The notes under the pieces were generated by a model. It was given only the letters and a program-made list of their open reading frames with translations. It did not search any database and was not told the origin of the DNA. From NCBI RefSeq assembly GCF_900177775.1, contig NZ_FXWH01000001.1, forward strand, positions 1,674,001 to 1,738,000: a DNA stretch of 64,000 nucleotides, given 5' to 3'. The stretch is from Pseudidiomarina planktonica. GTDB taxonomy: Bacteria > Pseudomonadota > Gammaproteobacteria > Enterobacterales > Alteromonadaceae. Positions 1-64,000 of this stretch are shown piece after piece. The position numbers and the translations under genes were made by a program. Positions within the stretch are counted from its first letter, which is position 1. Every line of letters starts with the position of its first letter.

Positions 1-1114
1 CCTCAGCCTGAGCCTCGGTTAGGGTCAGAGTTTCAGTCGCGGCTTCCTGTTGTGGTTGTAATTCGGCAAGCTCCGCCGCCAACAGTTCTTGCTGCTCTTG
101 CTCTTCACCTTGATGATGTTGTAATTGTTCTAACTCATCACGCAGTTGCCGTTCACGTTGCTCGCGCTGTGCCTGCAACTGCCGTTGGTGTTGCAGCTGT
201 TGTTCCAGCTTGGTAATTTCTGCACCCAACTGATAGTAGCTTTGCTGCACCCGCTCGGCAGACTCTTTTAATTCCTGCTCACGCGCCCGCAACTCGTCGG
301 TGCCGCGCTCACTGCCACGTTGTTCGCTAATCCAACGTTCCAGTTCCGTTTCTTCTTGCTGCAGGCGTTCACGCAGTTGCGTAGCACTACTATCATTGTG
401 TAACCACCGCAACGCCTGCAGTTCGGCTTTATATTTGCGCTCATCGGCTTTCAGAGCTTTGTAACGGCGTGCCGCCTGCGCTTGCCGTTGTAATTTATCG
501 AGCTGCTTACCCAGCTCTTCGCGCACGTCACTCAAACGCTCAAGGTTGTCGCGCGTGTGCTGCATGCGAGACTCAGTTTCCTTGCGGCGTTCTTTGTACT
601 TCGAAATACCAGCGGCTTCTTCAATAAATACCCGCAATTCCTGCGGCTTCGACTCAATCAGTCGAGAAATCATGCCCTGTTCAATAATGGCGTAGCTGCG
701 TGGCCCTAAACCGGTTCCTAAAAAGATGTCGGTAATATCGCGGCGACGACATTTGCTGCCATTGAGCAAATAGGTTGATTGGGCATCGCGGGTCACCACC
801 CGCTTCACGGATATTTCCGCATAACTTGCGTACTCACCCTGCAAGCGACCCTCAGAATTATCGAACACCAATTCAACGCTGGCCTGAGAAACTGGTTTGC
901 GCGCCGTTGAGCCGTTAAAAATAACGTCTGTCATGGCATCGCCACGCAAATTCTTAGCCGAACTCTCACCCAGCACCCAACGCACGGCATCTATAACATT
1001 TGATTTACCACAGCCGTTTGGCCCCACCACACAAGTCATCTGGTGAGGGAAAGGAACTTTGGTAGGGTCGACGAAAGATTTGAAGCCAACCAGCTTTATA
1101 TACTTCAGACGCAT
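1..1114 (-). CDS. smc: Chromosome partition protein SMC, N-terminal part (runs off the window)
   Basis: Encodes the first ~371 residues of an SMC ATPase, which with ScpA and ScpB (both encoded at 50.1-51.5 kb) would form the chromosome-condensing complex. The start MRLKYIKLVGFKSF is typical of the family. The Walker A motif GPNGCGKSN lies at about residues 30-38, and the N-terminal ATPase head continues to about residue 170. After that the protein turns into a Gln/Glu/Arg-rich coiled coil with almost no Gly or Pro. The hinge, second coil, Walker B and signature motif lie beyond base 1. The gene is divergent from cysZ. It is open to the window edge and is not a truncated gene. Confidence is very high for the family. 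Confidence 0.96.
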   Translation of the reverse strand, partial: MRLKYIKLVGFKSFVDPTKVPFPHQMTCVVGPNGCGKSNVIDAVRWVLGESSAKNLRGDAMTDVIFNGSTARKPVSQASVELVFDNSEGRLQGEYASYAEISVKRVVTRDAQSTYLLNGSKCRRRDITDIFLGTGLGPRSYAIIEQGMISRLIESKPQELRVFIEEAAGISKYKERRKETESRMQHTRDNLERLSDVREELGKQLDKLQRQAQAARRYKALKADERKYKAELQALRWLHNDSSATQLRERLQQEETELERWISEQRGSERGTDELRAREQELKESAERVQQSYYQLGAEITKLEQQLQHQRQLQAQREQRERQLRDELEQLQHHQGEEQEQQELLAAELAELQPQQEAATETLTLTEAQAE

Positions 1115-1281
1115 AATATGTGGGTATGGGTTCCGTTCTGTGGCGCTGTTAGGGTAACGCTCTTATGATGCCATCGACTCTAGCAGATTAAACGGTTTTT
1201 TGTAACAATTTCAAGGGTGCATATTCGCTCACCAATGGCGTAGACTAGGGCTATGAATTACGCCGAATGACAGGAGTTTGC

Positions 1282-2046
1282 ATGGCCTCTTCGCAGCAAT
1301 CTAACCAGCCGCTTAGCCACAATGGCATGGCCTATTTTATTCGTGGGTTTGATTTGATAACCACCAAGGGCCTAAAGCGTTTTGTCATTATTCCGGTACT
1401 TGCGAATCTCATTCTGTTTAGCCTGGCAGTAATGTGGTTAGTCGATCGCATGACGGTGTGGATGCAAGGTATTATGGACTGGCTGCCCGGCTATTTTCAG
1501 TGGTTGGAATATTTGCTGTGGCCACTCTTTGTGGTGGTCATTCTGCTCACCTTTGGGTTGCTGTTTAATACCCTGACCAACTGGATTGCGGCGCCGTTTA
1601 ACGGGCTGCTGGCCGAAAAAGTAGAGCGCCACTTAACCGGCCAGACCATAGACGACTCGGGTGTGTTAGATATTGTGAAGGACACGCCGCGAACGCTGGC
1701 ACGCGAATTTCAAAAGCTACTTTATTTTATACCGCGCGCCCTCGGATTCTTCATGCTCGCGCTCCTGTTACCGGTGGTGGGGCAAATTATTTGGTTATGC
1801 TGGACCGCCTGGATGATGGCCGTTCAATATCTGGATTACCCGTTTGATAATCACAAGCTGTCCTTTAATCACATGCGCAGCCAGTTAGGCCAGCAACGTG
1901 GTAAGTCGTTCTCCTTTGGGGCTATTGTGGCACTGGTTACTATGGTGCCGTTCATTAACTTTATTGTGATGCCAGTAGCTATTTGTGGTGCCACCGCGTT
2001 ATGGGTAGACCATTACCGCGAACCAAGTTTGCGACACAAGTCCTAA
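1282..2046 (+). CDS. cysZ: Sulfate transporter CysZ
   Basis: Inner-membrane protein of 254 residues that takes up sulfate for cysteine synthesis. It has the family's usual length (E. coli CysZ is ~253), an N-terminal 'GMAYFIRGFDLI' segment, and several long hydrophobic helices: about residues 30-50, 65-95, 150-180 and 205-235. The start chosen is the ATG at 1282, because AGGAG at 1272-1276 sits 5 nt before it. An in-frame ATG at 1267 lacks a ribosome site. Its regulator CysB is encoded about 9 kb away. The gene is divergent from smc, a context also common in relatives. Function rests on family similarity. Confidence 0.9.
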   Translation: MASSQQSNQPLSHNGMAYFIRGFDLITTKGLKRFVIIPVLANLILFSLAVMWLVDRMTVWMQGIMDWLPGYFQWLEYLLWPLFVVVILLTFGLLFNTLTNWIAAPFNGLLAEKVERHLTGQTIDDSGVLDIVKDTPRTLAREFQKLLYFIPRALGFFMLALLLPVVGQIIWLCWTAWMMAVQYLDYPFDNHKLSFNHMRSQLGQQRGKSFSFGAIVALVTMVPFINFIVMPVAICGATALWVDHYREPSLRHKS

Positions 2047-2141
2047 GCAGAGAAATACTGGACAGAACCGATGTAAAGCCAATTCATTAAATAAAATTGC
2101 TGTGTTAATCTAAGGTTGATTTATGCACAAGGGACTCACAC

Positions 2142-3011
2142 ATGGCTAATCGTTGGCTGCTGCTTATAACTTTCTTTATTGCTTTACAGCACACCAGTGC
2201 AGCGCATGCAAGTGAGCAAGATATACACTGGTTAATTGGTATGCATTCAGATGAATCCGCTGCCGATAAATTTCATCACATTAGTGTTAATAAATTAACC
2301 GCCGATTTAGTGATTCAACAGCTTCCAGGATTTCGTATTCAGGAGCGTGTTATCAATGCCAGCCGCATGTTGCAATTAATGGCTGACGATCCCAATGCTT
2401 GTGCCGAAAAAACCCTGAAAACATCTAGCCGTGAAGAGTTTATGCTTTATAGCGACCTGCCTCAGGTTATTTTTCCAGGCTTGCGAGTATATATGCGCGC
2501 TGACGATAAGCGGTTTCCTCAGCAACAATCCCAACAACTCGCCCAGTTGCTCCGGCAACAACAAGATATCCGTATTGGGCTGATGGAAGGTCGGTCGTAT
2601 GGTGAAGCCTTAGATAGAGTGTTAGCTATGCCTGAAGTACAACCGCAAATATGGCGTCACTCCAGTTTAGATAGTAGCTTTGCGCTTATCGACATGCTGT
2701 TGGCCGGGCGCATTGACATGTTTATTTCATCACCGATTCCGGTAAATATATTTGCACAGCGGCATCAACGCCAATTAGATTTGGTCTCTTTTGTACCCCA
2801 AGAGGCACCGCTAAAGCTGCTTGGCTACTTTGTCTGCGCTAAGTCAGCATTTGGTAAAAAGGCGATGAAAGAAATAAATAAGGAACATGCCATAGCAGTG
2901 CAGCAACGAAGCTATCTGAATGCCCACCTGCAGCATCTCGACAGTAGCCTTCATGCTGAGTTCATACAGCTCTACAATCAAATCTACCGAACCAATTTCA
3001 GCGCTGACTGA
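2142..3011 (+). CDS. Exported solute-binding-like protein (family 3 / TIGR02285-like)
   Basis: 289 residues, beginning with a clear signal peptide (hydrophobic core LLLITFFIALQ, likely cleavage after ...SAAHA at about residue 23). The remainder resembles the periplasmic family-3 solute-binding fold. A 'C..K....REEFMLYSDLP' segment near residues 87-106 matches the family pattern of a conserved Cys followed by a 'YS.P' stretch. The gene 3570-4460 encodes a distant paralogue with the same layout. No ABC permease or ATPase lies nearby, so it may act as a sensor rather than a transporter subunit (inference). The ligand is unknown. Confidence 0.6.
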   Translation: MANRWLLLITFFIALQHTSAAHASEQDIHWLIGMHSDESAADKFHHISVNKLTADLVIQQLPGFRIQERVINASRMLQLMADDPNACAEKTLKTSSREEFMLYSDLPQVIFPGLRVYMRADDKRFPQQQSQQLAQLLRQQQDIRIGLMEGRSYGEALDRVLAMPEVQPQIWRHSSLDSSFALIDMLLAGRIDMFISSPIPVNIFAQRHQRQLDLVSFVPQEAPLKLLGYFVCAKSAFGKKAMKEINKEHAIAVQQRSYLNAHLQHLDSSLHAEFIQLYNQIYRTNFSAD

Positions 3012-3085
3012 CAGCCTCTTACTGGGAACTTTGTGTTAGTTCAGGTACAACTCAAGGTACCTTCCAACGCATAGCGAACAGCCTT

Positions 3086-3490
3086 ATGAACACGCCCCTG
3101 ATAAACGCCGTAACTGAACACCTTCCGCTAACAGAACTCTCTCAACCAGCGCTATTACCACCGCCGCATAATCCGGCTATATACTTGTTTCAACCGCAGC
3201 AACGGTTGTTGCTGGCATCACCGCAGGTGCTCGCCATGCACGGCCTCAACCAAACCGAAGCCTGTGTTGCAATGTCGCGCTTGCTGAGCTGTTATTTGCC
3301 CGCCGACAGCAACAAGTTGAAACTAGCTCTGCAAGTGGCTGCGGCAATTCGCGGCTGTTTAAGCCTTACCGTGCAAACCAGAAACCCCGAGTTCCTGATT
3401 CAGCACAAGCTACAAAAACTACAATACGGTGACCACTTTTTCCTATGTGCGCAGTTACAAATTGTTGAATTTTTTAGAAACTATAACTAA
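3086..3490 (+). CDS. Small protein of unknown function, weakly PAS-like
   Basis: 134 residues with no signal peptide or membrane segment. I do not recognise a family. The pattern of a strand ('AIYLFQPQQRLLLASPQVLAMHGL'-type segment, residues ~30-54), helices, then three late strands (residues ~94-128, ending 'FFLCAQLQIVEF') vaguely recalls a PAS-type sensor domain, but this is only an impression. It sits between two related exported binding-like proteins on the same strand, with gaps of 74 and 79 nt. Coding status is supported by good codon structure and a clear gap on each side. Confidence 0.5.
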   Translation: MNTPLINAVTEHLPLTELSQPALLPPPHNPAIYLFQPQQRLLLASPQVLAMHGLNQTEACVAMSRLLSCYLPADSNKLKLALQVAAAIRGCLSLTVQTRNPEFLIQHKLQKLQYGDHFFLCAQLQIVEFFRNYN

Positions 3491-3569
3491 CGCTATATTT
3501 ATTATTAACAATTTAGCAACTAAATTTAGAATTAGAGATGATCATTCGCCATAGTGAGTAGCCAACCCA

Positions 3570-4460
3570 ATGCTTAAAGCCAAAGTTGTTTCGTTGCGCA
3601 AGCACCAAGGTAAGCATATTTCCCTAGCTGTATTGCTGGCGGCAAGTCTGGTTTCAACAACCAGTTCGGCACTTGATAAAATCGACACAATAACCTGGGC
3701 GTACAATCCGGCTCCACCATTTCATATTGTGAAGGACCCCTATGCCACCCAAGGCATCTGCGATGTGCTGATGAGCGAGCTTCAACATGAGCTGACCGGC
3801 CTCAAGCATAAGCAGGAATTAATGCCTCACTCGCGGGTGTCTAACCTGATTTCGAACAAGGAAAACATGTGCTTTCCCTGCATGATTCACAATCAGGACA
3901 ACGACTATGTGGTTTATAGCGAACCTACCCATGTTTACCGGCCGCACGGTATTATCACCAACCAAAGGGTTGCTCAGGAGCTCCAGCAACGCTTTGGCGA
4001 TAACATTTCATTAGCACAGGTACTGGCAACTGAACGCTACCGGTTTGGGCAACCGGTAAGCCGCAAGTACGGGCAGCTTCAGCCACTAATTGCCGCCTAC
4101 GCTGCCGCTACTAATTTACATGTGAACATTAGCGGTGACGATAACAACGTGGCATTGCTGTCAATGATCATGGAAGAACGGCTGGATTTTACGATTGATT
4201 ACGACATTATTAAACGTTACTACGAAATGACAACCAACAAAGACCTGGTGTTTTTGCCGATTACTGAGAACAATAGTAAGGCTGTTGCGGGGGCCATTGG
4301 CTGCACGGCAAATGACTGGGGCCGACAGGCTATTACCGAAATAGACAAAGTACTTCCCGTTGTACTACAACGGGAGAGCTTTCGTAACATCCTGGAGTTT
4401 TGGTTTAACAGTGAAACTGTTACTGACTACTGGCAGTACCACGACCAGGCGATGGATTAA
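3570..4460 (+). CDS. Exported solute-binding-like protein (TIGR02285-like)
   Basis: 296 residues. The N-terminus is basic (KAKVVSLRKHQGKH), followed by a hydrophobic stretch ISLAVLLAASLVSTTSSA, giving a signal peptide of about 35 residues. The mature part starts 'ITWAYNPAPPFHIV', typical of family-3 periplasmic binding proteins. It carries paired cysteines in 'MCFPCMIHN' and the 'YSEPTHVY' segment that matches the 'YSDLP' region of the protein at 2142-3011. The two are probably paralogues. The stop overlaps the rmuC stop by 4 nt in convergent orientation. No transporter genes are adjacent; ligand unknown. Confidence 0.6.
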   Translation: MLKAKVVSLRKHQGKHISLAVLLAASLVSTTSSALDKIDTITWAYNPAPPFHIVKDPYATQGICDVLMSELQHELTGLKHKQELMPHSRVSNLISNKENMCFPCMIHNQDNDYVVYSEPTHVYRPHGIITNQRVAQELQQRFGDNISLAQVLATERYRFGQPVSRKYGQLQPLIAAYAAATNLHVNISGDDNNVALLSMIMEERLDFTIDYDIIKRYYEMTTNKDLVFLPITENNSKAVAGAIGCTANDWGRQAITEIDKVLPVVLQRESFRNILEFWFNSETVTDYWQYHDQAMD

Positions 4461-5833
4461 TCGTCGTCCGTTTGATTATTGGCATCGTCCTGGTCATCTA
4501 ATAAACGCGCATCAATCTTTTTACTGGTTTGTACACCCAGCTTACGGAAATTCTCAACTCGGTTAACCAAATTGCCGCGGCCACTGGATAACTTATTCAT
4601 GGCACCATCAAAATTTTTCTTCACCGCTTCAATGGCATTACCCATTTTATTCATATCTTCCAGAAAACCAGCAAACTTGTCGTACAATTTGCCGGCATCT
4701 GCGGCAATACGTTGTGCATTCTGGTTCTGATATTCATACTGCCAAATGTTATTTACTGTGCGTAAGGCCACTAGCAGGTTGGTTGGGCTTACCAACATAA
4801 TGTTGTGATCAAGCGCTAGTTTAATCAGTTCAGGATCGCGATCTACCGCCAACAAAAATGCGGGTTCAATCGGAATAAACAACAACACATAGTCAAGCGT
4901 GCGAACGCCTTCCAGTTGCTGATAGTTCTTCTTACCCAGACTTTTAATATGATTGCGCAACGACGTGACATGCTCGTCCAGACAACGAGTGCGTTCTGCA
5001 TCATCGTCGCTGTTGAAATAGCGCTCGTAAGCAACCAGTGACACCTTCGAATCTACCACCACGTCTTTGTTGTTTGGTAAATGCACAATCACGTCAGGTT
5101 TGAAGGATTTACCCTCGGCATCACGATGCTGACTTTGGGTTTCATACTCGTGACCTTCACGCAGCCCGGACTGCTCCAGCATGCGTTCCAGAACCACTTC
5201 ACCCCAGTTGCCCTGTTGCTTGGTATCACCCTTCAATGCCCGGGTAAGCGCTTCCGCTTCTGCCGACATCTGCTTGTTCAGCTCTTTCAAACCAAGCAAC
5301 TCAGAGGTCATGGCCTGGCGTTGCTTAATTTCTTCGCTGTACTGCAACTGCACCTGCTGCTTAAAGGAATCCAACTGCTGCTTAAATGGCGCCAGCGTGG
5401 TTTCCAGAGTTTGTTTACTACTGGCCTGCAAGCGCTCTGACTTTTGCTCAAAAATTTGCTGCGCCAGCCGCTCAAATTCTTGCTTTAAGCGCTCTTCGCT
5501 GGCTTCCAGTAGTTGCTGCTTTTCAGTTGCATGTTTCAGCGTTTCTTCTAACTTAACTCTGGCACCAGATAGCTCCGCCTGTAGCTCATTACGTTGCTGT
5601 AATGCCTGCTGGTAGTTCTGCTCGGCCTGAGTCAGACGTTGTTCTACCTGCGCTGTGCCTTGGCGCGCTTGCTCAACCTGCTGTTGTTGCAAAGCTAACT
5701 CATGTTGCTGGTCGCTTAATTGCTCACGCAACCGGGTTCGGGCCGGGGCGCTGAGCGCGTAGCCAAGCCCAACACCAATAATCAGACTTAGCCCCAAGGC
5801 ACTAATAAGCTGCCACAGTTCAAATTCAGGCAT
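4457..5833 (-). CDS. rmuC: DNA recombination protein RmuC
   Basis: 458 residues. One N-terminal membrane helix (residues ~8-28) is followed by a long Gln/Glu-rich coiled coil to about residue 190. A nuclease-like RmuC domain follows (PD-(D/E)xK-type; 'GNWGEVVLERMLEQSGLREG' near 207-226, 'FKPDVIVHLPNNKDVVVDSKVSLVAYERY' near 243-271). RmuC limits certain DNA rearrangements; the biochemical activity is poorly known. The ATG lies inside the 3' end of the fumarase gene (8 nt overlap), so the pair is probably co-transcribed and translationally coupled. The C-terminus is an acidic tail (DDQDDANNQTDDD). Confidence 0.93.
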   Translation of the reverse strand: MPEFELWQLISALGLSLIIGVGLGYALSAPARTRLREQLSDQQHELALQQQQVEQARQGTAQVEQRLTQAEQNYQQALQQRNELQAELSGARVKLEETLKHATEKQQLLEASEERLKQEFERLAQQIFEQKSERLQASSKQTLETTLAPFKQQLDSFKQQVQLQYSEEIKQRQAMTSELLGLKELNKQMSAEAEALTRALKGDTKQQGNWGEVVLERMLEQSGLREGHEYETQSQHRDAEGKSFKPDVIVHLPNNKDVVVDSKVSLVAYERYFNSDDDAERTRCLDEHVTSLRNHIKSLGKKNYQQLEGVRTLDYVLLFIPIEPAFLLAVDRDPELIKLALDHNIMLVSPTNLLVALRTVNNIWQYEYQNQNAQRIAADAGKLYDKFAGFLEDMNKMGNAIEAVKKNFDGAMNKLSSGRGNLVNRVENFRKLGVQTSKKIDARLLDDQDDANNQTDDD

Positions 5834-7337
5834 CTGCTTCTTCCAGTTTCAGGCGCCAAATTGCCGGACCTGTTTCATGTGCATTTTCACCGGTGCTGTC
5901 TACCGCCACAGTCACTGGCATGTCTTCCACATCAAATTCATAAATGGCTTCCATACCTAAGTCATCAAAGGCCACTACTTTGGCTTGTTTAATAGCTTTC
6001 GCTACCAAATAAGCAGCACCACCAACAGCCATCAAATACACCGCTTTGTGGTCCTTAATGCTGGCTACTGTGGCGGGTCCGCGCTCGGCTTTACCGATCA
6101 TGCCCAGAATGCCGGTTTTATCTAACATAAGGTCCGTAAACTTGTCCATGCGGGTAGCGGTAGTTGGCCCTGCTGGCCCCACTACTTCGTCACCCACAGG
6201 GTCTACTGGCCCTACGTAATAAATAAACTTATTGGTGAAATCTACTGGTAATTCTTCCCCATTATCCAGCATTTCTTTTATGCGTTTGTGCGCGGCATCA
6301 CGACCGGTTAAAAGCTTGCCCGACAACAGCACCGTCTCACCGGTTTTCCAGGTTTCAATGTCGGCTTGTGTCACGGTATCCAGATTCACCCGGCGGGCAT
6401 CGTCGCCAAGTTCAAAGGTAATATCCGGCCAATCTTCTAGTTTTGGTGGTTGCAGGTCAGCCGGACCTGAGCCATCTAACACGAAGTGCGCGTGACGCGT
6501 GGCGGCACAGTTTGGAATTAAGGTAACTGGTTTTGAAGCCGCATGGGTAGGTGCAGATTTAATCTTCACATCCATAACTGTAGTAACACCACCTAAACCC
6601 TGTGCACCTATACCAAGCTTGTTCACCCGGTGATAAATTTCCAGGCGTAGCTCTTCTTCAGCAGTTTGCGCACCGCGGTCCAACAATTCCTGAATATCAA
6701 CCGGATCCATGAGGGCTTCTTTCGCTAATACAGCAGACTTTTCTGCAGTACCGCCAATACCTAAGCCAATCATACCCGGCGGACACCAGCCAGCGCCTAG
6801 TTTCGGCATGGTTTCAACCACCCAGTCAGCAATGGAGTCGCTCGGGTTTAACATCACCATCTTCGATTTATTTTCTGATCCGCCGCCTTTAGCAGCAATC
6901 ATCACTTCAATTTTATCGCCTGCTACCATGTCTATATGAACTACTGCAGGGGTATTGTCACCGGTGTTTTTACGGGCACCTGCGGGGTCAGAAACGATGG
7001 AGGCACGCAATGGATTCTCAGCATTGGTATAGGCTTGACGAGTACCTTCGTCCACCATCTGCTGCACCGTCATATCAACTTTGTCCCACTGCACACCCAT
7101 GCCCACTCTCACAAAGCAGGTAACAATACCGGTGTCCTGACAAATCGGGCGATGTCCTGTGGCAGCCATGCGTGAATTCGTCAGCACCTGCGCGATAGCA
7201 TTCTTAGCCGCCTCACTTTGTTCTTTGTGGTAGGCCTTCTCAAGCGCCTGCACAAAGTCCAGTGGGTGATAGTAAGAGATGTATTGCAGCGCATCACAAA
7301 TGCTTTCAATAAAGTCTGCCTGACGAATCATTGCCAT
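5826..7337 (-). CDS. Class I (iron-sulfur) fumarate hydratase
   Basis: 503 residues; reversible hydration of fumarate to malate in the TCA cycle. The N-terminal half has the alpha-type domain with 'RPICQDTGIVTCFVRVG'. The three cluster-ligand cysteines expected for class I enzymes are visible in PICQDTG, AGWCPPG and IPNCAATRH. The C-terminal beta-type domain contains 'LLSGKLLTGRDAAHKRI' and 'YYVGPVDPVGDEVVGPAGPTT'. It is the single-chain, oxygen-sensitive [4Fe-4S] form, slightly shorter than E. coli FumA, so I give no symbol. Start ATG at 7337 is preceded by GAGGT. It is the first gene of a unit with rmuC. Confidence 0.93.
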   Translation of the reverse strand: MAMIRQADFIESICDALQYISYYHPLDFVQALEKAYHKEQSEAAKNAIAQVLTNSRMAATGHRPICQDTGIVTCFVRVGMGVQWDKVDMTVQQMVDEGTRQAYTNAENPLRASIVSDPAGARKNTGDNTPAVVHIDMVAGDKIEVMIAAKGGGSENKSKMVMLNPSDSIADWVVETMPKLGAGWCPPGMIGLGIGGTAEKSAVLAKEALMDPVDIQELLDRGAQTAEEELRLEIYHRVNKLGIGAQGLGGVTTVMDVKIKSAPTHAASKPVTLIPNCAATRHAHFVLDGSGPADLQPPKLEDWPDITFELGDDARRVNLDTVTQADIETWKTGETVLLSGKLLTGRDAAHKRIKEMLDNGEELPVDFTNKFIYYVGPVDPVGDEVVGPAGPTTATRMDKFTDLMLDKTGILGMIGKAERGPATVASIKDHKAVYLMAVGGAAYLVAKAIKQAKVVAFDDLGMEAIYEFDVEDMPVTVAVDSTGENAHETGPAIWRLKLEEADA

Positions 7338-7564
7338 GTTTTTTACCTCATCAAACTTATGCGATTTCAGCTTGCTACCGCATAAGATAGCTAATAACTA
7401 TTTTGCACCGAAAGCCGTAACGGATTCAGTCTGTTATGGAAAGCCTAATGATACCTTGTATCGACAGTGCTGACCAGACGCCGACGGCGACTATGCATAG
7501 CGCTGGCAGGCCTGTCTGTGCTATTCTAACCAGGTGTTTTACTGTGGTTTTCGAGGAGTTCCCG

Positions 7565-9016
7565 GTGGCTTTACTGGCGCAGCCTGTAGTCTTGAAAAGT
7601 AACTTAGTTATGCTGTTTGAGCATCTTGCCGGGGTGCCCTGGTCGCTATTTCTTGATACCGCTACTGCTACTCATACTAACGCCCGGTTCGATATGGTGT
7701 TTTATGAACCAGTCCGCACCTACCAACTAAGTGGCGATACTATTACGGTAGGTAGCGCGGTAGATAGTGCGGCAGATAGTACAGTAGATAACAAGCACGA
7801 CCAGCAGCGCATGGCCACCTGTGCTACTTACCCGGCCAGCCAATGGCAACCATTGCTGCGAGAAGATGTAGCATCCTTACCAAGTTACACCGGACCTGCT
7901 CACTTGCCGTTTCAGGGTGGTTTGGCTGGCGCCTTTGGGTATGACTTTGGGCGACAGTTAGAGCAATTGAACGCGCAAGCCGATGCCGATATAGATTTGC
8001 CGGAATTGGCCGTGGCTCTGTACCACAAAGCCCTCATCTTTGATAAACAACAACAGCAATTGTATTTGCTTGCGCCTGAGTCACAATGGCAACAAGAGGC
8101 TGCACTCTGGCAAGGTTTAGCTGAGCGCCCCAAGCAGCCACAGCCTGAGCAGAGCTTCAAATTATTGCAGCCATGGCAATCAAATTTAACTGCAGCTGAC
8201 TATGCCCATAAGTTTGCACAGGTTATGCAGCACCTGCGTCAGGGTGACTGTTACCAGATTAATCTGGCACAACGCTTTTCCAGCTGCTACGAAGGATCGG
8301 AATGGGATGCCTACTTGCGTCTGCGGGCACACAATCAAGGCCCGTTTTCGGCATTCATGCAATTGGAAACTGGTGCCATTCTAAGCTTGTCGCCGGAGCG
8401 TTTTATTGCGCTGGACACCGAAGGCAACATTGAAACCAAACCCATTAAGGGAACTCGCCCACGCCATTCCAACGCAACCTTGGACCAGCAGGCTGCAGCT
8501 GAGCTTCAGCAGGCCAGTAAAGATCGTGCCGAGAACGTGATGATTGTCGATTTGCTCCGCAATGATTTAAGTCGGGTATGCGACCCCGGTAGCGTGAGCG
8601 TACCCGCGTTGTTTAAAATCGAAAGTTTCCCGGCCGTGCATCACTTAGTCAGCACAGTGCACGGAAAGCTAAGCGCCGACCACGATATGCTGGATATTAT
8701 TGCGGCAACCTTTCCGGGCGGCTCCATTACCGGAGCACCAAAAATTAGTGCGATGAATATTATCGACAAGCTTGAACCACACCGGCGCAGCTTCTACTGC
8801 GGCAGTATGGGCTATATTTCTCAGCACGGTGCTGCCGACACCAGCATTATGATCCGTACCCTGGTATGTGCTAACCAACAAATCTACTGCTGGGCTGGAG
8901 GTGGTTTAGTGATGGATTCCGAGTGCGCGGCCGAATATCAGGAAACCTTCGACAAAGTGGGTCATATTTTACCTATTCTGGCGGAAACGGCCGAAACCAC
9001 GGAGCCAGAACTATGA
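7565..9016 (+). CDS. pabB: Aminodeoxychorismate synthase component I
   Basis: 483 residues; makes 4-amino-4-deoxychorismate from chorismate for folate synthesis. The motif PIKGTRPR carries the Lys typical of PabB, where the TrpE in this window has PIAGTRPRG, so the two paralogues separate cleanly. Other chorismate-binding motifs are 'ENVMIVDLLRNDLSRV', 'TFPGGSITGAPK' and 'WAGGGLVMDSE'. I place the start at GTG 7565: GAGGAG at 7553-7558 lies 6 nt upstream and the family N-terminus begins here. The frame is open upstream to an ATG at 7436, but those 43 residues look non-coding. The stop overlaps nudL (ATGA). Confidence 0.93.
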   Translation: MALLAQPVVLKSNLVMLFEHLAGVPWSLFLDTATATHTNARFDMVFYEPVRTYQLSGDTITVGSAVDSAADSTVDNKHDQQRMATCATYPASQWQPLLREDVASLPSYTGPAHLPFQGGLAGAFGYDFGRQLEQLNAQADADIDLPELAVALYHKALIFDKQQQQLYLLAPESQWQQEAALWQGLAERPKQPQPEQSFKLLQPWQSNLTAADYAHKFAQVMQHLRQGDCYQINLAQRFSSCYEGSEWDAYLRLRAHNQGPFSAFMQLETGAILSLSPERFIALDTEGNIETKPIKGTRPRHSNATLDQQAAAELQQASKDRAENVMIVDLLRNDLSRVCDPGSVSVPALFKIESFPAVHHLVSTVHGKLSADHDMLDIIAATFPGGSITGAPKISAMNIIDKLEPHRRSFYCGSMGYISQHGAADTSIMIRTLVCANQQIYCWAGGGLVMDSECAAEYQETFDKVGHILPILAETAETTEPEL

Positions 9017-9612
9017 TTCATACCCGCCAGGATTTTATGCAGCGGTTTAGCATGCAACCGCAGCCGTCACGCCAACGTCCGACGCAGCAAGGGTTGCGCC
9101 CGGCAGCTGTACTCATTCCGATTATTGAGCGTGACCACGGGCTATCGGTAATTCTGACGCAACGCTCTAGTAAACTACGCCACCATCCGGGCCAAATCAG
9201 CTTCCCCGGCGGTCGCCACGACGCTGAAGACAAAGATCTGGTAACCACGGCATTGCGCGAGGCCGAAGAAGAAATTGGCCTGGCTCGGGCTGATGTCGAA
9301 ATTATTGGGAAGTTGCAGGACTATCCGGTGATTTCCAACTTTCTGGTGCGCCCGTATATCGGATTTATTACGCCCCAGGAGCATTTCGTGCGCCAGCGCA
9401 GCGAAGTTGCCGATATTTTTGAAGTTCCGTTAATTAATATTCTGCACCAGCCCAATCATTTCGTGTACAAATTGCGCCGGTTTATTTATCCCGAGGTTTA
9501 TTTCATTCCCTACCAGCAACGTAATATCTGGGGCGCTACCGCTGGGATGTTGCGTGAACTCGCTGACCATTTATTACCCGAACAACAACAGCTGTTCCGA
9601 TCACTTAACTGA
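9013..9612 (+). CDS. nudL: Nudix hydrolase, CoA pyrophosphatase type
   Basis: 199 residues. The Nudix box is complete: 'GGRHDAEDKDLVTTALREAE' continuing EEIGL, at about residues 65-89. It is preceded by the CoA-pyrophosphatase UPF0035 pattern 'LTQRSSKLRHHPGQISFPGG'. Family members cleave CoA or its degradation products; the E. coli homologue YeaB/NudL has weak activity. The ATG shares ATGA with the pabB stop, implying translational coupling. The order pabB-nudL-sdaA is the same as in E. coli. Confidence 0.92.
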   Translation: MIHTRQDFMQRFSMQPQPSRQRPTQQGLRPAAVLIPIIERDHGLSVILTQRSSKLRHHPGQISFPGGRHDAEDKDLVTTALREAEEEIGLARADVEIIGKLQDYPVISNFLVRPYIGFITPQEHFVRQRSEVADIFEVPLINILHQPNHFVYKLRRFIYPEVYFIPYQQRNIWGATAGMLRELADHLLPEQQQLFRSLN

Positions 9613-9736
9613 TTCGGCGACAGCGCTTGATTTAGCCCCAGGTATCCGTGCGACAATAGCGGAATAACATCATGGCACGACAGCGAGCTATACTACTTAT
9701 AAACAACCGCCGTCGTGGTTACAGGAGAGCAGTGTA

Positions 9737-11110
9737 ATGATCAGCGTTTTTGATATCTATAAAATTGGTATTGGTCCTTCAAGCTCCCACACGGTTGGCC
9801 CTATGCGGGCAGCCACCGAGTTTTTAAAAGCAGCCGATAAAGAAGTGGGTTTAAGCAACGCCACCAGTATTCAAGTGGAGTTATTCGGATCGCTCGGGCA
9901 AACAGGTAAAGGTCACGGTACCGGCAAGGCCGTTATTCTGGGTCTGGCTGGCGAAAGCCCTGAAACAGTGGATACCACCAAAGTTGAAGAGTTTTTAGCA
10001 GCAACAGACAAATCCCAAAAACTAAAGCTGTTGGGTGAGCATGAAGTCAGTTTTCCGCGTGAAGGTGCTATTAACTTTCACCGCCGCAAAACTAAACCTA
10101 AGCATGCCAATGCTATGGAACTGCGTTTATATAAAAATGACGACGTGCTGTATAAAGACTTGTATTACTCCATTGGCGGCGGCTTTATTGTGCGGGATGC
10201 CGATTTTGATGAGACCCTGGAAGAGGCCATAGAGCAATCCAGTAAGCCTATTCCCTACCCGTTTGATAGCGCCGCTGAGCTGCTGAATCACTGTCGCGAG
10301 CAAGGCATGCGCATCAGTTCGCTAATGCTGGCCAACGAAAAAGTATTCCGCGATGAAGCAGATATTCGCAAAGGTTTGGTACACATTTGGGAAACCATGG
10401 ATGAATGTATCAATACCGGCATTCGTACCGAAGGTATTCTGCCGGGTGGCTTGAAAGTTCGTCGCCGCGCACCTGCGCTGTATCAATGCTTAAAAAATGA
10501 ACGCTCAACAGATCCAATGCAATTGATGGACTGGGTTGATTTATTTGCGCTCGCCGTGAATGAAGAAAATGCCGCCGGTGGCCGCGTAGTTACCGCGCCA
10601 ACCAACGGTGCTGCGGGTATTATTCCGGCAGTCATGAAATACGCCGACAAATTTATTGAGAAGCTGGACGAAGAAACCATAGTACGATTCCTGCTAACGT
10701 CGGCCGCGATTGGTATTCTGTATAAGAAAAATGCTTCTATTTCCGGTGCTGAAGTTGGTTGTCAGGGCGAAGTCGGCGTGGCTTGTTCAATGGCTGCCGG
10801 TGCCTTAGCAGAGTTGATGGGCGGCAGTGTGTCTAACGTTGAAAACGCTGCGGAAATTGGCATGGAACACAACTTAGGCTTAACCTGCGACCCCGTTGGC
10901 GGTCTGGTGCAAGTACCTTGCATTGAGCGTAATGCCATGGGTGCTATTAAAGCCATTAACGCAGCCCGACTGGCTCTGCGTGGTAGTGGTGATCACAAAG
11001 TATCCCTGGATAAAGTAATTAAAACCATGTGGGACACTGGCAACGATATGAAAACCAAATACAAAGAGACCGCTCGCGGCGGTCTTGCTGTGAATATTAT
11101 CGAGTGCTAA
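9737..11110 (+). CDS. sdaA: L-serine dehydratase (deaminase)
   Basis: 457 residues; an iron-sulfur enzyme converting L-serine to pyruvate and ammonia. The N-terminus '[20 protein letters not shown]' is diagnostic. Cluster-binding cysteines are likely those in '[15 protein letters not shown]', 'GLTCDPVGG' and 'VQVPCIERN'. AGGAG lies upstream of ATG 9737. The gene follows nudL after 124 nt, with TATACT at about 9689 as a possible -10 element. It fits the amino-acid-degrading lifestyle suggested by the glutamate dehydrogenase at 53 kb. Convergent with cysB. Confidence 0.95.
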
Positions 11111-11128
11111 TCCGGCGCTAACTAACTA

Positions 11129-12171
<1,043 letters not shown>

Positions 12172-12213
12172 CTAAAAATATATAACATTATATAGGCTTA
12201 TTCCAAGTAACTC

Positions 12214-13833
12214 ATGACCAAACGCTACGAATGGTATCAGAAAAAACACTTCCTGATTGTCAGTGAAGTTAACGAGTTTCGTCTCCAGCTGACTAAAATG
12301 CTGGAGAGCTTCGGTGTACGTCGAATTCAAACCGCCAAAGATTTAACTGCGGCGCAGGCGCTGTATTTACGCCAGCAACCCCACTTTGTGATTTGTGATT
12401 ACCACTTTAGCAATGACAGCGACGGTTTGCAGCTTTTACGTCAATTGCAGGAACAAGGACATTATAAATATCGCAGTGCCTTTATTATTTGTTGCGCCGA
12501 ACGCAGTGCCGATATGGTGAAGGCATCGCTACTGCATAGTCCGGATGAAATTTGGCACCCACCCCTGCAAAAAGCCCAAGTACGGCAGCAGCTTGATAAT
12601 TTAATGATCAAAAAAGCAGCTTTGCGTCACATTGAAGAAGCCTTAGATAAATTTGATTATCAGCAAGCCGTTAAGCTTGCGCAAGAAAAGCTTGGCCGGG
12701 TTCCTAAACTGGCATTGCAGTGTTTGCGCATGATGGCTCTGGCTTTTATTCGTCAAGGTAATGCTGCGAGTGCGCTGCAAGTTTACGAGCGAGTATTGAA
12801 CAATGCCGAGCACAGCTGGGCACATCTTGGCCGGGCCGTGTGTCAGTTGGAATTGGGTAACTTTTTAGACTGTATTGACAGCTGTGAACTGGTGCTGCGC
12901 AAACATGCTTATTGCACCGACGCTTATTTGCTGAAAGCTGAAGCGCTTGAACAACTAGGTGAACTGCAACAAGCCGCAGAAGCGCTAAGCCGGGCCGCCG
13001 ATATCAGTAAAAACAACACGCAAGTGTTGCGCCGCCTGGGTCGTCTGGCGCTGCGTTTGAGAGACATGCAAACCTTTACCAGTAGCTTCCGCCGCTTAAT
13101 TGCGGTTGCCGACGCCAACCCGGCAGTGCAGCTGCGACCCGACGACTTAGTTAATTATGCACGCAGCCTATTTGCCGGATTCTTAAGCCATGGCCCGGTT
13201 AAAGGAAAGCGTTTCTTAAATGAATTGCAGGAAGTTCTGAAACGCCAGCAACGTCACTTTGCCGATGAGCCACAAATTGCGCTCGCATTTCAATTAATCT
13301 TTGCACGCATGATTGCAGCCCAGCAACAACCTGACAAAGCCAGTACTTTGATTGATGAAGTGATTGAGCATTGTCTGCAACTGCATCCTGAGTTACTGCT
13401 GCGGGAAGAAGCCGAACTTACCTATGAGGCCTACCCTGATATTAAAGCAGCGGAGCAACTGCATCAGCAAGTAAATCGCGGCGAAACTGTGCTGTATCCG
13501 GTGAAGCCCGATGCTGAGCGCGGCCAGAACTTAAATCGCGAAGGTATGGCGCTGTTCCAGAAGAACCAGTTAACTGCGGCAAAACAGCGCTTTGTTGATG
13601 CCTTTCGGTTTGCACCCGATAATGTCAGCATCGCCTTGAATTTATTACAAACCTTACTCAAACTAATGGAACAGCAGGGTCGCAACGATGACGATATTGA
13701 TAGCTGCCGGCGTTGTATTTTAGCCGCACAATCTTTGCCTCAGGCCGATAATCGTCGTGGCCACCTTGATGTACTCACTATTAAACTGAACGATATCCGC
13801 TATCGTCAGCAAGAGGATACCGCCGATGTCTGA
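12214..13833 (+). CDS. Response-regulator receiver fused to TPR repeats
   Basis: 539 residues. Residues ~12-130 form a receiver domain with the probable phosphoacceptor D62 in 'FVICDYHF', although the usual paired acidic residues after the first strand are reduced (LIVSEVNE). Residues ~135-300 are TPR-like helical repeats ('ALQVYERVLNNAEHSWAHLG', 'DAYLLKAEALEQLGELQQAA'), and further TPR-like repeats lie near 450-500. There is no DNA-binding or enzymatic output domain, so it probably acts by protein-protein contact. Its 3' end overlaps the histidine-kinase gene by 8 nt, suggesting a cognate pair. The specific function is unknown. Confidence 0.8.
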   Translation: MTKRYEWYQKKHFLIVSEVNEFRLQLTKMLESFGVRRIQTAKDLTAAQALYLRQQPHFVICDYHFSNDSDGLQLLRQLQEQGHYKYRSAFIICCAERSADMVKASLLHSPDEIWHPPLQKAQVRQQLDNLMIKKAALRHIEEALDKFDYQQAVKLAQEKLGRVPKLALQCLRMMALAFIRQGNAASALQVYERVLNNAEHSWAHLGRAVCQLELGNFLDCIDSCELVLRKHAYCTDAYLLKAEALEQLGELQQAAEALSRAADISKNNTQVLRRLGRLALRLRDMQTFTSSFRRLIAVADANPAVQLRPDDLVNYARSLFAGFLSHGPVKGKRFLNELQEVLKRQQRHFADEPQIALAFQLIFARMIAAQQQPDKASTLIDEVIEHCLQLHPELLLREEAELTYEAYPDIKAAEQLHQQVNRGETVLYPVKPDAERGQNLNREGMALFQKNQLTAAKQRFVDAFRFAPDNVSIALNLLQTLLKLMEQQGRNDDDIDSCRRCILAAQSLPQADNRRGHLDVLTIKLNDIRYRQQEDTADV

Positions 13834-14512
13834 AAGTGAACGAGTTATCGATTTTCCTACCGTTCTCGCGTCCAGCGTTCACGATATGAAAAATTCGTTA
13901 TGCCTGCTAATCCAGTCCATCGAAAATCTGGCCATGGAGTTAGCCGATCAGCATCACGGCGCCGAACTATCACGCCTGCACTATGAAGCGCAGCGTATTA
14001 ATATGGGCTTGATTCAATTACTGGCGATTTATCGTCAGGAACAACAAAGCCTGCCGGTAAATATCGATTTATATTATGTGGCAGAACTTATTGATGACCT
14101 GGTCGCCAGCCACGAGCTGTACGCCCAGCAGCGCGGCGTTCAAATTCAAATAGACATTGATGACGAGTTAACCATGTACGCCGACCGTGACCTGCTCAGC
14201 GCCCTGCTGAACGACATTATCGTTAATGCCTTACGTTACACGGCCGATACTATAATTATTAGCGCGGCTGCAGACAGTGGTGGTGTTACCATTCATATTG
14301 AGGACGACGGCCCCGGCTATCCTGACAGCATGCTAAAAGCCGCCGATGCACCTGTTGCACAATTGGATTTACTGGCGGCGCGCACCGGTTTGGGCATTTA
14401 CTTTGCGCAATTAATAGCAAGTCAGCATCACCGCAACAACAAAGCTGGCCACATTCATTTGAGCAATGGCGGTAAACTGGGTGGCAGCGTATTTAGCCTG
14501 ACCCTGCCCTAA
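13826..14512 (+). CDS. Soluble sensor-less histidine kinase
   Basis: 228 residues with no membrane helix and no sensor domain. The H-box is 'VHDMKNSLCLLIQSIENLA' (likely phospho-His near residue 18). The N-box is 'LLNDIIVNALRYT', the G1 box 'IEDDGPGYP' and the G2 box 'GLGIYFAQLIA'. All key ATP-binding features are present. The start overlaps the preceding receiver-TPR gene by 8 nt, so the two are probably made together and work as a pair (inference). The input signal must come from a partner protein. Confidence 0.82.
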   Translation: MSESERVIDFPTVLASSVHDMKNSLCLLIQSIENLAMELADQHHGAELSRLHYEAQRINMGLIQLLAIYRQEQQSLPVNIDLYYVAELIDDLVASHELYAQQRGVQIQIDIDDELTMYADRDLLSALLNDIIVNALRYTADTIIISAAADSGGVTIHIEDDGPGYPDSMLKAADAPVAQLDLLAARTGLGIYFAQLIASQHHRNNKAGHIHLSNGGKLGGSVFSLTLP

Positions 14513-14598
14513 TCAGAATCAGGATACTACCTATATGACGCGAAGTTGGTTAGTATGAGATATATTATAAAAATAAATACGACGGTGGATAACACCCG

Positions 14599-15354
14599 AT
14601 GATCATTACAATCGTCATTATTCTAATAGTTGCTTTGGTAGTGCTGGCGATAGCTGTAAACGCCATTCAGCAACACAAACAGCGAGCTGAGCTTGAACGC
14701 CGTCAAAAGCTTGCGCGTTATAAGCTGGTATTTGACCAATCAGAAGACCTCATTAATGCGGCCAGCAACCTGCCCGTTGGACGGGTACTTATTTTGACCT
14801 TGAACAAGCGGGCACTAGATGCCGTAAAACGCATGCTCACGGTTGCACCAACCAGTGAAAACAAGAACCGCATAGAAGAGTATCAGCAGCGTGTGAAAGC
14901 GTTCGAAAATCAAGACAACGAACCAGTAAGTGGTGAGTTGGAAATTCCTGAGAACGATAAACAAGTAATAGGCATGTTGAATGCCATTAAAAAATTACGG
15001 AACGCCTTGCGCAGTGAACACTCCAAAGGTCGTATTGATACCACCTCGTTTTTAGCGGAAGATCGTAAGCTGGTTAAAATTCAGGTACAAGTTAGCGTTG
15101 AGAGCTTAATTCGACGCGGTAAAATGGCGTATCGTACGCAAATGCTGGGTTCGGCACGTCAGTACTACGAAAAAGCCCTGAAAATGCTGGAAGACCAGAG
15201 TTTTACAGACGAGTATATTACCTCACGCAAAGCTCAGGTAAGCGAAGATCTAGACGCTATTACTGAAGAGCTACGTGATACCAATGCCCGTGATGCCAGT
15301 AACCGTAAGAAAGATGAACTGGAAGAATTGTTTCAACCTAAACGCAAATGGTAA
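14599..15354 (+). CDS. Membrane-anchored protein of unknown function with a TPR-like C-terminal half
   Basis: 251 residues. One strongly hydrophobic N-terminal helix (residues ~2-22) is followed by a charged, helix-rich cytoplasmic part. A stretch near residues 180-200 ('GKMAYRTQMLGSARQYYEKA') resembles a single TPR unit, and the C-terminus is very charged (KKDELEELFQPKRKW). I do not recognise a characterised family. It ends 3 nt before yciH and is likely co-transcribed with it. Such small TM-plus-coil proteins often organise membrane complexes, but no role can be assigned here. Confidence 0.7.
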   Translation: MIITIVIILIVALVVLAIAVNAIQQHKQRAELERRQKLARYKLVFDQSEDLINAASNLPVGRVLILTLNKRALDAVKRMLTVAPTSENKNRIEEYQQRVKAFENQDNEPVSGELEIPENDKQVIGMLNAIKKLRNALRSEHSKGRIDTTSFLAEDRKLVKIQVQVSVESLIRRGKMAYRTQMLGSARQYYEKALKMLEDQSFTDEYITSRKAQVSEDLDAITEELRDTNARDASNRKKDELEELFQPKRKW

Positions 15355-15357
15355 GTT

Positions 15358-15693
15358 ATGTCGAACTTAAGCGACCAGCTTAGTCAGTTGGTTTACAGCA
15401 CTGACGCTGGCCGAATTGAACCCTCCAAAGAAGAGCCCGCACCGCCTGTAGGTGATGGTGTGGTGCGCATAACCCGGCAAACCAAAGGTCGTAAAGGCAA
15501 AGGCGTAACCATCATTACTGGTATCGAAAAAAACGAAGCAGAACTTAAACAGTTAGCCAAGCAATTGAAACGCATCTGCGGCGTTGGTGGCGCGGTTAAA
15601 AATTTTACCATTGAGTTGCAGGGCGACCAACGTGACGTGGTCAAAGCCTGGCTTGAGCAGCAGAAATTCAAGGTTAAGCTAGCGGGCGGTTAA
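15358..15693 (+). CDS. yciH: SUI1/eIF1-like protein YciH
   Basis: 111 residues, homologous to eukaryotic initiation factor eIF1. The SUI1 domain occupies residues ~35-108: 'VRITRQTKGRKGKGVTIITG', then 'LAKQLKRICGVGGAVKNFTI' and 'IELQGDQRD'. In E. coli YciH is a non-essential factor that influences initiation fidelity and is linked to stress. Length is as expected. It starts 3 nt after the preceding gene and is convergent with the phosphatase gene at 15701. Confidence 0.93.
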   Translation: MSNLSDQLSQLVYSTDAGRIEPSKEEPAPPVGDGVVRITRQTKGRKGKGVTIITGIEKNEAELKQLAKQLKRICGVGGAVKNFTIELQGDQRDVVKAWLEQQKFKVKLAGG

Positions 15694-15700
15694 ACTCCCG

Positions 15701-17362
15701 CTACAGCCTGAAATCAAATTGTACCGTACGACCATTGTCCAGCCATTCCAGGTTTTCAGTTAACCCTGATAGTAACGCTAAACCACGCCCATGCGGCCGC
15801 TCTTCCTGCATATCTTTCTGGGATAGAGTACTCACGCCCGCACCAGAATCAGATACTTTCACCTGAACCAATCGCTCAGTGGGATCAAACTTCAACTTAA
15901 TAGTTATCTGGCCATCGGTTAAATCATCCAACCGGCTAGTACGTTGCTGATAATAGGTTTCAAAACCTTGCGGGTCGTCTTTCAAGCCTGAGTCTAAGCC
16001 TAATAAACCATGCTCGAGCGCGTTATTGTATGCTTCCGAAAGCAACATAAATATGGTGCCGCGCTGGCTTTTTAATGCCGGTAGCTGACTCAATGAACTC
16101 ATTAATATAGTGACTGGCTCAGCATGCTTCATTTCATGCACACCAATAGTTACTTTCAGTTCAAACGGTAGTCTAACCCCGGCTTCTGCCACCGCAGGCT
16201 CATGCTTAACTGCGGTTGGCTTACAACGCAAAATGGCCAGTGATACGTCATCTTCCAGTTCCTTATTACCACGAAAAGCCTCCAGCTCCGCCACCACTTG
16301 TGACAGCTTTATGCGCCCCTGACTGGTGAGTAAATCTTCAAACCGCTGCTCGCCGAAAATCTGTTGTTGCTGATTGCGTAACTCCGTAACGCCATCGGAG
16401 TGCAGCACAATACGCTGCTGACTATGGCAGTTATGGGTAGTAACCCGACTATCGAAGTCATCACCGGGTAAAATACCTAACGCCATATGCTGTGCTGGTA
16501 AGCGCTCGCAGATTTCACCATCGTCGTTGATTAAAAAGGCTGTGGGCATGCCCCCATTCCAATAGGTTAAGCGCTCACCCGAGGCGGATATTTCCAACAT
16601 AATAGCTGCACAAAACATGTCGTCAGGCAGTAACTGCAACAAGCGTTGATTAAATTCAGTCACCATTTCGGCCACTGACACGCCCCGATCGGCCATGGTG
16701 AAAAATGCCTGTGACAAAGGCAACGCGCCCGTTGCCGGAGCCAGCCCGTGCCCGGTAAAATCGCCCAGCAACACATATAAATTTCCCAGTGGCCCTGCCG
16801 CGACTAGGCAGAGGTCGCCACTGAACATACTGGCCGGTATTAAGTGGGTTTCGATATGCTCATAGTCCAAATAATTACGGCTCAGCGCATTGCGAAATAT
16901 ATGCTCAACGATTCGATGTTCGCGGTCTATTCGAGCTGAATGCCACGCCAGAGATCTATTCTTTTCGTGCACACTCTGACTGAGCTCGCGCACCCGCTGA
17001 TGGGCTCTTAACTTGGCTTGCAGTACGACTGGCTCAAAGGGTACCGGTAAGAAGTCGTCACCGCCAACACTCAGGCAACGTAGCAGCGATTCCTGTTCAT
17101 CCAATGCGGTAATAAAGATGATAGGTAGGTGTACAGTTCCGGCTAGTTCTTTTAGCTTAGGAGCTAGTTCATAGCCGGTAATGCCGGGCATCATAATGTC
17201 CAGCAAAACAATATCCGGTGCCCACTCAGAAAAGTTATTCAGGGCGTCATGACCATCGGCAGCGAGCACCACGTCGTACCCAAAATCATTCAGCAAACTC
17301 GCCAATAATAAACGGTTTGCCGGCTGATCATCAACAATAAGAACTCGCATAGCCACGGACAT
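15701..17362 (-). CDS. Receiver - PP2C phosphatase - HATPase protein (HsbR-like)
   Basis: 553 residues with three parts. A receiver domain (residues ~5-120) has the phosphoacceptor D55 in 'IVLLDIMMPG'. A SpoIIE-type PP2C phosphatase follows (~175-385, metal Asp in 'FSGDLCLV' and 'LLGDFTGHG'). A GHKL ATPase/anti-sigma kinase closes the protein (~410-553, 'LLSEAYNNALEHG', 'VSDSGAGVS', 'HGRGLALL'). The layout matches HsbR of Pseudomonas, which phosphorylates and dephosphorylates the STAS protein HsbA. The STAS partner is directly upstream, the two genes sharing TGATG, so ATG 17362 is preferred over the ATG at 17350. The downstream target is not known here. Confidence 0.85.
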   Translation of the reverse strand: MSVAMRVLIVDDQPANRLLLASLLNDFGYDVVLAADGHDALNNFSEWAPDIVLLDIMMPGITGYELAPKLKELAGTVHLPIIFITALDEQESLLRCLSVGGDDFLPVPFEPVVLQAKLRAHQRVRELSQSVHEKNRSLAWHSARIDREHRIVEHIFRNALSRNYLDYEHIETHLIPASMFSGDLCLVAAGPLGNLYVLLGDFTGHGLAPATGALPLSQAFFTMADRGVSVAEMVTEFNQRLLQLLPDDMFCAAIMLEISASGERLTYWNGGMPTAFLINDDGEICERLPAQHMALGILPGDDFDSRVTTHNCHSQQRIVLHSDGVTELRNQQQQIFGEQRFEDLLTSQGRIKLSQVVAELEAFRGNKELEDDVSLAILRCKPTAVKHEPAVAEAGVRLPFELKVTIGVHEMKHAEPVTILMSSLSQLPALKSQRGTIFMLLSEAYNNALEHGLLGLDSGLKDDPQGFETYYQQRTSRLDDLTDGQITIKLKFDPTERLVQVKVSDSGAGVSTLSQKDMQEERPHGRGLALLSGLTENLEWLDNGRTVQFDFRL

Positions 17363-17667
17363 CAGGCAATAACAAACATTTTATCGAATCTGGAAATATC
17401 AAGAATACGTCTAATTTCAGGGCGACAGTTCACCAGTTGAATTTCTTTCACTCGATCGCCCAGTGACTTACGCATATTAAGTAACATACCCAAAGCCGAG
17501 CTATCTAAATACTCAGTCTCGCGAAGATCTATTACCACTGTTGGCTGCTGTTCATTGATTTCAGCGTAGGCCTGCCGAAACTCCTGCACCAGACTAAAAT
17601 CGAATTTGCCTTTAATAGTAATAATTAATTGTTTGCCGTCATTCGAAAATTGTCTATGTAAGCTCAT
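17362..17667 (-). CDS. STAS-domain anti-anti-sigma factor (HsbA-like)
   Basis: 101 residues, a single STAS domain. The switch serine lies in 'EYLDSSALGMLLNMRKSLGD' (S56 or S57). Length equals that of Pseudomonas HsbA, which shuttles between FlgM and a diguanylate cyclase to balance flagella and biofilm. Here it is the first gene of a two-gene unit with its probable kinase/phosphatase. No flgM homologue or hsbD-like cyclase lies next to it, so the output partner is open. Confidence 0.85.
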   Translation of the reverse strand: MSLHRQFSNDGKQLIITIKGKFDFSLVQEFRQAYAEINEQQPTVVIDLRETEYLDSSALGMLLNMRKSLGDRVKEIQLVNCRPEIRRILDISRFDKMFVIA

Positions 17668-17780
17668 TTGAATCCCAGTTCCAAAGTATTAGTAGAGTGC
17701 CTGGCAAATACAGACCAGGTCATTGTGTTTACTGAATAAATCACCTAACCTAAGTCAGATTCAAGCCAAAGGAACCTGAC

Positions 17781-18578
17781 ATGCCAGACGTTCAAGCTGC
17801 CGATTTATCAATCTTACTTATTGAACCTTCAGAAGTTCAACGAAAAGTGATTAAGCGCCACTTGGCTGAAGCTGGCATCACTAATGTAGATGGTGCGGCA
17901 TGCATTTCTGAAGCGCAACAAAAAATTAAAACTTTGCAGCCCGACATTATTGCAAGCGCTATGTATTTTGAAGACGGAACCGCGCACGATTTGCTGCATT
18001 ATATACACGAACAAGGCTTGGCTGAAGATATCGGCTTTATGTTGGTGTCCAGTGAATACCGCGACGACCAGCTCGAAGAGTTTAAGCAGGCCGGCATTAT
18101 TGCTATTTTGCCTAAACCCTTCACTTCGGTTCAATTACAACGCGCAGTGAATGCATCTATAGACCTGATTGAACCCACCGCCCTGCGCCTGCAGAACTTT
18201 GACCCGGAAGATTTATCGGTATTACTGGTGGATGACAGTGTCACTTCCAGACATTTTCTGAAGCGTATTCTTGCGGATTTAGGTATAGATAACTTTAGTG
18301 AAGCCGAGAACGGTCAGCAAGCTATGGAGATTCTGCAACAGCAGACCTTTGATTTGGTGGTTACCGATTTCCATATGCCACACATGAATGGTCGTGAATT
18401 AGCTGAGTTTATTCGACAAACGCCAGGGCTTTCACACATTCCAATTCTAATGGTTACCGCGCGTGCCAGTTCGCCGCAATTAGCAAATATTAAGCAAAGC
18501 GGTGTTGATGCCTTAACCGACAAGCCGTTTGAGCCAGCCACGCTACGCAACTTATTAGCCCGTTTGCTGGATCAGTAA
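17781..18578 (+). CDS. Tandem receiver protein with a degenerate first receiver
   Basis: 265 residues forming two CheY-like domains joined by a short linker and nothing else. Domain 1 (residues ~8-128) lacks the phosphoacceptor: the position after strand 3 is Ala60 (PDIIASAMYF) and the usual acidic pair is replaced by IEPS, although the Lys of 'LPKPF' remains. Domain 2 (~146-263) is complete, with VDDS, D196 in 'VVTDFHMP' and 'TDKPF'. It is divergent from the HsbA-like gene 113 nt away, which suggests a shared pathway (inference). Output must be by protein binding. Confidence 0.83.
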   Translation: MPDVQAADLSILLIEPSEVQRKVIKRHLAEAGITNVDGAACISEAQQKIKTLQPDIIASAMYFEDGTAHDLLHYIHEQGLAEDIGFMLVSSEYRDDQLEEFKQAGIIAILPKPFTSVQLQRAVNASIDLIEPTALRLQNFDPEDLSVLLVDDSVTSRHFLKRILADLGIDNFSEAENGQQAMEILQQQTFDLVVTDFHMPHMNGRELAEFIRQTPGLSHIPILMVTARASSPQLANIKQSGVDALTDKPFEPATLRNLLARLLDQ

Positions 18579-18624
18579 GTAGCACTGGATTGTTGAACGG
18601 TAAAGAATAGCGAATGATGGAAAT

Positions 18625-18653
18625 AAAAAAGCCGGGCAAATGCCCGGCTTTTT
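18625..18653. terminator. Bidirectional intrinsic terminator
   Basis: Perfect stem of GCCGGGCA/TGCCCGGC with an AA loop, extended by A5-6 on the left and T5 on the right. It therefore works on both strands. It lies between the convergent tandem-receiver gene and the amidohydrolase gene. Confidence 0.9.
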
Positions 18654-18680
18654 CGTGTAAGTACTAGTGTGTAAGTACTA

Positions 18681-19967
18681 TTACTCAGGTTTTTGCTGGT
18701 ACTTGTTATACAGCTGACGGTGGCGGTTATTTAAATCAACCTCACTGCCATCAATAAACATGTGCACAATGTCCTGGCCTAAGTGGTCCATTACATCGCC
18801 TTCTGAGATGATTAAAGATGCCTTTTTGCCCACTTCAAGTGAACCAATTGACTCTTCAACACCCAGAATTTTCGCTGCATTATAAGTAATTGCTGCTAAC
18901 GCCTGGTCTTTATCTAAACCGTAAGCAACAGCGTTACCTGCGGCGAAAGCCAGGTTACGAATATCCCAGAAACCAGGGTAAGCAATAGCAAACTCAACAC
19001 CGGCGGCTGCAAGTGTTGCTGGCGTAGTGAAAGCCTGGTCATAAGCCTCGTCGTTTCGAGCTGGTAACCCATAAGGCGCACCAAAAACTACCGGAACACC
19101 TTCGGCAGCTAGCTTGTCAGCCATACGCCAAGAGTCCCGCGCACCTACTAACACCATGTCGAAACCATACTCACGGCGCAATTCCAGCGCTTGTTCCATC
19201 TGGCGTTTGTCGTCAGCATGCACAAACAGCTTTTTCGACCCATCGAATAAGCCAGTCATAGCTTCCCAACGAATGTCTTTACCACGTAAGGTACCGGCCT
19301 GCTTACCGTCATAATAAGCTTTGGCATCGGTAATAGCGCGTTCCAACAGTTTCAACGCTTCCGCGTTAGCTTTGCGTTGCTCGGCCGGGCTACGACGCTC
19401 CCACCAGGTGTCGATAACAGACGCTCGTGGCCAGTTTACATGCACGCCAACATTGAGCTTTTCCTGGGCATCTTCCCAGGTCCAGCCGTCGGTTTGCAGC
19501 AAGCTCGACTGACCCATGATTAAATCGCCCTGAGGAACGATTTGCGCATGAGTAATACCGTTGAAGCGAATGGTTGGTGTTACTTCAGAGTCCGGATTGT
19601 AGGCAATGTGCCCACTCACTTCCGGGTGAATAGCACCAACTTCTTCCTGGTCATCGGAGGCGCGAACGGCACCAATTTCCACCAACCCTAAGGTGGTGTC
19701 CAGCGCTACTAGCCCCGGATACACATGTTTACCCGTTGCATCAATCACACGGGCGTTATCCGGGGTGGTCAGGTCAGTGCCGATAGCGGTAATACGGCCA
19801 TCAGTAAAAACCAAATCAGTATCGCTCAACACACCCTGAGTAATAGTGTGAACGGTCGCATCTTTAATCAGTATTGGCTGCTTCTGTGGTTCACCGGGAA
19901 CCATGTCATGGGCCAGCACGGCACCACTAACTAAAGTCGCAGCAGCAAGAGTTACAATCGATTTCAT
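18681..19967 (-). CDS. Exported amidohydrolase-like protein lacking the HxH metal motif
   Basis: 428 residues. The signal peptide is 'MKSIVTLAAATLVSGAVLA'. The fold pattern of a metal-dependent amidohydrolase is clear: an N-terminal beta-sandwich ('ATVHTITQGVLSDTDLVFTD'), 'GKHVYPGLVALDTTLG', and a C-terminal 'AAITYNAAKILGVEESIGSL' with 'EVGKKASLIISEGD'. However, where active members have PGxxDxHxH this protein has PGLVALDTTLGL, so the metal-binding HxH is missing. It resembles the N-terminal half of the protein encoded just upstream. Start ATG 19967 has a GGAGGA site and overlaps the upstream stop (TAATG), so the two are coupled. Confidence 0.85.
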   Translation of the reverse strand: MKSIVTLAAATLVSGAVLAHDMVPGEPQKQPILIKDATVHTITQGVLSDTDLVFTDGRITAIGTDLTTPDNARVIDATGKHVYPGLVALDTTLGLVEIGAVRASDDQEEVGAIHPEVSGHIAYNPDSEVTPTIRFNGITHAQIVPQGDLIMGQSSLLQTDGWTWEDAQEKLNVGVHVNWPRASVIDTWWERRSPAEQRKANAEALKLLERAITDAKAYYDGKQAGTLRGKDIRWEAMTGLFDGSKKLFVHADDKRQMEQALELRREYGFDMVLVGARDSWRMADKLAAEGVPVVFGAPYGLPARNDEAYDQAFTTPATLAAAGVEFAIAYPGFWDIRNLAFAAGNAVAYGLDKDQALAAITYNAAKILGVEESIGSLEVGKKASLIISEGDVMDHLGQDIVHMFIDGSEVDLNNRHRQLYNKYQQKPE

Positions 19968-22900
19968 TAGTGCTGTCCTCCATGGGTATGTGCCGTAAAC
20001 TGATCCAGCCAAACATCATGCTGATCTTCACAGTGCCAGGTCGGCTGTTGTTGTTTATAACCATTGGTTGCACCGTCACGCGCGCTTTCGCCAGCGTTCA
20101 GTACTTTTTGAATCAAGGCTTGCTTCTCAGTATCAAGCGCAGCACGCATCGCTAAATCTTCTTCGCGATCGAAGTATTTACGTGCGTTGATCCAGGTTTG
20201 TTCTGCTCGAGCATAAGCACTCAACGGATGATCATTCCAAATCACAAAGTCAGCCTGTTTACCGGGCTTAATGCTGCCCACATACTGGTCTACTTTCAGC
20301 TGTTTCGCTGGATTCAGAGTAATCATTTTGATTGCTTCTTCTTCGGACATACCGCAGTAACGCACTGATTTAGCTGCTTCAGTATTTAAGCGGCGCTGCA
20401 GATCATTACTGTCCGAGTTAATGCTGGTAAGCACACCTTTTTTCGCCATTAAACAGGCGTTGTAAGGAATCGCATCATATACCTCGAACTTGAATCCCCA
20501 CCAGTCAGCGAAGGTAGAAGCACCAGCGCCGTGTTTCGCCATTTCAGTTGCTACTTTGTAGCCTTCCAGAATGTGCGTAAAGGTGGTCAGGGTAAAATCA
20601 AACTCTTCGGCTAGCTTAAGTAGCATCAGAATTTCTGACTGAACATACGAGTGCGCGTGAACAAAACGTTCGCTGCGAAGTATTTCCAGCATGCTTTCCA
20701 AGCGATAGTCAGGACGCGGTGCCGCAGTGCGCTGACGTTCTGAACGACTCAGATCGTTGTAGTCATCCAACTGACGCCCGTACTCAAGCGCTGCCTGGAA
20801 GCCGTCACGTAGAATGGTTTCAACACCCAAACGTGATTGCGGGTAGCGAACTACATAGTCAGAACCCCAGTTGCTTTGCTTCACGTTTTCACCCAAAGCA
20901 AACTTGATGGTGGCCGGCGCCGCATCAAATTTCATCAGGTCAGCATCAGCGCCCCAACGAAGCTTAATCACTTGTCCTTTACCACCAGCCGGGTTGGCTG
21001 AACCGTGTAGTAACTGGGCCATGGTAGTACCACCGGCCAACGAGCGATAAATATGAATATCGTCCGGGTTCACTACGTCGCCGATATGAACTTCAGCAAC
21101 AATGGCTTCAGAACCTTCGTTAACACCTTGCGAAATCGCGATGTGTGAGTGTTCATCAATAATACCCGGAGTAACGTGCTTACCTTCGGCATCAATGACG
21201 GTATAACCAGACGGCGTTGATAACCCACTGCCGACTTCCACAAACTCACCGTTACGAATCAGAATGTCGGCATTTTCTAAAGTGCCTTCTTCATCTGCTG
21301 TCCAAACAGTCGCATTTTTAATATGCACGTTTTGACGTGCTGGCAGCTCAGTGCGGCCGTAAGCAACATTCGGATAGGTTAACTTACTGATATAAGAATC
21401 CGCTCGCGCAGGTTCCTTGCTCTCAGCTGTAACAGCTTCGGTGCGCGTTGCGGTAATCATCAACTCGCGTCCGTCAGGTGCTACTGCCATACCAGATAAG
21501 CTGTCTTCACTCACTTGACGTAACTTCATACGCCAGCTGCCAGCTAAATCAGCAATGGTTGCGTCAACCACAAACTCGACCGTGTCTTCGTTGTGACTGG
21601 CGTGATGCAATTTACTCTCTGCATCGGCAACGCTCAGCGTACCTTGCAAGTTTTTGCCCGGCTTAAGTTCCAGCTCAACATCTTGATTAGCAACATTTAA
21701 GCTATAAGATCCGGCAAAGTCCGCAGGATGCATTGGTTGCAGCTCAACTTCTTCACCCTGCAGCCACACTGACACAATCTCGCCATCATTAAACAAATCG
21801 CCGTTGGCAATAACAAAGTCAGCCATGTAGCCCTGAGCAAGACGTCCCGCCTTGTTATCAACACCACTAATTTGCGCTGGTACCGTCGTTAACGCCGCTA
21901 GCGCTTTGTCTTTATCAAGACCATGTGCCACCGCTTTACGCAGGTTTGGCCAGAAATCTTCTTTCTTTTCTAACTGCGCCAGAGTAAAGGCAAAATCAAC
22001 CCCAGCTGAAGCCAATGCCGCGGCATTACCCGGAGCACGCTCCCAATGGCGAAGGTTACTTAACTGCACATCCAAATGACCATCAACGCTGCCAACTTCT
22101 GGTGCAGCCGGAAAGTCTAATGGCAGAATAAGTTTGGAACCGGTATTTTTCACCGCGTCCAAACGAGCGTATTCAAAGCCTGAACCAATAAATACACGTG
22201 GTACTGAGAAATCACTTAATACTTCGTTCGCACGTAACAGTGACAGCTCATCGTCAATCGCAAACACCATACCGGTGTTTTCAATATCGGTTAGTTCAGC
22301 CAAAGCCGCGTTGTATTCAACCGGCCCGGTTACCGCTTGCTTGCCATAAGCTTCTTCATACCAGTTGGCATCAGCAAGCGTTTGGCGAACCAAGGCAATG
22401 CTGCCCATCAAAGACGACGGGTATTGCTGCTGTGAACTGCCTTTATCGAAAGAACCAAAATGACGTGCTTTCGGGTTATAAACCACATCGTTCGGAAGCT
22501 TATCAGCCAGTGAAACCGTAGCTGCCTGGCCTTGGAAAATACCATCCAAGCGTGCGGTTTGAACAGCAGTGAAGCCGTGCGAGATAAAGTCTTTCGCAGC
22601 GCTGGCATCTGGTTTAAACGAATCAATCCAATCGCGCTCAGAGTGAATGGCAGCATTACCTGCATTACCACCTTCACGTTCATTTGAGTAAATCGGTGGT
22701 GAGCTGCGAAAACCGCCCGAGCTTCTTTCTTCTGGTGCAGGAACACCATAGCTCGCATAAGCATCAATAAAGCCGGGATAAATAGTGTGCCCGCTGGCAT
22801 CCACTAACCTCGCACCGGCGGGGGCTTCGTTGTTGCGGTTCAATGCCCGAACTTTGCCGTTTTCAATAACCAGTGTTGCATTAGTTAACTGCTTACCTGG

Positions 22901-23059
22901 TTCCAGCACTATGGTTGCGTTCTGAAACGCAACCAGGCTTGGTGTCTTGTCATGGATTCCCTGCACTGTAGTGGTTTGGTCAGCCATTGCTGTTTGAGCC
23001 AAACCAAGTGCTGCAAGAACCGCCAGACTAACACCGGTCAGATGGTTACTCCGGTTCAT
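19967..23059 (-). CDS. Large exported double amidohydrolase, only the C-terminal half with metal ligands
   Basis: 1030 residues with a signal peptide ending near ...ALGLAQTAMA. The N-terminal amidohydrolase module (~30-440) has 'GHTIYPGFIDAYASYG' in place of the metal-binding HxH segment. A linker of beta-rich sequence follows (~450-590). The C-terminal module (~590-1000) has 'GKHVTPGIIDEHSHIA' (HxH), later His in 'RFVHAHSYVQSE' and 'TTFTHILEG', and Asp in 'TSINSDSNDLQRR', so it looks catalytically complete. The substrate is probably a peptide or cyclic amide (inference from family). Start ATG 23059 lies 5 nt after GGGGGA. The first gene of a coupled pair. Confidence 0.87.
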   Translation of the reverse strand: MNRSNHLTGVSLAVLAALGLAQTAMADQTTTVQGIHDKTPSLVAFQNATIVLEPGKQLTNATLVIENGKVRALNRNNEAPAGARLVDASGHTIYPGFIDAYASYGVPAPEERSSGGFRSSPPIYSNEREGGNAGNAAIHSERDWIDSFKPDASAAKDFISHGFTAVQTARLDGIFQGQAATVSLADKLPNDVVYNPKARHFGSFDKGSSQQQYPSSLMGSIALVRQTLADANWYEEAYGKQAVTGPVEYNAALAELTDIENTGMVFAIDDELSLLRANEVLSDFSVPRVFIGSGFEYARLDAVKNTGSKLILPLDFPAAPEVGSVDGHLDVQLSNLRHWERAPGNAAALASAGVDFAFTLAQLEKKEDFWPNLRKAVAHGLDKDKALAALTTVPAQISGVDNKAGRLAQGYMADFVIANGDLFNDGEIVSVWLQGEEVELQPMHPADFAGSYSLNVANQDVELELKPGKNLQGTLSVADAESKLHHASHNEDTVEFVVDATIADLAGSWRMKLRQVSEDSLSGMAVAPDGRELMITATRTEAVTAESKEPARADSYISKLTYPNVAYGRTELPARQNVHIKNATVWTADEEGTLENADILIRNGEFVEVGSGLSTPSGYTVIDAEGKHVTPGIIDEHSHIAISQGVNEGSEAIVAEVHIGDVVNPDDIHIYRSLAGGTTMAQLLHGSANPAGGKGQVIKLRWGADADLMKFDAAPATIKFALGENVKQSNWGSDYVVRYPQSRLGVETILRDGFQAALEYGRQLDDYNDLSRSERQRTAAPRPDYRLESMLEILRSERFVHAHSYVQSEILMLLKLAEEFDFTLTTFTHILEGYKVATEMAKHGAGASTFADWWGFKFEVYDAIPYNACLMAKKGVLTSINSDSNDLQRRLNTEAAKSVRYCGMSEEEAIKMITLNPAKQLKVDQYVGSIKPGKQADFVIWNDHPLSAYARAEQTWINARKYFDREEDLAMRAALDTEKQALIQKVLNAGESARDGATNGYKQQQPTWHCEDQHDVWLDQFTAHTHGGQH

Positions 23060-23241
23060 CAACTTCCCCCTGATTATTATAATAAATATGCGTTTTACCT
23101 AGCTTCGTACTATGGTAATAGCGGATTACTGATCGATCTTAACAGCTTCACCATAAACTGTTCGTGAGTAAATTTACAATGCACGAACCGATGAAAGGCT
23201 GTTTGGTAACGGTGAAAAGCAAAACAACAAGGGATACTACT

Positions 23242-23718
23242 ATGAAAAAATTGCGAAAGGGTTATCTTGCTGCATTAGCTATTCTGGGTAGCTGCGGCGC
23301 GTTGATGTCGACAGCAATTGCAGACAGTCCATTTACCGACGCAAAAGAAGCGGTTGAATACCGTAAAGACGCCCTGTCACTGATGCACGCAAACTTTGCT
23401 GTAATGGGCGATATGGTGAAAGGCGATATCGAATACGATCCTGATATTTTTCAGCAACGGGCAAATGATTTTGCCAAATTAGCAGGAATTCCGTGGGCTG
23501 GTTTCACTGTGGAAGGTGCGATGCCAGGTGAAGACACCGACGCCCTGCCCGCTATTTGGGACAACTGGGATGACTTCCAGGAGCGCGCCAATGATCTGCA
23601 AACCGGCGCTGATAAGTTGCTTGCAGTAAGTGCCAATCGCAGTCTGGACAGCTCAGGTGACGCACTGAAAGACGTTGCTCGTACCTGCAAAGGCTGTCAC
23701 GACGACTATCGTGATTAA
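23242..23718 (+). CDS. Cytochrome c' (periplasmic c-type cytochrome)
   Basis: 158 residues. The signal peptide 'MKKLRKGYLAALAILGSCGA' continues to ...MSTAIA. The haem site is at the extreme C-terminus, CKGCH followed by DDYRD, as expected for the four-helix cytochrome c' family. Start ATG 23242 is preceded by AAGGGA; the longer open frame from 23164 would bury the signal peptide. Convergent with a cytochrome b561 gene 43 nt away, a common pairing for small periplasmic electron transfer. Physiological partner unknown; family members bind NO or serve as electron carriers. Confidence 0.88.
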   Translation: MKKLRKGYLAALAILGSCGALMSTAIADSPFTDAKEAVEYRKDALSLMHANFAVMGDMVKGDIEYDPDIFQQRANDFAKLAGIPWAGFTVEGAMPGEDTDALPAIWDNWDDFQERANDLQTGADKLLAVSANRSLDSSGDALKDVARTCKGCHDDYRD

Positions 23719-23738
23719 TAGTGACTATTGATAATTGA

Positions 23739-23761
23739 GGTGGCTGTTACGAACAGCCACC
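23739..23761. other. Hairpin between convergent cytochrome genes
   Basis: A perfect 10-bp stem (GGTGGCTGTT/AACAGCCACC) with a 3-nt loop lies between the cytochrome c' and b561 stop codons. Neither strand has a U-tract after it, so it is not a canonical intrinsic terminator. It could stabilise 3' ends. The same GTGGCTGTT sequence recurs at once as the last codons of b561. Confidence 0.5.
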
Positions 23762-24400
23762 CTATAACAGCCACCACAACGCGCCGGTTAACACCACAGC
23801 TACAATTAAAGCGATAATACCGTGGCGCAGTTCTGGTGCCGGTTTATGGCTCTCAACGTAACCATGCAGCATCGCCTCTAGTAATTTAACTCCCCGCCAG
23901 CGGTACACCAAAATCGCTAACACGTGTAAACCAACCGCCGCTAAAATAAAGTTAAAATTCAGCTTATGCAGATCGGTAATTAAATCGCCGGTATCTGCAG
24001 CAACCAAAGCGTGCAGCGGACCATCAAAGAAAATGTCGTCGCTGGCAAACAAGCCACTACTAAATTGCATTAATACCAACAACAGCAGCACTAAAACGAA
24101 CCAACCGCCGGCCGGATTATGCGTACGCCCGGGCTGATACTGGCCGTGCCGCAACTCGCGAAAATGTTGGAATGCGTGTTGCGGATGTCGAACAAACTGA
24201 CTGAATCTTGCCGACTCACTGCCCCAAATACCCCAGCCAATACGAGTGATCAACAAGCTGCCCAAGAGCACCGCTAATTGTTGGTGCCGTTCCATGTATC
24301 CTTCTTCCGCCGTCCACCACAAAGCCGGTATAAGAACCACCATTAGCCAGTGATAAATGCGAATGAAACTGTCCCAGATTTTAATGCGCGTTGATGCCAC
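23762..24400 (-). CDS. Cytochrome b561 family protein
   Basis: 212 residues, an inner-membrane di-haem cytochrome b. It has four main hydrophobic helices, about residues 15-30, 40-60, 102-120 and 150-170, plus a C-terminal helix near 192-212. Candidate haem His residues lie in 'FIRIYHWLMV', 'HQQLAVLLGS', 'DLHKLNFNFILAAVGLHVLA'. The family transfers electrons between the quinone pool and small periplasmic cytochromes. Here the convergent neighbour is a cytochrome c', a plausible partner (inference). Confidence 0.88.
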   Translation of the reverse strand: MASTRIKIWDSFIRIYHWLMVVLIPALWWTAEEGYMERHQQLAVLLGSLLITRIGWGIWGSESARFSQFVRHPQHAFQHFRELRHGQYQPGRTHNPAGGWFVLVLLLLVLMQFSSGLFASDDIFFDGPLHALVAADTGDLITDLHKLNFNFILAAVGLHVLAILVYRWRGVKLLEAMLHGYVESHKPAPELRHGIIALIVAVVLTGALWWLL

Positions 24401-24488
24401 TTAGACCTCCGAATTCAGTGCTGCAAATCACTATGCCTTAGCGAGGCATTTTGCTAGAGTGGTTTTATCTTAGCTAGGAAACTTAGTA

Positions 24489-24842
24489 ATGGCGAAAGTA
24501 TTAATTGCAGACGACGATTTTATTAGTCTGGAAGTGCTGCAAACCATGGTAGCCCGTGAAGGTATTGAAGTAACTACCGCTAAAACTGGCGACGAAGCTC
24601 TGGAAAAAGCCTTAAGCCAGAACTTTGATTTAGTTTTATTGGATTACGAAATGCCCGGTTTAACCGGCGCTCAGGTTGCAGCTAAACTACAAGATGCAAA
24701 TTACACCGCACCTTTAGTGGCGGTAACCGGACATCAAAGCGCAACTGAACTTAGTGCCTGCCGCGACGCTGGTATGGTGGCCACCATTCATAAGCCGATT
24801 GCACCTGATGCTTTAGAAGAATTACTCAAGCGCTGGCTGTAA
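24489..24842 (+). CDS. Single-domain response regulator
   Basis: 117 residues, a stand-alone CheY-like receiver. All conserved residues are present: acidic ADDDF, the phosphoacceptor in 'LVLLDYEMPG', the Thr of 'VAVTGHQ' and the Lys of 'IHKPI'. It lacks an output domain and must act by binding a partner or relaying phosphate, for instance to a hybrid kinase. Divergent from cytochrome b561 by 88 nt, convergent with tyrA by 13 nt. The cognate kinase is not evident from position. Confidence 0.85.
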   Translation: MAKVLIADDDFISLEVLQTMVAREGIEVTTAKTGDEALEKALSQNFDLVLLDYEMPGLTGAQVAAKLQDANYTAPLVAVTGHQSATELSACRDAGMVATIHKPIAPDALEELLKRWL

Positions 24843-24855
24843 GCTGCTTAACTCG

Positions 24856-25995
24856 TTAACGTAAATCGTCAGCAGCTTGCAGCAGTTGCTGGCTTTCCCG
24901 CAAGAATTGCTCAGCATGGCCACCAAAGAACTCGCGTAAAGCGGCAAATCTGGTTATAAAAGCATCTCGATTGCCTTGTTCTAACTCCGATAAAATCGCA
25001 TCAAATCGCTGCAAATAGCGACGAATCATGGCAAAGTTCTCAGGTGAAGCTAAAATGATGTCCGCATACAAGTCAGCATTTTGCGCGAACAGCCGGCCAA
25101 CCATCATTAATTCAAGCCGGTAAATAGGTGAGCTCAAACTCAACAACTCATCAATAGTGGCCTGTTCGGCCGCCAAATGCTCACCATAAACAAAGGTACT
25201 AAAGTGGCGTAGCACCTGCACAAAAGCCATGCTCTTATCGTGCGCCGGCGCGCTAACCTGATGCAACTGTGCGCCCCAGTTTTCCAATTGCGACAGCAAC
25301 CATTGGCAGTGCTCAACGGAGCGCCCTTCACACACCACAATTAACTGTTTCGCCAGATTCTTAATGGTCGGCCCGAACATCGGGTGTAAGCCAACCACTG
25401 GCCCTGAGTGCTGTTCGCACATGGCCGTTAACGGCTTGTCTTTAATACTGGTGAGATCGGCCAGAATACAGTCCTGTGGCAGCTCTGGTAGCTGCTTAAT
25501 TACCTCGGTGGTCACCTGAATGGGTACACTCACCAACACTAACTGAGCGTGTTGCCAGTAATCGGCAGCAGCAGCCCAGCTGTCTGATTCCACCACGATC
25601 ACCTGATAGCCGCTAGCGCGAAATAGCCTTACGAATAAGCTACCTAGCTGACCACCACCACCGACTACCAGAATCGGCCGGGACGCATCACCCTGAGTCT
25701 GACTACTGTGGTCTTGTTGCGAACGGTACGACTCACGAATGATTCGTCGCAGTACATCTTCAACTAAGTCGGGGGCAACACCCTGTTCTTCGGCTTGCTG
25801 GCGTCTGGCCTGAATTAAGGCGACTTCCCGCCCGGGCACATACAAAGGCTCACCAAGCTTCTTTTTAACCGCGCCAATAGCGCTGGTAAGCTGGCGGCGG
25901 CGCGCCAACAGTGCAACCAAATCTGCATCGGCAGCATCTATTTGCTGACGTAGTTGTTGCAGCTCTTCTGCAGATTGCTGCTTGTCATTGTTCAT
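24856..25995 (-). CDS. tyrA: Bifunctional chorismate mutase / prephenate dehydrogenase
   Basis: 379 residues; two steps of tyrosine synthesis in the cytoplasm. The AroQ chorismate mutase domain is at residues ~8-95 ('[20 protein letters not shown]'). The dehydrogenase begins with a nucleotide-binding loop '[20 protein letters not shown]' near 110-130, and the catalytic 'GLHPMFGPT' follows near 203-211. Length matches E. coli TyrA (373). The start overlaps the stop of the upstream J-domain gene by 4 nt (ATGA). No sign of an attenuator. Confidence 0.95.
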
Positions 25996-26600
25996 TCAGA
26001 TACCTGCGATTGTAAAATTGTGTAGGCCCACTTCACTTCTTGTACTTGTTGCTTAGAACCACCTTTGTCTGGGTGATGGCGATGCAATAGCTGCCGATAA
26101 CGGCGTTTTAAATTGCCCTTGTCGGTAACCTCTGACTCTTCTACTTCCATCACCTGCATGGCTTTATCAAGTTCAGCTCGCGCCGGCGGCTGGCGAATCC
26201 CTTGTACGCGATTCCAGAAACTATTCAGCAAATCATCAACGTCATTGGCACGAGTAGACTCGAAATGTTCCCAGTTGAGGTAATAATCGGCCAATACATC
26301 TTTGGCCACCAAGGCTTCCTCATACTCCTCATAGGGCTTCTTCACAATCGCCAGGGTATGAATACTAAGCTCAAACAGTTTTTCCCGGCGCCATTTCTCG
26401 CGCAACCGGTACAACGCATTAAACAAAATAAAATGCGTTTGGAATAACTGTAGCGAGCCGGACAATGCCTGCTCGTCGAACAATTCATAGGGGGCGCCCT
26501 GCAGTCGCTGAATCAGCTCGTGCTCGCGCATAGGTTCGGTTTCGCTTAATAGCTCGGTTTCCAGAGCACTATCAAGTTGGTTTAAAAAGTCATGTTTCAT
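25992..26600 (-). CDS. DnaJ-related J-domain protein
   Basis: 202 residues. The N-terminal part (~1-120) matches the DnaJ-related helical domain ('[20 protein letters not shown]'), and the J domain is at the C-terminus (~150-200) with the HPD signature in '[11 protein letters not shown]'. It would stimulate an Hsp70 such as DnaK. Start ATG 26600 is chosen because the family begins '[10 protein letters not shown]'; the open frame extends 13 codons further without support. Coupled to tyrA by a 4-nt overlap. Confidence 0.87.
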
Positions 26601-26639
26601 TGTTCTATCATGCCAGAAGCCTTGCCAAGAAAAAATCAC

Positions 26640-26667
26640 AAAAAAAAGGGCTCACCGAAGTGAGCCC
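26640..26667 (-). terminator. Intrinsic terminator of the rpsP-rimM-trmD-rplS operon
   Basis: Stem GGGCTCAC/GTGAGCCC (26648-26655 with 26660-26667), loop CGAA (read as UUCG on the transcript), followed on the minus strand by U7-8. A second 7-bp hairpin at 26683-26700 lies directly after the rplS stop. A textbook terminator. Confidence 0.93.
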
Positions 26668-26702
26668 TGTTGTTAGCTTTTGAACTCGTGCGAACGAGTT
26701 GC

Positions 26703-27062
26703 TTATGCCAACTTTTCGCGGATACGTGCAGATTTACCTGAACGCTCACGCAAGTAGTACAGTTTCGCACGGCGAACCGCACCACGACGTTTCACGACAA
26801 CGCTGTCAATGATTGGGCTGTGCGCCTGGAAGCTACGCTCAACACCTTCGCCGTTTGACACTTTACGTACTGTGAATGCTGAATGCAGACCACGGTTACG
26901 TTTAGCGATAACCACGCCTTCAAATGCCTGAACACGCTCACGGTTACCTTCTTTTACTTTAACGTTAACAATAACTGTATCGCCCGGGTTGTAATCCGGA
27001 AGATCTTTCTTCATTTGCTCGTCTTCGATCGCTTTGATCAAATTTTGACTTACTTTTGCCAT
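26703..27062 (-). CDS. rplS: 50S ribosomal protein L19
   Basis: 119 residues, at the 30S-50S interface of the ribosome. Diagnostic segments are '[20 protein letters not shown]', '[17 protein letters not shown]' and '[20 protein letters not shown]'. Last gene of the conserved rpsP-rimM-trmD-rplS operon, 21 nt after trmD and followed by a strong terminator. Confidence 0.98.
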
Positions 27063-27083
27063 GTTAGCCTCACTTTCCTAGAG

Positions 27084-27857
27084 TTAACTGCCCGATTTAG
27101 TGCCGGAAGCCTCATGTTCCTGCTGGAACGCTTTGAGTAGTGCTTCCTGCTCGTCAGTCAGAGCTAGGTCATTTAACAATTCGGGACGTCGCAGCCAGGT
27201 TCTACCTAGAGCCTGTTGCAACCGCCACCGGCGTATATTTTCATGATTACCACTCAGCAACACTGAGGGAACCGCCTCACCATCTAATACTTCTGGCCGT
27301 GTGTAGTGCGGACAATCCAGTAAACCTTCTGCAAAAGAATCTTCACTGGCTGAATCCTGATGCCCTAAAACACCTGGAACTAATCTGGCAACAGCATCAA
27401 TCAACACCATTGCTGGTAGTTCCCCACCACTTAACACGTAATCCCCAATCGACCATTCTTCATCAACATGCTGAGTAATAACTCGCTCATCAATGCCTTC
27501 ATAGCGACCGGCAATCAGTATTAACTTTTCATGTCCGGCTAACTCGCGTGCACCGGCATGATCAAGCTTGCGGCCCTGTGGTGACAAATAAATCACTTTA
27601 CTGCGCTCGCCAAGCTGTTGTTTCACAGCAGCAATTGCATCAGTGAGCGGCTGTACCATCATCAACATACCTGGACCACCGCCATAAGGTCGGTCATCTA
27701 CAGTACGATGGCGATCGTGGGTAAAGTCGCGCGGATTGGTCAGGCTAATATTAATTAAGCCATCCCGTACTGCTCGTCCTGTTACACCACTGTCGGTAAC
27801 TGCACTAAACATTTCAGGAAACAGGGTAATTACCCCTACCTGTAGTTTCGCAGCCAT
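27084..27857 (-). CDS. trmD: tRNA (guanine37-N1)-methyltransferase
   Basis: 257 residues; methylates G37 next to the anticodon with SAM, preventing +1 frameshifts. The SPOUT knot motifs are visible: '[17 protein letters not shown]', '[20 protein letters not shown]', '[16 protein letters not shown]' and '[16 protein letters not shown]'. ATG 27857 shares one base with the rimM stop (TAATG), so translation is coupled. Essential gene in most bacteria. Confidence 0.98.
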
Positions 27858-28387
27858 TAAAAATCCGACGGCCAGTCCACAACAATGCGTTTCTCCGCTT
27901 TATCCACCGCCTGTACATACTGGCTTTGAATAAATGGTATTAATCGCTCAGAGCGACCAAACGCATCATTACTATTTGCTTTCACCACCATCACATCATT
28001 CGATGCGGTGGCCATCAACTGGTCAACTTTCCCCATGTCATAACCGTCGGTGTTAACCACAGTCATGCCAATCAGATCGCGCCAGTAAAATTCATCTTCA
28101 GCAAGTGCGGGCAATTGGTCTGGTTGTATGCCAATTTCCATACCGGTGTATAGCTGCGCCATATCCCGATCGGTTATTGCCTCAAACCGCACAATCAATC
28201 CTTTGTTGTGCCGCCGCCATTCAGCGACTTGTACCGGTTGCCACTTACCTTGCTTTGCTAACAGCCAGGGGCTGTAAGCGAAAATATCTTCATCAACATC
28301 GGTATAAGATTGCACCTTTAACCAACCTTTAACGCCGTAAACCGCGCCTACGCGACCTAAAACGACTTTATCGGTGGATTCTGTCAT
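27857..28387 (-). CDS. rimM: 16S rRNA maturation protein RimM
   Basis: 176 residues; assists 30S head assembly and binds S19. The N-terminal beta-barrel has '[20 protein letters not shown]', and the C-terminal PRC-barrel has '[20 protein letters not shown]' and '[16 protein letters not shown]'. 26 nt after rpsP, one-base overlap with trmD. Length is as usual for the family. Confidence 0.97.
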
Positions 28388-28413
28388 AGGTTACTTCTAC
28401 CGTTATTGGTTAG

Positions 28414-28662
28414 TTACGCTGCGCTACGCGCGTCTTTTACTAATTTAGCTACGCGCTCAGACAATGCTGCGCCGTGGCCTAACCAGTGATCAACACGACC
28501 TAAGTCGATGCGTACTTTTTCTTCATTGCCACGTGCGACTGGGTTAAAAAAGCCGACATTTTCAATGAAACGACCGTCGCGGGCATTGCGACTATCGGTC
28601 ACTACCATTTGGTAGAATGGGCGTTTTTTAGCGCCACCACGTTGTAAACGAATGGTTACCAT
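28414..28662 (-). CDS. rpsP: 30S ribosomal protein S16
   Basis: 82 residues; '[20 protein letters not shown]' and '[16 protein letters not shown]' are diagnostic. First gene of the four-gene ribosomal/tRNA-modification operon. A GAGGAA ribosome site precedes the ATG. The operon promoter should lie in the 131-nt gap after ffh. Confidence 0.98.
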
Positions 28663-28699
28663 TACGTTCCTCGATACAGTTTAGTTATGTTAAGTAAAT

Positions 28700-28725
28700 A
28701 AAAATACCTCCGACCTATGCCGGAG
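28700..28725 (-). terminator. Probable terminator between ffh and rpsP
   Basis: A 7-bp stem including one G-U pair (28708-28714 with 28719-28725) with a 4-nt loop is followed on the minus strand by GTATTTTTATTT. It sits about 70 nt after the ffh stop and before the rpsP leader, and so would separate the two transcripts. Confidence 0.6.
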
Positions 28726-28793
28726 AGCGCGCTAATTCTACGTATTTTTCACGTAAATGCAAGCTTTGTAAGGCTTGCACCAATTATTTCCTA

Positions 28794-30179
28794 CTAGCGT
28801 TTGGGAAACATTCCTGGTGGCAATTTACCACCCATACCGCCACCCATTCCGCCCATGGCTCGCATCATTTTTGCCATGCCACCACCTTTCATCTTCTTCA
28901 TCATTTTTTGCATTTGCAAAAACTGTTTCAGAAGCTTGTTCACGTCTTGCACCTGAGTACCTGACCCAGCGGCAATACGACGCTTACGCGAACCCTTAAT
29001 CAAATCTGGAAACTGGCGCTCACGCGGAGTCATGGAGTTAATGATAGCTTCCATGCGTAACGTGGTGCGGTCATCCATTTGACCTTTCACCTGCTCTTTC
29101 ATGTTACCCATGCCCGGCAGCTTATCCATTAAGCCCATCATACCGCCCATATCACGCATCTGGGCTAATTGGTCACGAAAGTCAGCAAGATCAAACTTGC
29201 CTTCTTTCATGACTTTACGAGCCACTTTCTCGGCTTTTTCTTTATCGACTTTCTGTTCCAGATCGTCAATCAGTGACAGCACGTCACCCATTCCCAGAAT
29301 GCGTGAGGCGACTCGCTCCGGATGAAACGGCTCCAGTGCGTCGTTCTTTTCACCCACACCCAGGAATTTAATCGGTTGGCCGGTAATGTGGCGAATTGAT
29401 AACGCCGCACCACCACGCGCATCACCATCGGTCTTGGTCAGAATCACACCGGTTAATGGCAGTGCCTCACTAAAGGCTTTGGCCGTATTGGCGGCGTCCT
29501 GACCAGTCATGGCGTCTACCACAAACAGCGTTTCGACCGGATTAATAGCTTCGTGTAGAGCTTTGATTTCGGCCATCATGGCCTCATCAATTGCTTGTCG
29601 ACCAGCGGTATCCACTAGTACAACATCAATAAACTTCTTTTTCGCATGAGCAATGGCGGCGTTCGCAATCGCCACTGGCTTTTCGTCGGTGCTGGATGGA
29701 AAGAATTCAACCTCAACTTCCGCAGCCAAGGTTTCCAACTGCTTAATAGCCGCTGGACGATACACGTCAGCACTTACTACCAGCACTTTCTTTTTATGCT
29801 TTTCGCGCAGATGCCGCGCTAATTTACCAACGCTGGTGGTTTTACCCGCACCTTGCAAACCCGCCATCAGAATAACTGCAGGCGGCTGCACGTTCAGCTT
29901 TAGCGGCTGATTGGCTTCACCCATGGCCGCTTCAAGTTCGCTTTGCACTATTTTTATAAACACTTGCCCAGGTGTCAGGCTTTTATTTACCTCGGCACCA
30001 AGCGCACGCTCTTTCACCCGCGCCATAAACGTCTTCACTACCGGCAAGGCAACATCGGCCTCCAGTAATGCCATACGCACTTCACGCAAAGTGTCTTTAA
30101 TATTGTCTTCAGTTAAGCGACCGCGACCACCAATGGCCTTTAACGATTGCGATAAACGTTCTGATAAATTCTCAAACAT
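28794..30179 (-). CDS. ffh: Signal recognition particle protein Ffh
   Basis: 461 residues; the GTPase of the SRP that targets nascent membrane proteins with 4.5S RNA and FtsY. An N-domain (~1-85) is followed by the G-domain with 'GLQGAGKTTSVGKLA', 'DTAGRQ', 'TKTDGDARGGAAL', then the Met-rich M-domain (~300-461) with 'GSRKRRIAAGSGTQVQDVN' and a Gly/Met C-terminus. I start at ATG 30179 (MFENLSERLSQSLK), the family N-terminus; eight codons further upstream are unsupported. Confidence 0.97.
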   Translation of the reverse strand: MFENLSERLSQSLKAIGGRGRLTEDNIKDTLREVRMALLEADVALPVVKTFMARVKERALGAEVNKSLTPGQVFIKIVQSELEAAMGEANQPLKLNVQPPAVILMAGLQGAGKTTSVGKLARHLREKHKKKVLVVSADVYRPAAIKQLETLAAEVEVEFFPSSTDEKPVAIANAAIAHAKKKFIDVVLVDTAGRQAIDEAMMAEIKALHEAINPVETLFVVDAMTGQDAANTAKAFSEALPLTGVILTKTDGDARGGAALSIRHITGQPIKFLGVGEKNDALEPFHPERVASRILGMGDVLSLIDDLEQKVDKEKAEKVARKVMKEGKFDLADFRDQLAQMRDMGGMMGLMDKLPGMGNMKEQVKGQMDDRTTLRMEAIINSMTPRERQFPDLIKGSRKRRIAAGSGTQVQDVNKLLKQFLQMQKMMKKMKGGGMAKMMRAMGGMGGGMGGKLPPGMFPKR

Positions 30180-30359
30180 GAAAAAACCCGTTCGTTTTGC
30201 CAATACCTACAGTTTTGGAAAACCAAAAATGCGTTTGAATAATGCCTATTAGTGTACCTTAGTTCGCGCAAAGTTTCGCAATAGTATTGGGTTTCGCTGC
30301 GCCACGCCTTATACTAAATCCACTTATCTATACTGATGTCGTGTCAAGGAACGCACACC

Positions 30360-31166
30360 ATGTTAATGACGCTGCTGATTGTAACGCTTGTGCTGTATCT
30401 TGCCAGTGCCTGGATGTTTTTGCGCCAGGTAGCGCAAACCCCTGAAACACTGGTCGCGAGCGGCTTTTTAAAACGCTTCGGCTTGCCATTGCTGGCGGTA
30501 CTAGCGCATGGCACCATGATTTTTTTCCAGCTTGAACGCGACCACTTTGACCATTTAAACATGGCCAGCTCGCTCAGCATTGTCGCCTGGCTACTGGCAG
30601 CCCTAACGCTGTTGCGTGGCAAATCGGCCGGCATGTTGCTACGCCCGGTGATTTATTTGTTTTCGGCTTTTACTGTGCTACTGATGATATTAGCACCAGT
30701 TGACTGGGGCGCGACCTTGTCGCCACAACGCGGCTTAGTTATCCATATTGTGCTGTCGCTACTGGCTTATGGTGTACTGCTACTTGCCACTTTATACGCC
30801 ATTCAATTGCTTTATCTTACCAAAATACTGAAGCAACGCCGCGCTGGGGTGTTGTCACATTATTTACCACCACTGATGAGTGTTGAGCATTATTTCTTCC
30901 GCCTGGTAAGTGCCGGTACCATTTTGCTGGCCATAGCTATACTCACCGGCTTTGTGTTTTTAGATAACATGTTTGCTCAGGGCCAGGCGCACAAAACTAT
31001 ATTAAGCCTAATAGCTCTGGCTATTTACGCTGTGATTGTGATTTTGCATAAAGTTCGTGGGGTTCGTGGTCGCGTTATTGTGATTAGTAGCGTTGTTGCG
31101 AGCGCAATTTTAACGCTTGGATATTTCGGTAGTCGTTTTGTGAAAGACGTACTGCTTTCTGTCTAG
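30360..31166 (+). CDS. ypjD: Inner-membrane protein YpjD (CcsA/HemX-like)
   Basis: 268 residues with about eight membrane helices, of the cytochrome c assembly (CcmC/CcsA/HemX) superfamily. Conserved features include 'LAHGTMIFFQ' and 'VIHIVLSLLAYGVLLLATLY'. In E. coli the gene next to ffh (ypjD/corE) is followed by corB and was linked to cobalt/magnesium resistance; the same order is kept here. Start ATG 30360 is 9 nt after AAGGAA; the open frame continues 8 codons upstream. Molecular function is not certain. Confidence 0.88.
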   Translation: MLMTLLIVTLVLYLASAWMFLRQVAQTPETLVASGFLKRFGLPLLAVLAHGTMIFFQLERDHFDHLNMASSLSIVAWLLAALTLLRGKSAGMLLRPVIYLFSAFTVLLMILAPVDWGATLSPQRGLVIHIVLSLLAYGVLLLATLYAIQLLYLTKILKQRRAGVLSHYLPPLMSVEHYFFRLVSAGTILLAIAILTGFVFLDNMFAQGQAHKTILSLIALAIYAVIVILHKVRGVRGRVIVISSVVASAILTLGYFGSRFVKDVLLSV

Positions 31167-31263
31167 GCACTTATGCTCACAACCGAATAGGTCGAATAAG
31201 GCTTGACTTGTTGGCCTATGGCTTTACATTGTGGGCTCTGTATTTAATAAAGGTATTGAATTT

Positions 31264-32562
31264 TTGGACGACATATCCACCAGTACGCTGCTCATTACCC
31301 TAGCCGTACTCTTGCTCATGTCTGCATACTTCTCAGGCTCTGAAACCGGCATGATGTCGATAAACCGCTATCGGCTGCGTCATCTGGTACAGCAAAATAA
31401 CTCGGGCGCTAAACGCGTTCAGTTCCTACTGGATCGTCCGGATCGATTAATCGGGCTTATCCTTATCGGTAATAATCTGGTTAATATCGCCGCATCATCT
31501 ATTGCCACTATTATCTGTTTACGGTGGTTTGGTGACGCCGGCCTATTGGTTGCTACGTTCGGCTTAACCCTGATCATTCTGATTTTTTCGGAAGTTACGC
31601 CCAAAACCATTGCCGCTTTGCACCCGGAATCGGTTGCCTTTCCAAGTTCGCTAATACTCAAGCCAATGCTTACAGTGATGTATCCGTTGGTGTACGCCGT
31701 GAACTTTATTACCAATGGTTTTATGCGCATACTCGGTGTGAATCCGCACCGGGTTGATGGTACTTATGCCCTCAGCTCAGAAGAGTTACGTACCGTGGTA
31801 AACGAAGCCAATTCGATGATCCCCTCGCGTCACCAGGATATGTTGCTAAGCATTCTGGATCTGGAAAAAGTGACCGTGGAAGACGTGATGATTCCACGTA
31901 ACGACATTTTTGGCATTGATATTCAGGACGACTGGAAGAACATCGTCAAACAACTGGGCCAAGGCCAGCACACCCGCATTCTTCTTTACCGCAGTGATAT
32001 TGATGATGCCGTGGGCTTTTTACATGCCCGCGATATCATGCGTCTGATGAGTAAGAACCAGTTCGAGGCTGACAAATCTACGTTAGTTCGCGCCGCTCGT
32101 GATATTTACTTTATTCCTGAAGGCACGCCGCTAAACGTGCAACTTTTGAAATTCCAGCATAATAAAGAACGTATTGGTCTGGTCGTTGACGAATACGGCG
32201 ACATTCAGGGCTTGGTTACGCTGGAAGATATTCTGGAAGAGATTGTGGGTGACTTCACGACATCAATGGCGCCAACGCCAAGTGATAGTGTGAAACCTCA
32301 ACCCGACGGCTCTTTTCTGGTTGACGGCACCGCCAACTTACGCGAGCTAAATAAAGAAATGAACTGGGAATTACCACTAGATGGGCCGAAAACAGTGAGC
32401 GGCCTTATTATTGAGTTGCTCGGTGATATTCCACAAGCTCAGTTAAGCTTGCGGGTAGCAGGTTATCCGGTAGAAGTTATTGAAACCAGCGATAACCTGG
32501 TTAAAACCGTTCGCTTTATGCCAGAATTTTATCGTCCGGAAATAACCGAACAAGAAGACTAG
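31264..32562 (+). CDS. corB: CNNM/CorB-type membrane protein with CBS pair
   Basis: 432 residues. An N-terminal CNNM (DUF21) membrane domain (~8-180) contains 'AYFSGSETGMMSINRYRLRH' and 'IFSEVTPKTIAAL'. Two CBS domains (~195-325) include 'VEDVMIPRNDIFGID' and 'VVDEYGDIQGLVTLEDILEE'. The C-terminal CorC-associated domain follows. The family is linked to Mg2+/Co2+ transport. I prefer TTG 31264 (LDDISTSTLL aligns with the E. coli YfjD start, AAAGG 10 nt upstream); GTG 31231 would add 11 residues and has no ribosome site. Confidence 0.88.
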   Translation: MDDISTSTLLITLAVLLLMSAYFSGSETGMMSINRYRLRHLVQQNNSGAKRVQFLLDRPDRLIGLILIGNNLVNIAASSIATIICLRWFGDAGLLVATFGLTLIILIFSEVTPKTIAALHPESVAFPSSLILKPMLTVMYPLVYAVNFITNGFMRILGVNPHRVDGTYALSSEELRTVVNEANSMIPSRHQDMLLSILDLEKVTVEDVMIPRNDIFGIDIQDDWKNIVKQLGQGQHTRILLYRSDIDDAVGFLHARDIMRLMSKNQFEADKSTLVRAARDIYFIPEGTPLNVQLLKFQHNKERIGLVVDEYGDIQGLVTLEDILEEIVGDFTTSMAPTPSDSVKPQPDGSFLVDGTANLRELNKEMNWELPLDGPKTVSGLIIELLGDIPQAQLSLRVAGYPVEVIETSDNLVKTVRFMPEFYRPEITEQED

Positions 32563-32581
32563 ACACTATTAGCAGCGTGGC

Positions 32582-33226
32582 TTAACCAAAGAACAACCGC
32601 CACAGCCAGCCTTTCTGTAAATCTTCCTCACACGAACGCAACTGCGCGCCATAAGTACTGGCGCGTTGTTTTACAATGCGGGACACTTTTACCAACCAGG
32701 GTTTTTGCAAGTAGCTTTTGCGCTGATATCCACCCCAACCTTCGTGGTAATTTAAGTACTGACCGTAAGCGTCCCACTTAGAAACACCATTAATGCTGTG
32801 AGTTTTATAAATAAACCAGCCCATGAAATCAATCGCATCGGCAAAGTCAGTACGACTGGCCCAACTGTTACCAGTTTCACGTTTGTAGTCGTCCCAGGTG
32901 CCGGTTTTGGCTTGTGAATAACCGTAGGCACTACTCACCCGCCCCCAGGGAATAAATCCAAGCAGGTAGTCACGTGGTGGTAGCGCGTCATGCTTAAATG
33001 AGCTTTCCTGATACATCATGGCCATCGGCACCTGAATAGGAGCACCCCAGCGTTCCCGGGCGTCTTCGGCAGCATCATACCAATCGCGGTTTTCATAGAA
33101 GATTTCGCAAATATCATCAGGCTCTGAGGGTGGTGGTGTTGCACAGCCCGCTAACGACAAAGCCAATACGGTCACGGCCAACATGGCTTTTGGTTTAGTG
33201 ATACAGCTTTGTCTTCCCTGCTTCAT
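32582..33226 (-). CDS. Lytic transglycosylase-like lipoprotein
   Basis: 214 residues. A lipobox LAGC makes C28 the lipidation site. The SLT-like domain has the expected catalytic Glu in 'MAMMYQESSFKHDA', then 'SSAYGYSQAKTGTWDDYKRE' and 'YLNYHEGWGGYQRKSY'. It would cleave peptidoglycan from the outer-membrane or periplasmic side. GAGGA precedes the ATG. It lies 10 nt downstream of gshA on the same strand. The exact class within the SLT superfamily is not certain. Confidence 0.87.
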   Translation of the reverse strand: MKQGRQSCITKPKAMLAVTVLALSLAGCATPPPSEPDDICEIFYENRDWYDAAEDARERWGAPIQVPMAMMYQESSFKHDALPPRDYLLGFIPWGRVSSAYGYSQAKTGTWDDYKRETGNSWASRTDFADAIDFMGWFIYKTHSINGVSKWDAYGQYLNYHEGWGGYQRKSYLQKPWLVKVSRIVKQRASTYGAQLRSCEEDLQKGWLWRLFFG

Positions 33227-33236
33227 GCAATCGTCC

Positions 33237-34850
33237 TCAGGATTCTACTGCACAATCATTTTTGGCTTGTTTGGCCTGCTCAAAGTAAGTTGTTAGAAAC
33301 TCATCAAAACTAGTGCCCTGGTCAGCGCTTTCACGTTCATTAAGCTCTTGCAATGATTGCTCGGCCCATTGCTTAAACTGCGCTTCGGTATACTCTTCCA
33401 GCGGTTGCTGCAAGAATTCATCCCGATATTTTTGCGCCAGCGACATACCAAAGACACCGTTATCAATGCCTTGTTCACGCAGCAACTGTAAAATTTGTCC
33501 CGACAAAGTAAGTTCAGGATTCAATACCATTTGATAAAGCTCAGTTACTGTCTGCTGATAATCATTCGAATCACCACCAGCTTGATCCATTATTTTTGCA
33601 ATATCATGAAAGTCTGCAAAAAGTTCTTCCAGCCAATCTGCCAGCAAGCGTTCGTGCCCATTCTGCTGTAGCGTCAGACGTGGATTCCGACCATCCATTA
33701 CCACCCGATTGAAGTTTTTATCCGCAACTAATTGCTGTGCTTCATCCATGGTTGGGCTGGGTTGTAACAAGCAGTAAAACAGCATTAAATCCAGCATTCG
33801 TATTTGTTGCTCGGTAATTCCCACCGGGCTGAATGGATTCACATCCAATGCTCGAACTTCAATATATTCCACCCCAGCACGTTCAAGTGCCTGGGTTGGT
33901 GTTTCACCAGCTTCGGCAACACGCTTCGGCCGAATAGTGGCGTAAAATTCATTTTCGATTTGCAGCACTGAGTCATTCAGCTGGCGATAATCGTCGCCAA
34001 CTTTCACACCGATTTGTGAAAACCGGGTGGATTTTTTGGAAATCGCACGCCGCAGCCCTTGCACGTAGTCACAAACTGAGTTGTAGGTAATACCTAAATC
34101 AGCTTGTTCTTTATTGGTATAACCAAGATCACTCATGCGCAGTGACGTGCCGTACTGACGGTATAAAGTACCTTTTCCCAGTTGGCTGAAATCCATTTCC
34201 GTATCGGTATGTTTTAAAAATGACTTACAAATAGCGGGAGACGCACCGAACAGGTACGGAATCAACCAACTAATACGCTTATAGTTGCGAATTAAACCGA
34301 AATACTGTTCCGAGCGAAATTCCTGATCATCTGCGCGGCCATAACTTGCAGCGAGATCTGACCAAATACCATCAGGAACTGAGAAGTTAAAATGTACGCC
34401 GGAAATAATCTGCATGGCGCCGCCGTAACGGAATGTCAGGCCACGCCGGTACAGATTTTTCATGCGACCACTGTGCGACTTACCATACTGAGCAATGAGA
34501 ATGTCTTTTTCATCGCCAACGTAACACGGCATACTGAGCGGCCAGATAAGCTCTTCACCAAGAGCTCGATAGGTAACCCGATGAATATCCGCCAGTTGTG
34601 CCAGTGTTTGCTTCACACTTCGGGCAACCGGGGTAATAAACTCGAGTAAGCTCTCGGCATAGTCAGTAGTAATGTGGGGATGGGTTAAGGTAGCGCCCAG
34701 AGCCTGCGGATGTAACTGCGGCGACAAACGCCCGTCAGCGGTAATACGTAATCCCTCGCGCTCAATTCCGCGTTTCAACGCAGCTAAATCACTGCGATTG
34801 GCCGAATTAGAGAGCACCTTAAGCAGACTATTAAAGGTCGGTACTGACAT
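33237..34850 (-). CDS. gshA: Glutamate-cysteine ligase
   Basis: 537 residues; first step of glutathione synthesis. Gammaproteobacterial type-1 features are present: 'GIEREGLRI' near the N-terminus, 'LTHPHITTDYAESLLEFITP', 'MQIISGVHFNFSVPD' and 'VEYIEVRALDVNPFSPVGI'. Length is slightly above E. coli (518). It is followed after 10 nt by the transglycosylase lipoprotein and is divergent from the hybrid kinase. The start MSVPTFNSLLKVL fits relatives. Confidence 0.96.
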   Translation of the reverse strand: MSVPTFNSLLKVLSNSANRSDLAALKRGIEREGLRITADGRLSPQLHPQALGATLTHPHITTDYAESLLEFITPVARSVKQTLAQLADIHRVTYRALGEELIWPLSMPCYVGDEKDILIAQYGKSHSGRMKNLYRRGLTFRYGGAMQIISGVHFNFSVPDGIWSDLAASYGRADDQEFRSEQYFGLIRNYKRISWLIPYLFGASPAICKSFLKHTDTEMDFSQLGKGTLYRQYGTSLRMSDLGYTNKEQADLGITYNSVCDYVQGLRRAISKKSTRFSQIGVKVGDDYRQLNDSVLQIENEFYATIRPKRVAEAGETPTQALERAGVEYIEVRALDVNPFSPVGITEQQIRMLDLMLFYCLLQPSPTMDEAQQLVADKNFNRVVMDGRNPRLTLQQNGHERLLADWLEELFADFHDIAKIMDQAGGDSNDYQQTVTELYQMVLNPELTLSGQILQLLREQGIDNGVFGMSLAQKYRDEFLQQPLEEYTEAQFKQWAEQSLQELNERESADQGTSFDEFLTTYFEQAKQAKNDCAVES

Positions 34851-35022
34851 TGTATTCCTTCAGATAATTTCGCCTCAGGCGAACCACTAGCATAGCGCAA
34901 GCTTACCTTATTATTTGTTCGAACGTCCATGCGAAGTTATCACTAAAAAGGTATAGGTTACTTGGCGCTGGTTCGTTCGCATGGCATCATGAGTGCTTAT
35001 CATCGCTGTCGCATAGGGAATT

Positions 35023-37656
35023 ATGAAGCGCTCAATTTCATTTTGGCAAGGCATTCAGCTGAGCTTTGTTCTTTTACAAGCTCTGTGTCTGGTGCTGTTC
35101 TTCATTTTACCCGACAACCTTAGCTTCTTGCCTCTGCTTATTGCCGTTTCTGTCAGCCTTATTACAGCTGTATTGTTGTGGTTGCGCAGTCGTCAGGACA
35201 ATCTCCAGCTTGAACTGGAAGCACCCATTATTTCAGCAACCACGTTGCAACTGTTGCAGCATATGTTAAATGATCTGCCCACACGGGTTTACTGGCGCGA
35301 CAACCAGTTGCAACTACTAGGTAGTAACCGGGCCTTCAAAAGTGACTTTGACATTCCCGAACAAACCCAGCAAGCATTTAGTGATGATTCCGTTCCCCTG
35401 CTGGCCGCGAATGACGAGCTGCTTACACGTGACAAAGCCACACTAGAACAACAACAAGCCTCCTGTAATCAACAGGTTCGCCTCGAATTAGGTACCGAAG
35501 AGCATTGGATAGAGCATTCCAGTGTGCCCTTATTTGATAACGACGGCCGCCTCATTGGCATACTGGGTAGTTACTACGACGTATCCAAAATTAAGGCCGT
35601 AGCGGCGGAAATGGAAACGGCAAAAGAGGCCGCCGAACGGGCCAACGAATCAAAAAGTGAATTTCTGGCCAACATGAGCCATGAAATACGCACACCTATT
35701 AACGCCATAGTGGGCATGGCAAATTTATGCCTAAAAACTCAGTTGAGTGAAAAGCAAAAGCGTTATTTAAAAGTCATAGATTCGTCCTCGCAAGCGCTGC
35801 TGGGTGTTATTAACGACATTCTTGATTTCTCCAAAATTGAAGCTGGCAAACTCACGATAGAAACCATCCCCTTCGATTTAGAAGACGTACTGGGCACTTT
35901 GGCCGACATGTTTGCCTACCGCGCGTACGACAAAGACCTCGAGTTTATTATTAATCTCCCGGCTAATATTCCAACGCTGCTGGTGGGTGACCCACTGCGC
36001 TTAAATCAAGTGCTGGTAAACCTGGTGAGCAACGCCATTAAATTTACCGAAGACGGCGAAATAAACGTAGCGGTAACCCTGTTGGATCGTCAGGAACACA
36101 AAGTCTGGTTACGTATTTCAGTCACCGATACCGGTATAGGTATGGACGAAGAGCAGCGCGCTAATCTGTTTAAAGCATTTACTCAGGCCGACTCTTCAAC
36201 CACCCGAAAATACGGCGGCACTGGCCTCGGACTAGCTATTTCCCGGCGCATTATTCACCTGATGCCAGACGGCGATATTGGTGTGATTAGTGCCGAAGGT
36301 CATGGCTCTACGTTTTACATAGAGCTAACCTTACCCGTTCAACAGGGCCAGGATGCCTCGCACCATCAAACCTTGCTCAAGAAGCTGCAACACACCCGGA
36401 TTCTGGCCATCGACGACAACTTAAGTACCCGGGAAATGTTGTACGAGTTGCTGCGCTCTTACAATATGGACGTAAAAGTATGCCGAACCGCTGAACAGGC
36501 GCTCGACATTCTTGAAGCCTCGCAAAACAGCGAAACGCCGTTTGATATTGCGTTGGTAGATTGGCGTTTGCCGGGCATGAATGGGCTTGAGTTTTGCGAA
36601 GTGGTGCAACAGAAATTCTCTGATTCGGCTCGACCCCAGTTAATTCTGGCTACTGGTTACTACGCCGAAGAGCTAGCCGAACGGGCTTTGCAGGTTGGTG
36701 CGCGTGACTTTATTACTAAGCCTTATACCGCAGCGGCGTTGGCGCGCGTACTTACCTCGGTACTCAGCGGCGTAAAAAATGCAGAACGCGTTACCGAAGC
36801 TCGCCCGCAAGTTCCCGAGCAAATTCAGCATGCCCCTATTCTGGTAGTAGAAGACAACGAAATTAATCAGCACGTAGCACGTGAAATACTGCAAAGCCAC
36901 GGCTTCCAAATTGATATCGCCGAGAATGGTCTTGAAGCGGTTGAGAAGGTGCAACAGCATAACTACGCTGCGGTATTGATGGATATTCAAATGCCGGTCA
37001 TGGACGGCTATCAGGCCACGCAAAACATCAGAACCTTTTACTCACCGCAGCAGTTACCCATTATCGCGATGACCGCTAACGCTATGAGCGGCGATGCGGA
37101 GCGTTCATTGGCCGCCGGTATGCAAGGCCACATTCCTAAGCCGATTGATGAAGAACAACTGCTCAGCACCTTGCTCAAGTGGTGTGTGCCGGGACCTTAC
37201 CAACCGAACTCCAAAGCCAAACCAGCGCCAACTGCAGCAGTGTCGGAAAAGGCTACGAAGAAATATCCGCAAATAAAAGGCATCGACTTTGCCAGTGCGA
37301 TGGCGCGCCTGCAGCATAACTTGCCGCTTTATATGCGGCTAATTGATCAATTAGTGGAAGAGTATCAACGCAGTGCGTCAAAAATTGCTGACTTCATTTC
37401 ACGTGGGCAACAAGACAGCGCCCGCCGTTATTTTCATTCCTTAAAAGGCGCAGCCGGAAACTTGGGGTTAGATACCTTGCAGAATCATGCAGCGCAGTTA
37501 GAAACTTTTATGGCTGCCGGAGAGATTGATAAGGTTGCGGATAAAATATCCAGAGTGGATGCGCTGCTGGAACAAGCCCAGCAGGCAGCTTCCGACTTAC
37601 AACTTATGCAGCAGCGCATAGATGCTGCCGGCGACTCATCAACCCACCAGGGCTAA
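35023..37656 (+). CDS. Hybrid sensor histidine kinase (BarA-type architecture)
   Basis: 877 residues. Two membrane helices (about 10-30 and 33-52) are followed by a PAS-like domain (~70-190). HisKA has the phospho-His in '[20 protein letters not shown]', and HATPase has '[15 protein letters not shown]', 'DTGIGMD' and '[12 protein letters not shown]'. Receiver 1 (~455-570) has '[12 protein letters not shown]', receiver 2 (~600-720) has '[13 protein letters not shown]', and the C-terminal HPt (~760-850) has its His in '[14 protein letters not shown]'. With two receivers it differs from E. coli BarA, which has one. No response regulator is adjacent. The 3' end overlaps oadB by 18 nt on the other strand. 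Confidence 0.9.
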
Positions 37657-38769
37657 GAGTACGCCTGCAGCAACGGCTGAACCTAATACGCCCGCTACAT
37701 TTGGCCCCATAGCGTGCATCAGCAGGAAGTTTTGCGGATTAGCTTCCAATCCCACTTTATTCACTACCCGGGCAGCCATAGGCACTGCGGATACGCCCGC
37801 CGCGCCAATAAGCGGATTAATTGGCGTGCTACTAAAGCGAGCCAGCAACTTCGCCATGAGTACACCCGCTGCGGTACCAATACTGAAGGCAACAGCACCC
37901 AGCACCAAAATACCAAGCGTTTCCAGAGCTAAAAACTCATGCGCGGACAGCTTCGAGCCAACCGCTAGTCCTAAGAATATAGTAACTATGTTAATCAGTT
38001 CGTTTTGCGCCGTTTTACTTAAACGATCCACCACACCGGCTTCACGCATTAAGTTACCCAAACAGAACATCCCCACCAGCGGCGTGGCTGTTGGCAAAAA
38101 TAGCAGCGTTAAAAACAGGGCTGCCAGGGGAAAGATAATTTTCTCGCGACGGGCCACCGGACGCAATTGTTCCATTTTTATAGCCCGTTCTTCCTTCGTC
38201 GTCAGCGCTTTCATAATAGGTGGCTGAATAATAGGCACTAACGCCATATAGGAATAGGCTGCTACGGCAATAGGACCAAGTAGCTCAGGGGCCAGAATTG
38301 ACGTAAGAAATATGGCTGTGGGGCCATCTGCACCACCGATAATGGCAATGGCTGAGGCCTGTTGTAGCGTAAAATCAAAGCCCGGAACATAGTTCAGTAA
38401 TACCGCACCAAATAAGGTGGCGAAAATACCAAACTGAGCGGCCGCCCCTAACAACAATGTGCGAGGGTTGGCTAATAACGGACCAAAATCGGTCATCGCG
38501 CCTACGCCCATGAAGATCAGCAGCGGAAATACGCCGGTGCTAATACCTACTTCATAAATGTAATACAGTAGGCCGCCCGGATCGTTAAAGCCGGCCATAG
38601 GAATATTCGCTAAAATACAACCGAAGCCAATAGGCAGTAGTAATAAGGGCTCAAACTTTTTCTTGATAGCCAGAAAAAGTAACAGCGCACCCACTAACAT
38701 CATCACGGCTTGGCCTATGGTGAAAGCATACAGTGCGGTACTTTCCCACAAGGTTTGTAACGCTTCCAT
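37639..38769 (-). CDS. oadB: Oxaloacetate decarboxylase sodium pump, beta subunit
   Basis: 376 residues, a polytopic membrane protein that couples decarboxylation of carboxybiotin to Na+ export. Many hydrophobic helices are seen, with conserved '[13 protein letters not shown]' (Asp of the Na+ site), '[20 protein letters not shown]' and '[19 protein letters not shown]'. Last gene of oadGAB, 2 nt after oadA. A primary sodium pump suits a marine or halophilic host. Overlaps the convergent kinase gene by 18 nt. Confidence 0.95.
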
Positions 38770-38771
38770 TA

Positions 38772-40571
38772 TTACGACTCCACTGTCAGTAGCGTATCGC
38801 CTGCGGCTATACTGTCGCCTTCACTTGCTTCCACAGACACAACTTTACCGTCATGCTCGGCTTTAATGTCCGTTTCCATTTTCATGGCTTCTACCACAAT
38901 TAATACATCACCAGCTTTCACTTGTTGTCCGGCTTTAACTAAAACCTTAAACACATTACCTGCCAACGGAGCTGTAATTTCCTTACCGGCTCCTCCTGCA
39001 GGGGCGCTGCTTTCATTTGTATCTGGTGCGGTGCTCGGCTGTGCCGACTTAATTTCCCCCGCTGGGCCAACTTCAACGGTAAACTGCTCGCCGTTCACTT
39101 TCACCTGATAGGTCTGGACGGTATTTTTACTTGCCGCAGTATCAGAGGCTTTTGGTTTAGTCGCTGGTGCCGATTCATCCGGCGCTTCCGGCGCTGGTTC
39201 AAAGGCGTCTTTGTTGCCGCGATTCTTCAAAAATTTCAAACCAATTTGCGGGAATAATGCGTAAGTCAGCACGTCATCAACTTCGTTTTCCGCCAGCGTA
39301 ATATTTTCGTCTTTGGCTTTCTGTTTTAACTCTTTGGTTAAGGCATCCATTTCGTCATCCAGTAAATCAGCCGGACGCACGGTAATGGGCTCATCACCAT
39401 TTAGTACTTTCGCTTGTAACTCTTTATTCACCGGCGCCGCAGTAGCACCGTATTCACCTCGTAATACACCCTTGGTCTCTTTGGATATATTCGAATAACG
39501 GTCGCCGCTCAGCACGTTCATAACCGCCTGAGTGCCAACAATTTGTGACGTTGGGGTTACTAATGGAATGAAACCAAGATCTTCGCGTACTTTCGGAATT
39601 TCGCGCAGTACTTCATCAAATTTATCTAACGCGCCCTGCTCTTTCAGCTGACCTTCCATATTCGTCAGCATGCCGCCCGGCACTTGCGCCAATAAAATAC
39701 GTGCATCCACGCCTTTTAACGACCCTTCAAACTGTGCATATTTTTTCCGCACTTCACGGAAGTAGCTAGCCACTGGCTCTAACTTTTCCAAATCCAGACC
39801 GGTATCGCGTTCCGTTCCCTCAACCATAGCGACAATAGTTTCTGTAGCAGAGTGACCATAAGTCATACTCATGGAGGAAATAGCGGTATCCAGCATATCA
39901 ATGTCGGCATCAATAGCTTTCTGATAAGTCGCTGTACTCAAGCCTGTGGTGGCGTGACATTGCATGGCTATTGGCAGTCCGGTTTTTTCTTTCAAGGCCG
40001 TGATGAGCTCATAAGCGTCGTAAGGACGCAATAAACCAGCCATATCTTTAATACAAATAGAGTCACAACCCAAATCAGCAAGTTCTGCGGCCATGGCAAC
40101 CCACTTATCCAGGGTATGTACCGGGCTTACGGTATACGACAAGGTTCCCTGCGCATGACCTTCAACTTCCTTCGCCGCCTTAATTGCTGTCGCCAGATTG
40201 CGAACATCATTCATCGCATCAAAAATGCGGAACACATCAACACCATTAGTGCGGGCGCGCTCCACAAAGCGACGCACCACATCATCGGCGTAGTGGCGAT
40301 AACCTAGTAGATTTTGTCCACGCAACAGCATTTGTTGGCGGGTATTTGGCATTGCTTTTTTTATCTCGCGTAAACGTTCCCAGGGGTCTTCGCCCAAATA
40401 ACGGATGCACGAATCAAAGGTTGCACCACCCCAGGACTCCATTGACCAATAGCCAAGCTGATCCAGCTGTTCCAACATCGGCAACATATCATCCAGTCGC
40501 ATGCGAGTTGCCAGCAAGGATTGGTGGGCGTCACGCAACACCAGTTCGGTAAGCAGTAAAGGCTTGCTCAT
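38772..40571 (-). CDS. oadA: Oxaloacetate decarboxylase, alpha subunit
   Basis: 599 residues. The N-terminal carboxyltransferase domain has '[20 protein letters not shown]' and '[20 protein letters not shown]', with zinc ligands in '[17 protein letters not shown]'. An Ala/Pro-rich linker lies near 470-530, and the C-terminal biotinyl domain has the biotin Lys in '[17 protein letters not shown]'. Transfers CO2 from oxaloacetate to biotin. The middle gene of oadGAB, 21 nt after oadG. Confidence 0.96.
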
Positions 40572-40592
40572 TGAGATCTCCTGAAGATGTTC

Positions 40593-40826
40593 TTACGAGT
40601 CACGGTAACGGCGCACGGCAGCGCCTATAGCCGCAAGCTTGTTCGGTGCGATTTGAGTGTTTGCATTAGCTGATGGGCGCTTTCTACTGGCAGCTTCGCT
40701 ACCGGCACCACCTGCAAACCAAAGGCCGATAAGTTTAACGGCGCCTATAAGTAGGATCAGAAACGCAAATACTGTAATGATACCTGCCGCCATAATGACA
40801 GCTGCTTCATGAACGAGTTCTGACAT
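40593..40826 (-). CDS. oadG: Oxaloacetate decarboxylase, gamma subunit
   Basis: 77 residues. One N-terminal membrane helix (~10-34, 'VIMAAGIITVFAFLILLIGA') is followed by a polar tail with 'IAAIGAAVRRYR'-type sequence, typical of the OadG/MmdC family that assembles alpha and beta subunits. First gene of the operon. Identification depends largely on context because the family is short and variable. Confidence 0.9.
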   Translation of the reverse strand: MSELVHEAAVIMAAGIITVFAFLILLIGAVKLIGLWFAGGAGSEAASRKRPSANANTQIAPNKLAAIGAAVRRYRDS

Positions 40827-41087
40827 TGTTGCTCCTACCTCACGCCAAATGTTAATAAACCATTAAAAACATAAGCATAACATAATGCAAGTCGAAGCTA
40901 CGAAGAAGGCAACGAAATACCAGCTATTCGCAGTCGAAATGATGCTTAGATAATGAACAGAGCTAAATCGGAGTAAGACAACAGCTTAAGGCAGGTAAAA
41001 GCGTGTGAAATTAATTAGAAAACCGAACTAGGGAGTAATTAGAGCACGTAATGAGGAAAACTGATTTAACACTTTCGGGGGATGTCA
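40827..41087. other. Intergenic region between oadG and the tRNA genes
   Basis: 261 nt with no credible reading frame. It should hold the oadGAB promoter on the minus strand and the 3' end of the tRNA transcript. I see no clear hairpin with U-tract and no convincing -35/-10 pair. Confidence 0.5.
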
Positions 41088-41164
41088 TGGCGCGCTCGGG
41101 AGGACTCGAACCTCCAACCGCCTGGTTCGTAGCCAGGTACTCTATCCAGTTGAGCTACGAGCGC
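41088..41164 (-). tRNA. tRNA-Arg(ACG), second copy in transcript
   Basis: 77 nt including encoded CCA. The acceptor stem GCGCTCG/CGAGCGC, the anticodon arm CCTGG-CTACGAA-CCAGG (anticodon ACG) and the T-arm GGAGG-TTCGAGT-CCTCC are all intact. It is identical over its full length to the copy at 41203-41279. The A34 would be edited to inosine by TadA. Confidence 0.97.
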
Positions 41165-41202
41165 AAATTGACAATCTAATCGAATTGTTCACAAGCTTGA
41201 AA

Positions 41203-41279
41203 TGGCGCGCTCGGGAGGACTCGAACCTCCAACCGCCTGGTTCGTAGCCAGGTACTCTATCCAGTTGAGCTACGAGCGC
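41203..41279 (-). tRNA. tRNA-Arg(ACG), first copy in transcript
   Basis: 77 nt with CCA, the same sequence as the copy at 41088-41164; the two are separated by 38 nt. Position matches the argV/argY tRNAs of E. coli, downstream of serV and csrA. Confidence 0.97.
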
Positions 41280-41296
41280 GTGTCTTTCAAAATAAA

Positions 41297-41389
41297 TGGC
41301 GGTGAGGGAGGGATTCGAACCCTCGATAGGGCTACAAACCCTATACTCCCTTAGCAGGGGAGCGCCTTCAGCCACTCGGCCACCTCACC
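41297..41389 (-). tRNA. tRNA-Ser(GCT)
   Basis: 93 nt including CCA, with the long variable arm of class II tRNAs. Acceptor GGTGAGG/CCTCACC; anticodon arm CTCCC-CTGCTAA-GGGAG gives anticodon GCT (codons AGC/AGU). Equivalent in position to E. coli serV. First of three co-oriented tRNA genes, 17 nt before the first tRNA-Arg. Confidence 0.97.
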
Positions 41390-41407
41390 ACTATCTTGTG
41401 GCGGAGA

Positions 41408-41435
41408 ATAATAGCGATCTTGACAGCGAAGTCAA
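41408..41435 (-). promoter_or_regulatory. Promoter of the serine/arginine tRNA operon
   Basis: On the minus strand: TTGACT (-35, at 41435-41430), 16-nt spacer, TATTAT (-10, at 41413-41408), followed by the GC-rich TCTCCGCC discriminator. This is the layout of stable-RNA promoters under stringent control. The tRNA-Ser 5' end starts 18 nt after the -10 box. Confidence 0.8.
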
Positions 41436-41574
41436 ACGATTTTTTCCGGATTGGTTGCCAGTTGCGGGATATTTACCCATCTCGGTTGATTTTTCCACAG
41501 AAAGGCTTGTTTTCGGATGTTTAGTGAATTTAGGCCAAACCATCAGAAGTTCGAATTTTGCCGCTGCAGAAACG

Positions 41575-41600
41575 AAAAAGCTGACTTGCGTCAGCTTTTT
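41575..41600. terminator. Intrinsic terminator after csrA
   Basis: A stem AAAAAGCTGAC/GTCAGCTTTTT with a 4-nt loop, closed by A/T tracts on both sides. It is 10 nt after the csrA stop on the minus strand and separates csrA from the tRNA promoter. Confidence 0.88.
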
Positions 41601-41609
41601 CAATCTATC

Positions 41610-41801
41610 TTATTCAGCGTTTTCGTCCGGGCTTTTTTGCTCTGCCTGAATTCGCATGTATATTTCTTCGCGATGAACTGACACTTCCTTGGGCGCATTA
41701 ACTCCAATACGCACTTGGTTGCCTTTCACCCCCAAGACGGTGACTGTGACGTCATCCCCAATCATCAACGTCTCGCCAACTCGGCGGGTTAAGATTAACA
41801 T
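41610..41801 (-). CDS. csrA: Carbon storage regulator CsrA
   Basis: 63 residues; an RNA-binding dimer that represses or activates mRNAs by binding GGA motifs. '[20 protein letters not shown]' and '[20 protein letters not shown]' are diagnostic; the RNA-contacting Leu4 and Arg44 equivalents are present. AAGGAG precedes the ATG. Two further GGA triplets lie just upstream (41822-41824 and 41828-41830 on the minus strand), suggesting autoregulation as in E. coli. Lies between alaS and the tRNA genes, the conserved order. Confidence 0.97.
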
Positions 41802-42038
41802 TGGCCTGCTCCTTCAATACTTCCTATTCCCAGAAATTGGTCAGCAATCGGCTCATTTGCTACCGGTTCATCTTAATATTAACAACCCTGTACATTTATT
41901 CGATATAACAATCATACTATCTGTGTGTAGCAACTATAATGACACTAAATTCTTTGTCATTCAGTGGCATAAAGCCTAGCAGCTATCACCAGTTACTGCA
42001 CAATTTTTACACTCTGTTTGACCCGTCAAGCGTGGCTT

Positions 42039-44639
42039 TTATCGCAATTGTTCACGTAACCACGCAATACCGGCTGACAGTGCATCAGCGAGCTTCTCAG
42101 GGTGGCTACCGCCGGCTTGAGCCATGTCCGGTCGACCACCGCCTTTGCCGCCCACTTCGTTAGCAGCAACATTTACCAAGTCCCCTGCTTTCACTTGCGT
42201 AACCAAATCTTTGGTTACGCCAGCAATTAAGCTGACTTTATCTTCGCTGCTAACACCAAGTAATACGATGCCGGTGCCCATTTGGTTCTTTAAATCATCA
42301 ACTATTCCACGCAACGCTTTCGCTTCAGTATTCTCAAGCTTGGCCACTACCACTTTGATACCGGCTATGTCTTCGGCATTGTCCAGTATTGACGAGCCGG
42401 CCTGGGCTGCCAGTTGCTGTTGTAGCTCGGCTACCTTCTTGTCTAATCCTTTGCTGCGTTCTAACGCCACTTGCAAACGTTCAAGCAAATGCTGGGGATC
42501 GGTTTTCAAAGCTTCCGCAGCACGGCGTAACTGGGCTTGCTGAGCCAAGGTAAACTCAACCGCGCCAGCACCAGTACTCGCCTCAATACGACGAACGCCT
42601 GCGGCAATACCGCTTTCCATAACGATACGGAAACTTCCAATGTCACCGGTTTGCTTCACGTGGGTACCACCACATAGTTCCAGCGAGTAGTCACCCACGC
42701 TCACAACCCGAACCTGGTCATCGTATTTTTCACCAAACAAGGCCATGGCCCCAGCTTCACGAGCATCATCAATGGCCATTAAGCGTGTTTGCAAAGCATG
42801 GTTCTGGCGAATTTCTTCGTTTACCTGACGCTCAATTATAGTTAATTCTTCCGCCGTTACCGCCTGGAAATGTGAGAAGTCGAAGCGCAAGCGCTGCTCG
42901 TCTACCAACGAGCCTTTTTGGGTTACGTGTTCGCCCAACACATTACGCAAGGCAGCATGTAACAAATGGGTGGCAGAATGGTTGCGCTTAATTGCTTCGC
43001 GACGCTCCAAATCAACCTGAACAGCAACAGTATCACCCACTTTCAGGGCAGCTTCCGCTTTCACATGATGGCCTATAGCTTTGCCCAGGTACTGGGTGTC
43101 TTTCACCGGCACAGTGGCACCGTTCACCACTAACTTACCGGTATCGCCAACCTGCCCGCCACTTTCGGCGTAGAAAGGCGTAGCGGCTAACACCACAATG
43201 CCAGTGTCACCTTGCGCTAGTTGTTCCACTGCTTTGCCGTCGCGGAATAACTCTACTACCTGGCTGTCGCCGGTAAGTTGGTCATAGCCAGTAAAGTCAC
43301 TAACACTTTGCGCTTTAATCTTGGCGTTGTAATCAACCCCGAAATTCGATGCCTGTTGCGCGCGTTGGCGTTGTTCGTTCATGGCTTTGTTGAAGCCTTC
43401 TTCGTCAACAGTGAGTTCTTTCTCACGCGCAATATCAGCGGTTAAGTCCAACGGGAAGCCGTAGGTGTCGTATAACTTAAAGGCTAAGTCACCAGGTAAT
43501 ACCTTGCCGTCTAAGTCGGCAATAGCGTCAGACAAAATAGCTAGCCCGCGTTCCAGCGTGCGAGCGAATTGTTCTTCTTCACGACGCAACGCGTCTTCAA
43601 TCACTTGCTGCTTAGCAGCCAGCTCAGGATATGCTGAACCCATTTGTGCTACCAACGAGCCCACCAGCTTACTAAAGAATGGGGTCGGTGCGCCCAGCAT
43701 GCTGCCATGGCGTACTGCGCGTCGAATAATACGGCGCAATACATAACCACGACCTTCGTTGGACGGCTGCACGCCGTCAACAATCAAGAAGCTGCAAGAG
43801 CGAATGTGATCGGCAATAACGCGCAGGGATTTATTATCCAGATCGTCAGTACCAATAATTGCAGCGGCATCTTTTATTAATGCCTGGAACAAATCAATTT
43901 CATAGTTGCTGTGCACGTTTTGTAACACCGCAGCAATACGCTCCAAGCCCATGCCGGTATCTACCGACGGCTTAGGTAATGACAACATAGTGCCATCAGC
44001 CTGGCGGTTGTATTGCATAAACACCAGGTTCCAGATTTCAATGTAACGATCGCCGTCTTCTTCGGGAGTGCCCGGAGGGCCGCCCCAAACGTCTTCACCG
44101 TGGTCGTAGAAAATTTCTGAACAAGGCCCACAAGGACCGGTATCGCCCATGGACCAGAAATTGTCTTTTTCACCAATTCTGGAAATGCGATCTTCAGGAA
44201 CGCCAATTTCTTTCGCCCAGATATCATAAGCTTCGTCGTCTTCGGTAAATACCGTCACCCATAGCTTGCCAGGTTCAAGTTCCAACCGTTTGGTCAGAAA
44301 ATCCCAGGCGAACTCAATGGCTTCGCGTTTGAAATAGGAGCCGAAACTGAAGTTACCCAGCATTTCGAAAAAAGTGTGGTGACGAGCGGTATAACCAACA
44401 TTTTCTAAGTCATTGTGCTTACCGCCTGCACGCAGACAACGTTGCGACGAGGTCGCACGGTTATAGTCACGCTTTTCATCACCCAGAAATACGTCTTTAA
44501 AAGGCACCATGCCTGCGTTGGTAAATAACAGCGTCGGATCATTGCCGGGAATTAGTGAACCTGAGCTCACGCGTGTGTGCCCCCGTTCCGCAAAGTAACT
44601 TAAAAAAGCTTCGCGAATTTCCGCGCTGGTCATACTCAT
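42039..44639 (-). CDS. alaS: Alanyl-tRNA synthetase
   Basis: 866 residues; charges tRNA-Ala. The aminoacylation domain starts '[20 protein letters not shown]' and contains '[14 protein letters not shown]'. The editing domain has zinc ligands in '[18 protein letters not shown]' and '[11 protein letters not shown]', and the C-terminal C-Ala domain ends with '[20 protein letters not shown]' and 'AQAGG'. Full length for the family. It follows recX by 73 nt and precedes csrA by 237 nt. Confidence 0.98.
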
Positions 44640-44712
44640 ACCGCATTCCTATTCATTGGTTAAAAAGACGTTTTTGAGAGCGCTAAAGGCTACCATGAAA
44701 GGCCTGTTGCGC

Positions 44713-45204
44713 CTAGTCCGCCAACGTCTCTTGTTGTTTATTTAATGCACTTTTTATGTGCTCGAAGCTGAATCCGCGTTGTTGTAAATACCGCATGCGT
44801 TTATTCTTGTCTTTCGCATCTTGCGAAACCTGATCAGGAAAGCGTCGTAGCAACTTCTCATAGCACTGCTGAGCCCAGTCGATTTCCACATTTTCCAGCG
44901 CCGCATCAACCTCGGCATTACTAACACCACGCTGCTGAGCCGCAGCACGAACCTTCAACGGTCCGTCGCCCTGCCGTATGCGCTCTTGTAAAAAACTTTG
45001 CATAAAGCGTTCATCGCTTTGCCAACCGCGACTTACCGCTTGATCAATAACGCTCCGGCTGACACTGGGGTCGAACCCGCGCTGCTTTAATTTGCGCTCA
45101 AGTTCGACATAGCTATGTTCCCGCCGTGCCAGCAATCTGAGCAACACTTCTGACGCTTGCTCAGCGTCGGTGTTGAGTTCCGCTGCACCAGCCTCATTTT
45201 CCAT
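44713..45204 (-). CDS. recX: Regulatory protein RecX
   Basis: 163 residues; inhibits RecA filament extension. Three-helix repeats are visible: 'LLRLLARREHSYVELERKLK', 'RGWQSDERFMQSFLQERIRQ' and 'MRYLQQRGFSFEHIKSAL'. Start ATG 45204 is 8 nt after GGGGAG; the open frame has a TTG six codons earlier. It normally follows recA directly, but here the upstream neighbour is a divergent SIMPL gene, so recA is elsewhere. Divergent intergenic gap of 138 nt. Confidence 0.9.
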   Translation of the reverse strand: MENEAGAAELNTDAEQASEVLLRLLARREHSYVELERKLKQRGFDPSVSRSVIDQAVSRGWQSDERFMQSFLQERIRQGDGPLKVRAAAQQRGVSNAEVDAALENVEIDWAQQCYEKLLRRFPDQVSQDAKDKNKRMRYLQQRGFSFEHIKSALNKQQETLAD

Positions 45205-45342
45205 TGTTAATACTCCCCACAAATAGGCTCAGGGTAAAATCCTTTCATACAATAAGTGAACCTGTTGGGTGAACCGCACTCATACTTAGTAATGATATGA
45301 GTCTTTACTCAAATAGTTTATTTCTTTCAGGTGGAATAGCCA

Positions 45343-46038
45343 ATGACAATCAAACATCTTCTCGCTTACGGCATTCTTATCAGTGCCTTTACCACGATCT
45401 CAGCTCATGCTGAAAATGCTGCCCCCGAACAACAAGTCACCGTAACCGGCAGCGCTAGCGTGAATGCCGTACCAGACGTTATTCAGTTGTCTTTTCAGAT
45501 TAATGAAAAAGGCCCCTTACTTACCAAAATGAAAGCTCTGGTTGATCAAAACACTAGTAGGTTACTGAAAGATTTGCTCGACCGGGGGATTGCCGAAGAG
45601 GATATCCAATCCTACCGCCTGCAAGTACATCCTAACTACGAATACAATGGCCAGCGTCAGGAACAAAAGGGTTTCACCCTAAGCCGACAAATTAATGTGG
45701 TACTCCGCCAACCCGATCAATTTGATCAGGTTATAGATAATGCGCTGGCACGTGGTGTTACTCAGGTTAGTAATATCAGCTATCAACTCAGTAACCCGGA
45801 GCAACTTTATCAACAAGCGTTACTGGCTGCTTTTGCGCAAGCTCGCGAAAAAGCAACGCAAATGGCAGAGCAGGCCGATACCAAACTAGGCCTTGCCACC
45901 AACATTGAAGAACTCACTGGGGGGCAACATTCAGCACCTATACAAGCAGAGATGCGCATTCAACAATCCCCCTCATTACCGGGTCAAGAGAGTATTGAAG
46001 CGACAATACGAGTTACTTTTAACCTCAACCAGAAGTAG
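45343..46038 (+). CDS. SIMPL (DUF541) domain periplasmic protein
   Basis: 231 residues. The signal peptide is MTIKHLLAYGILISAFTTIS plus AHA (cleavage near residue 23). The rest is a SIMPL domain: 'QVTVTGSASVNAVPDVIQLS', 'YRLQVHPNYEYNGQRQ' and 'AFAQAREKATQMAEQADTKL'. E. coli YggE is a member that lowers oxidative stress, but the biochemical role is unknown. AGGTGGAA precedes the start. Possibly transcribed with the TPR/GGDEF-like gene 75 nt downstream. Confidence 0.88.
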   Translation: MTIKHLLAYGILISAFTTISAHAENAAPEQQVTVTGSASVNAVPDVIQLSFQINEKGPLLTKMKALVDQNTSRLLKDLLDRGIAEEDIQSYRLQVHPNYEYNGQRQEQKGFTLSRQINVVLRQPDQFDQVIDNALARGVTQVSNISYQLSNPEQLYQQALLAAFAQAREKATQMAEQADTKLGLATNIEELTGGQHSAPIQAEMRIQQSPSLPGQESIEATIRVTFNLNQK

Positions 46039-46113
46039 TATGTCAATACGCGGATTGATTTCTGAGGTTAGCGCAGTAAGATAGCACTAGTGGTTCCTGA
46101 ATAAGGATAGTGC

Positions 46114-48000
46114 GTGCGCAAACTTTTTCTCTTGGCTTATTCTTTTGTTTTTCTGCTAGTGGCAGCGGTGTTGCCTACGTCAGCTTATGCCGCATTACCG
46201 GGGCAATGGGAAGACTTGCGCACCGCCGCCGCCAACAATCCCAAAGAAACACTCAACGAAGTAAACTTGCTCATTGCCGACTATGAATCCCTAAAGCGAT
46301 ACTACGACTTAGCCTACGCCCACATTATCAAAGCGGAAGCATTGCGTGCGCAAGGTGAAGAGCTGGCCTCCTTTGAAGCTGTAACCGAAGGTATTAAATA
46401 CGCGCAGGTTAGCGAAGCCAGGTTTGCTGAAGCCAGTTTGCGCATGATAGCGATGGAGCATCACTACCTGCGCGGCAATAAGCCAGCAGCAGAACGTGAG
46501 CATCAATTAGCTCTAGCGTTGGCCGAACAAATCGAAAACACCGACTTAATTATTGAAACCCGAGTAGTGGAAGCCCAGATTGCCGGCGACAATAACCAGC
46601 TTGAACGGGCACTGAATATAGTGAAACTGCTAGACACTAATTACCACTCTAACAATGCCCGGGTCGCTTACATATTTCATTCCATTACCGGTGAAATTCA
46701 TCGCCTTGCCGGATCCTATGAAGTTGCTATTGAAGAAATGGAAGAAGCACTTAAATTAGCTTCAGATGCCGGCCAGTGGCATTTATCCATACAACATTAT
46801 AATTTAGGTTTAGCTCGCGAAGCTGCCGGCCAAACGAAGGCCGCTCGCGACCATTACCAAACTTCCATGGATATTTCAGCGTCCTTAGGCGATGACCTTG
46901 GCGTTGCTTACGCCAATCAGGCACTTGGTCTATTGCAGTACTATACCGGTGACTATGAGCCGGCCATGCAACGTTATATGGAGGCCCTACCTGCTTTTGT
47001 TGAAGACAAGATCTGGCCCATGGAAGCCTGGATGTACATAGGTATTGCGGAAACCTTAATTCTGCGCGGCAAGGCGGATGAGGCACCGAGCTGGATTGAC
47101 CGTGCCCAGGAACTTATTAGCGAACTCGATGACATTGATCTCGAAGCTAACCTAGCCTACATACAAGCCCAGCTAGCCACCGCACAAGGCAAGCATGAAC
47201 AAGCTTTAAGCTATTATCAGGATTATGCGCAGTTGGATCGAGAGCGCCAGCTCCGTGATTCTCAGTCCAGCGTTCAGCAGGTACTGAAAGACGTTGAAGC
47301 ACGTGAAAAACAGGCTCTTAGTGAGCGCGATGAAGCCCGCACTGCCTATGAGATTGCACAGCAACAGCGCAACACCGCCTATCACTGGTTACTGGCTGTA
47401 GTACTTATTGCAGCCACGCTGGTATTAATTACTCTGGCAGTACTTAGCAGTAAACTCCGTCGTCACGAACTACTTCTGCGCGATATTAGAGCAACCGATG
47501 CAGTGGCTAATTTGCCTAACCGGAAAGAGATCAACCGACAGGCGCAGAACATGATTACCCGCGCTTTAACCAATAAGCGTCCGTTTGCGTTGGCTATTAT
47601 TCGATTGCATGGCCTGAAACAAATGAATAATCAGTTCGGCCACGATGCTGGCGATAAGCTAATTAATGAATTCAGTAGTTATTGCCAAAACTTATTAACC
47701 GGCGAACAACGAATTGGCCGTATTAATGGTGCGCAGTGGTTATTATTACTGCCCGATTTTGACGAAAGCGAAGCTGCAAATTTATTCAAGCGCGTCACTG
47801 ATGACCTGCTAAAACTGGCTGCAATAGAGAGTAAAAGCAATAGTTCACTTACGGCATATATGGGTTATGCGCAGCTGGATCTTGATGGTGAATCGTTTCG
47901 GCATTTATTCGAACGTTGCGAAGAAGCCTGCCACAATGCTCAGCAAGCTGGTCCCCGCTCTATTCAAGTTGCGCCGATGCCCAAACGCTTGCTGGGATAA
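46114..48000 (+). CDS. TPR protein with a degenerate GGDEF domain
   Basis: 628 residues starting at GTG 46114 (AAGGAT upstream). A signal peptide (to ~residue 26) is followed by periplasmic TPR repeats (~60-370), a coiled coil (~375-415), one membrane helix (~420-443, 'WLLAVVLIAATLVLITLAVL') and a cytoplasmic GGDEF-like domain (~460-625). The domain keeps 'FGHDAGDKLINEF', but the signature GG(D/E)EF loop reads NGAQWLL, so cyclase activity is unlikely. It may act as a GTP or c-di-GMP-independent signalling adaptor (inference). Its last 41 nt overlap the convergent gene. Confidence 0.83.
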   Translation: MRKLFLLAYSFVFLLVAAVLPTSAYAALPGQWEDLRTAAANNPKETLNEVNLLIADYESLKRYYDLAYAHIIKAEALRAQGEELASFEAVTEGIKYAQVSEARFAEASLRMIAMEHHYLRGNKPAAEREHQLALALAEQIENTDLIIETRVVEAQIAGDNNQLERALNIVKLLDTNYHSNNARVAYIFHSITGEIHRLAGSYEVAIEEMEEALKLASDAGQWHLSIQHYNLGLAREAAGQTKAARDHYQTSMDISASLGDDLGVAYANQALGLLQYYTGDYEPAMQRYMEALPAFVEDKIWPMEAWMYIGIAETLILRGKADEAPSWIDRAQELISELDDIDLEANLAYIQAQLATAQGKHEQALSYYQDYAQLDRERQLRDSQSSVQQVLKDVEAREKQALSERDEARTAYEIAQQQRNTAYHWLLAVVLIAATLVLITLAVLSSKLRRHELLLRDIRATDAVANLPNRKEINRQAQNMITRALTNKRPFALAIIRLHGLKQMNNQFGHDAGDKLINEFSSYCQNLLTGEQRIGRINGAQWLLLLPDFDESEAANLFKRVTDDLLKLAAIESKSNSSLTAYMGYAQLDLDGESFRHLFERCEEACHNAQQAGPRSIQVAPMPKRLLG

Positions 48001-49057
48001 TATGGGTCATACAATGCGGCCCGCCGCCCGCCAGTACGAACTCGCGTGCATCAACGCCGTTAATAACCCAACCGGGTAGTTGACGTTGCAATGTCTGTAA
48101 CGCCTGCTGGTCTTCGCAAATACCAAATTGTGGTACTAATAAACGTCCGCCAAGGTTCACCAGGTTTACGTAGCTCGCCAACACCGGATGTTGCGCGCTA
48201 CGCTTAACCACTCCTGCCCGATAAGACATGCCCTGGAACAGTTCCGCCTCAACAGGTAACAACTGCGCGGCTGGCAACTCAATAATTCGATAACGCTTGC
48301 CCTGCGTATTCTGCAACTCTTTGAGCTGTGCATGAACCTGCTGCAGATACTCAAAATCAGGGTGATTAGTAGCAGGTAGTCCGCTAATTAGCAGCGTTTC
48401 GGAATCAATGAATAGGGCAATATTATCAATATGGCCCTGAGTTTCATCGCCGCTTAGGCCACGCGGTAACCAAGTTATGCGCCCTAACCCTAACTGCTGT
48501 TTTAGCGTTCGTTCCGCTTTCGACAGCGGCATGTCCTTGCGTATAACGCTGGAACTTATGGCAAGCGCGTGCCCTTGTCCGTCGGTAGTGAAGTTCCCGC
48601 CTTCAAAAATCATTGAGTTGCGTTGCCAGCGGGTCAATAAATGCGTAGCCATGGTTTGCGCGCAACGATTATCTTTACTGACATCGGGATACAACCCTTG
48701 CCAGGCATCAAACTGCCACAGCAAAGCTTCTGGCCGTTGTTGGCATTGCTCAGATAACGAAATTGATCGCCAAAATGGTGCTATATCGCACATCCAGGCA
48801 TCATTATAGGGAATAGGTAAGAGTTTAAAGCTTGCCGGCAGGCGCTTTTCGGCAAGGGCAAATTCATTCAGGTTAATGCCAACCACCACCGGGAGAGTAT
48901 CTGCGGCTTGCAACAGCAATTCAATCAGAGCATGTTGAGCGGGCTTTGCTTGTTGCCGCCACACATCGCTGCGGCTAGGCCACAAAGCAGCAACAGCACC
49001 AGGCTGTTGCCACTCAGGAATACACTGAAAGCCAGCGCTTAAAGGTTGGCCTGCCAC
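47960..49057 (-). CDS. Agmatine deiminase family protein (peptidylarginine-deiminase fold)
   Basis: 365 residues. The guanidino-modifying fold is shown by 'IPEWQQPGAVAALWPSRSDV', 'NDAWMCDIAPFW', 'MIFEGGNFTTDGQG', 'SGDETQGHIDNIALF' and the catalytic Cys in 'AGGGPHCMTHIIPAS'. AguA would turn agmatine into N-carbamoylputrescine. The usual 'DSWMRDTGP' is DAWMCDIAP here, and no N-carbamoylputrescine amidase (aguB) is adjacent, so the substrate could differ. It lies 6 nt downstream... that is, upstream of rluB in position but ends convergently with the TPR/GGDEF-like gene. Confidence 0.82.
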   Translation of the reverse strand: MAGQPLSAGFQCIPEWQQPGAVAALWPSRSDVWRQQAKPAQHALIELLLQAADTLPVVVGINLNEFALAEKRLPASFKLLPIPYNDAWMCDIAPFWRSISLSEQCQQRPEALLWQFDAWQGLYPDVSKDNRCAQTMATHLLTRWQRNSMIFEGGNFTTDGQGHALAISSSVIRKDMPLSKAERTLKQQLGLGRITWLPRGLSGDETQGHIDNIALFIDSETLLISGLPATNHPDFEYLQQVHAQLKELQNTQGKRYRIIELPAAQLLPVEAELFQGMSYRAGVVKRSAQHPVLASYVNLVNLGGRLLVPQFGICEDQQALQTLQRQLPGWVINGVDAREFVLAGGGPHCMTHIIPASVWASAQLE

Positions 49058-49063
49058 TCGTAG

Positions 49064-50086
49064 TTAACGCCGATCTTTTTTGTTCGAACCACCTGCTGGT
49101 TTGCGCGAGCCGCCAGTTGGCGCTCTACCACCAGGGCCTTTACGACGCGGATTATCGGTTACGCCAAAAGCCTGCTCAAGCGATGGTTCGCGGCGCTTGC
49201 TACGACTGGAAGCTGGTTTGTCTTGATCGGATCTACCGGCTTTTCCGGGATTCCGCTCTTGCCGTATTTGCGCATTCGCTTTACGAGCTCTGGCAAAGCG
49301 CCGTTGCTTGGTGTCTTGCTTCCGCGGGTCGATAAAGCTGCGCTGCTCTGCCGGCAGTTTCACCAGCGAACGTAAGTAATTAATTTGGTCTAAGGTTAGT
49401 TCAGCCCAACCGCCGTGTGGTAAGCCTTGCTCCAGCTGAATCGAGCCGTAGCGAATACGCATCAGGCGGCTAACCCGCACTTCCTGAGACTCCCATAAAC
49501 GCCGAACTTCGCGGTTGCGCCCTTCCGTCAGAGTGACATGGAACCATTGGTTCATGCCATCACCGCCGGCGCGTTTAATGGTGGTAAAGCGAGCTGGACC
49601 ATCTTCCAACTGCACGCCTTTGCGCAGCCGCTGCATCATAGCTTCGTCAACTTCACCAAAAATCCGCGCGGCATATTCACGTTCAATTTGCTGGCTTGGG
49701 TGCATTAATCTATTGGCAAGTTCGCCATCAGTGGTAAATAACAATAAACCAGAGGTGTTTACGTCTAACCGACCCACGGCAACCCAGCGGGCGCCCTGTA
49801 AATTTGGCAAGCGGTCATACACGGTTGGGCGGCCTTCAGGGTCTTTGCGGGTACACAACTCGCCTTCCGGCTTGTGATACATCAATACCCGGCACACTAC
49901 CGCGTCTTCAGGTTTAATAGCGACATCGCGGCCATCAATCTTAACCTTGGCATCAGCGTCAATACGCTCACCTAAACTGGCAATTTTGCCATTTACGCTT
50001 ACGCGTCCTGCCGCAATGGTCGCTTCCAGTTCACGTCGTGAACCATGCCCGGACCGGGCTAAAACCTTTTGTAACTTCTCACTCAT
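49064..50086 (-). CDS. rluB: 23S rRNA pseudouridine2605 synthase RluB
   Basis: 340 residues. The N-terminal S4 domain is '[20 protein letters not shown]', and the pseudouridine synthase core has the catalytic Asp in '[20 protein letters not shown]' plus '[16 protein letters not shown]'. The C-terminal tail (~250-340) is long, basic and Gly/Pro-rich, common in RluB. It starts 2 nt after scpB, at the end of the trpH-yciO-scpA-scpB-rluB series. The following deiminase gene lies 6 nt beyond its stop on the same strand. Confidence 0.95.
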
Positions 50087-50088
50087 TG

Positions 50089-50673
50089 TTAATGCACTCT
50101 TTGGTCAGTCGCTGTCTCAGCGGTTGTTGATTCCGTGGCCGTTGCTTGTTGAGCATTTTCGGACGATGGAATCGGTGGTAATTCGGCTAAATCTTTCACA
50201 TTAAAATAGTCTAAAAACTCGGCGGTGGTCGCATATAACTGCGGACGCCCGGGTACTTCTCGTTGTCCGACAACTTTTACCCAGCCGCGTTCCTGCAAGG
50301 TTTTCATGATCTGGCTGCTCACGCTAACACCGCGAATCTCTTCAATATCACCACGCGTAATCGGCTGGCGATAAGCAATCAAGGCTAAGGTTTCTAACAG
50401 TGCCTGCGAATATTTCGGCGGCTTTTCCTGCCACAGTCCGGCTAAAATAGAACCAAGTTCGGTACGAGTCTGGAACCGATACCCCGAAGCAACCTGCTGC
50501 AATTGTACACCACGATTCTGATAATCCTGCTGTAATGCGCTCAATGTCGTTTGAATTTTGGCTTTACTGACTTGCTGAGCAGCCAATAACTCTTTCAATT
50601 GATCAACACTCAAGGGCTCGTCTGCGGCAAACAACGCGGCCTCAATAACCTGTTTTAGCTGTTGGTCATGCAT
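50089..50673 (-). CDS. scpB: Segregation and condensation protein B
   Basis: 194 residues; the winged-helix partner of ScpA in the SMC complex. Diagnostic segments are '[20 protein letters not shown]', '[20 protein letters not shown]' and '[20 protein letters not shown]', then '[16 protein letters not shown]'. A Thr/Ala-rich C-terminal tail follows. The start overlaps scpA by 8 nt. Confidence 0.96.
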
Positions 50674-51505
50674 GCTCAGTTACCATGTTCTGCTGATCCT
50701 GGCGTTTACTAATATGCAGTTCAGAAAACGCGTCTACTTGAGTAATTTCAATTAAGGCTTCTTTGCTCAATTCCAGAATGGCCAGAAAACTAACCACCAC
50801 ACCAGCTTTACCCTCGCTGGTATCAAATACATCACTAAAGCGCACCCGCGATTGCTGGGTGAGTAAATCTAAAATGGCGCTCATACGCGCCCGGGTCGAC
50901 AAGCGTTCACGGTGAATATGATGATGCTCCTGCAACTGTGCCTGCTGCATTACCTTACCAAAGGCCAACACCAAATCTTCCAGGCTAACTTCAGGTGGTA
51001 ACTGCTTAACATACTCGCGCGCATCACTATTTGCCTGCACCACACAGAAATCACGTTCCTGCTGTGGTTGCGCCTCAAGGTGTCCGGCACCTTCGCGAAT
51101 GGCTTCATACTCACGCAAGCGCCGCACCAGCTCGGCTCGTGGGTCTATTTCTTCGTCTTCAACCTGCGGCGGCTTGGGCAGCAGCAGGCGACTCTTAATT
51201 TCCGTTAACATGGCCGCCATGACCAAATAATCAGCAGCAAGCTCTAATTTCAGCTCTTTCATCATGTCCACGTAGGTCATGTATTGCTGCGTAATGGGTA
51301 AAATCGGTAAATCGACAATTTCCACTTTATGGCGACGGATCAAATACAGCAACAGATCCATGGGTCCGCTAAAGGCTTCTAGAATAAGCTCCAGCGCGTC
51401 TGGCGGAATATACAAATCTTCCGGGCGCTCCAAAACCGGTTCACCACGCACAAAACCAAGCGGTAGCGCATGTTGTTCCGGCGTCAGCTCCGGCGTTTCA
51501 CTCAT
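50666..51505 (-). CDS. scpA: Segregation and condensation protein A
   Basis: 279 residues; the kleisin that bridges SMC heads. 'FSGPMDLLLYLIRRHKVEIV' and 'DLPILPITQQYMTYVDMMKE' mark the N-terminal domain, 'YLVMAAMLTEIKSRLLLPKP' follows, and the C-terminal winged helix has 'VVSFLAILELSKEALIEITQ'. ATGA overlap with yciO upstream and 8 nt overlap with scpB downstream. The SMC partner is encoded at the left edge of the window. Confidence 0.96.
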   Translation of the reverse strand: MSETPELTPEQHALPLGFVRGEPVLERPEDLYIPPDALELILEAFSGPMDLLLYLIRRHKVEIVDLPILPITQQYMTYVDMMKELKLELAADYLVMAAMLTEIKSRLLLPKPPQVEDEEIDPRAELVRRLREYEAIREGAGHLEAQPQQERDFCVVQANSDAREYVKQLPPEVSLEDLVLAFGKVMQQAQLQEHHHIHRERLSTRARMSAILDLLTQQSRVRFSDVFDTSEGKAGVVVSFLAILELSKEALIEITQVDAFSELHISKRQDQQNMVTEHA

Positions 51506-52128
51506 AGGCCTGCAAAGGGCTCCACCGAGCCACTTCCTTGCCGGGCAATCACTACATTGCCGTCAGCTAAATCAATGACAGTGGTAGGCTTCTCGCCGCG
51601 ATGGCCGCCATCAATAATCAGATCTACCAGCTTTTCCAATCGCTCACGAATATCGTTTGGATCTGACTCCGCAAACTCGCTGTCATCTAAAATCAAACTG
51701 GTCGACATTAACGGCTCGCGCAGCTCAGCCAATAATTCACTGGTAATAGGATCATCGCTCACCCGAATACCTATGGTTTTTCGCTTCGGATTCAGCAACC
51801 GTTTTGGCACTTCTTTAGTACCCAGCAGAATAAAAGTGTAGGCACCCGGCGTGTTGTTCTTCAGCAGCCGGAACGCATTGTTGTCAACGCGTGCATAAGT
51901 TGCTAATTCAGATAAATCTCGACACATCAGGGTGAAGTTATGGGTTTTGCTGATGTCGCGGATTTGGCAAATACGTTCAACCGCGGGTTTATTACCTAGT
52001 TGACAACCAATTGCGTAGCCAGAATCGGTTGGATACACCACCACGCCACCCTGGCGAATAATCGCCACGGCCTGCTGAATAAGGCGCGTTTGCGGATTCT
52101 GTGGATGAATTTCAAAATACTGGCTCAT
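51502..52128 (-). CDS. yciO: YciO-type threonylcarbamoyl-AMP synthase family protein
   Basis: 208 residues, of the YrdC/Sua5/YciO superfamily. 'AVAIIRQGGVVVYPTDSGYA' and 'TLMCRDLSELATYARVDNNA' are typical of the YciO branch, as is 'LLNPKRKTIGIRVSDDPITS'. The TsaC branch makes threonylcarbamoyl-AMP for tRNA t6A; the role of YciO itself is less certain. Start ATG 52128 has AAGGA 8 nt upstream; nine more codons are open but unsupported. Lies 39 nt after trpH. Confidence 0.9.
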   Translation of the reverse strand: MSQYFEIHPQNPQTRLIQQAVAIIRQGGVVVYPTDSGYAIGCQLGNKPAVERICQIRDISKTHNFTLMCRDLSELATYARVDNNAFRLLKNNTPGAYTFILLGTKEVPKRLLNPKRKTIGIRVSDDPITSELLAELREPLMSTSLILDDSEFAESDPNDIRERLEKLVDLIIDGGHRGEKPTTVIDLADGNVVIARQGSGSVEPFAGL

Positions 52129-52167
52129 GTAGGTGTTCCTTTCTTCTCTTGGCAACTTAAGTTTCTG

Positions 52168-53043
52168 CTAATTAGTTATAGTTGTTATGGTGTCAGATTC
52201 ACGCTCAGCCGGCGTCTGCCATAGTGACCATATTGGCACACAAGATTCTGGTAAACAAAGGTTTTTGCCCAGCTCCCGCCAGCGTTTTGGCGCATGAAAA
52301 TCAGACCCTGCTGAAGCATATAAATTGTAGTCTGCAGCAAATTCGGCAAGCGCGGAACGCTGCCCTTGAGGTTGTTGACCAACAGCGACTTCTAAGCCGT
52401 CCATGCCGTCAGCCTGGGCCTCTTCCAGTAAGCGCCGCAGCCATTTGTTGCTCAACTGATACGCGTGCGGATGCGCCAACACTGCATTCCCGCCAGCCGC
52501 CTTCACCGCGGCAATAGCAGTAGCCAAATCACACCAATCGGCTTTCACATAAGCAAACTGGCCAGCGCCAACGTAGCGTTTGAATGCGTCTGCAAAGTCT
52601 TTAATAACACCTTTAGCCAGCAGTGCGTCGGCAATATGTTTGCGCGTTGGCATGCCGCTAATAGTGCCAAGTTCAACGGTTATATCAATGCCTGCTGCGG
52701 CCAGTTTGTCCAACATACCTTGAAAGCGGTCGCGCCTGAGCTGCTGCTGTGCATTTAACAATGATTGAATTGCGCTATGGTCAGGGTTGATATTTAAACC
52801 CAACAGATGAATTTCGTGTTGCTGCCAGCGACAGGTAATTTCAACGCCACAAATTAATTCTAGTGGGTGCTGTTCGTTGGCAACTGCTTGTGTTGCGAGC
52901 GGCCAGGAGTCCGTACTGTCATGATCAGTAATCGCCAAATAATCTACACCTTGATGCACCGCTCGCTGCACCAGCTCAGCGGGGCTTAGGGCCCCATCGG
53001 AGCAATTGGTGTGGCAATGTAAATCGTAAACTGGCGCTAACAC
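52168..53043 (-). CDS. rnm: PHP-domain 5'-3' exoribonuclease (RNase AM / TrpH)
   Basis: 291 residues beginning at GTG 53043. PHP metal ligands are seen in 'YDLHCHTNCSDGALSPAELV', 'YLAITDHDSTDSW', 'ICGVEITCRW', 'NAVLAHPHAYQLSN' and 'ASAGSDFHAPKRWRELG'. The E. coli homologue (YciV/TrpH) acts as a 5'-3' exonuclease on short RNAs and matures 5S/rRNA ends, and also hydrolyses pAp. First gene of the series leading to rluB. Divergent from glutamate dehydrogenase. Confidence 0.92.
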   Translation of the reverse strand: MLAPVYDLHCHTNCSDGALSPAELVQRAVHQGVDYLAITDHDSTDSWPLATQAVANEQHPLELICGVEITCRWQQHEIHLLGLNINPDHSAIQSLLNAQQQLRRDRFQGMLDKLAAAGIDITVELGTISGMPTRKHIADALLAKGVIKDFADAFKRYVGAGQFAYVKADWCDLATAIAAVKAAGGNAVLAHPHAYQLSNKWLRRLLEEAQADGMDGLEVAVGQQPQGQRSALAEFAADYNLYASAGSDFHAPKRWRELGKNLCLPESCVPIWSLWQTPAERESDTITTITN

Positions 53044-53111
53044 TTTGATCTGTTTTACCTATAATTTGACTATGATAGTGAGAACCTTAGCAAAAGCGTC
53101 TCTTTCTAACC

Positions 53112-53143
53112 CCCTGAATTCAGGGTCACGTGATTATATCACG
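53112..53143. promoter_or_regulatory. Two palindromes before the glutamate dehydrogenase gene
   Basis: A perfect 14-bp palindrome CCCTGAATTCAGGG (53112-53125) is followed 3 bp later by an inverted repeat CGTGAT-TAT-ATCACG (53129-53143). They lie 25-56 nt before the ATG and between divergent genes. They look like operator sites; the regulators are unknown. Confidence 0.5.
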
Positions 53144-53167
53144 CGTTGCCAATGACAAGGAGTGAAG

Positions 53168-56502
<3,335 letters not shown>

Positions 56503-56547
56503 TTAAACAAGCGTTTTAATTAGGCTACTTTACTGCGGTTGCGAAAC

Positions 56548-56578
56548 GAACACAAGCGCGGTAATCGCGCTTGTGTTC
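56548..56578 (-). terminator. Strong hairpin after the DUF4382 gene
   Basis: A perfect 13-bp stem (GAACACAAGCGCG/CGCGCTTGTGTTC) with a 5-nt loop, 18 nt after the stop of the DUF4382 gene. On the minus strand the following sequence is GTTTCGC, a poor U-tract, so termination is likely but not certain. Confidence 0.55.
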
Positions 56579-56595
56579 AGTCATTTCAGGCTGGT

Positions 56596-57573
56596 TTATT
56601 CTGCGCCAAGTTCCACGGTCGCAGGTTGCTGAGTTGCTTCAATAGTGACAGTTTCGGCTTCCAGGAAGCTCACATCATCATCAGCTTCTGGATCCGCATC
56701 ATCATCACAGGTCACAGCAGCGGTGTAGTCGCCGGCGGTAATAAAGCCAATTTCAAAGTTATAGTTGGCCGCGCCGTCAAAGAACACGTTTGTGCTGGCA
56801 TAGGGTTCAACTTCTTCTGAACCGCCGTTGTCAGCCATGTCTTCCAAGGCCACATCAGCACCTTGATACAGATACACACTGGCTACCGGAGCACTGATGT
56901 CATCAGGAGCAACCGGGCACTCATTATTTAACAGCAGCGACTCAGCCACAGTACCTTCCAGATGACCAATTTCACTGTTATCCACTAAGCGCAAGCCCGT
57001 CGGTTTGAGCAAATAACCATCTTGTCCAACCGGATCCACCAGCGCTTTACGTAAATCAAATTCAAGGGTGTAATTAACTTCACCTGCTGCGGCGATAGTG
57101 ACACCAATTAACTTCAATTCATTCGATGGCACTCGCAACGGAAGTTTCTCACCGTCAACCATCACATAAGAGCCGGTGCCAATTTCAAGGCGTAACTGGC
57201 CATAATTGCCAGCCGGAATTTCTGCATTGTTAACCAGGTTTTCCGAATCAGATCCGGTAACTTCTAGCAAGTTAATACCCCGAGTGTTGGCTACCACTTC
57301 GCCTTCCTCGTCTAAGCAGGCATCATTGGCTGCTACTGTGTTGCCATCTTCACCAATGGTAAAAGTTACGGGATCTGCGCCGTTACCGACCAGTTCTACT
57401 GTGTTGAAACAAACCATTACTTCTTCAGCAACAGTTACCGGTGCATCACTCACACCAAAGGTAAAATTTGCTGTACCGCTATTGTTGTCATCGCTGTCTG
57501 AGCCACAACCCACCAATACGCCCGACAAAGCCATTGCCACTACAAATTTGTTCTTTATCAATGTGTTCATCAT
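56596..57573 (-). CDS. DUF4382-domain lipoprotein
   Basis: 325 residues. The lipobox LVGC gives lipidated C23, followed by a Ser/Asp-rich spacer (GSDSDDNNSG). A DUF4382 beta-sandwich domain covers ~35-195 ('FTFGVSDAPVTVAEEVMVCF', 'IPAGNYGQLRLEIGTGSYVM'), and a second beta-rich region follows to an acidic C-terminus (DDDADPEADDDVS). A surface or periplasmic protein of unknown function; acidity suits a saline habitat. Start ATG 57573 lies 7 nt after AAGGAG; the frame stays open 77 codons upstream without support. Confidence 0.83.
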   Translation of the reverse strand: MMNTLIKNKFVVAMALSGVLVGCGSDSDDNNSGTANFTFGVSDAPVTVAEEVMVCFNTVELVGNGADPVTFTIGEDGNTVAANDACLDEEGEVVANTRGINLLEVTGSDSENLVNNAEIPAGNYGQLRLEIGTGSYVMVDGEKLPLRVPSNELKLIGVTIAAAGEVNYTLEFDLRKALVDPVGQDGYLLKPTGLRLVDNSEIGHLEGTVAESLLLNNECPVAPDDISAPVASVYLYQGADVALEDMADNGGSEEVEPYASTNVFFDGAANYNFEIGFITAGDYTAAVTCDDDADPEADDDVSFLEAETVTIEATQQPATVELGAE

Positions 57574-57621
57574 AATCAAACTCCTTAAATTACTTGCGGC
57601 GCCTAGGTTGGCGCTTGAAAT

Positions 57622-57657
57622 AATTTGACACATTATCTCGGGAACCGTTGTCAAATT
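57622..57657. repeat. Inverted repeat AATTTGACA-N18-TGTCAAATT
   Basis: Perfect 9-bp arms (57622-57630 and 57649-57657) 18 bp apart, 49-84 nt before the DUF4382 start. Each arm contains TTGACA on one strand, but no good -10 follows at 16-18 nt on either strand. It could be an operator. The rest of 57574-57831 shows nothing else I can name. Confidence 0.5.
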
Positions 57658-57831
57658 TTTGTAATAGTTTAGTAAATCTTGAAATTCATACCTTAAACGC
57701 ATAGCTGTATTGGAATTTCCGGCTGGAATATTGACATGATGATCAGGGGCAGGTATCTTTGCTCTCGATAAGTTAGACAGGGTAGCTACAAGCCATACAA
57801 ACAACTTTGGCTTAACGTCTGTTTTACTCGC

Positions 57832-57849
57832 TTACAAGCTAACTAGAAC
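57832..57849 (+). promoter_or_regulatory. Candidate TrpR operator
   Basis: TTACAAGCTAACTAGAAC matches 12 of the 16 defined positions of the E. coli TrpR palindrome GNACTAGTTAACTAGTNC, including the core CTAACTAG. It lies 21 nt before the trpL start codon, where a promoter operator is expected. A convincing -35/-10 pair was not found. Confidence 0.45.
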
Positions 57850-57869
57850 AAAATTTGAGACTCACACAA

Positions 57870-57926
57870 ATGACTATACAAGTTCAACAAAAACAAGCGA
57901 ACTGGTGGTGGCACTTCCCGACATAG
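57870..57926 (+). CDS. trpL: Tryptophan operon leader peptide
   Basis: 18 codons plus stop, reading MTIQVQQKQANWWWHFPT. Three consecutive Trp codons (57903-57911) stall the ribosome when charged tRNA-Trp is scarce. The stop codon lies directly before segment 2 of the attenuator. Upstream sequence has GAGA but no strong ribosome site. The peptide itself has no known role beyond control. Confidence 0.88.
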   Translation: MTIQVQQKQANWWWHFPT

Positions 57927-57992
57927 CGGGTGGTGTGAGTGTGTGCGTTTATAAAACACTTATGAAAACCCGCTCATTGAGCGGGTTTTTTT
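57903..57992 (+). promoter_or_regulatory. trp attenuator (mutually exclusive hairpins)
   Basis: Four complementary blocks alternate: CCCG 57917-57920 (segment 1), CGGG 57927-57930 (2), CCCG 57969-57972 (3) and CGGG 57982-57985 (4). Segments 1:2 also pair CAC with GTG outside. Segments 2:3 add TGAGTGT (57936-57942) with ACACTTA (57956-57962). Segments 3:4 form the terminator. Stalling at the Trp codons would mask segment 1 and favour 2:3, giving readthrough into trpE. Confidence 0.85.
57965..57992 (+). terminator. Attenuator terminator of the trp operon
   Basis: Stem of AAAACCCGCTC with GAGCGGGTTTT, loop ATT, ending in T7. It is 55 nt before trpE. Confidence 0.93.
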
Positions 57993-58046
57993 ATGCCCTT
58001 AAGTAATGGCTGTAGCTAATTTCAGGTATCAGACAGGAGTCTTGTA

Positions 58047-59678
58047 GTGGACCAAACGACAATCAATAACGAGCCGGGAACTCTGCAAACCTTGCAGATT
58101 CAAATTCCCTATCAAGCCGACCCGCTCGCGCTCTACGCTCGTCTGTGCGGAAGTCGCAGTGACAATATCTTGCTTGAGTCCGCCGAAATTGACTCCAAAC
58201 AAAGCCTGAAAAGCTTGCTGATGGTAGATGCCGCAATTAAATTCACCTGTCAGGGTCAGCAAGTGCAGGTGGATGCGCTGACCAGCAATGGCAGCCAATT
58301 ATTGCCTTGGTTGGCCTCACGTTTAGCGCCCTACTTGTCTGAGTCTGCAAGCGACTCAACGCAGCTGCTATTTGATTTCGGCCCGGCTCTTGCTGAACGC
58401 ACTCAAGATGAAGATTCGCGGCTGCGCAGCCACGGCAACATGGAGCCATTACGAATTGTGCAACAGGGTTTGCAGGCAGCGTCTAAACACCCGTTAAGCG
58501 TGTTCATTGGTGGTGTATTCGCCTATGACTTTATCGCCAGCTTTGAGGAGTTGCCCGAGGTGCCTGAAGGTACCAACAGCTGCCCTGATTACGTATTCTA
58601 TTTAGCCGAAACCTTGCTGGTTATTGACCATCAGCAACAAACCACCGAATTGCTCGCCTCGGTGCTGAGCGGCGAGCATATGCAAACCGAGTACCTGCGT
58701 TTAAGCCAGCGGGTTGGTGAAATTGCCGCCCTGTGCCAGCTACCAAACCCAAGTAGCACAGCGCCATCTAATCCGGCTTCGCCAGCAGCGAACACTGAGG
58801 TCACAGCCCGACCCAGTCGCCAGCGCTATCAAGAAATAGTCACACAAATGCAGGAGCATATTCTGGCTGGCAATATTTTTCAGGTGGTGCCTTCCCGCCA
58901 GTTTGAGCTAAGCTGCCGCGACAGTCTGCGCGCCTATGCACATCTGAAACAAACCAACCCCTCGCCGTACATGTTTTACATTCGCAGCAACGACTTTCAG
59001 CTGTTCGGTGCATCGCCGGAATCCGCATTGAAATATCAGCGCGCCAGTAATCAGGTTGAGCTATACCCCATTGCCGGCACCCGGCCGCGAGGCAAAAATG
59101 CTGACAACAGTATTCATCCCGACTTAGACAGCCGCCTGGAACTGGCACTAAGAATGGACAAAAAAGAACTTGCCGAACACCTGATGCTGGTTGATTTATC
59201 GCGTAACGATTTAGCCCGCATCGCGATTCCCGGCACACGCCACGTGGCCGACCTATTGAAAGTAGACAGGTACTCGCACGTTATGCACCTGGTTTCTCGC
59301 GTGGTAGCGCAATTGGCCACAGATTTAGACGCACTGCACGCCTATCAGGCCTGCATGAATATGGGCACACTGGTAGGTGCGCCAAAAATTAGTGCCGCCC
59401 GCCTGATCCGTGAAGTAGAAGGTGAACGCCGCGGTAGTTACGGTGGTGCCGTTGGCTACTTAGCTGGCAATGGTGATATGGATACCTGTATCACTATCCG
59501 GTCTGCCTTTGTTCGCAATCAACGCGCCATAGTGCAAGCCGGGGCCGGGGTGGTTCATGACTCAGATCCGCTAAGTGAAGTGGATGAAACCGAAGCCAAA
59601 GCGCGTGCTGTTATTCACGCCATTCAGTTAGCTGAAGCAGAATTAGCCACTGATTCAACCTCAGGAGCACCGGTATGA
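58047..59678 (+). CDS. trpE: Anthranilate synthase component I
   Basis: 543 residues, starting at GTG 58047 with AGGAG 7 nt upstream. It makes anthranilate from chorismate with ammonia from TrpG. The chorismate motif is PIAGTRPRG (Ala where PabB has Lys), with 'LAEHLMLVDLSRNDLARI', 'GTLVGAPKISAARLI' and 'QAGAGVVHDSDP'. The feedback-site motif LLES is at about residues 37-40 (NILLESAEID), so tryptophan inhibition is likely. An Ala/Pro/Ser-rich segment at ~235-255 separates the halves. ATGA overlap with trpG. Confidence 0.97.
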   Translation: MDQTTINNEPGTLQTLQIQIPYQADPLALYARLCGSRSDNILLESAEIDSKQSLKSLLMVDAAIKFTCQGQQVQVDALTSNGSQLLPWLASRLAPYLSESASDSTQLLFDFGPALAERTQDEDSRLRSHGNMEPLRIVQQGLQAASKHPLSVFIGGVFAYDFIASFEELPEVPEGTNSCPDYVFYLAETLLVIDHQQQTTELLASVLSGEHMQTEYLRLSQRVGEIAALCQLPNPSSTAPSNPASPAANTEVTARPSRQRYQEIVTQMQEHILAGNIFQVVPSRQFELSCRDSLRAYAHLKQTNPSPYMFYIRSNDFQLFGASPESALKYQRASNQVELYPIAGTRPRGKNADNSIHPDLDSRLELALRMDKKELAEHLMLVDLSRNDLARIAIPGTRHVADLLKVDRYSHVMHLVSRVVAQLATDLDALHAYQACMNMGTLVGAPKISAARLIREVEGERRGSYGGAVGYLAGNGDMDTCITIRSAFVRNQRAIVQAGAGVVHDSDPLSEVDETEAKARAVIHAIQLAEAELATDSTSGAPV

Positions 59679-60307
59679 AGGCCAGAATTGTACTGATTGA
59701 TAACCTTGATTCCTTTGCTTACAACCTGGTAGATGAATTGCGTCAGTTGGGCTATGAGCTAACCATTTACCGCAATACAGTGCCCGTGGAAGTAATTCAG
59801 GCTGCGTTAGAAAAATATACCGGCCCGCAACTGGTGTGTTTATCGCCAGGTCCCGGGCATCCATTAACTTCAGGTAGTATGTTGAAGCTCATCGACTACT
59901 GCTGCGGACGTATACCAATGCTTGGCATTTGCCTGGGCTTTCAGGCATTACTGCATAGCGTTGGCGCGCGCATTGATCGCTGCGAAGAAACCGTGCATGG
60001 CAAAGTGGCAAACATAACTTGTCAGGGGCACCCTATTTTTGCCGGGCTGCCCTCCCCCCTTCCGGTCGCTCGATATCATTCGTTAAGCGGCTATGATTTA
60101 CCTGATACTATTGATCAGTTGGCGCACTTTGGGAGTATTCCAATGGCGGCCTGGTTACCACAGCAATTAGCGCTTGGGTTCCAATTTCATCCGGAATCAG
60201 TGATGACTACCTTCGGCACACAGCTACTGCAACAAAGTGTCGATTTTTTATTTCAGCAAACGGCGGCATTCACTAGCCGCGACCAACAGGAGATTTCGCG
60301 CTCATGA
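59675..60307 (+). CDS. trpG: Anthranilate synthase component II (glutamine amidotransferase)
   Basis: 210 residues, a separate amidotransferase not fused to TrpD as it is in E. coli. The catalytic Cys lies in 'MLGICLGFQALLHSVGARID', and the His and Glu in 'LGFQFHPESVMTTFG'. The oxyanion segment is 'LSPGPGHP'. It may also supply ammonia to PabB; I see no second pabA here. Overlaps trpE and trpD by 4 nt on each side. Confidence 0.96.
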   Translation: MKARIVLIDNLDSFAYNLVDELRQLGYELTIYRNTVPVEVIQAALEKYTGPQLVCLSPGPGHPLTSGSMLKLIDYCCGRIPMLGICLGFQALLHSVGARIDRCEETVHGKVANITCQGHPIFAGLPSPLPVARYHSLSGYDLPDTIDQLAHFGSIPMAAWLPQQLALGFQFHPESVMTTFGTQLLQQSVDFLFQQTAAFTSRDQQEISRS

Positions 60308-61308
60308 TTCCGTTAAAAAAGCTTCTCGATGGTAATAGCTTAACTCAGACAGAGAGTGTTCAATTGTTTGAGCACCTGGTGAAAGGCGAACTCAACGAAA
60401 TTCAAATTACCGCAGCCTTGGTAGCCATGAAGCTGCGCAATGAGACTCCTGCAGAAATGGCCGGTGCTGCCCAGGCGTTGCGCGCTGCTGCTAAGCCCTT
60501 CATCAGACCAGACCGATTTGTGGTAGACAGTTGTGGTACCGGTGGTGATGGTAGTAATACCTTAAATATCTCCACTACTGCCGCATTAATTGCAGCCAGT
60601 ATGGGTTTAACCGTAGCTAAGCACGGTAACCGCAGTGTTTCGTCACGCTCAGGGTCTGCAGATGTACTTGAGGCTTTGGACTTGAATGTGACGCAGGATC
60701 CCGATGTAGCTGCAGCACAGCTGGACAGATTCAACTTTTGCTTCCTGTTTGCCCCGCATTATCACCCAGGCATTCGCTATGCCATGCCGGTTCGGCAAAC
60801 GCTAAAAACCCGCACTTTATTTAATTTACTGGGCCCATTGCTGAACCCAGCGCGCCCCGATGCTCAGCTACTGGGTGTGTATGACCCTGCCTGGTGTCGC
60901 CCGTTAGCCGAAACGCTGCAATTATTGGGCTGCCGGCGCGCGTTAGTAGTGCACGGTGCCGGATTAGACGAATTGGCGCTACACGGCGAGTCACTAGTAC
61001 TGGAACTGCGCGATAACGAAATTCGGGAATATACGGTAACGCCGGCCGACTTTGGTTTAACCGAAGCGCCAGTTAGTGAATTAGTGGGTGGTGATGCCGA
61101 CCGTAACGCGGACTTATTAAAACAAGTTTTAAGTGGCAAAGGTTCGCAGGCGCAACATCATGCGGTGGCCATGAATGTTGCCGCTCTGCTGTACCTAAGT
61201 AATGACTACGACAACTTTAAAGATGCCGCTCAGGCCGCCTTAAGCCACATTGAGAGCGGCGCGGCTATGCGTCATTTACAGCAATTGCAGGAGGCTCAGA
61301 ATGACTGA
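60304..61308 (+). CDS. trpD: Anthranilate phosphoribosyltransferase
   Basis: 334 residues; transfers phosphoribose from PRPP to anthranilate. Motifs seen are 'VDSCGTGGDGSNTLNISTTA', 'VAKHGNRSVSSRSGSADVLE', 'FNFCFLFAPHYHPGIRYAMP' and 'TLFNLLGPLLNPA'. A stand-alone enzyme of usual length. Overlaps trpG by 4 nt and trpCF by 8 nt. Confidence 0.97.
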   Translation: MIPLKKLLDGNSLTQTESVQLFEHLVKGELNEIQITAALVAMKLRNETPAEMAGAAQALRAAAKPFIRPDRFVVDSCGTGGDGSNTLNISTTAALIAASMGLTVAKHGNRSVSSRSGSADVLEALDLNVTQDPDVAAAQLDRFNFCFLFAPHYHPGIRYAMPVRQTLKTRTLFNLLGPLLNPARPDAQLLGVYDPAWCRPLAETLQLLGCRRALVVHGAGLDELALHGESLVLELRDNEIREYTVTPADFGLTEAPVSELVGGDADRNADLLKQVLSGKGSQAQHHAVAMNVAALLYLSNDYDNFKDAAQAALSHIESGAAMRHLQQLQEAQND

Positions 61309-62698
61309 GGTTATTGCTGAAGAAACCATTCTGAGCGGTATTGTGAAGCAGCGCCAGCAACAAATCAGCGAATTGTTGGAACATTATCCTCGGGCACAAC
61401 TAGAAGCGCAGCTAACCCCAAGTACCCGCAGTTTACGTGAAGCACTGCTAGCGCCTGGCAGTAGTTTTATTCTGGAATGCAAGAAAGCATCACCTTCGAA
61501 AGGCTTGATCCGCGCGGATTTTCATCCGATAACTTTGGCGCAAACTTACTCGCGTTATGCCGCCGCTATATCGGTGCTCACTGAGCACAGCCATTTTCAG
61601 GGCTGCTTTGAATACCTCACGGCGGTGTCCCAAAGTGTTAGTCAACCAGTGTTATGCAAAGACTTTATTACTCAGGCAGAACACGTATTGCTGGCGCGCT
61701 ACTTCGGTGCCGACGCGATTTTGTTAATGCTGTCGGTGTTAGACGACGATTCTTACCGGGAATTGGCTGCGGTAGCCGAACGCTATCAGCTGGATGTGCT
61801 TACCGAAGTGAGTACTGCCGAAGAAATGCAACGTGCCAAGGCACTTGGCGCCAAGATTATTGGTATCAATAACCGCAACCTGCGCGATCTAAGCATAGAT
61901 CCTGAACGTAGTATTGAACTAAGCAAGCTGGCACCAAAAGATGCAGTGCTGGTTGCTGAGTCAGGCTTTAATAATCATGCTCAGGTTCGCGCCACCGCAC
62001 CTTTCGTAGATGCGTTTCTAGTTGGTAGTGCGCTGTCAGCGCAACCGAATGTGGACCAAGCCTGTCGCGAGCTTATCTACGGCCCTCATAAAGTGTGCGG
62101 CTTAACCCGCCCTGAAGATGCGATTGCCGTGCGCAGTGTGGGTGCAGCTTTTGGTGGGCTTATTTTCGTGCCACGCTCGAAGCGATGCGTAAACCTTGCT
62201 CAGGCCCGGGCTATTTGCGCAGCTGAGCCGGCACTAACTTTTGTTGGGGTGTTTGCTGACCAGCCGCTACCCGAGGTTATTGCGGTGCTTCAGCAACTGA
62301 ATCTCACGCATGTGCAACTGCATGGCCATGAAGACGCAACCTATATTCAGGACTTACGCCAGGCCGTGCGCTGGCCTTTGCATGTGACTCGTGCGCTTGC
62401 CGTTGACGCGCCACTAATATTGCCGCAACTGAAAGCAGATAGTTATTTGCTGGATAATGGGCCTGGTGGCACTGGTGAGGCTTTTAGCTGGTCGCTAGTT
62501 GATGAGCTAACTGACAGCGAGCGGCTGTCCTGCAGCCTGGCCGGAGGCCTTAATCTGAACAATATTCGGGCGGCACGCGCAACTGGCGTTGCCGGTCTGG
62601 ACATAAATTCTGGTGCTGAACTACGACCGGGCATCAAAGATGCCGGGCAGTTACGCCTTATTTTTCAACAACTCCGCCATTACGGCAAGGAGCAATGA
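61301..62698 (+). CDS. trpCF: Bifunctional indole-3-glycerol phosphate synthase / PRA isomerase
   Basis: 465 residues, fused as in enterics. TrpC domain (~1-262): '[20 protein letters not shown]', '[20 protein letters not shown]', '[20 protein letters not shown]' and '[10 protein letters not shown]'. TrpF domain (~265-465): '[13 protein letters not shown]', 'HVQLHGHED' and '[20 protein letters not shown]'. Start ATG 61301 overlaps trpD by 8 nt. An upstream in-frame start at 61250 would add 17 unsupported residues. Confidence 0.97.
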
Positions 62699-63933
62699 TG
62701 ACACAACCTCTTTCCGCTTATTTCGGTGATTTCGGTGGGCAATTTGTTCCCGAGATATTGTTACCCGCCCTGCAACAGCTGGAAGACGCTTTTGTTGATG
62801 CGCAGCAGGATCCTGAGTTTCAGGCTGAGTTCAAACAACTGCTAACCCATTATCTGGGCCGGCCGACGCCGCTGTCGTTGTGCATGAACTTGCCGTTAAA
62901 ATCGCCAAATGGAACCAAAATATACTTAAAACGTGAAGATCTTCTTCACGGTGGCGCCCACAAAACCAACCAAGTTTTAGGGCAGGCTCTGCTGGCTAAA
63001 CGCATGGGCAAGAATCGTATTATTGCTGAAACGGGCGCTGGCCAGCATGGTACAGCTACCGCGCTTGCCTGTGCTTTACTGGGGCTTGAATGCATTATTT
63101 ACATGGGCAAAAAAGACGTTGAACGTCAGCAACCCAATGTATTTCGAATGGAGCTTATGGGAGCCAAAGTAGTGTCGGTTGATACCGGCAGCGGCACCTT
63201 GAAAGACGCCGTGAACGAAGCCTTACGCGACTGGACTGCCAGCTATCCAACCACGCACTATTTGCTGGGTACTGCCGCTGGTCCACATCCGTTCCCAACC
63301 ATAGTGCGCGAATTTCACCGCATGATTGGGGCTGAAGCCAAAGCACAAATTATTGACCGCGCCGGCCGTTTGCCTGACGAAGTTATTGCCTGCGTAGGCG
63401 GCGGTTCCAACGCCATTGGCATGTTCGCTGAGTTTATTGATGAAACCGGGGTGGAACTGGTGGGTGTAGAGCCTGGTGGGAAAGGCGTAACCACGCAACA
63501 TCATGGTGCTACCTTAACCGCTGGCTCGCCAGGTATTTTGCACGGCTGCATGTCGTTTTTGATGCAAACCGATGAAGGCCAGATCGAAGAGTCTTACTCA
63601 GTTTCAGCCGGACTTGATTATCCGGGCGTTGGCCCGCAACACGCGCATTTAAAAGCAATTGGGCGTGCGCGTTACGAATCGGTAACCGACGACGAAGCAC
63701 TGGAAGCATTTGAGTTACTCAGCCGCCATGAAGGTATTATTCCGGCGTTAGAATCTGCCCATGCGCTAGCTTATGCGCTGCGTCGGGCAGCCGAACACGA
63801 CGCACCGGAAATATTGCTGATAAACTTATCCGGCCGTGGTGACAAAGACATTGACCATGTGCGCCGTATTTATGCTGAACAGGAACGTGCTGAGCAAGAA
63901 GGTTCCAAACAAGCGCAGGACAAAAATTCATGA
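62698..63933 (+). CDS. trpB: Tryptophan synthase beta chain
   Basis: 411 residues; PLP enzyme joining indole and serine. The PLP Lys lies in '[20 protein letters not shown]', followed by '[20 protein letters not shown]', the phosphate-binding '[12 protein letters not shown]' and '[12 protein letters not shown]'. ATG 62695 and ATG 62698 are both possible; the second is 5 nt after AAGGAG, the first only 2 nt, so I use 62698. Overlaps trpA by 4 nt. Confidence 0.97.
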
Positions 63934-64000
63934 ATCGTTATCAAGAATGCTTTAGCAAACTGTCACAAAAAAACGAAGGCGCTTTCGTTCCCTTTGTAAC
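63930..64000 (+). CDS. trpA: Tryptophan synthase alpha chain, first 23 codons (runs off the window)
   Basis: The ATG shares ATGA with the trpB stop. The visible '[20 protein letters not shown]' followed by PFV matches the TrpA N-terminus (E. coli [20 protein letters not shown]). The rest lies outside the window, so the gene is open at the edge and not truncated. Confidence 0.93.

Follow-up and report, generated by a model that had tools for sequence, protein, structure and literature searches.

The window analyzed here, a 64,000-nucleotide stretch of the Pseudidiomarina planktonica genome, carries two overlapping genes that we read, with a probability of roughly 0.75, as encoding an exported heteromeric metal-dependent hydrolase in which one active site is accompanied by homologous pseudoenzyme subunits. 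The C-terminal module of the larger protein (C) would be the sole hydrolase and hold the only metal center, its metal binding, activity, and export all being predicted. The smaller protein (S) and, in this lineage, the N-terminal module of the larger one (N) appear to be pseudoenzymes. Both most likely pack against C where an ancestral homo-oligomer would have had additional copies of one barrel, and stabilize C and/or shape the entry of substrate.

Organization of the gene pair

Both genes lie on the minus strand. The larger, P0001 (19967-23059), encodes 1030 residues that run from a Sec-type signal peptide (residues 1-27, 22979-23059; cleavage placed by eye between AMA and DQ) through N (residues ∼40-445, 21725-22942), an amidohydrolase barrel without metal ligands, and a beta-rich linking segment (residues ∼450-560, 21380-21712) to the catalytic C module (residues ∼574-966, 20162-21340). 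The metal site of C is intact and includes the HxH motif H637-S638-H639 (21143-21151). The smaller gene, P0002 (18681-19967), encodes the 428 residues of S, a Sec-type signal peptide (residues 1-19, 19911-19967; cleavage placed by eye between VLA and HD) followed by one amidohydrolase barrel without a metal site. These open reading frames lie where an earlier note on this DNA had placed them, and its description of two amidohydrolase modules in P0001 and one in P0002 was borne out. The signal peptides that it gave to both proteins also look right, with N-termini that appear Sec-type by eye.

The same note had the genes overlapping as TAATG, which we find on the coding strand as GGAGGACAGCACTAATG, the P0001 stop codon (19967-19969) having its last base in common with the P0002 start. 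A Shine-Dalgarno-like GGAGGA stands 8 nt before the P0002 ATG and doubles as Gly-Gly codons at the end of the P0001 tail. With translation coupled in this way, or with the genes fused as in other loci, the subunits would be made in a fixed ratio.

The tail of P0001 (19970-20161) carries a conserved WHC(E/D)D motif and a His-rich end. W1008 and C1010 of the motif are invariant in 24 rows and nearly so in 30, and this tail is absent from both P0003 (the C-S fusion) and P0005 (the N-C-S chain), described below.

Metal ligands of the three modules

We assigned six ligands to the C module of P0001 (H637, H639, K719, H803, H829, and D883) by aligning it with other amidohydrolases and by general features of that superfamily; no solved structure of P0001 or P0002 enters the assignment. 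H803 was taken as the strand-5 ligand because it is invariant; the neighboring H801 is kept in 137 of 154 modules of the C type or its stand-alone form (C2). An HxH motif, a strand-4 Lys, two His, and an Asp make up the ligand set of binuclear amidohydrolases, and we take K719 to be the counterpart of the carboxylated bridging Lys of other amidohydrolase families. Since its ligand set is of the binuclear type, C probably hydrolyzes an amide, lactam, or related bond, and the target is likely to be a small molecule or peptide.

The motifs quoted in the earlier note for N (FIDAYASYG, at P0001 97), C (IIDEHSHIA, at P0001 633), and S (LVALDTT, at P0002 86) are all present, and alignment of the three modules with their relatives agrees with its claim that only C retains HxH together with the later His and Asp. 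HxH has indeed been lost from N and S, but the extent of the loss had been understated; the strand-4 Lys, strand-6 His, and strand-8 Asp are gone as well. At the strand-5 position a single His survives in the S protein of the window (H250, within FVHADD). Among relatives of the same order, HxH, the second strand-5 His, the strand-6 His, and the strand-8 Asp are found in every C-type module, and the module alignment gave the full ligand set in no N or S module.

The division held across the modules of 158 loci, where the six-ligand set is present in 157/157 catalytic versus 0/207 partner modules. The catalytic modules comprise 51/51 C modules of the N-C or C-S type, 103/103 stand-alone C2 modules, and 3/3 modules of a divergent type (X1); the partners lacking the set are 152 S, 52 N, and 3 X2 modules (0/152, 0/52, and 0/3). 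The strand-4 Lys by itself separates them almost as cleanly, being kept in 157/157 catalytic modules, 1/152 S, 0/52 N, and 0/3 X2. As for the five non-Lys ligands, two survive in 5 of the 152 S modules, one in 51, and none in 96, and in N one survives in 2 of 52 and none in 50. In a single S (L172) the HxH site reads HGH, with the rest of the set absent. These counts leave out the two S pieces of L102, which has a frame break, and take the split S of L144 as one. Judged from these alignments, N and S are amidohydrolases by fold and sequence and are not this type of enzyme by active site.

It could be argued that the empty modules are enzymes after all, with an active site that is metal independent or differently ligated. 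S does have near-invariant residues of its own, namely, E97 (146/152 S versus 0/154 C), P302 (152/152 versus 0/154), Y423 (139/152 versus 0/154), and R134 (149/152 versus 41/154). E97 falls in the loop that immediately follows the missing HxH, where D106 (P0002 numbering) is a second conserved acidic residue, found in 146/152 S and common in C too (107/154). The S proteins that partner stand-alone C2 further show a conserved His near strand 8 in 90% of 102 rows. This reading is nevertheless unlikely. Nothing conserved in N or S stands in for the ligand set as a whole, our search for alternative ligands found no replacement set in N and S of the window's type, and the S group to which the window's S belongs does not conserve the His near strand 8. 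Through these acidic residues and, in the other group, that His, S may still bind some ion.

Co-occurrence of C and S

An S match was obtained in 40 of 59 genomes, comprising the window's own and 58 relatives. A catalytic gene lies directly upstream of S in all 39 relatives fetched (39/39), one of which (L046) has a contig that ends inside S, and all 25 relatives from the window's genus (25/25) have the N-C S form. The survey of co-occurrence proposed in the earlier note gave the same picture at a larger scale. When named genome contigs were searched with C, S was directly downstream on the same strand in 80/80 loci, these being the best 80 of at least 580 confirmed stretches, and one of them (L102) has a frame break in S. 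A C profile run on a sample of the phylum matched 78 of 397 genomes at an E value of ≤1e-10, 70 of these at 1e-77 or better, and S adjoins C in 40/40 loci fetched, which were chosen by hand from the 70 strong matches. About one-sixth of the sampled genomes of the window's phylum, the Pseudomonadota as judged from named relatives (70/397), thus carry the catalytic module strongly matched, and the loci that we checked also carry the dead partner.

We also looked for independent occurrence from the side of S. The S profile matched 22 of 370 genomes in a sample of the class, 20 of them strongly (9.8e-91 or better), and all 20 strong matches have an adjacent second amidohydrolase match (20/20). This neighbor was confirmed as C in 14 of the 20 by locus fetch, C profile, or fusion search, and in G117, G183, G220, G282, G286, and G362 it is presumably C. 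Partial matches near 1e-11 in G247 and G358 were read as other amidohydrolases and rejected as S. The samples cover the window's class and phylum plus named genome contigs; the C-query set (80), the phylum set (40), and the relatives and class sets overlap in some genomes, and some genomes were counted twice via two collections (for example, L039/L112, L089/L223, L125/L249, and L128/L256, whose contigs are equal in length).

The pair also occurs in one metagenome locus named as Acidobacteria (L145). Some S proteins (L144:11321-12679, L247, and L248) have an insertion of ∼20 to 30 residues that splits the profile match.

Genes flanking the pair

Downstream of the pair in the window lies a gene for an anti-sigma-antagonist-like protein (17362-17667), and upstream are genes for cytochrome c-like and cytochrome b561-like proteins (23164-24400), all named by eye. 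These flanking genes recur beside the pair in ∼24 to 26 loci, almost all from the window's genus. We rejected the neighborhood as a clue to the substrate: the clusters of neighbors are confined to the window's genus or a few related genera (the largest with 27 loci), and no neighbor genes common to distant genera were seen, so no pathway was assigned. A larger amidohydrolase-like open reading frame is found elsewhere in the genome of the window (L071:4285-7482), and others (∼1065 to 1234 residues overall) lie no more than 10 kb from the pair in one locus of Arenimonas and several of Lysobacter; loci with such large frames near the pair are L100, L116, L137, L140, L142, and L143.

Rearrangement of the modules

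The same modules are divided among genes in several ways. In the 158 loci we found the architectures C S (97), N-C S (38), N C-S (11), and N-C-S (1), with the divergent X1 X2 pair in 3. Four loci with overlong overlapping frames (L105, L115, L116, and L137) were read as C S, two more C S loci have an S that is broken (L102) or split (L144), one N-C S locus is cut by the contig end (L046), and L213 shows N followed by a C-S match that runs to the contig end with no closed open reading frame. In the N C-S form, a separate gene for N plus the beta segment overlaps the gene for the C-S fusion.

One family yielded near-full-length matches to the C-S fusion in 16 genomes (that of the query included), the other 15 at 58 to 74% identity, so that an error in one assembly does not explain the fusion. 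P0005, the N-C-S chain, comes from one genome (L203, 1454 residues); Pro/Ala-rich linkers connect its modules at both joints and no signal peptide lies inside it, which argues against a sequencing slip. That the three modules are variously split and joined is strong, if indirect, evidence for one complex, and the fusions, the shared operons, and the co-occurrence suggest that C, S, and N form it. The natural fusions are ready constructs for structure determination and assay.

The X1 X2 pair repeats the division, X1 having all ligands and X2 none (L160:6980-9498, L162:7084-9701, and L165:7090-9746). The three genomes concerned also hold the main pair, which was fetched in two (L161 and L163) and is indicated by a C profile match in the third (G769).

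A lipobox-like motif is present in 58/103 stand-alone C2 proteins versus 0/39 N-C proteins, as scored with a crude pattern on unedited frame starts. Given this lipobox-like Cys in many C2 proteins, the complex may be located at the membrane in some species, and its anchoring may differ by lineage.

Fold and structural models

Both proteins match the Pfam family Amidohydro_1 (PF01979), P0001 with 95.9 bits and P0002 with 38.5 bits against a cutoff of 25. Such generic matches mask the missing metal site in one of the two. None of the NCBIfam matches listed (25 of 71 for P0001 and 25 of 58 for P0002) reached an equivalog cutoff; examples are XaaProDiPepCaul (86.8 bits versus 500) and hutI (86.4 versus 298.15). 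Among solved structures, C found 3ooq by sequence with an E value of 2.3e-48 and 168.2 bits (next structure, 34.5) and S found it with 3.8e-31 and 111.7 bits (next structure, 32). The same search with N gave short local matches only, among the 60 matches listed. At the level of predicted fold, the model of N (residues 41-442) superposes on 3ooq with a Z score of 39.3 (356 residues aligned; root mean square deviation [RMSD], 3.4; next Z score, 22.1), and the S half of the C-S fusion model does so with a Z score of 45.9 (362 aligned; RMSD, 2.2). C and S by sequence and N by predicted fold thus place all three modules nearest to one solved family.

The model of P0001 had a pLDDT of 73.5 and a pTM of 0.70, with N mostly near 90 and residues 638-745 of C below 50, and such a moderate model does not establish how N packs against C. 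For the natural C-S fusion P0003 (922 residues), AlphaFold2 with 31 alignment rows gave a pLDDT of 85.8 and a pTM of 0.87, and predicts packing of C and S against each other. We take this pTM for a two-barrel fusion as pointing to a defined mutual placement of C and S, with the caution that a single tethered chain may favor contact. Of the alignments that include the fusion, A7 was used after a check of its rows with local MAFFT, in which S rows still have 62 to 64 columns on the C half. Alignments A5 and A6 were left out because, judged by their conserved columns, C rows had apparently been matched to the S half of that protein, and a set with trimmed S rows was worse.

A further alternative is that N and S bind substrate or act in targeting within the same pathway as C and form no stable complex with it. 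The genes are separate in most loci, plain C S accounting for 97 of the 158, and the barrel pocket of N and S could have retained ligand binding. We regard this as quite unlikely, however, given the C-S and N-C-S fusions with their conserved order and the confident two-barrel model of the fusion. The suggestion in the earlier note of a complex with noncatalytic copies has gained comparative support, which comes from the adjacency of S and C, the fusions, the pTM of 0.87, and the purifying selection described below, and a heteromeric hydrolase with one active site remains the reading that we prefer. If it is correct, either gene expressed alone may give no activity. A more specific version is possible, and we offer it tentatively: the pair could belong to a secreted three-barrel machine in which one live and two dead barrels of the same kind make up a composite chamber for substrate, the dead ones serve only recognition or gating (S being marked by its E97/P302/Y423 signature), and the different gene partitions all yield one fixed complex.

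Selection and evolutionary history

Selection on N and S is strongly purifying. Three pairs among 22 loci passed the requirement that the dS of C be <0.9, and the third was saturated in N. In the other two, close pairs from the same genus, dN/dS was 0.021 and 0.027 for N (the dS of N being 1.09 in the second pair), 0.011 and 0.016 for C, and 0.021 and 0.019 for S. Constraint is weakest in the beta segment, with values of 0.118 and 0.085 in the same two pairs. Distances for C, S, and N are correlated (0.84 to 0.99), in part through shared species history.

In a tree of 103 rows, C, C2, S, N, X1, and X2 each fall on one side of a branch, with a support of 94 for S and 99 or 100 for the other classes; the tree comes from a quick search without bootstrap and is midpoint rooted, with 33 of 100 inner branches undecided and 16 rows that depart from the usual composition. 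Within S there are two clades, sorted by partner into N-C/C-S (18 rows) and C2 (21 rows). The tree fits an early single loss of the metal site in S, long joint evolution of the pair, and N as a further dead lineage, in an order that is uncertain.

That N and S are relaxed duplicates heading toward pseudogenes we reject as highly improbable: the partner modules diverge somewhat faster than C (mean distance over 152 loci, 0.64 for S versus 0.50 for C), but dN/dS for N and S is ∼0.02 in the two close pairs and well below 1 in the window's genus, S adjoins C in every locus of the sets of 80 and 40, and the tree places all S in one group and all N in another.

Comparison with known systems

Homologous subunits that pair a live with a dead copy occur in other folds, and the amidohydrolases themselves include known inactive members. 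In what was accessible of the open-licence literature, we found no description of a widespread exported pair of live and dead amidohydrolases with an extra dead module and shuffled fusions, and we found no assayed relative of the pair. The closest solved relative of its modules, 3ooq, is an "amidohydrolase" from Thermotoga maritima for which no function is named. It differs in being a single-module chain; in the alignment with C, its HxH, Lys, two His, and Asp are all retained.

CRMP and dihydropyrimidinase-related proteins, whose names appear among the PDB matches of C, have the amidohydrolase fold and are regarded as nonenzymatic; they are eukaryotic and cytosolic and, unlike S and N, are not known to be paired with an exported catalytic homologue. 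The M16 proteases are unrelated to amidohydrolases in fold and chemistry. Their architecture, with a live and a dead half, nonetheless resembles that of the pair: they reportedly consist of two halves that typically have the active-site residues in one and are both needed (PMC12731061).

A likeness within the superfamily is found with the aspartate transcarbamoylase of Pseudomonas aeruginosa, which requires an inactive dihydroorotase homologue in order to be active (PMC7053772). This pseudo-dihydroorotase resembles S and N in being an inactive chain of the amidohydrolase superfamily that accompanies an enzyme. The partner enzyme in that case belongs to another family, the transcarbamoylases, whereas in the pair studied here the dead and live chains are homologous and have signal peptides.
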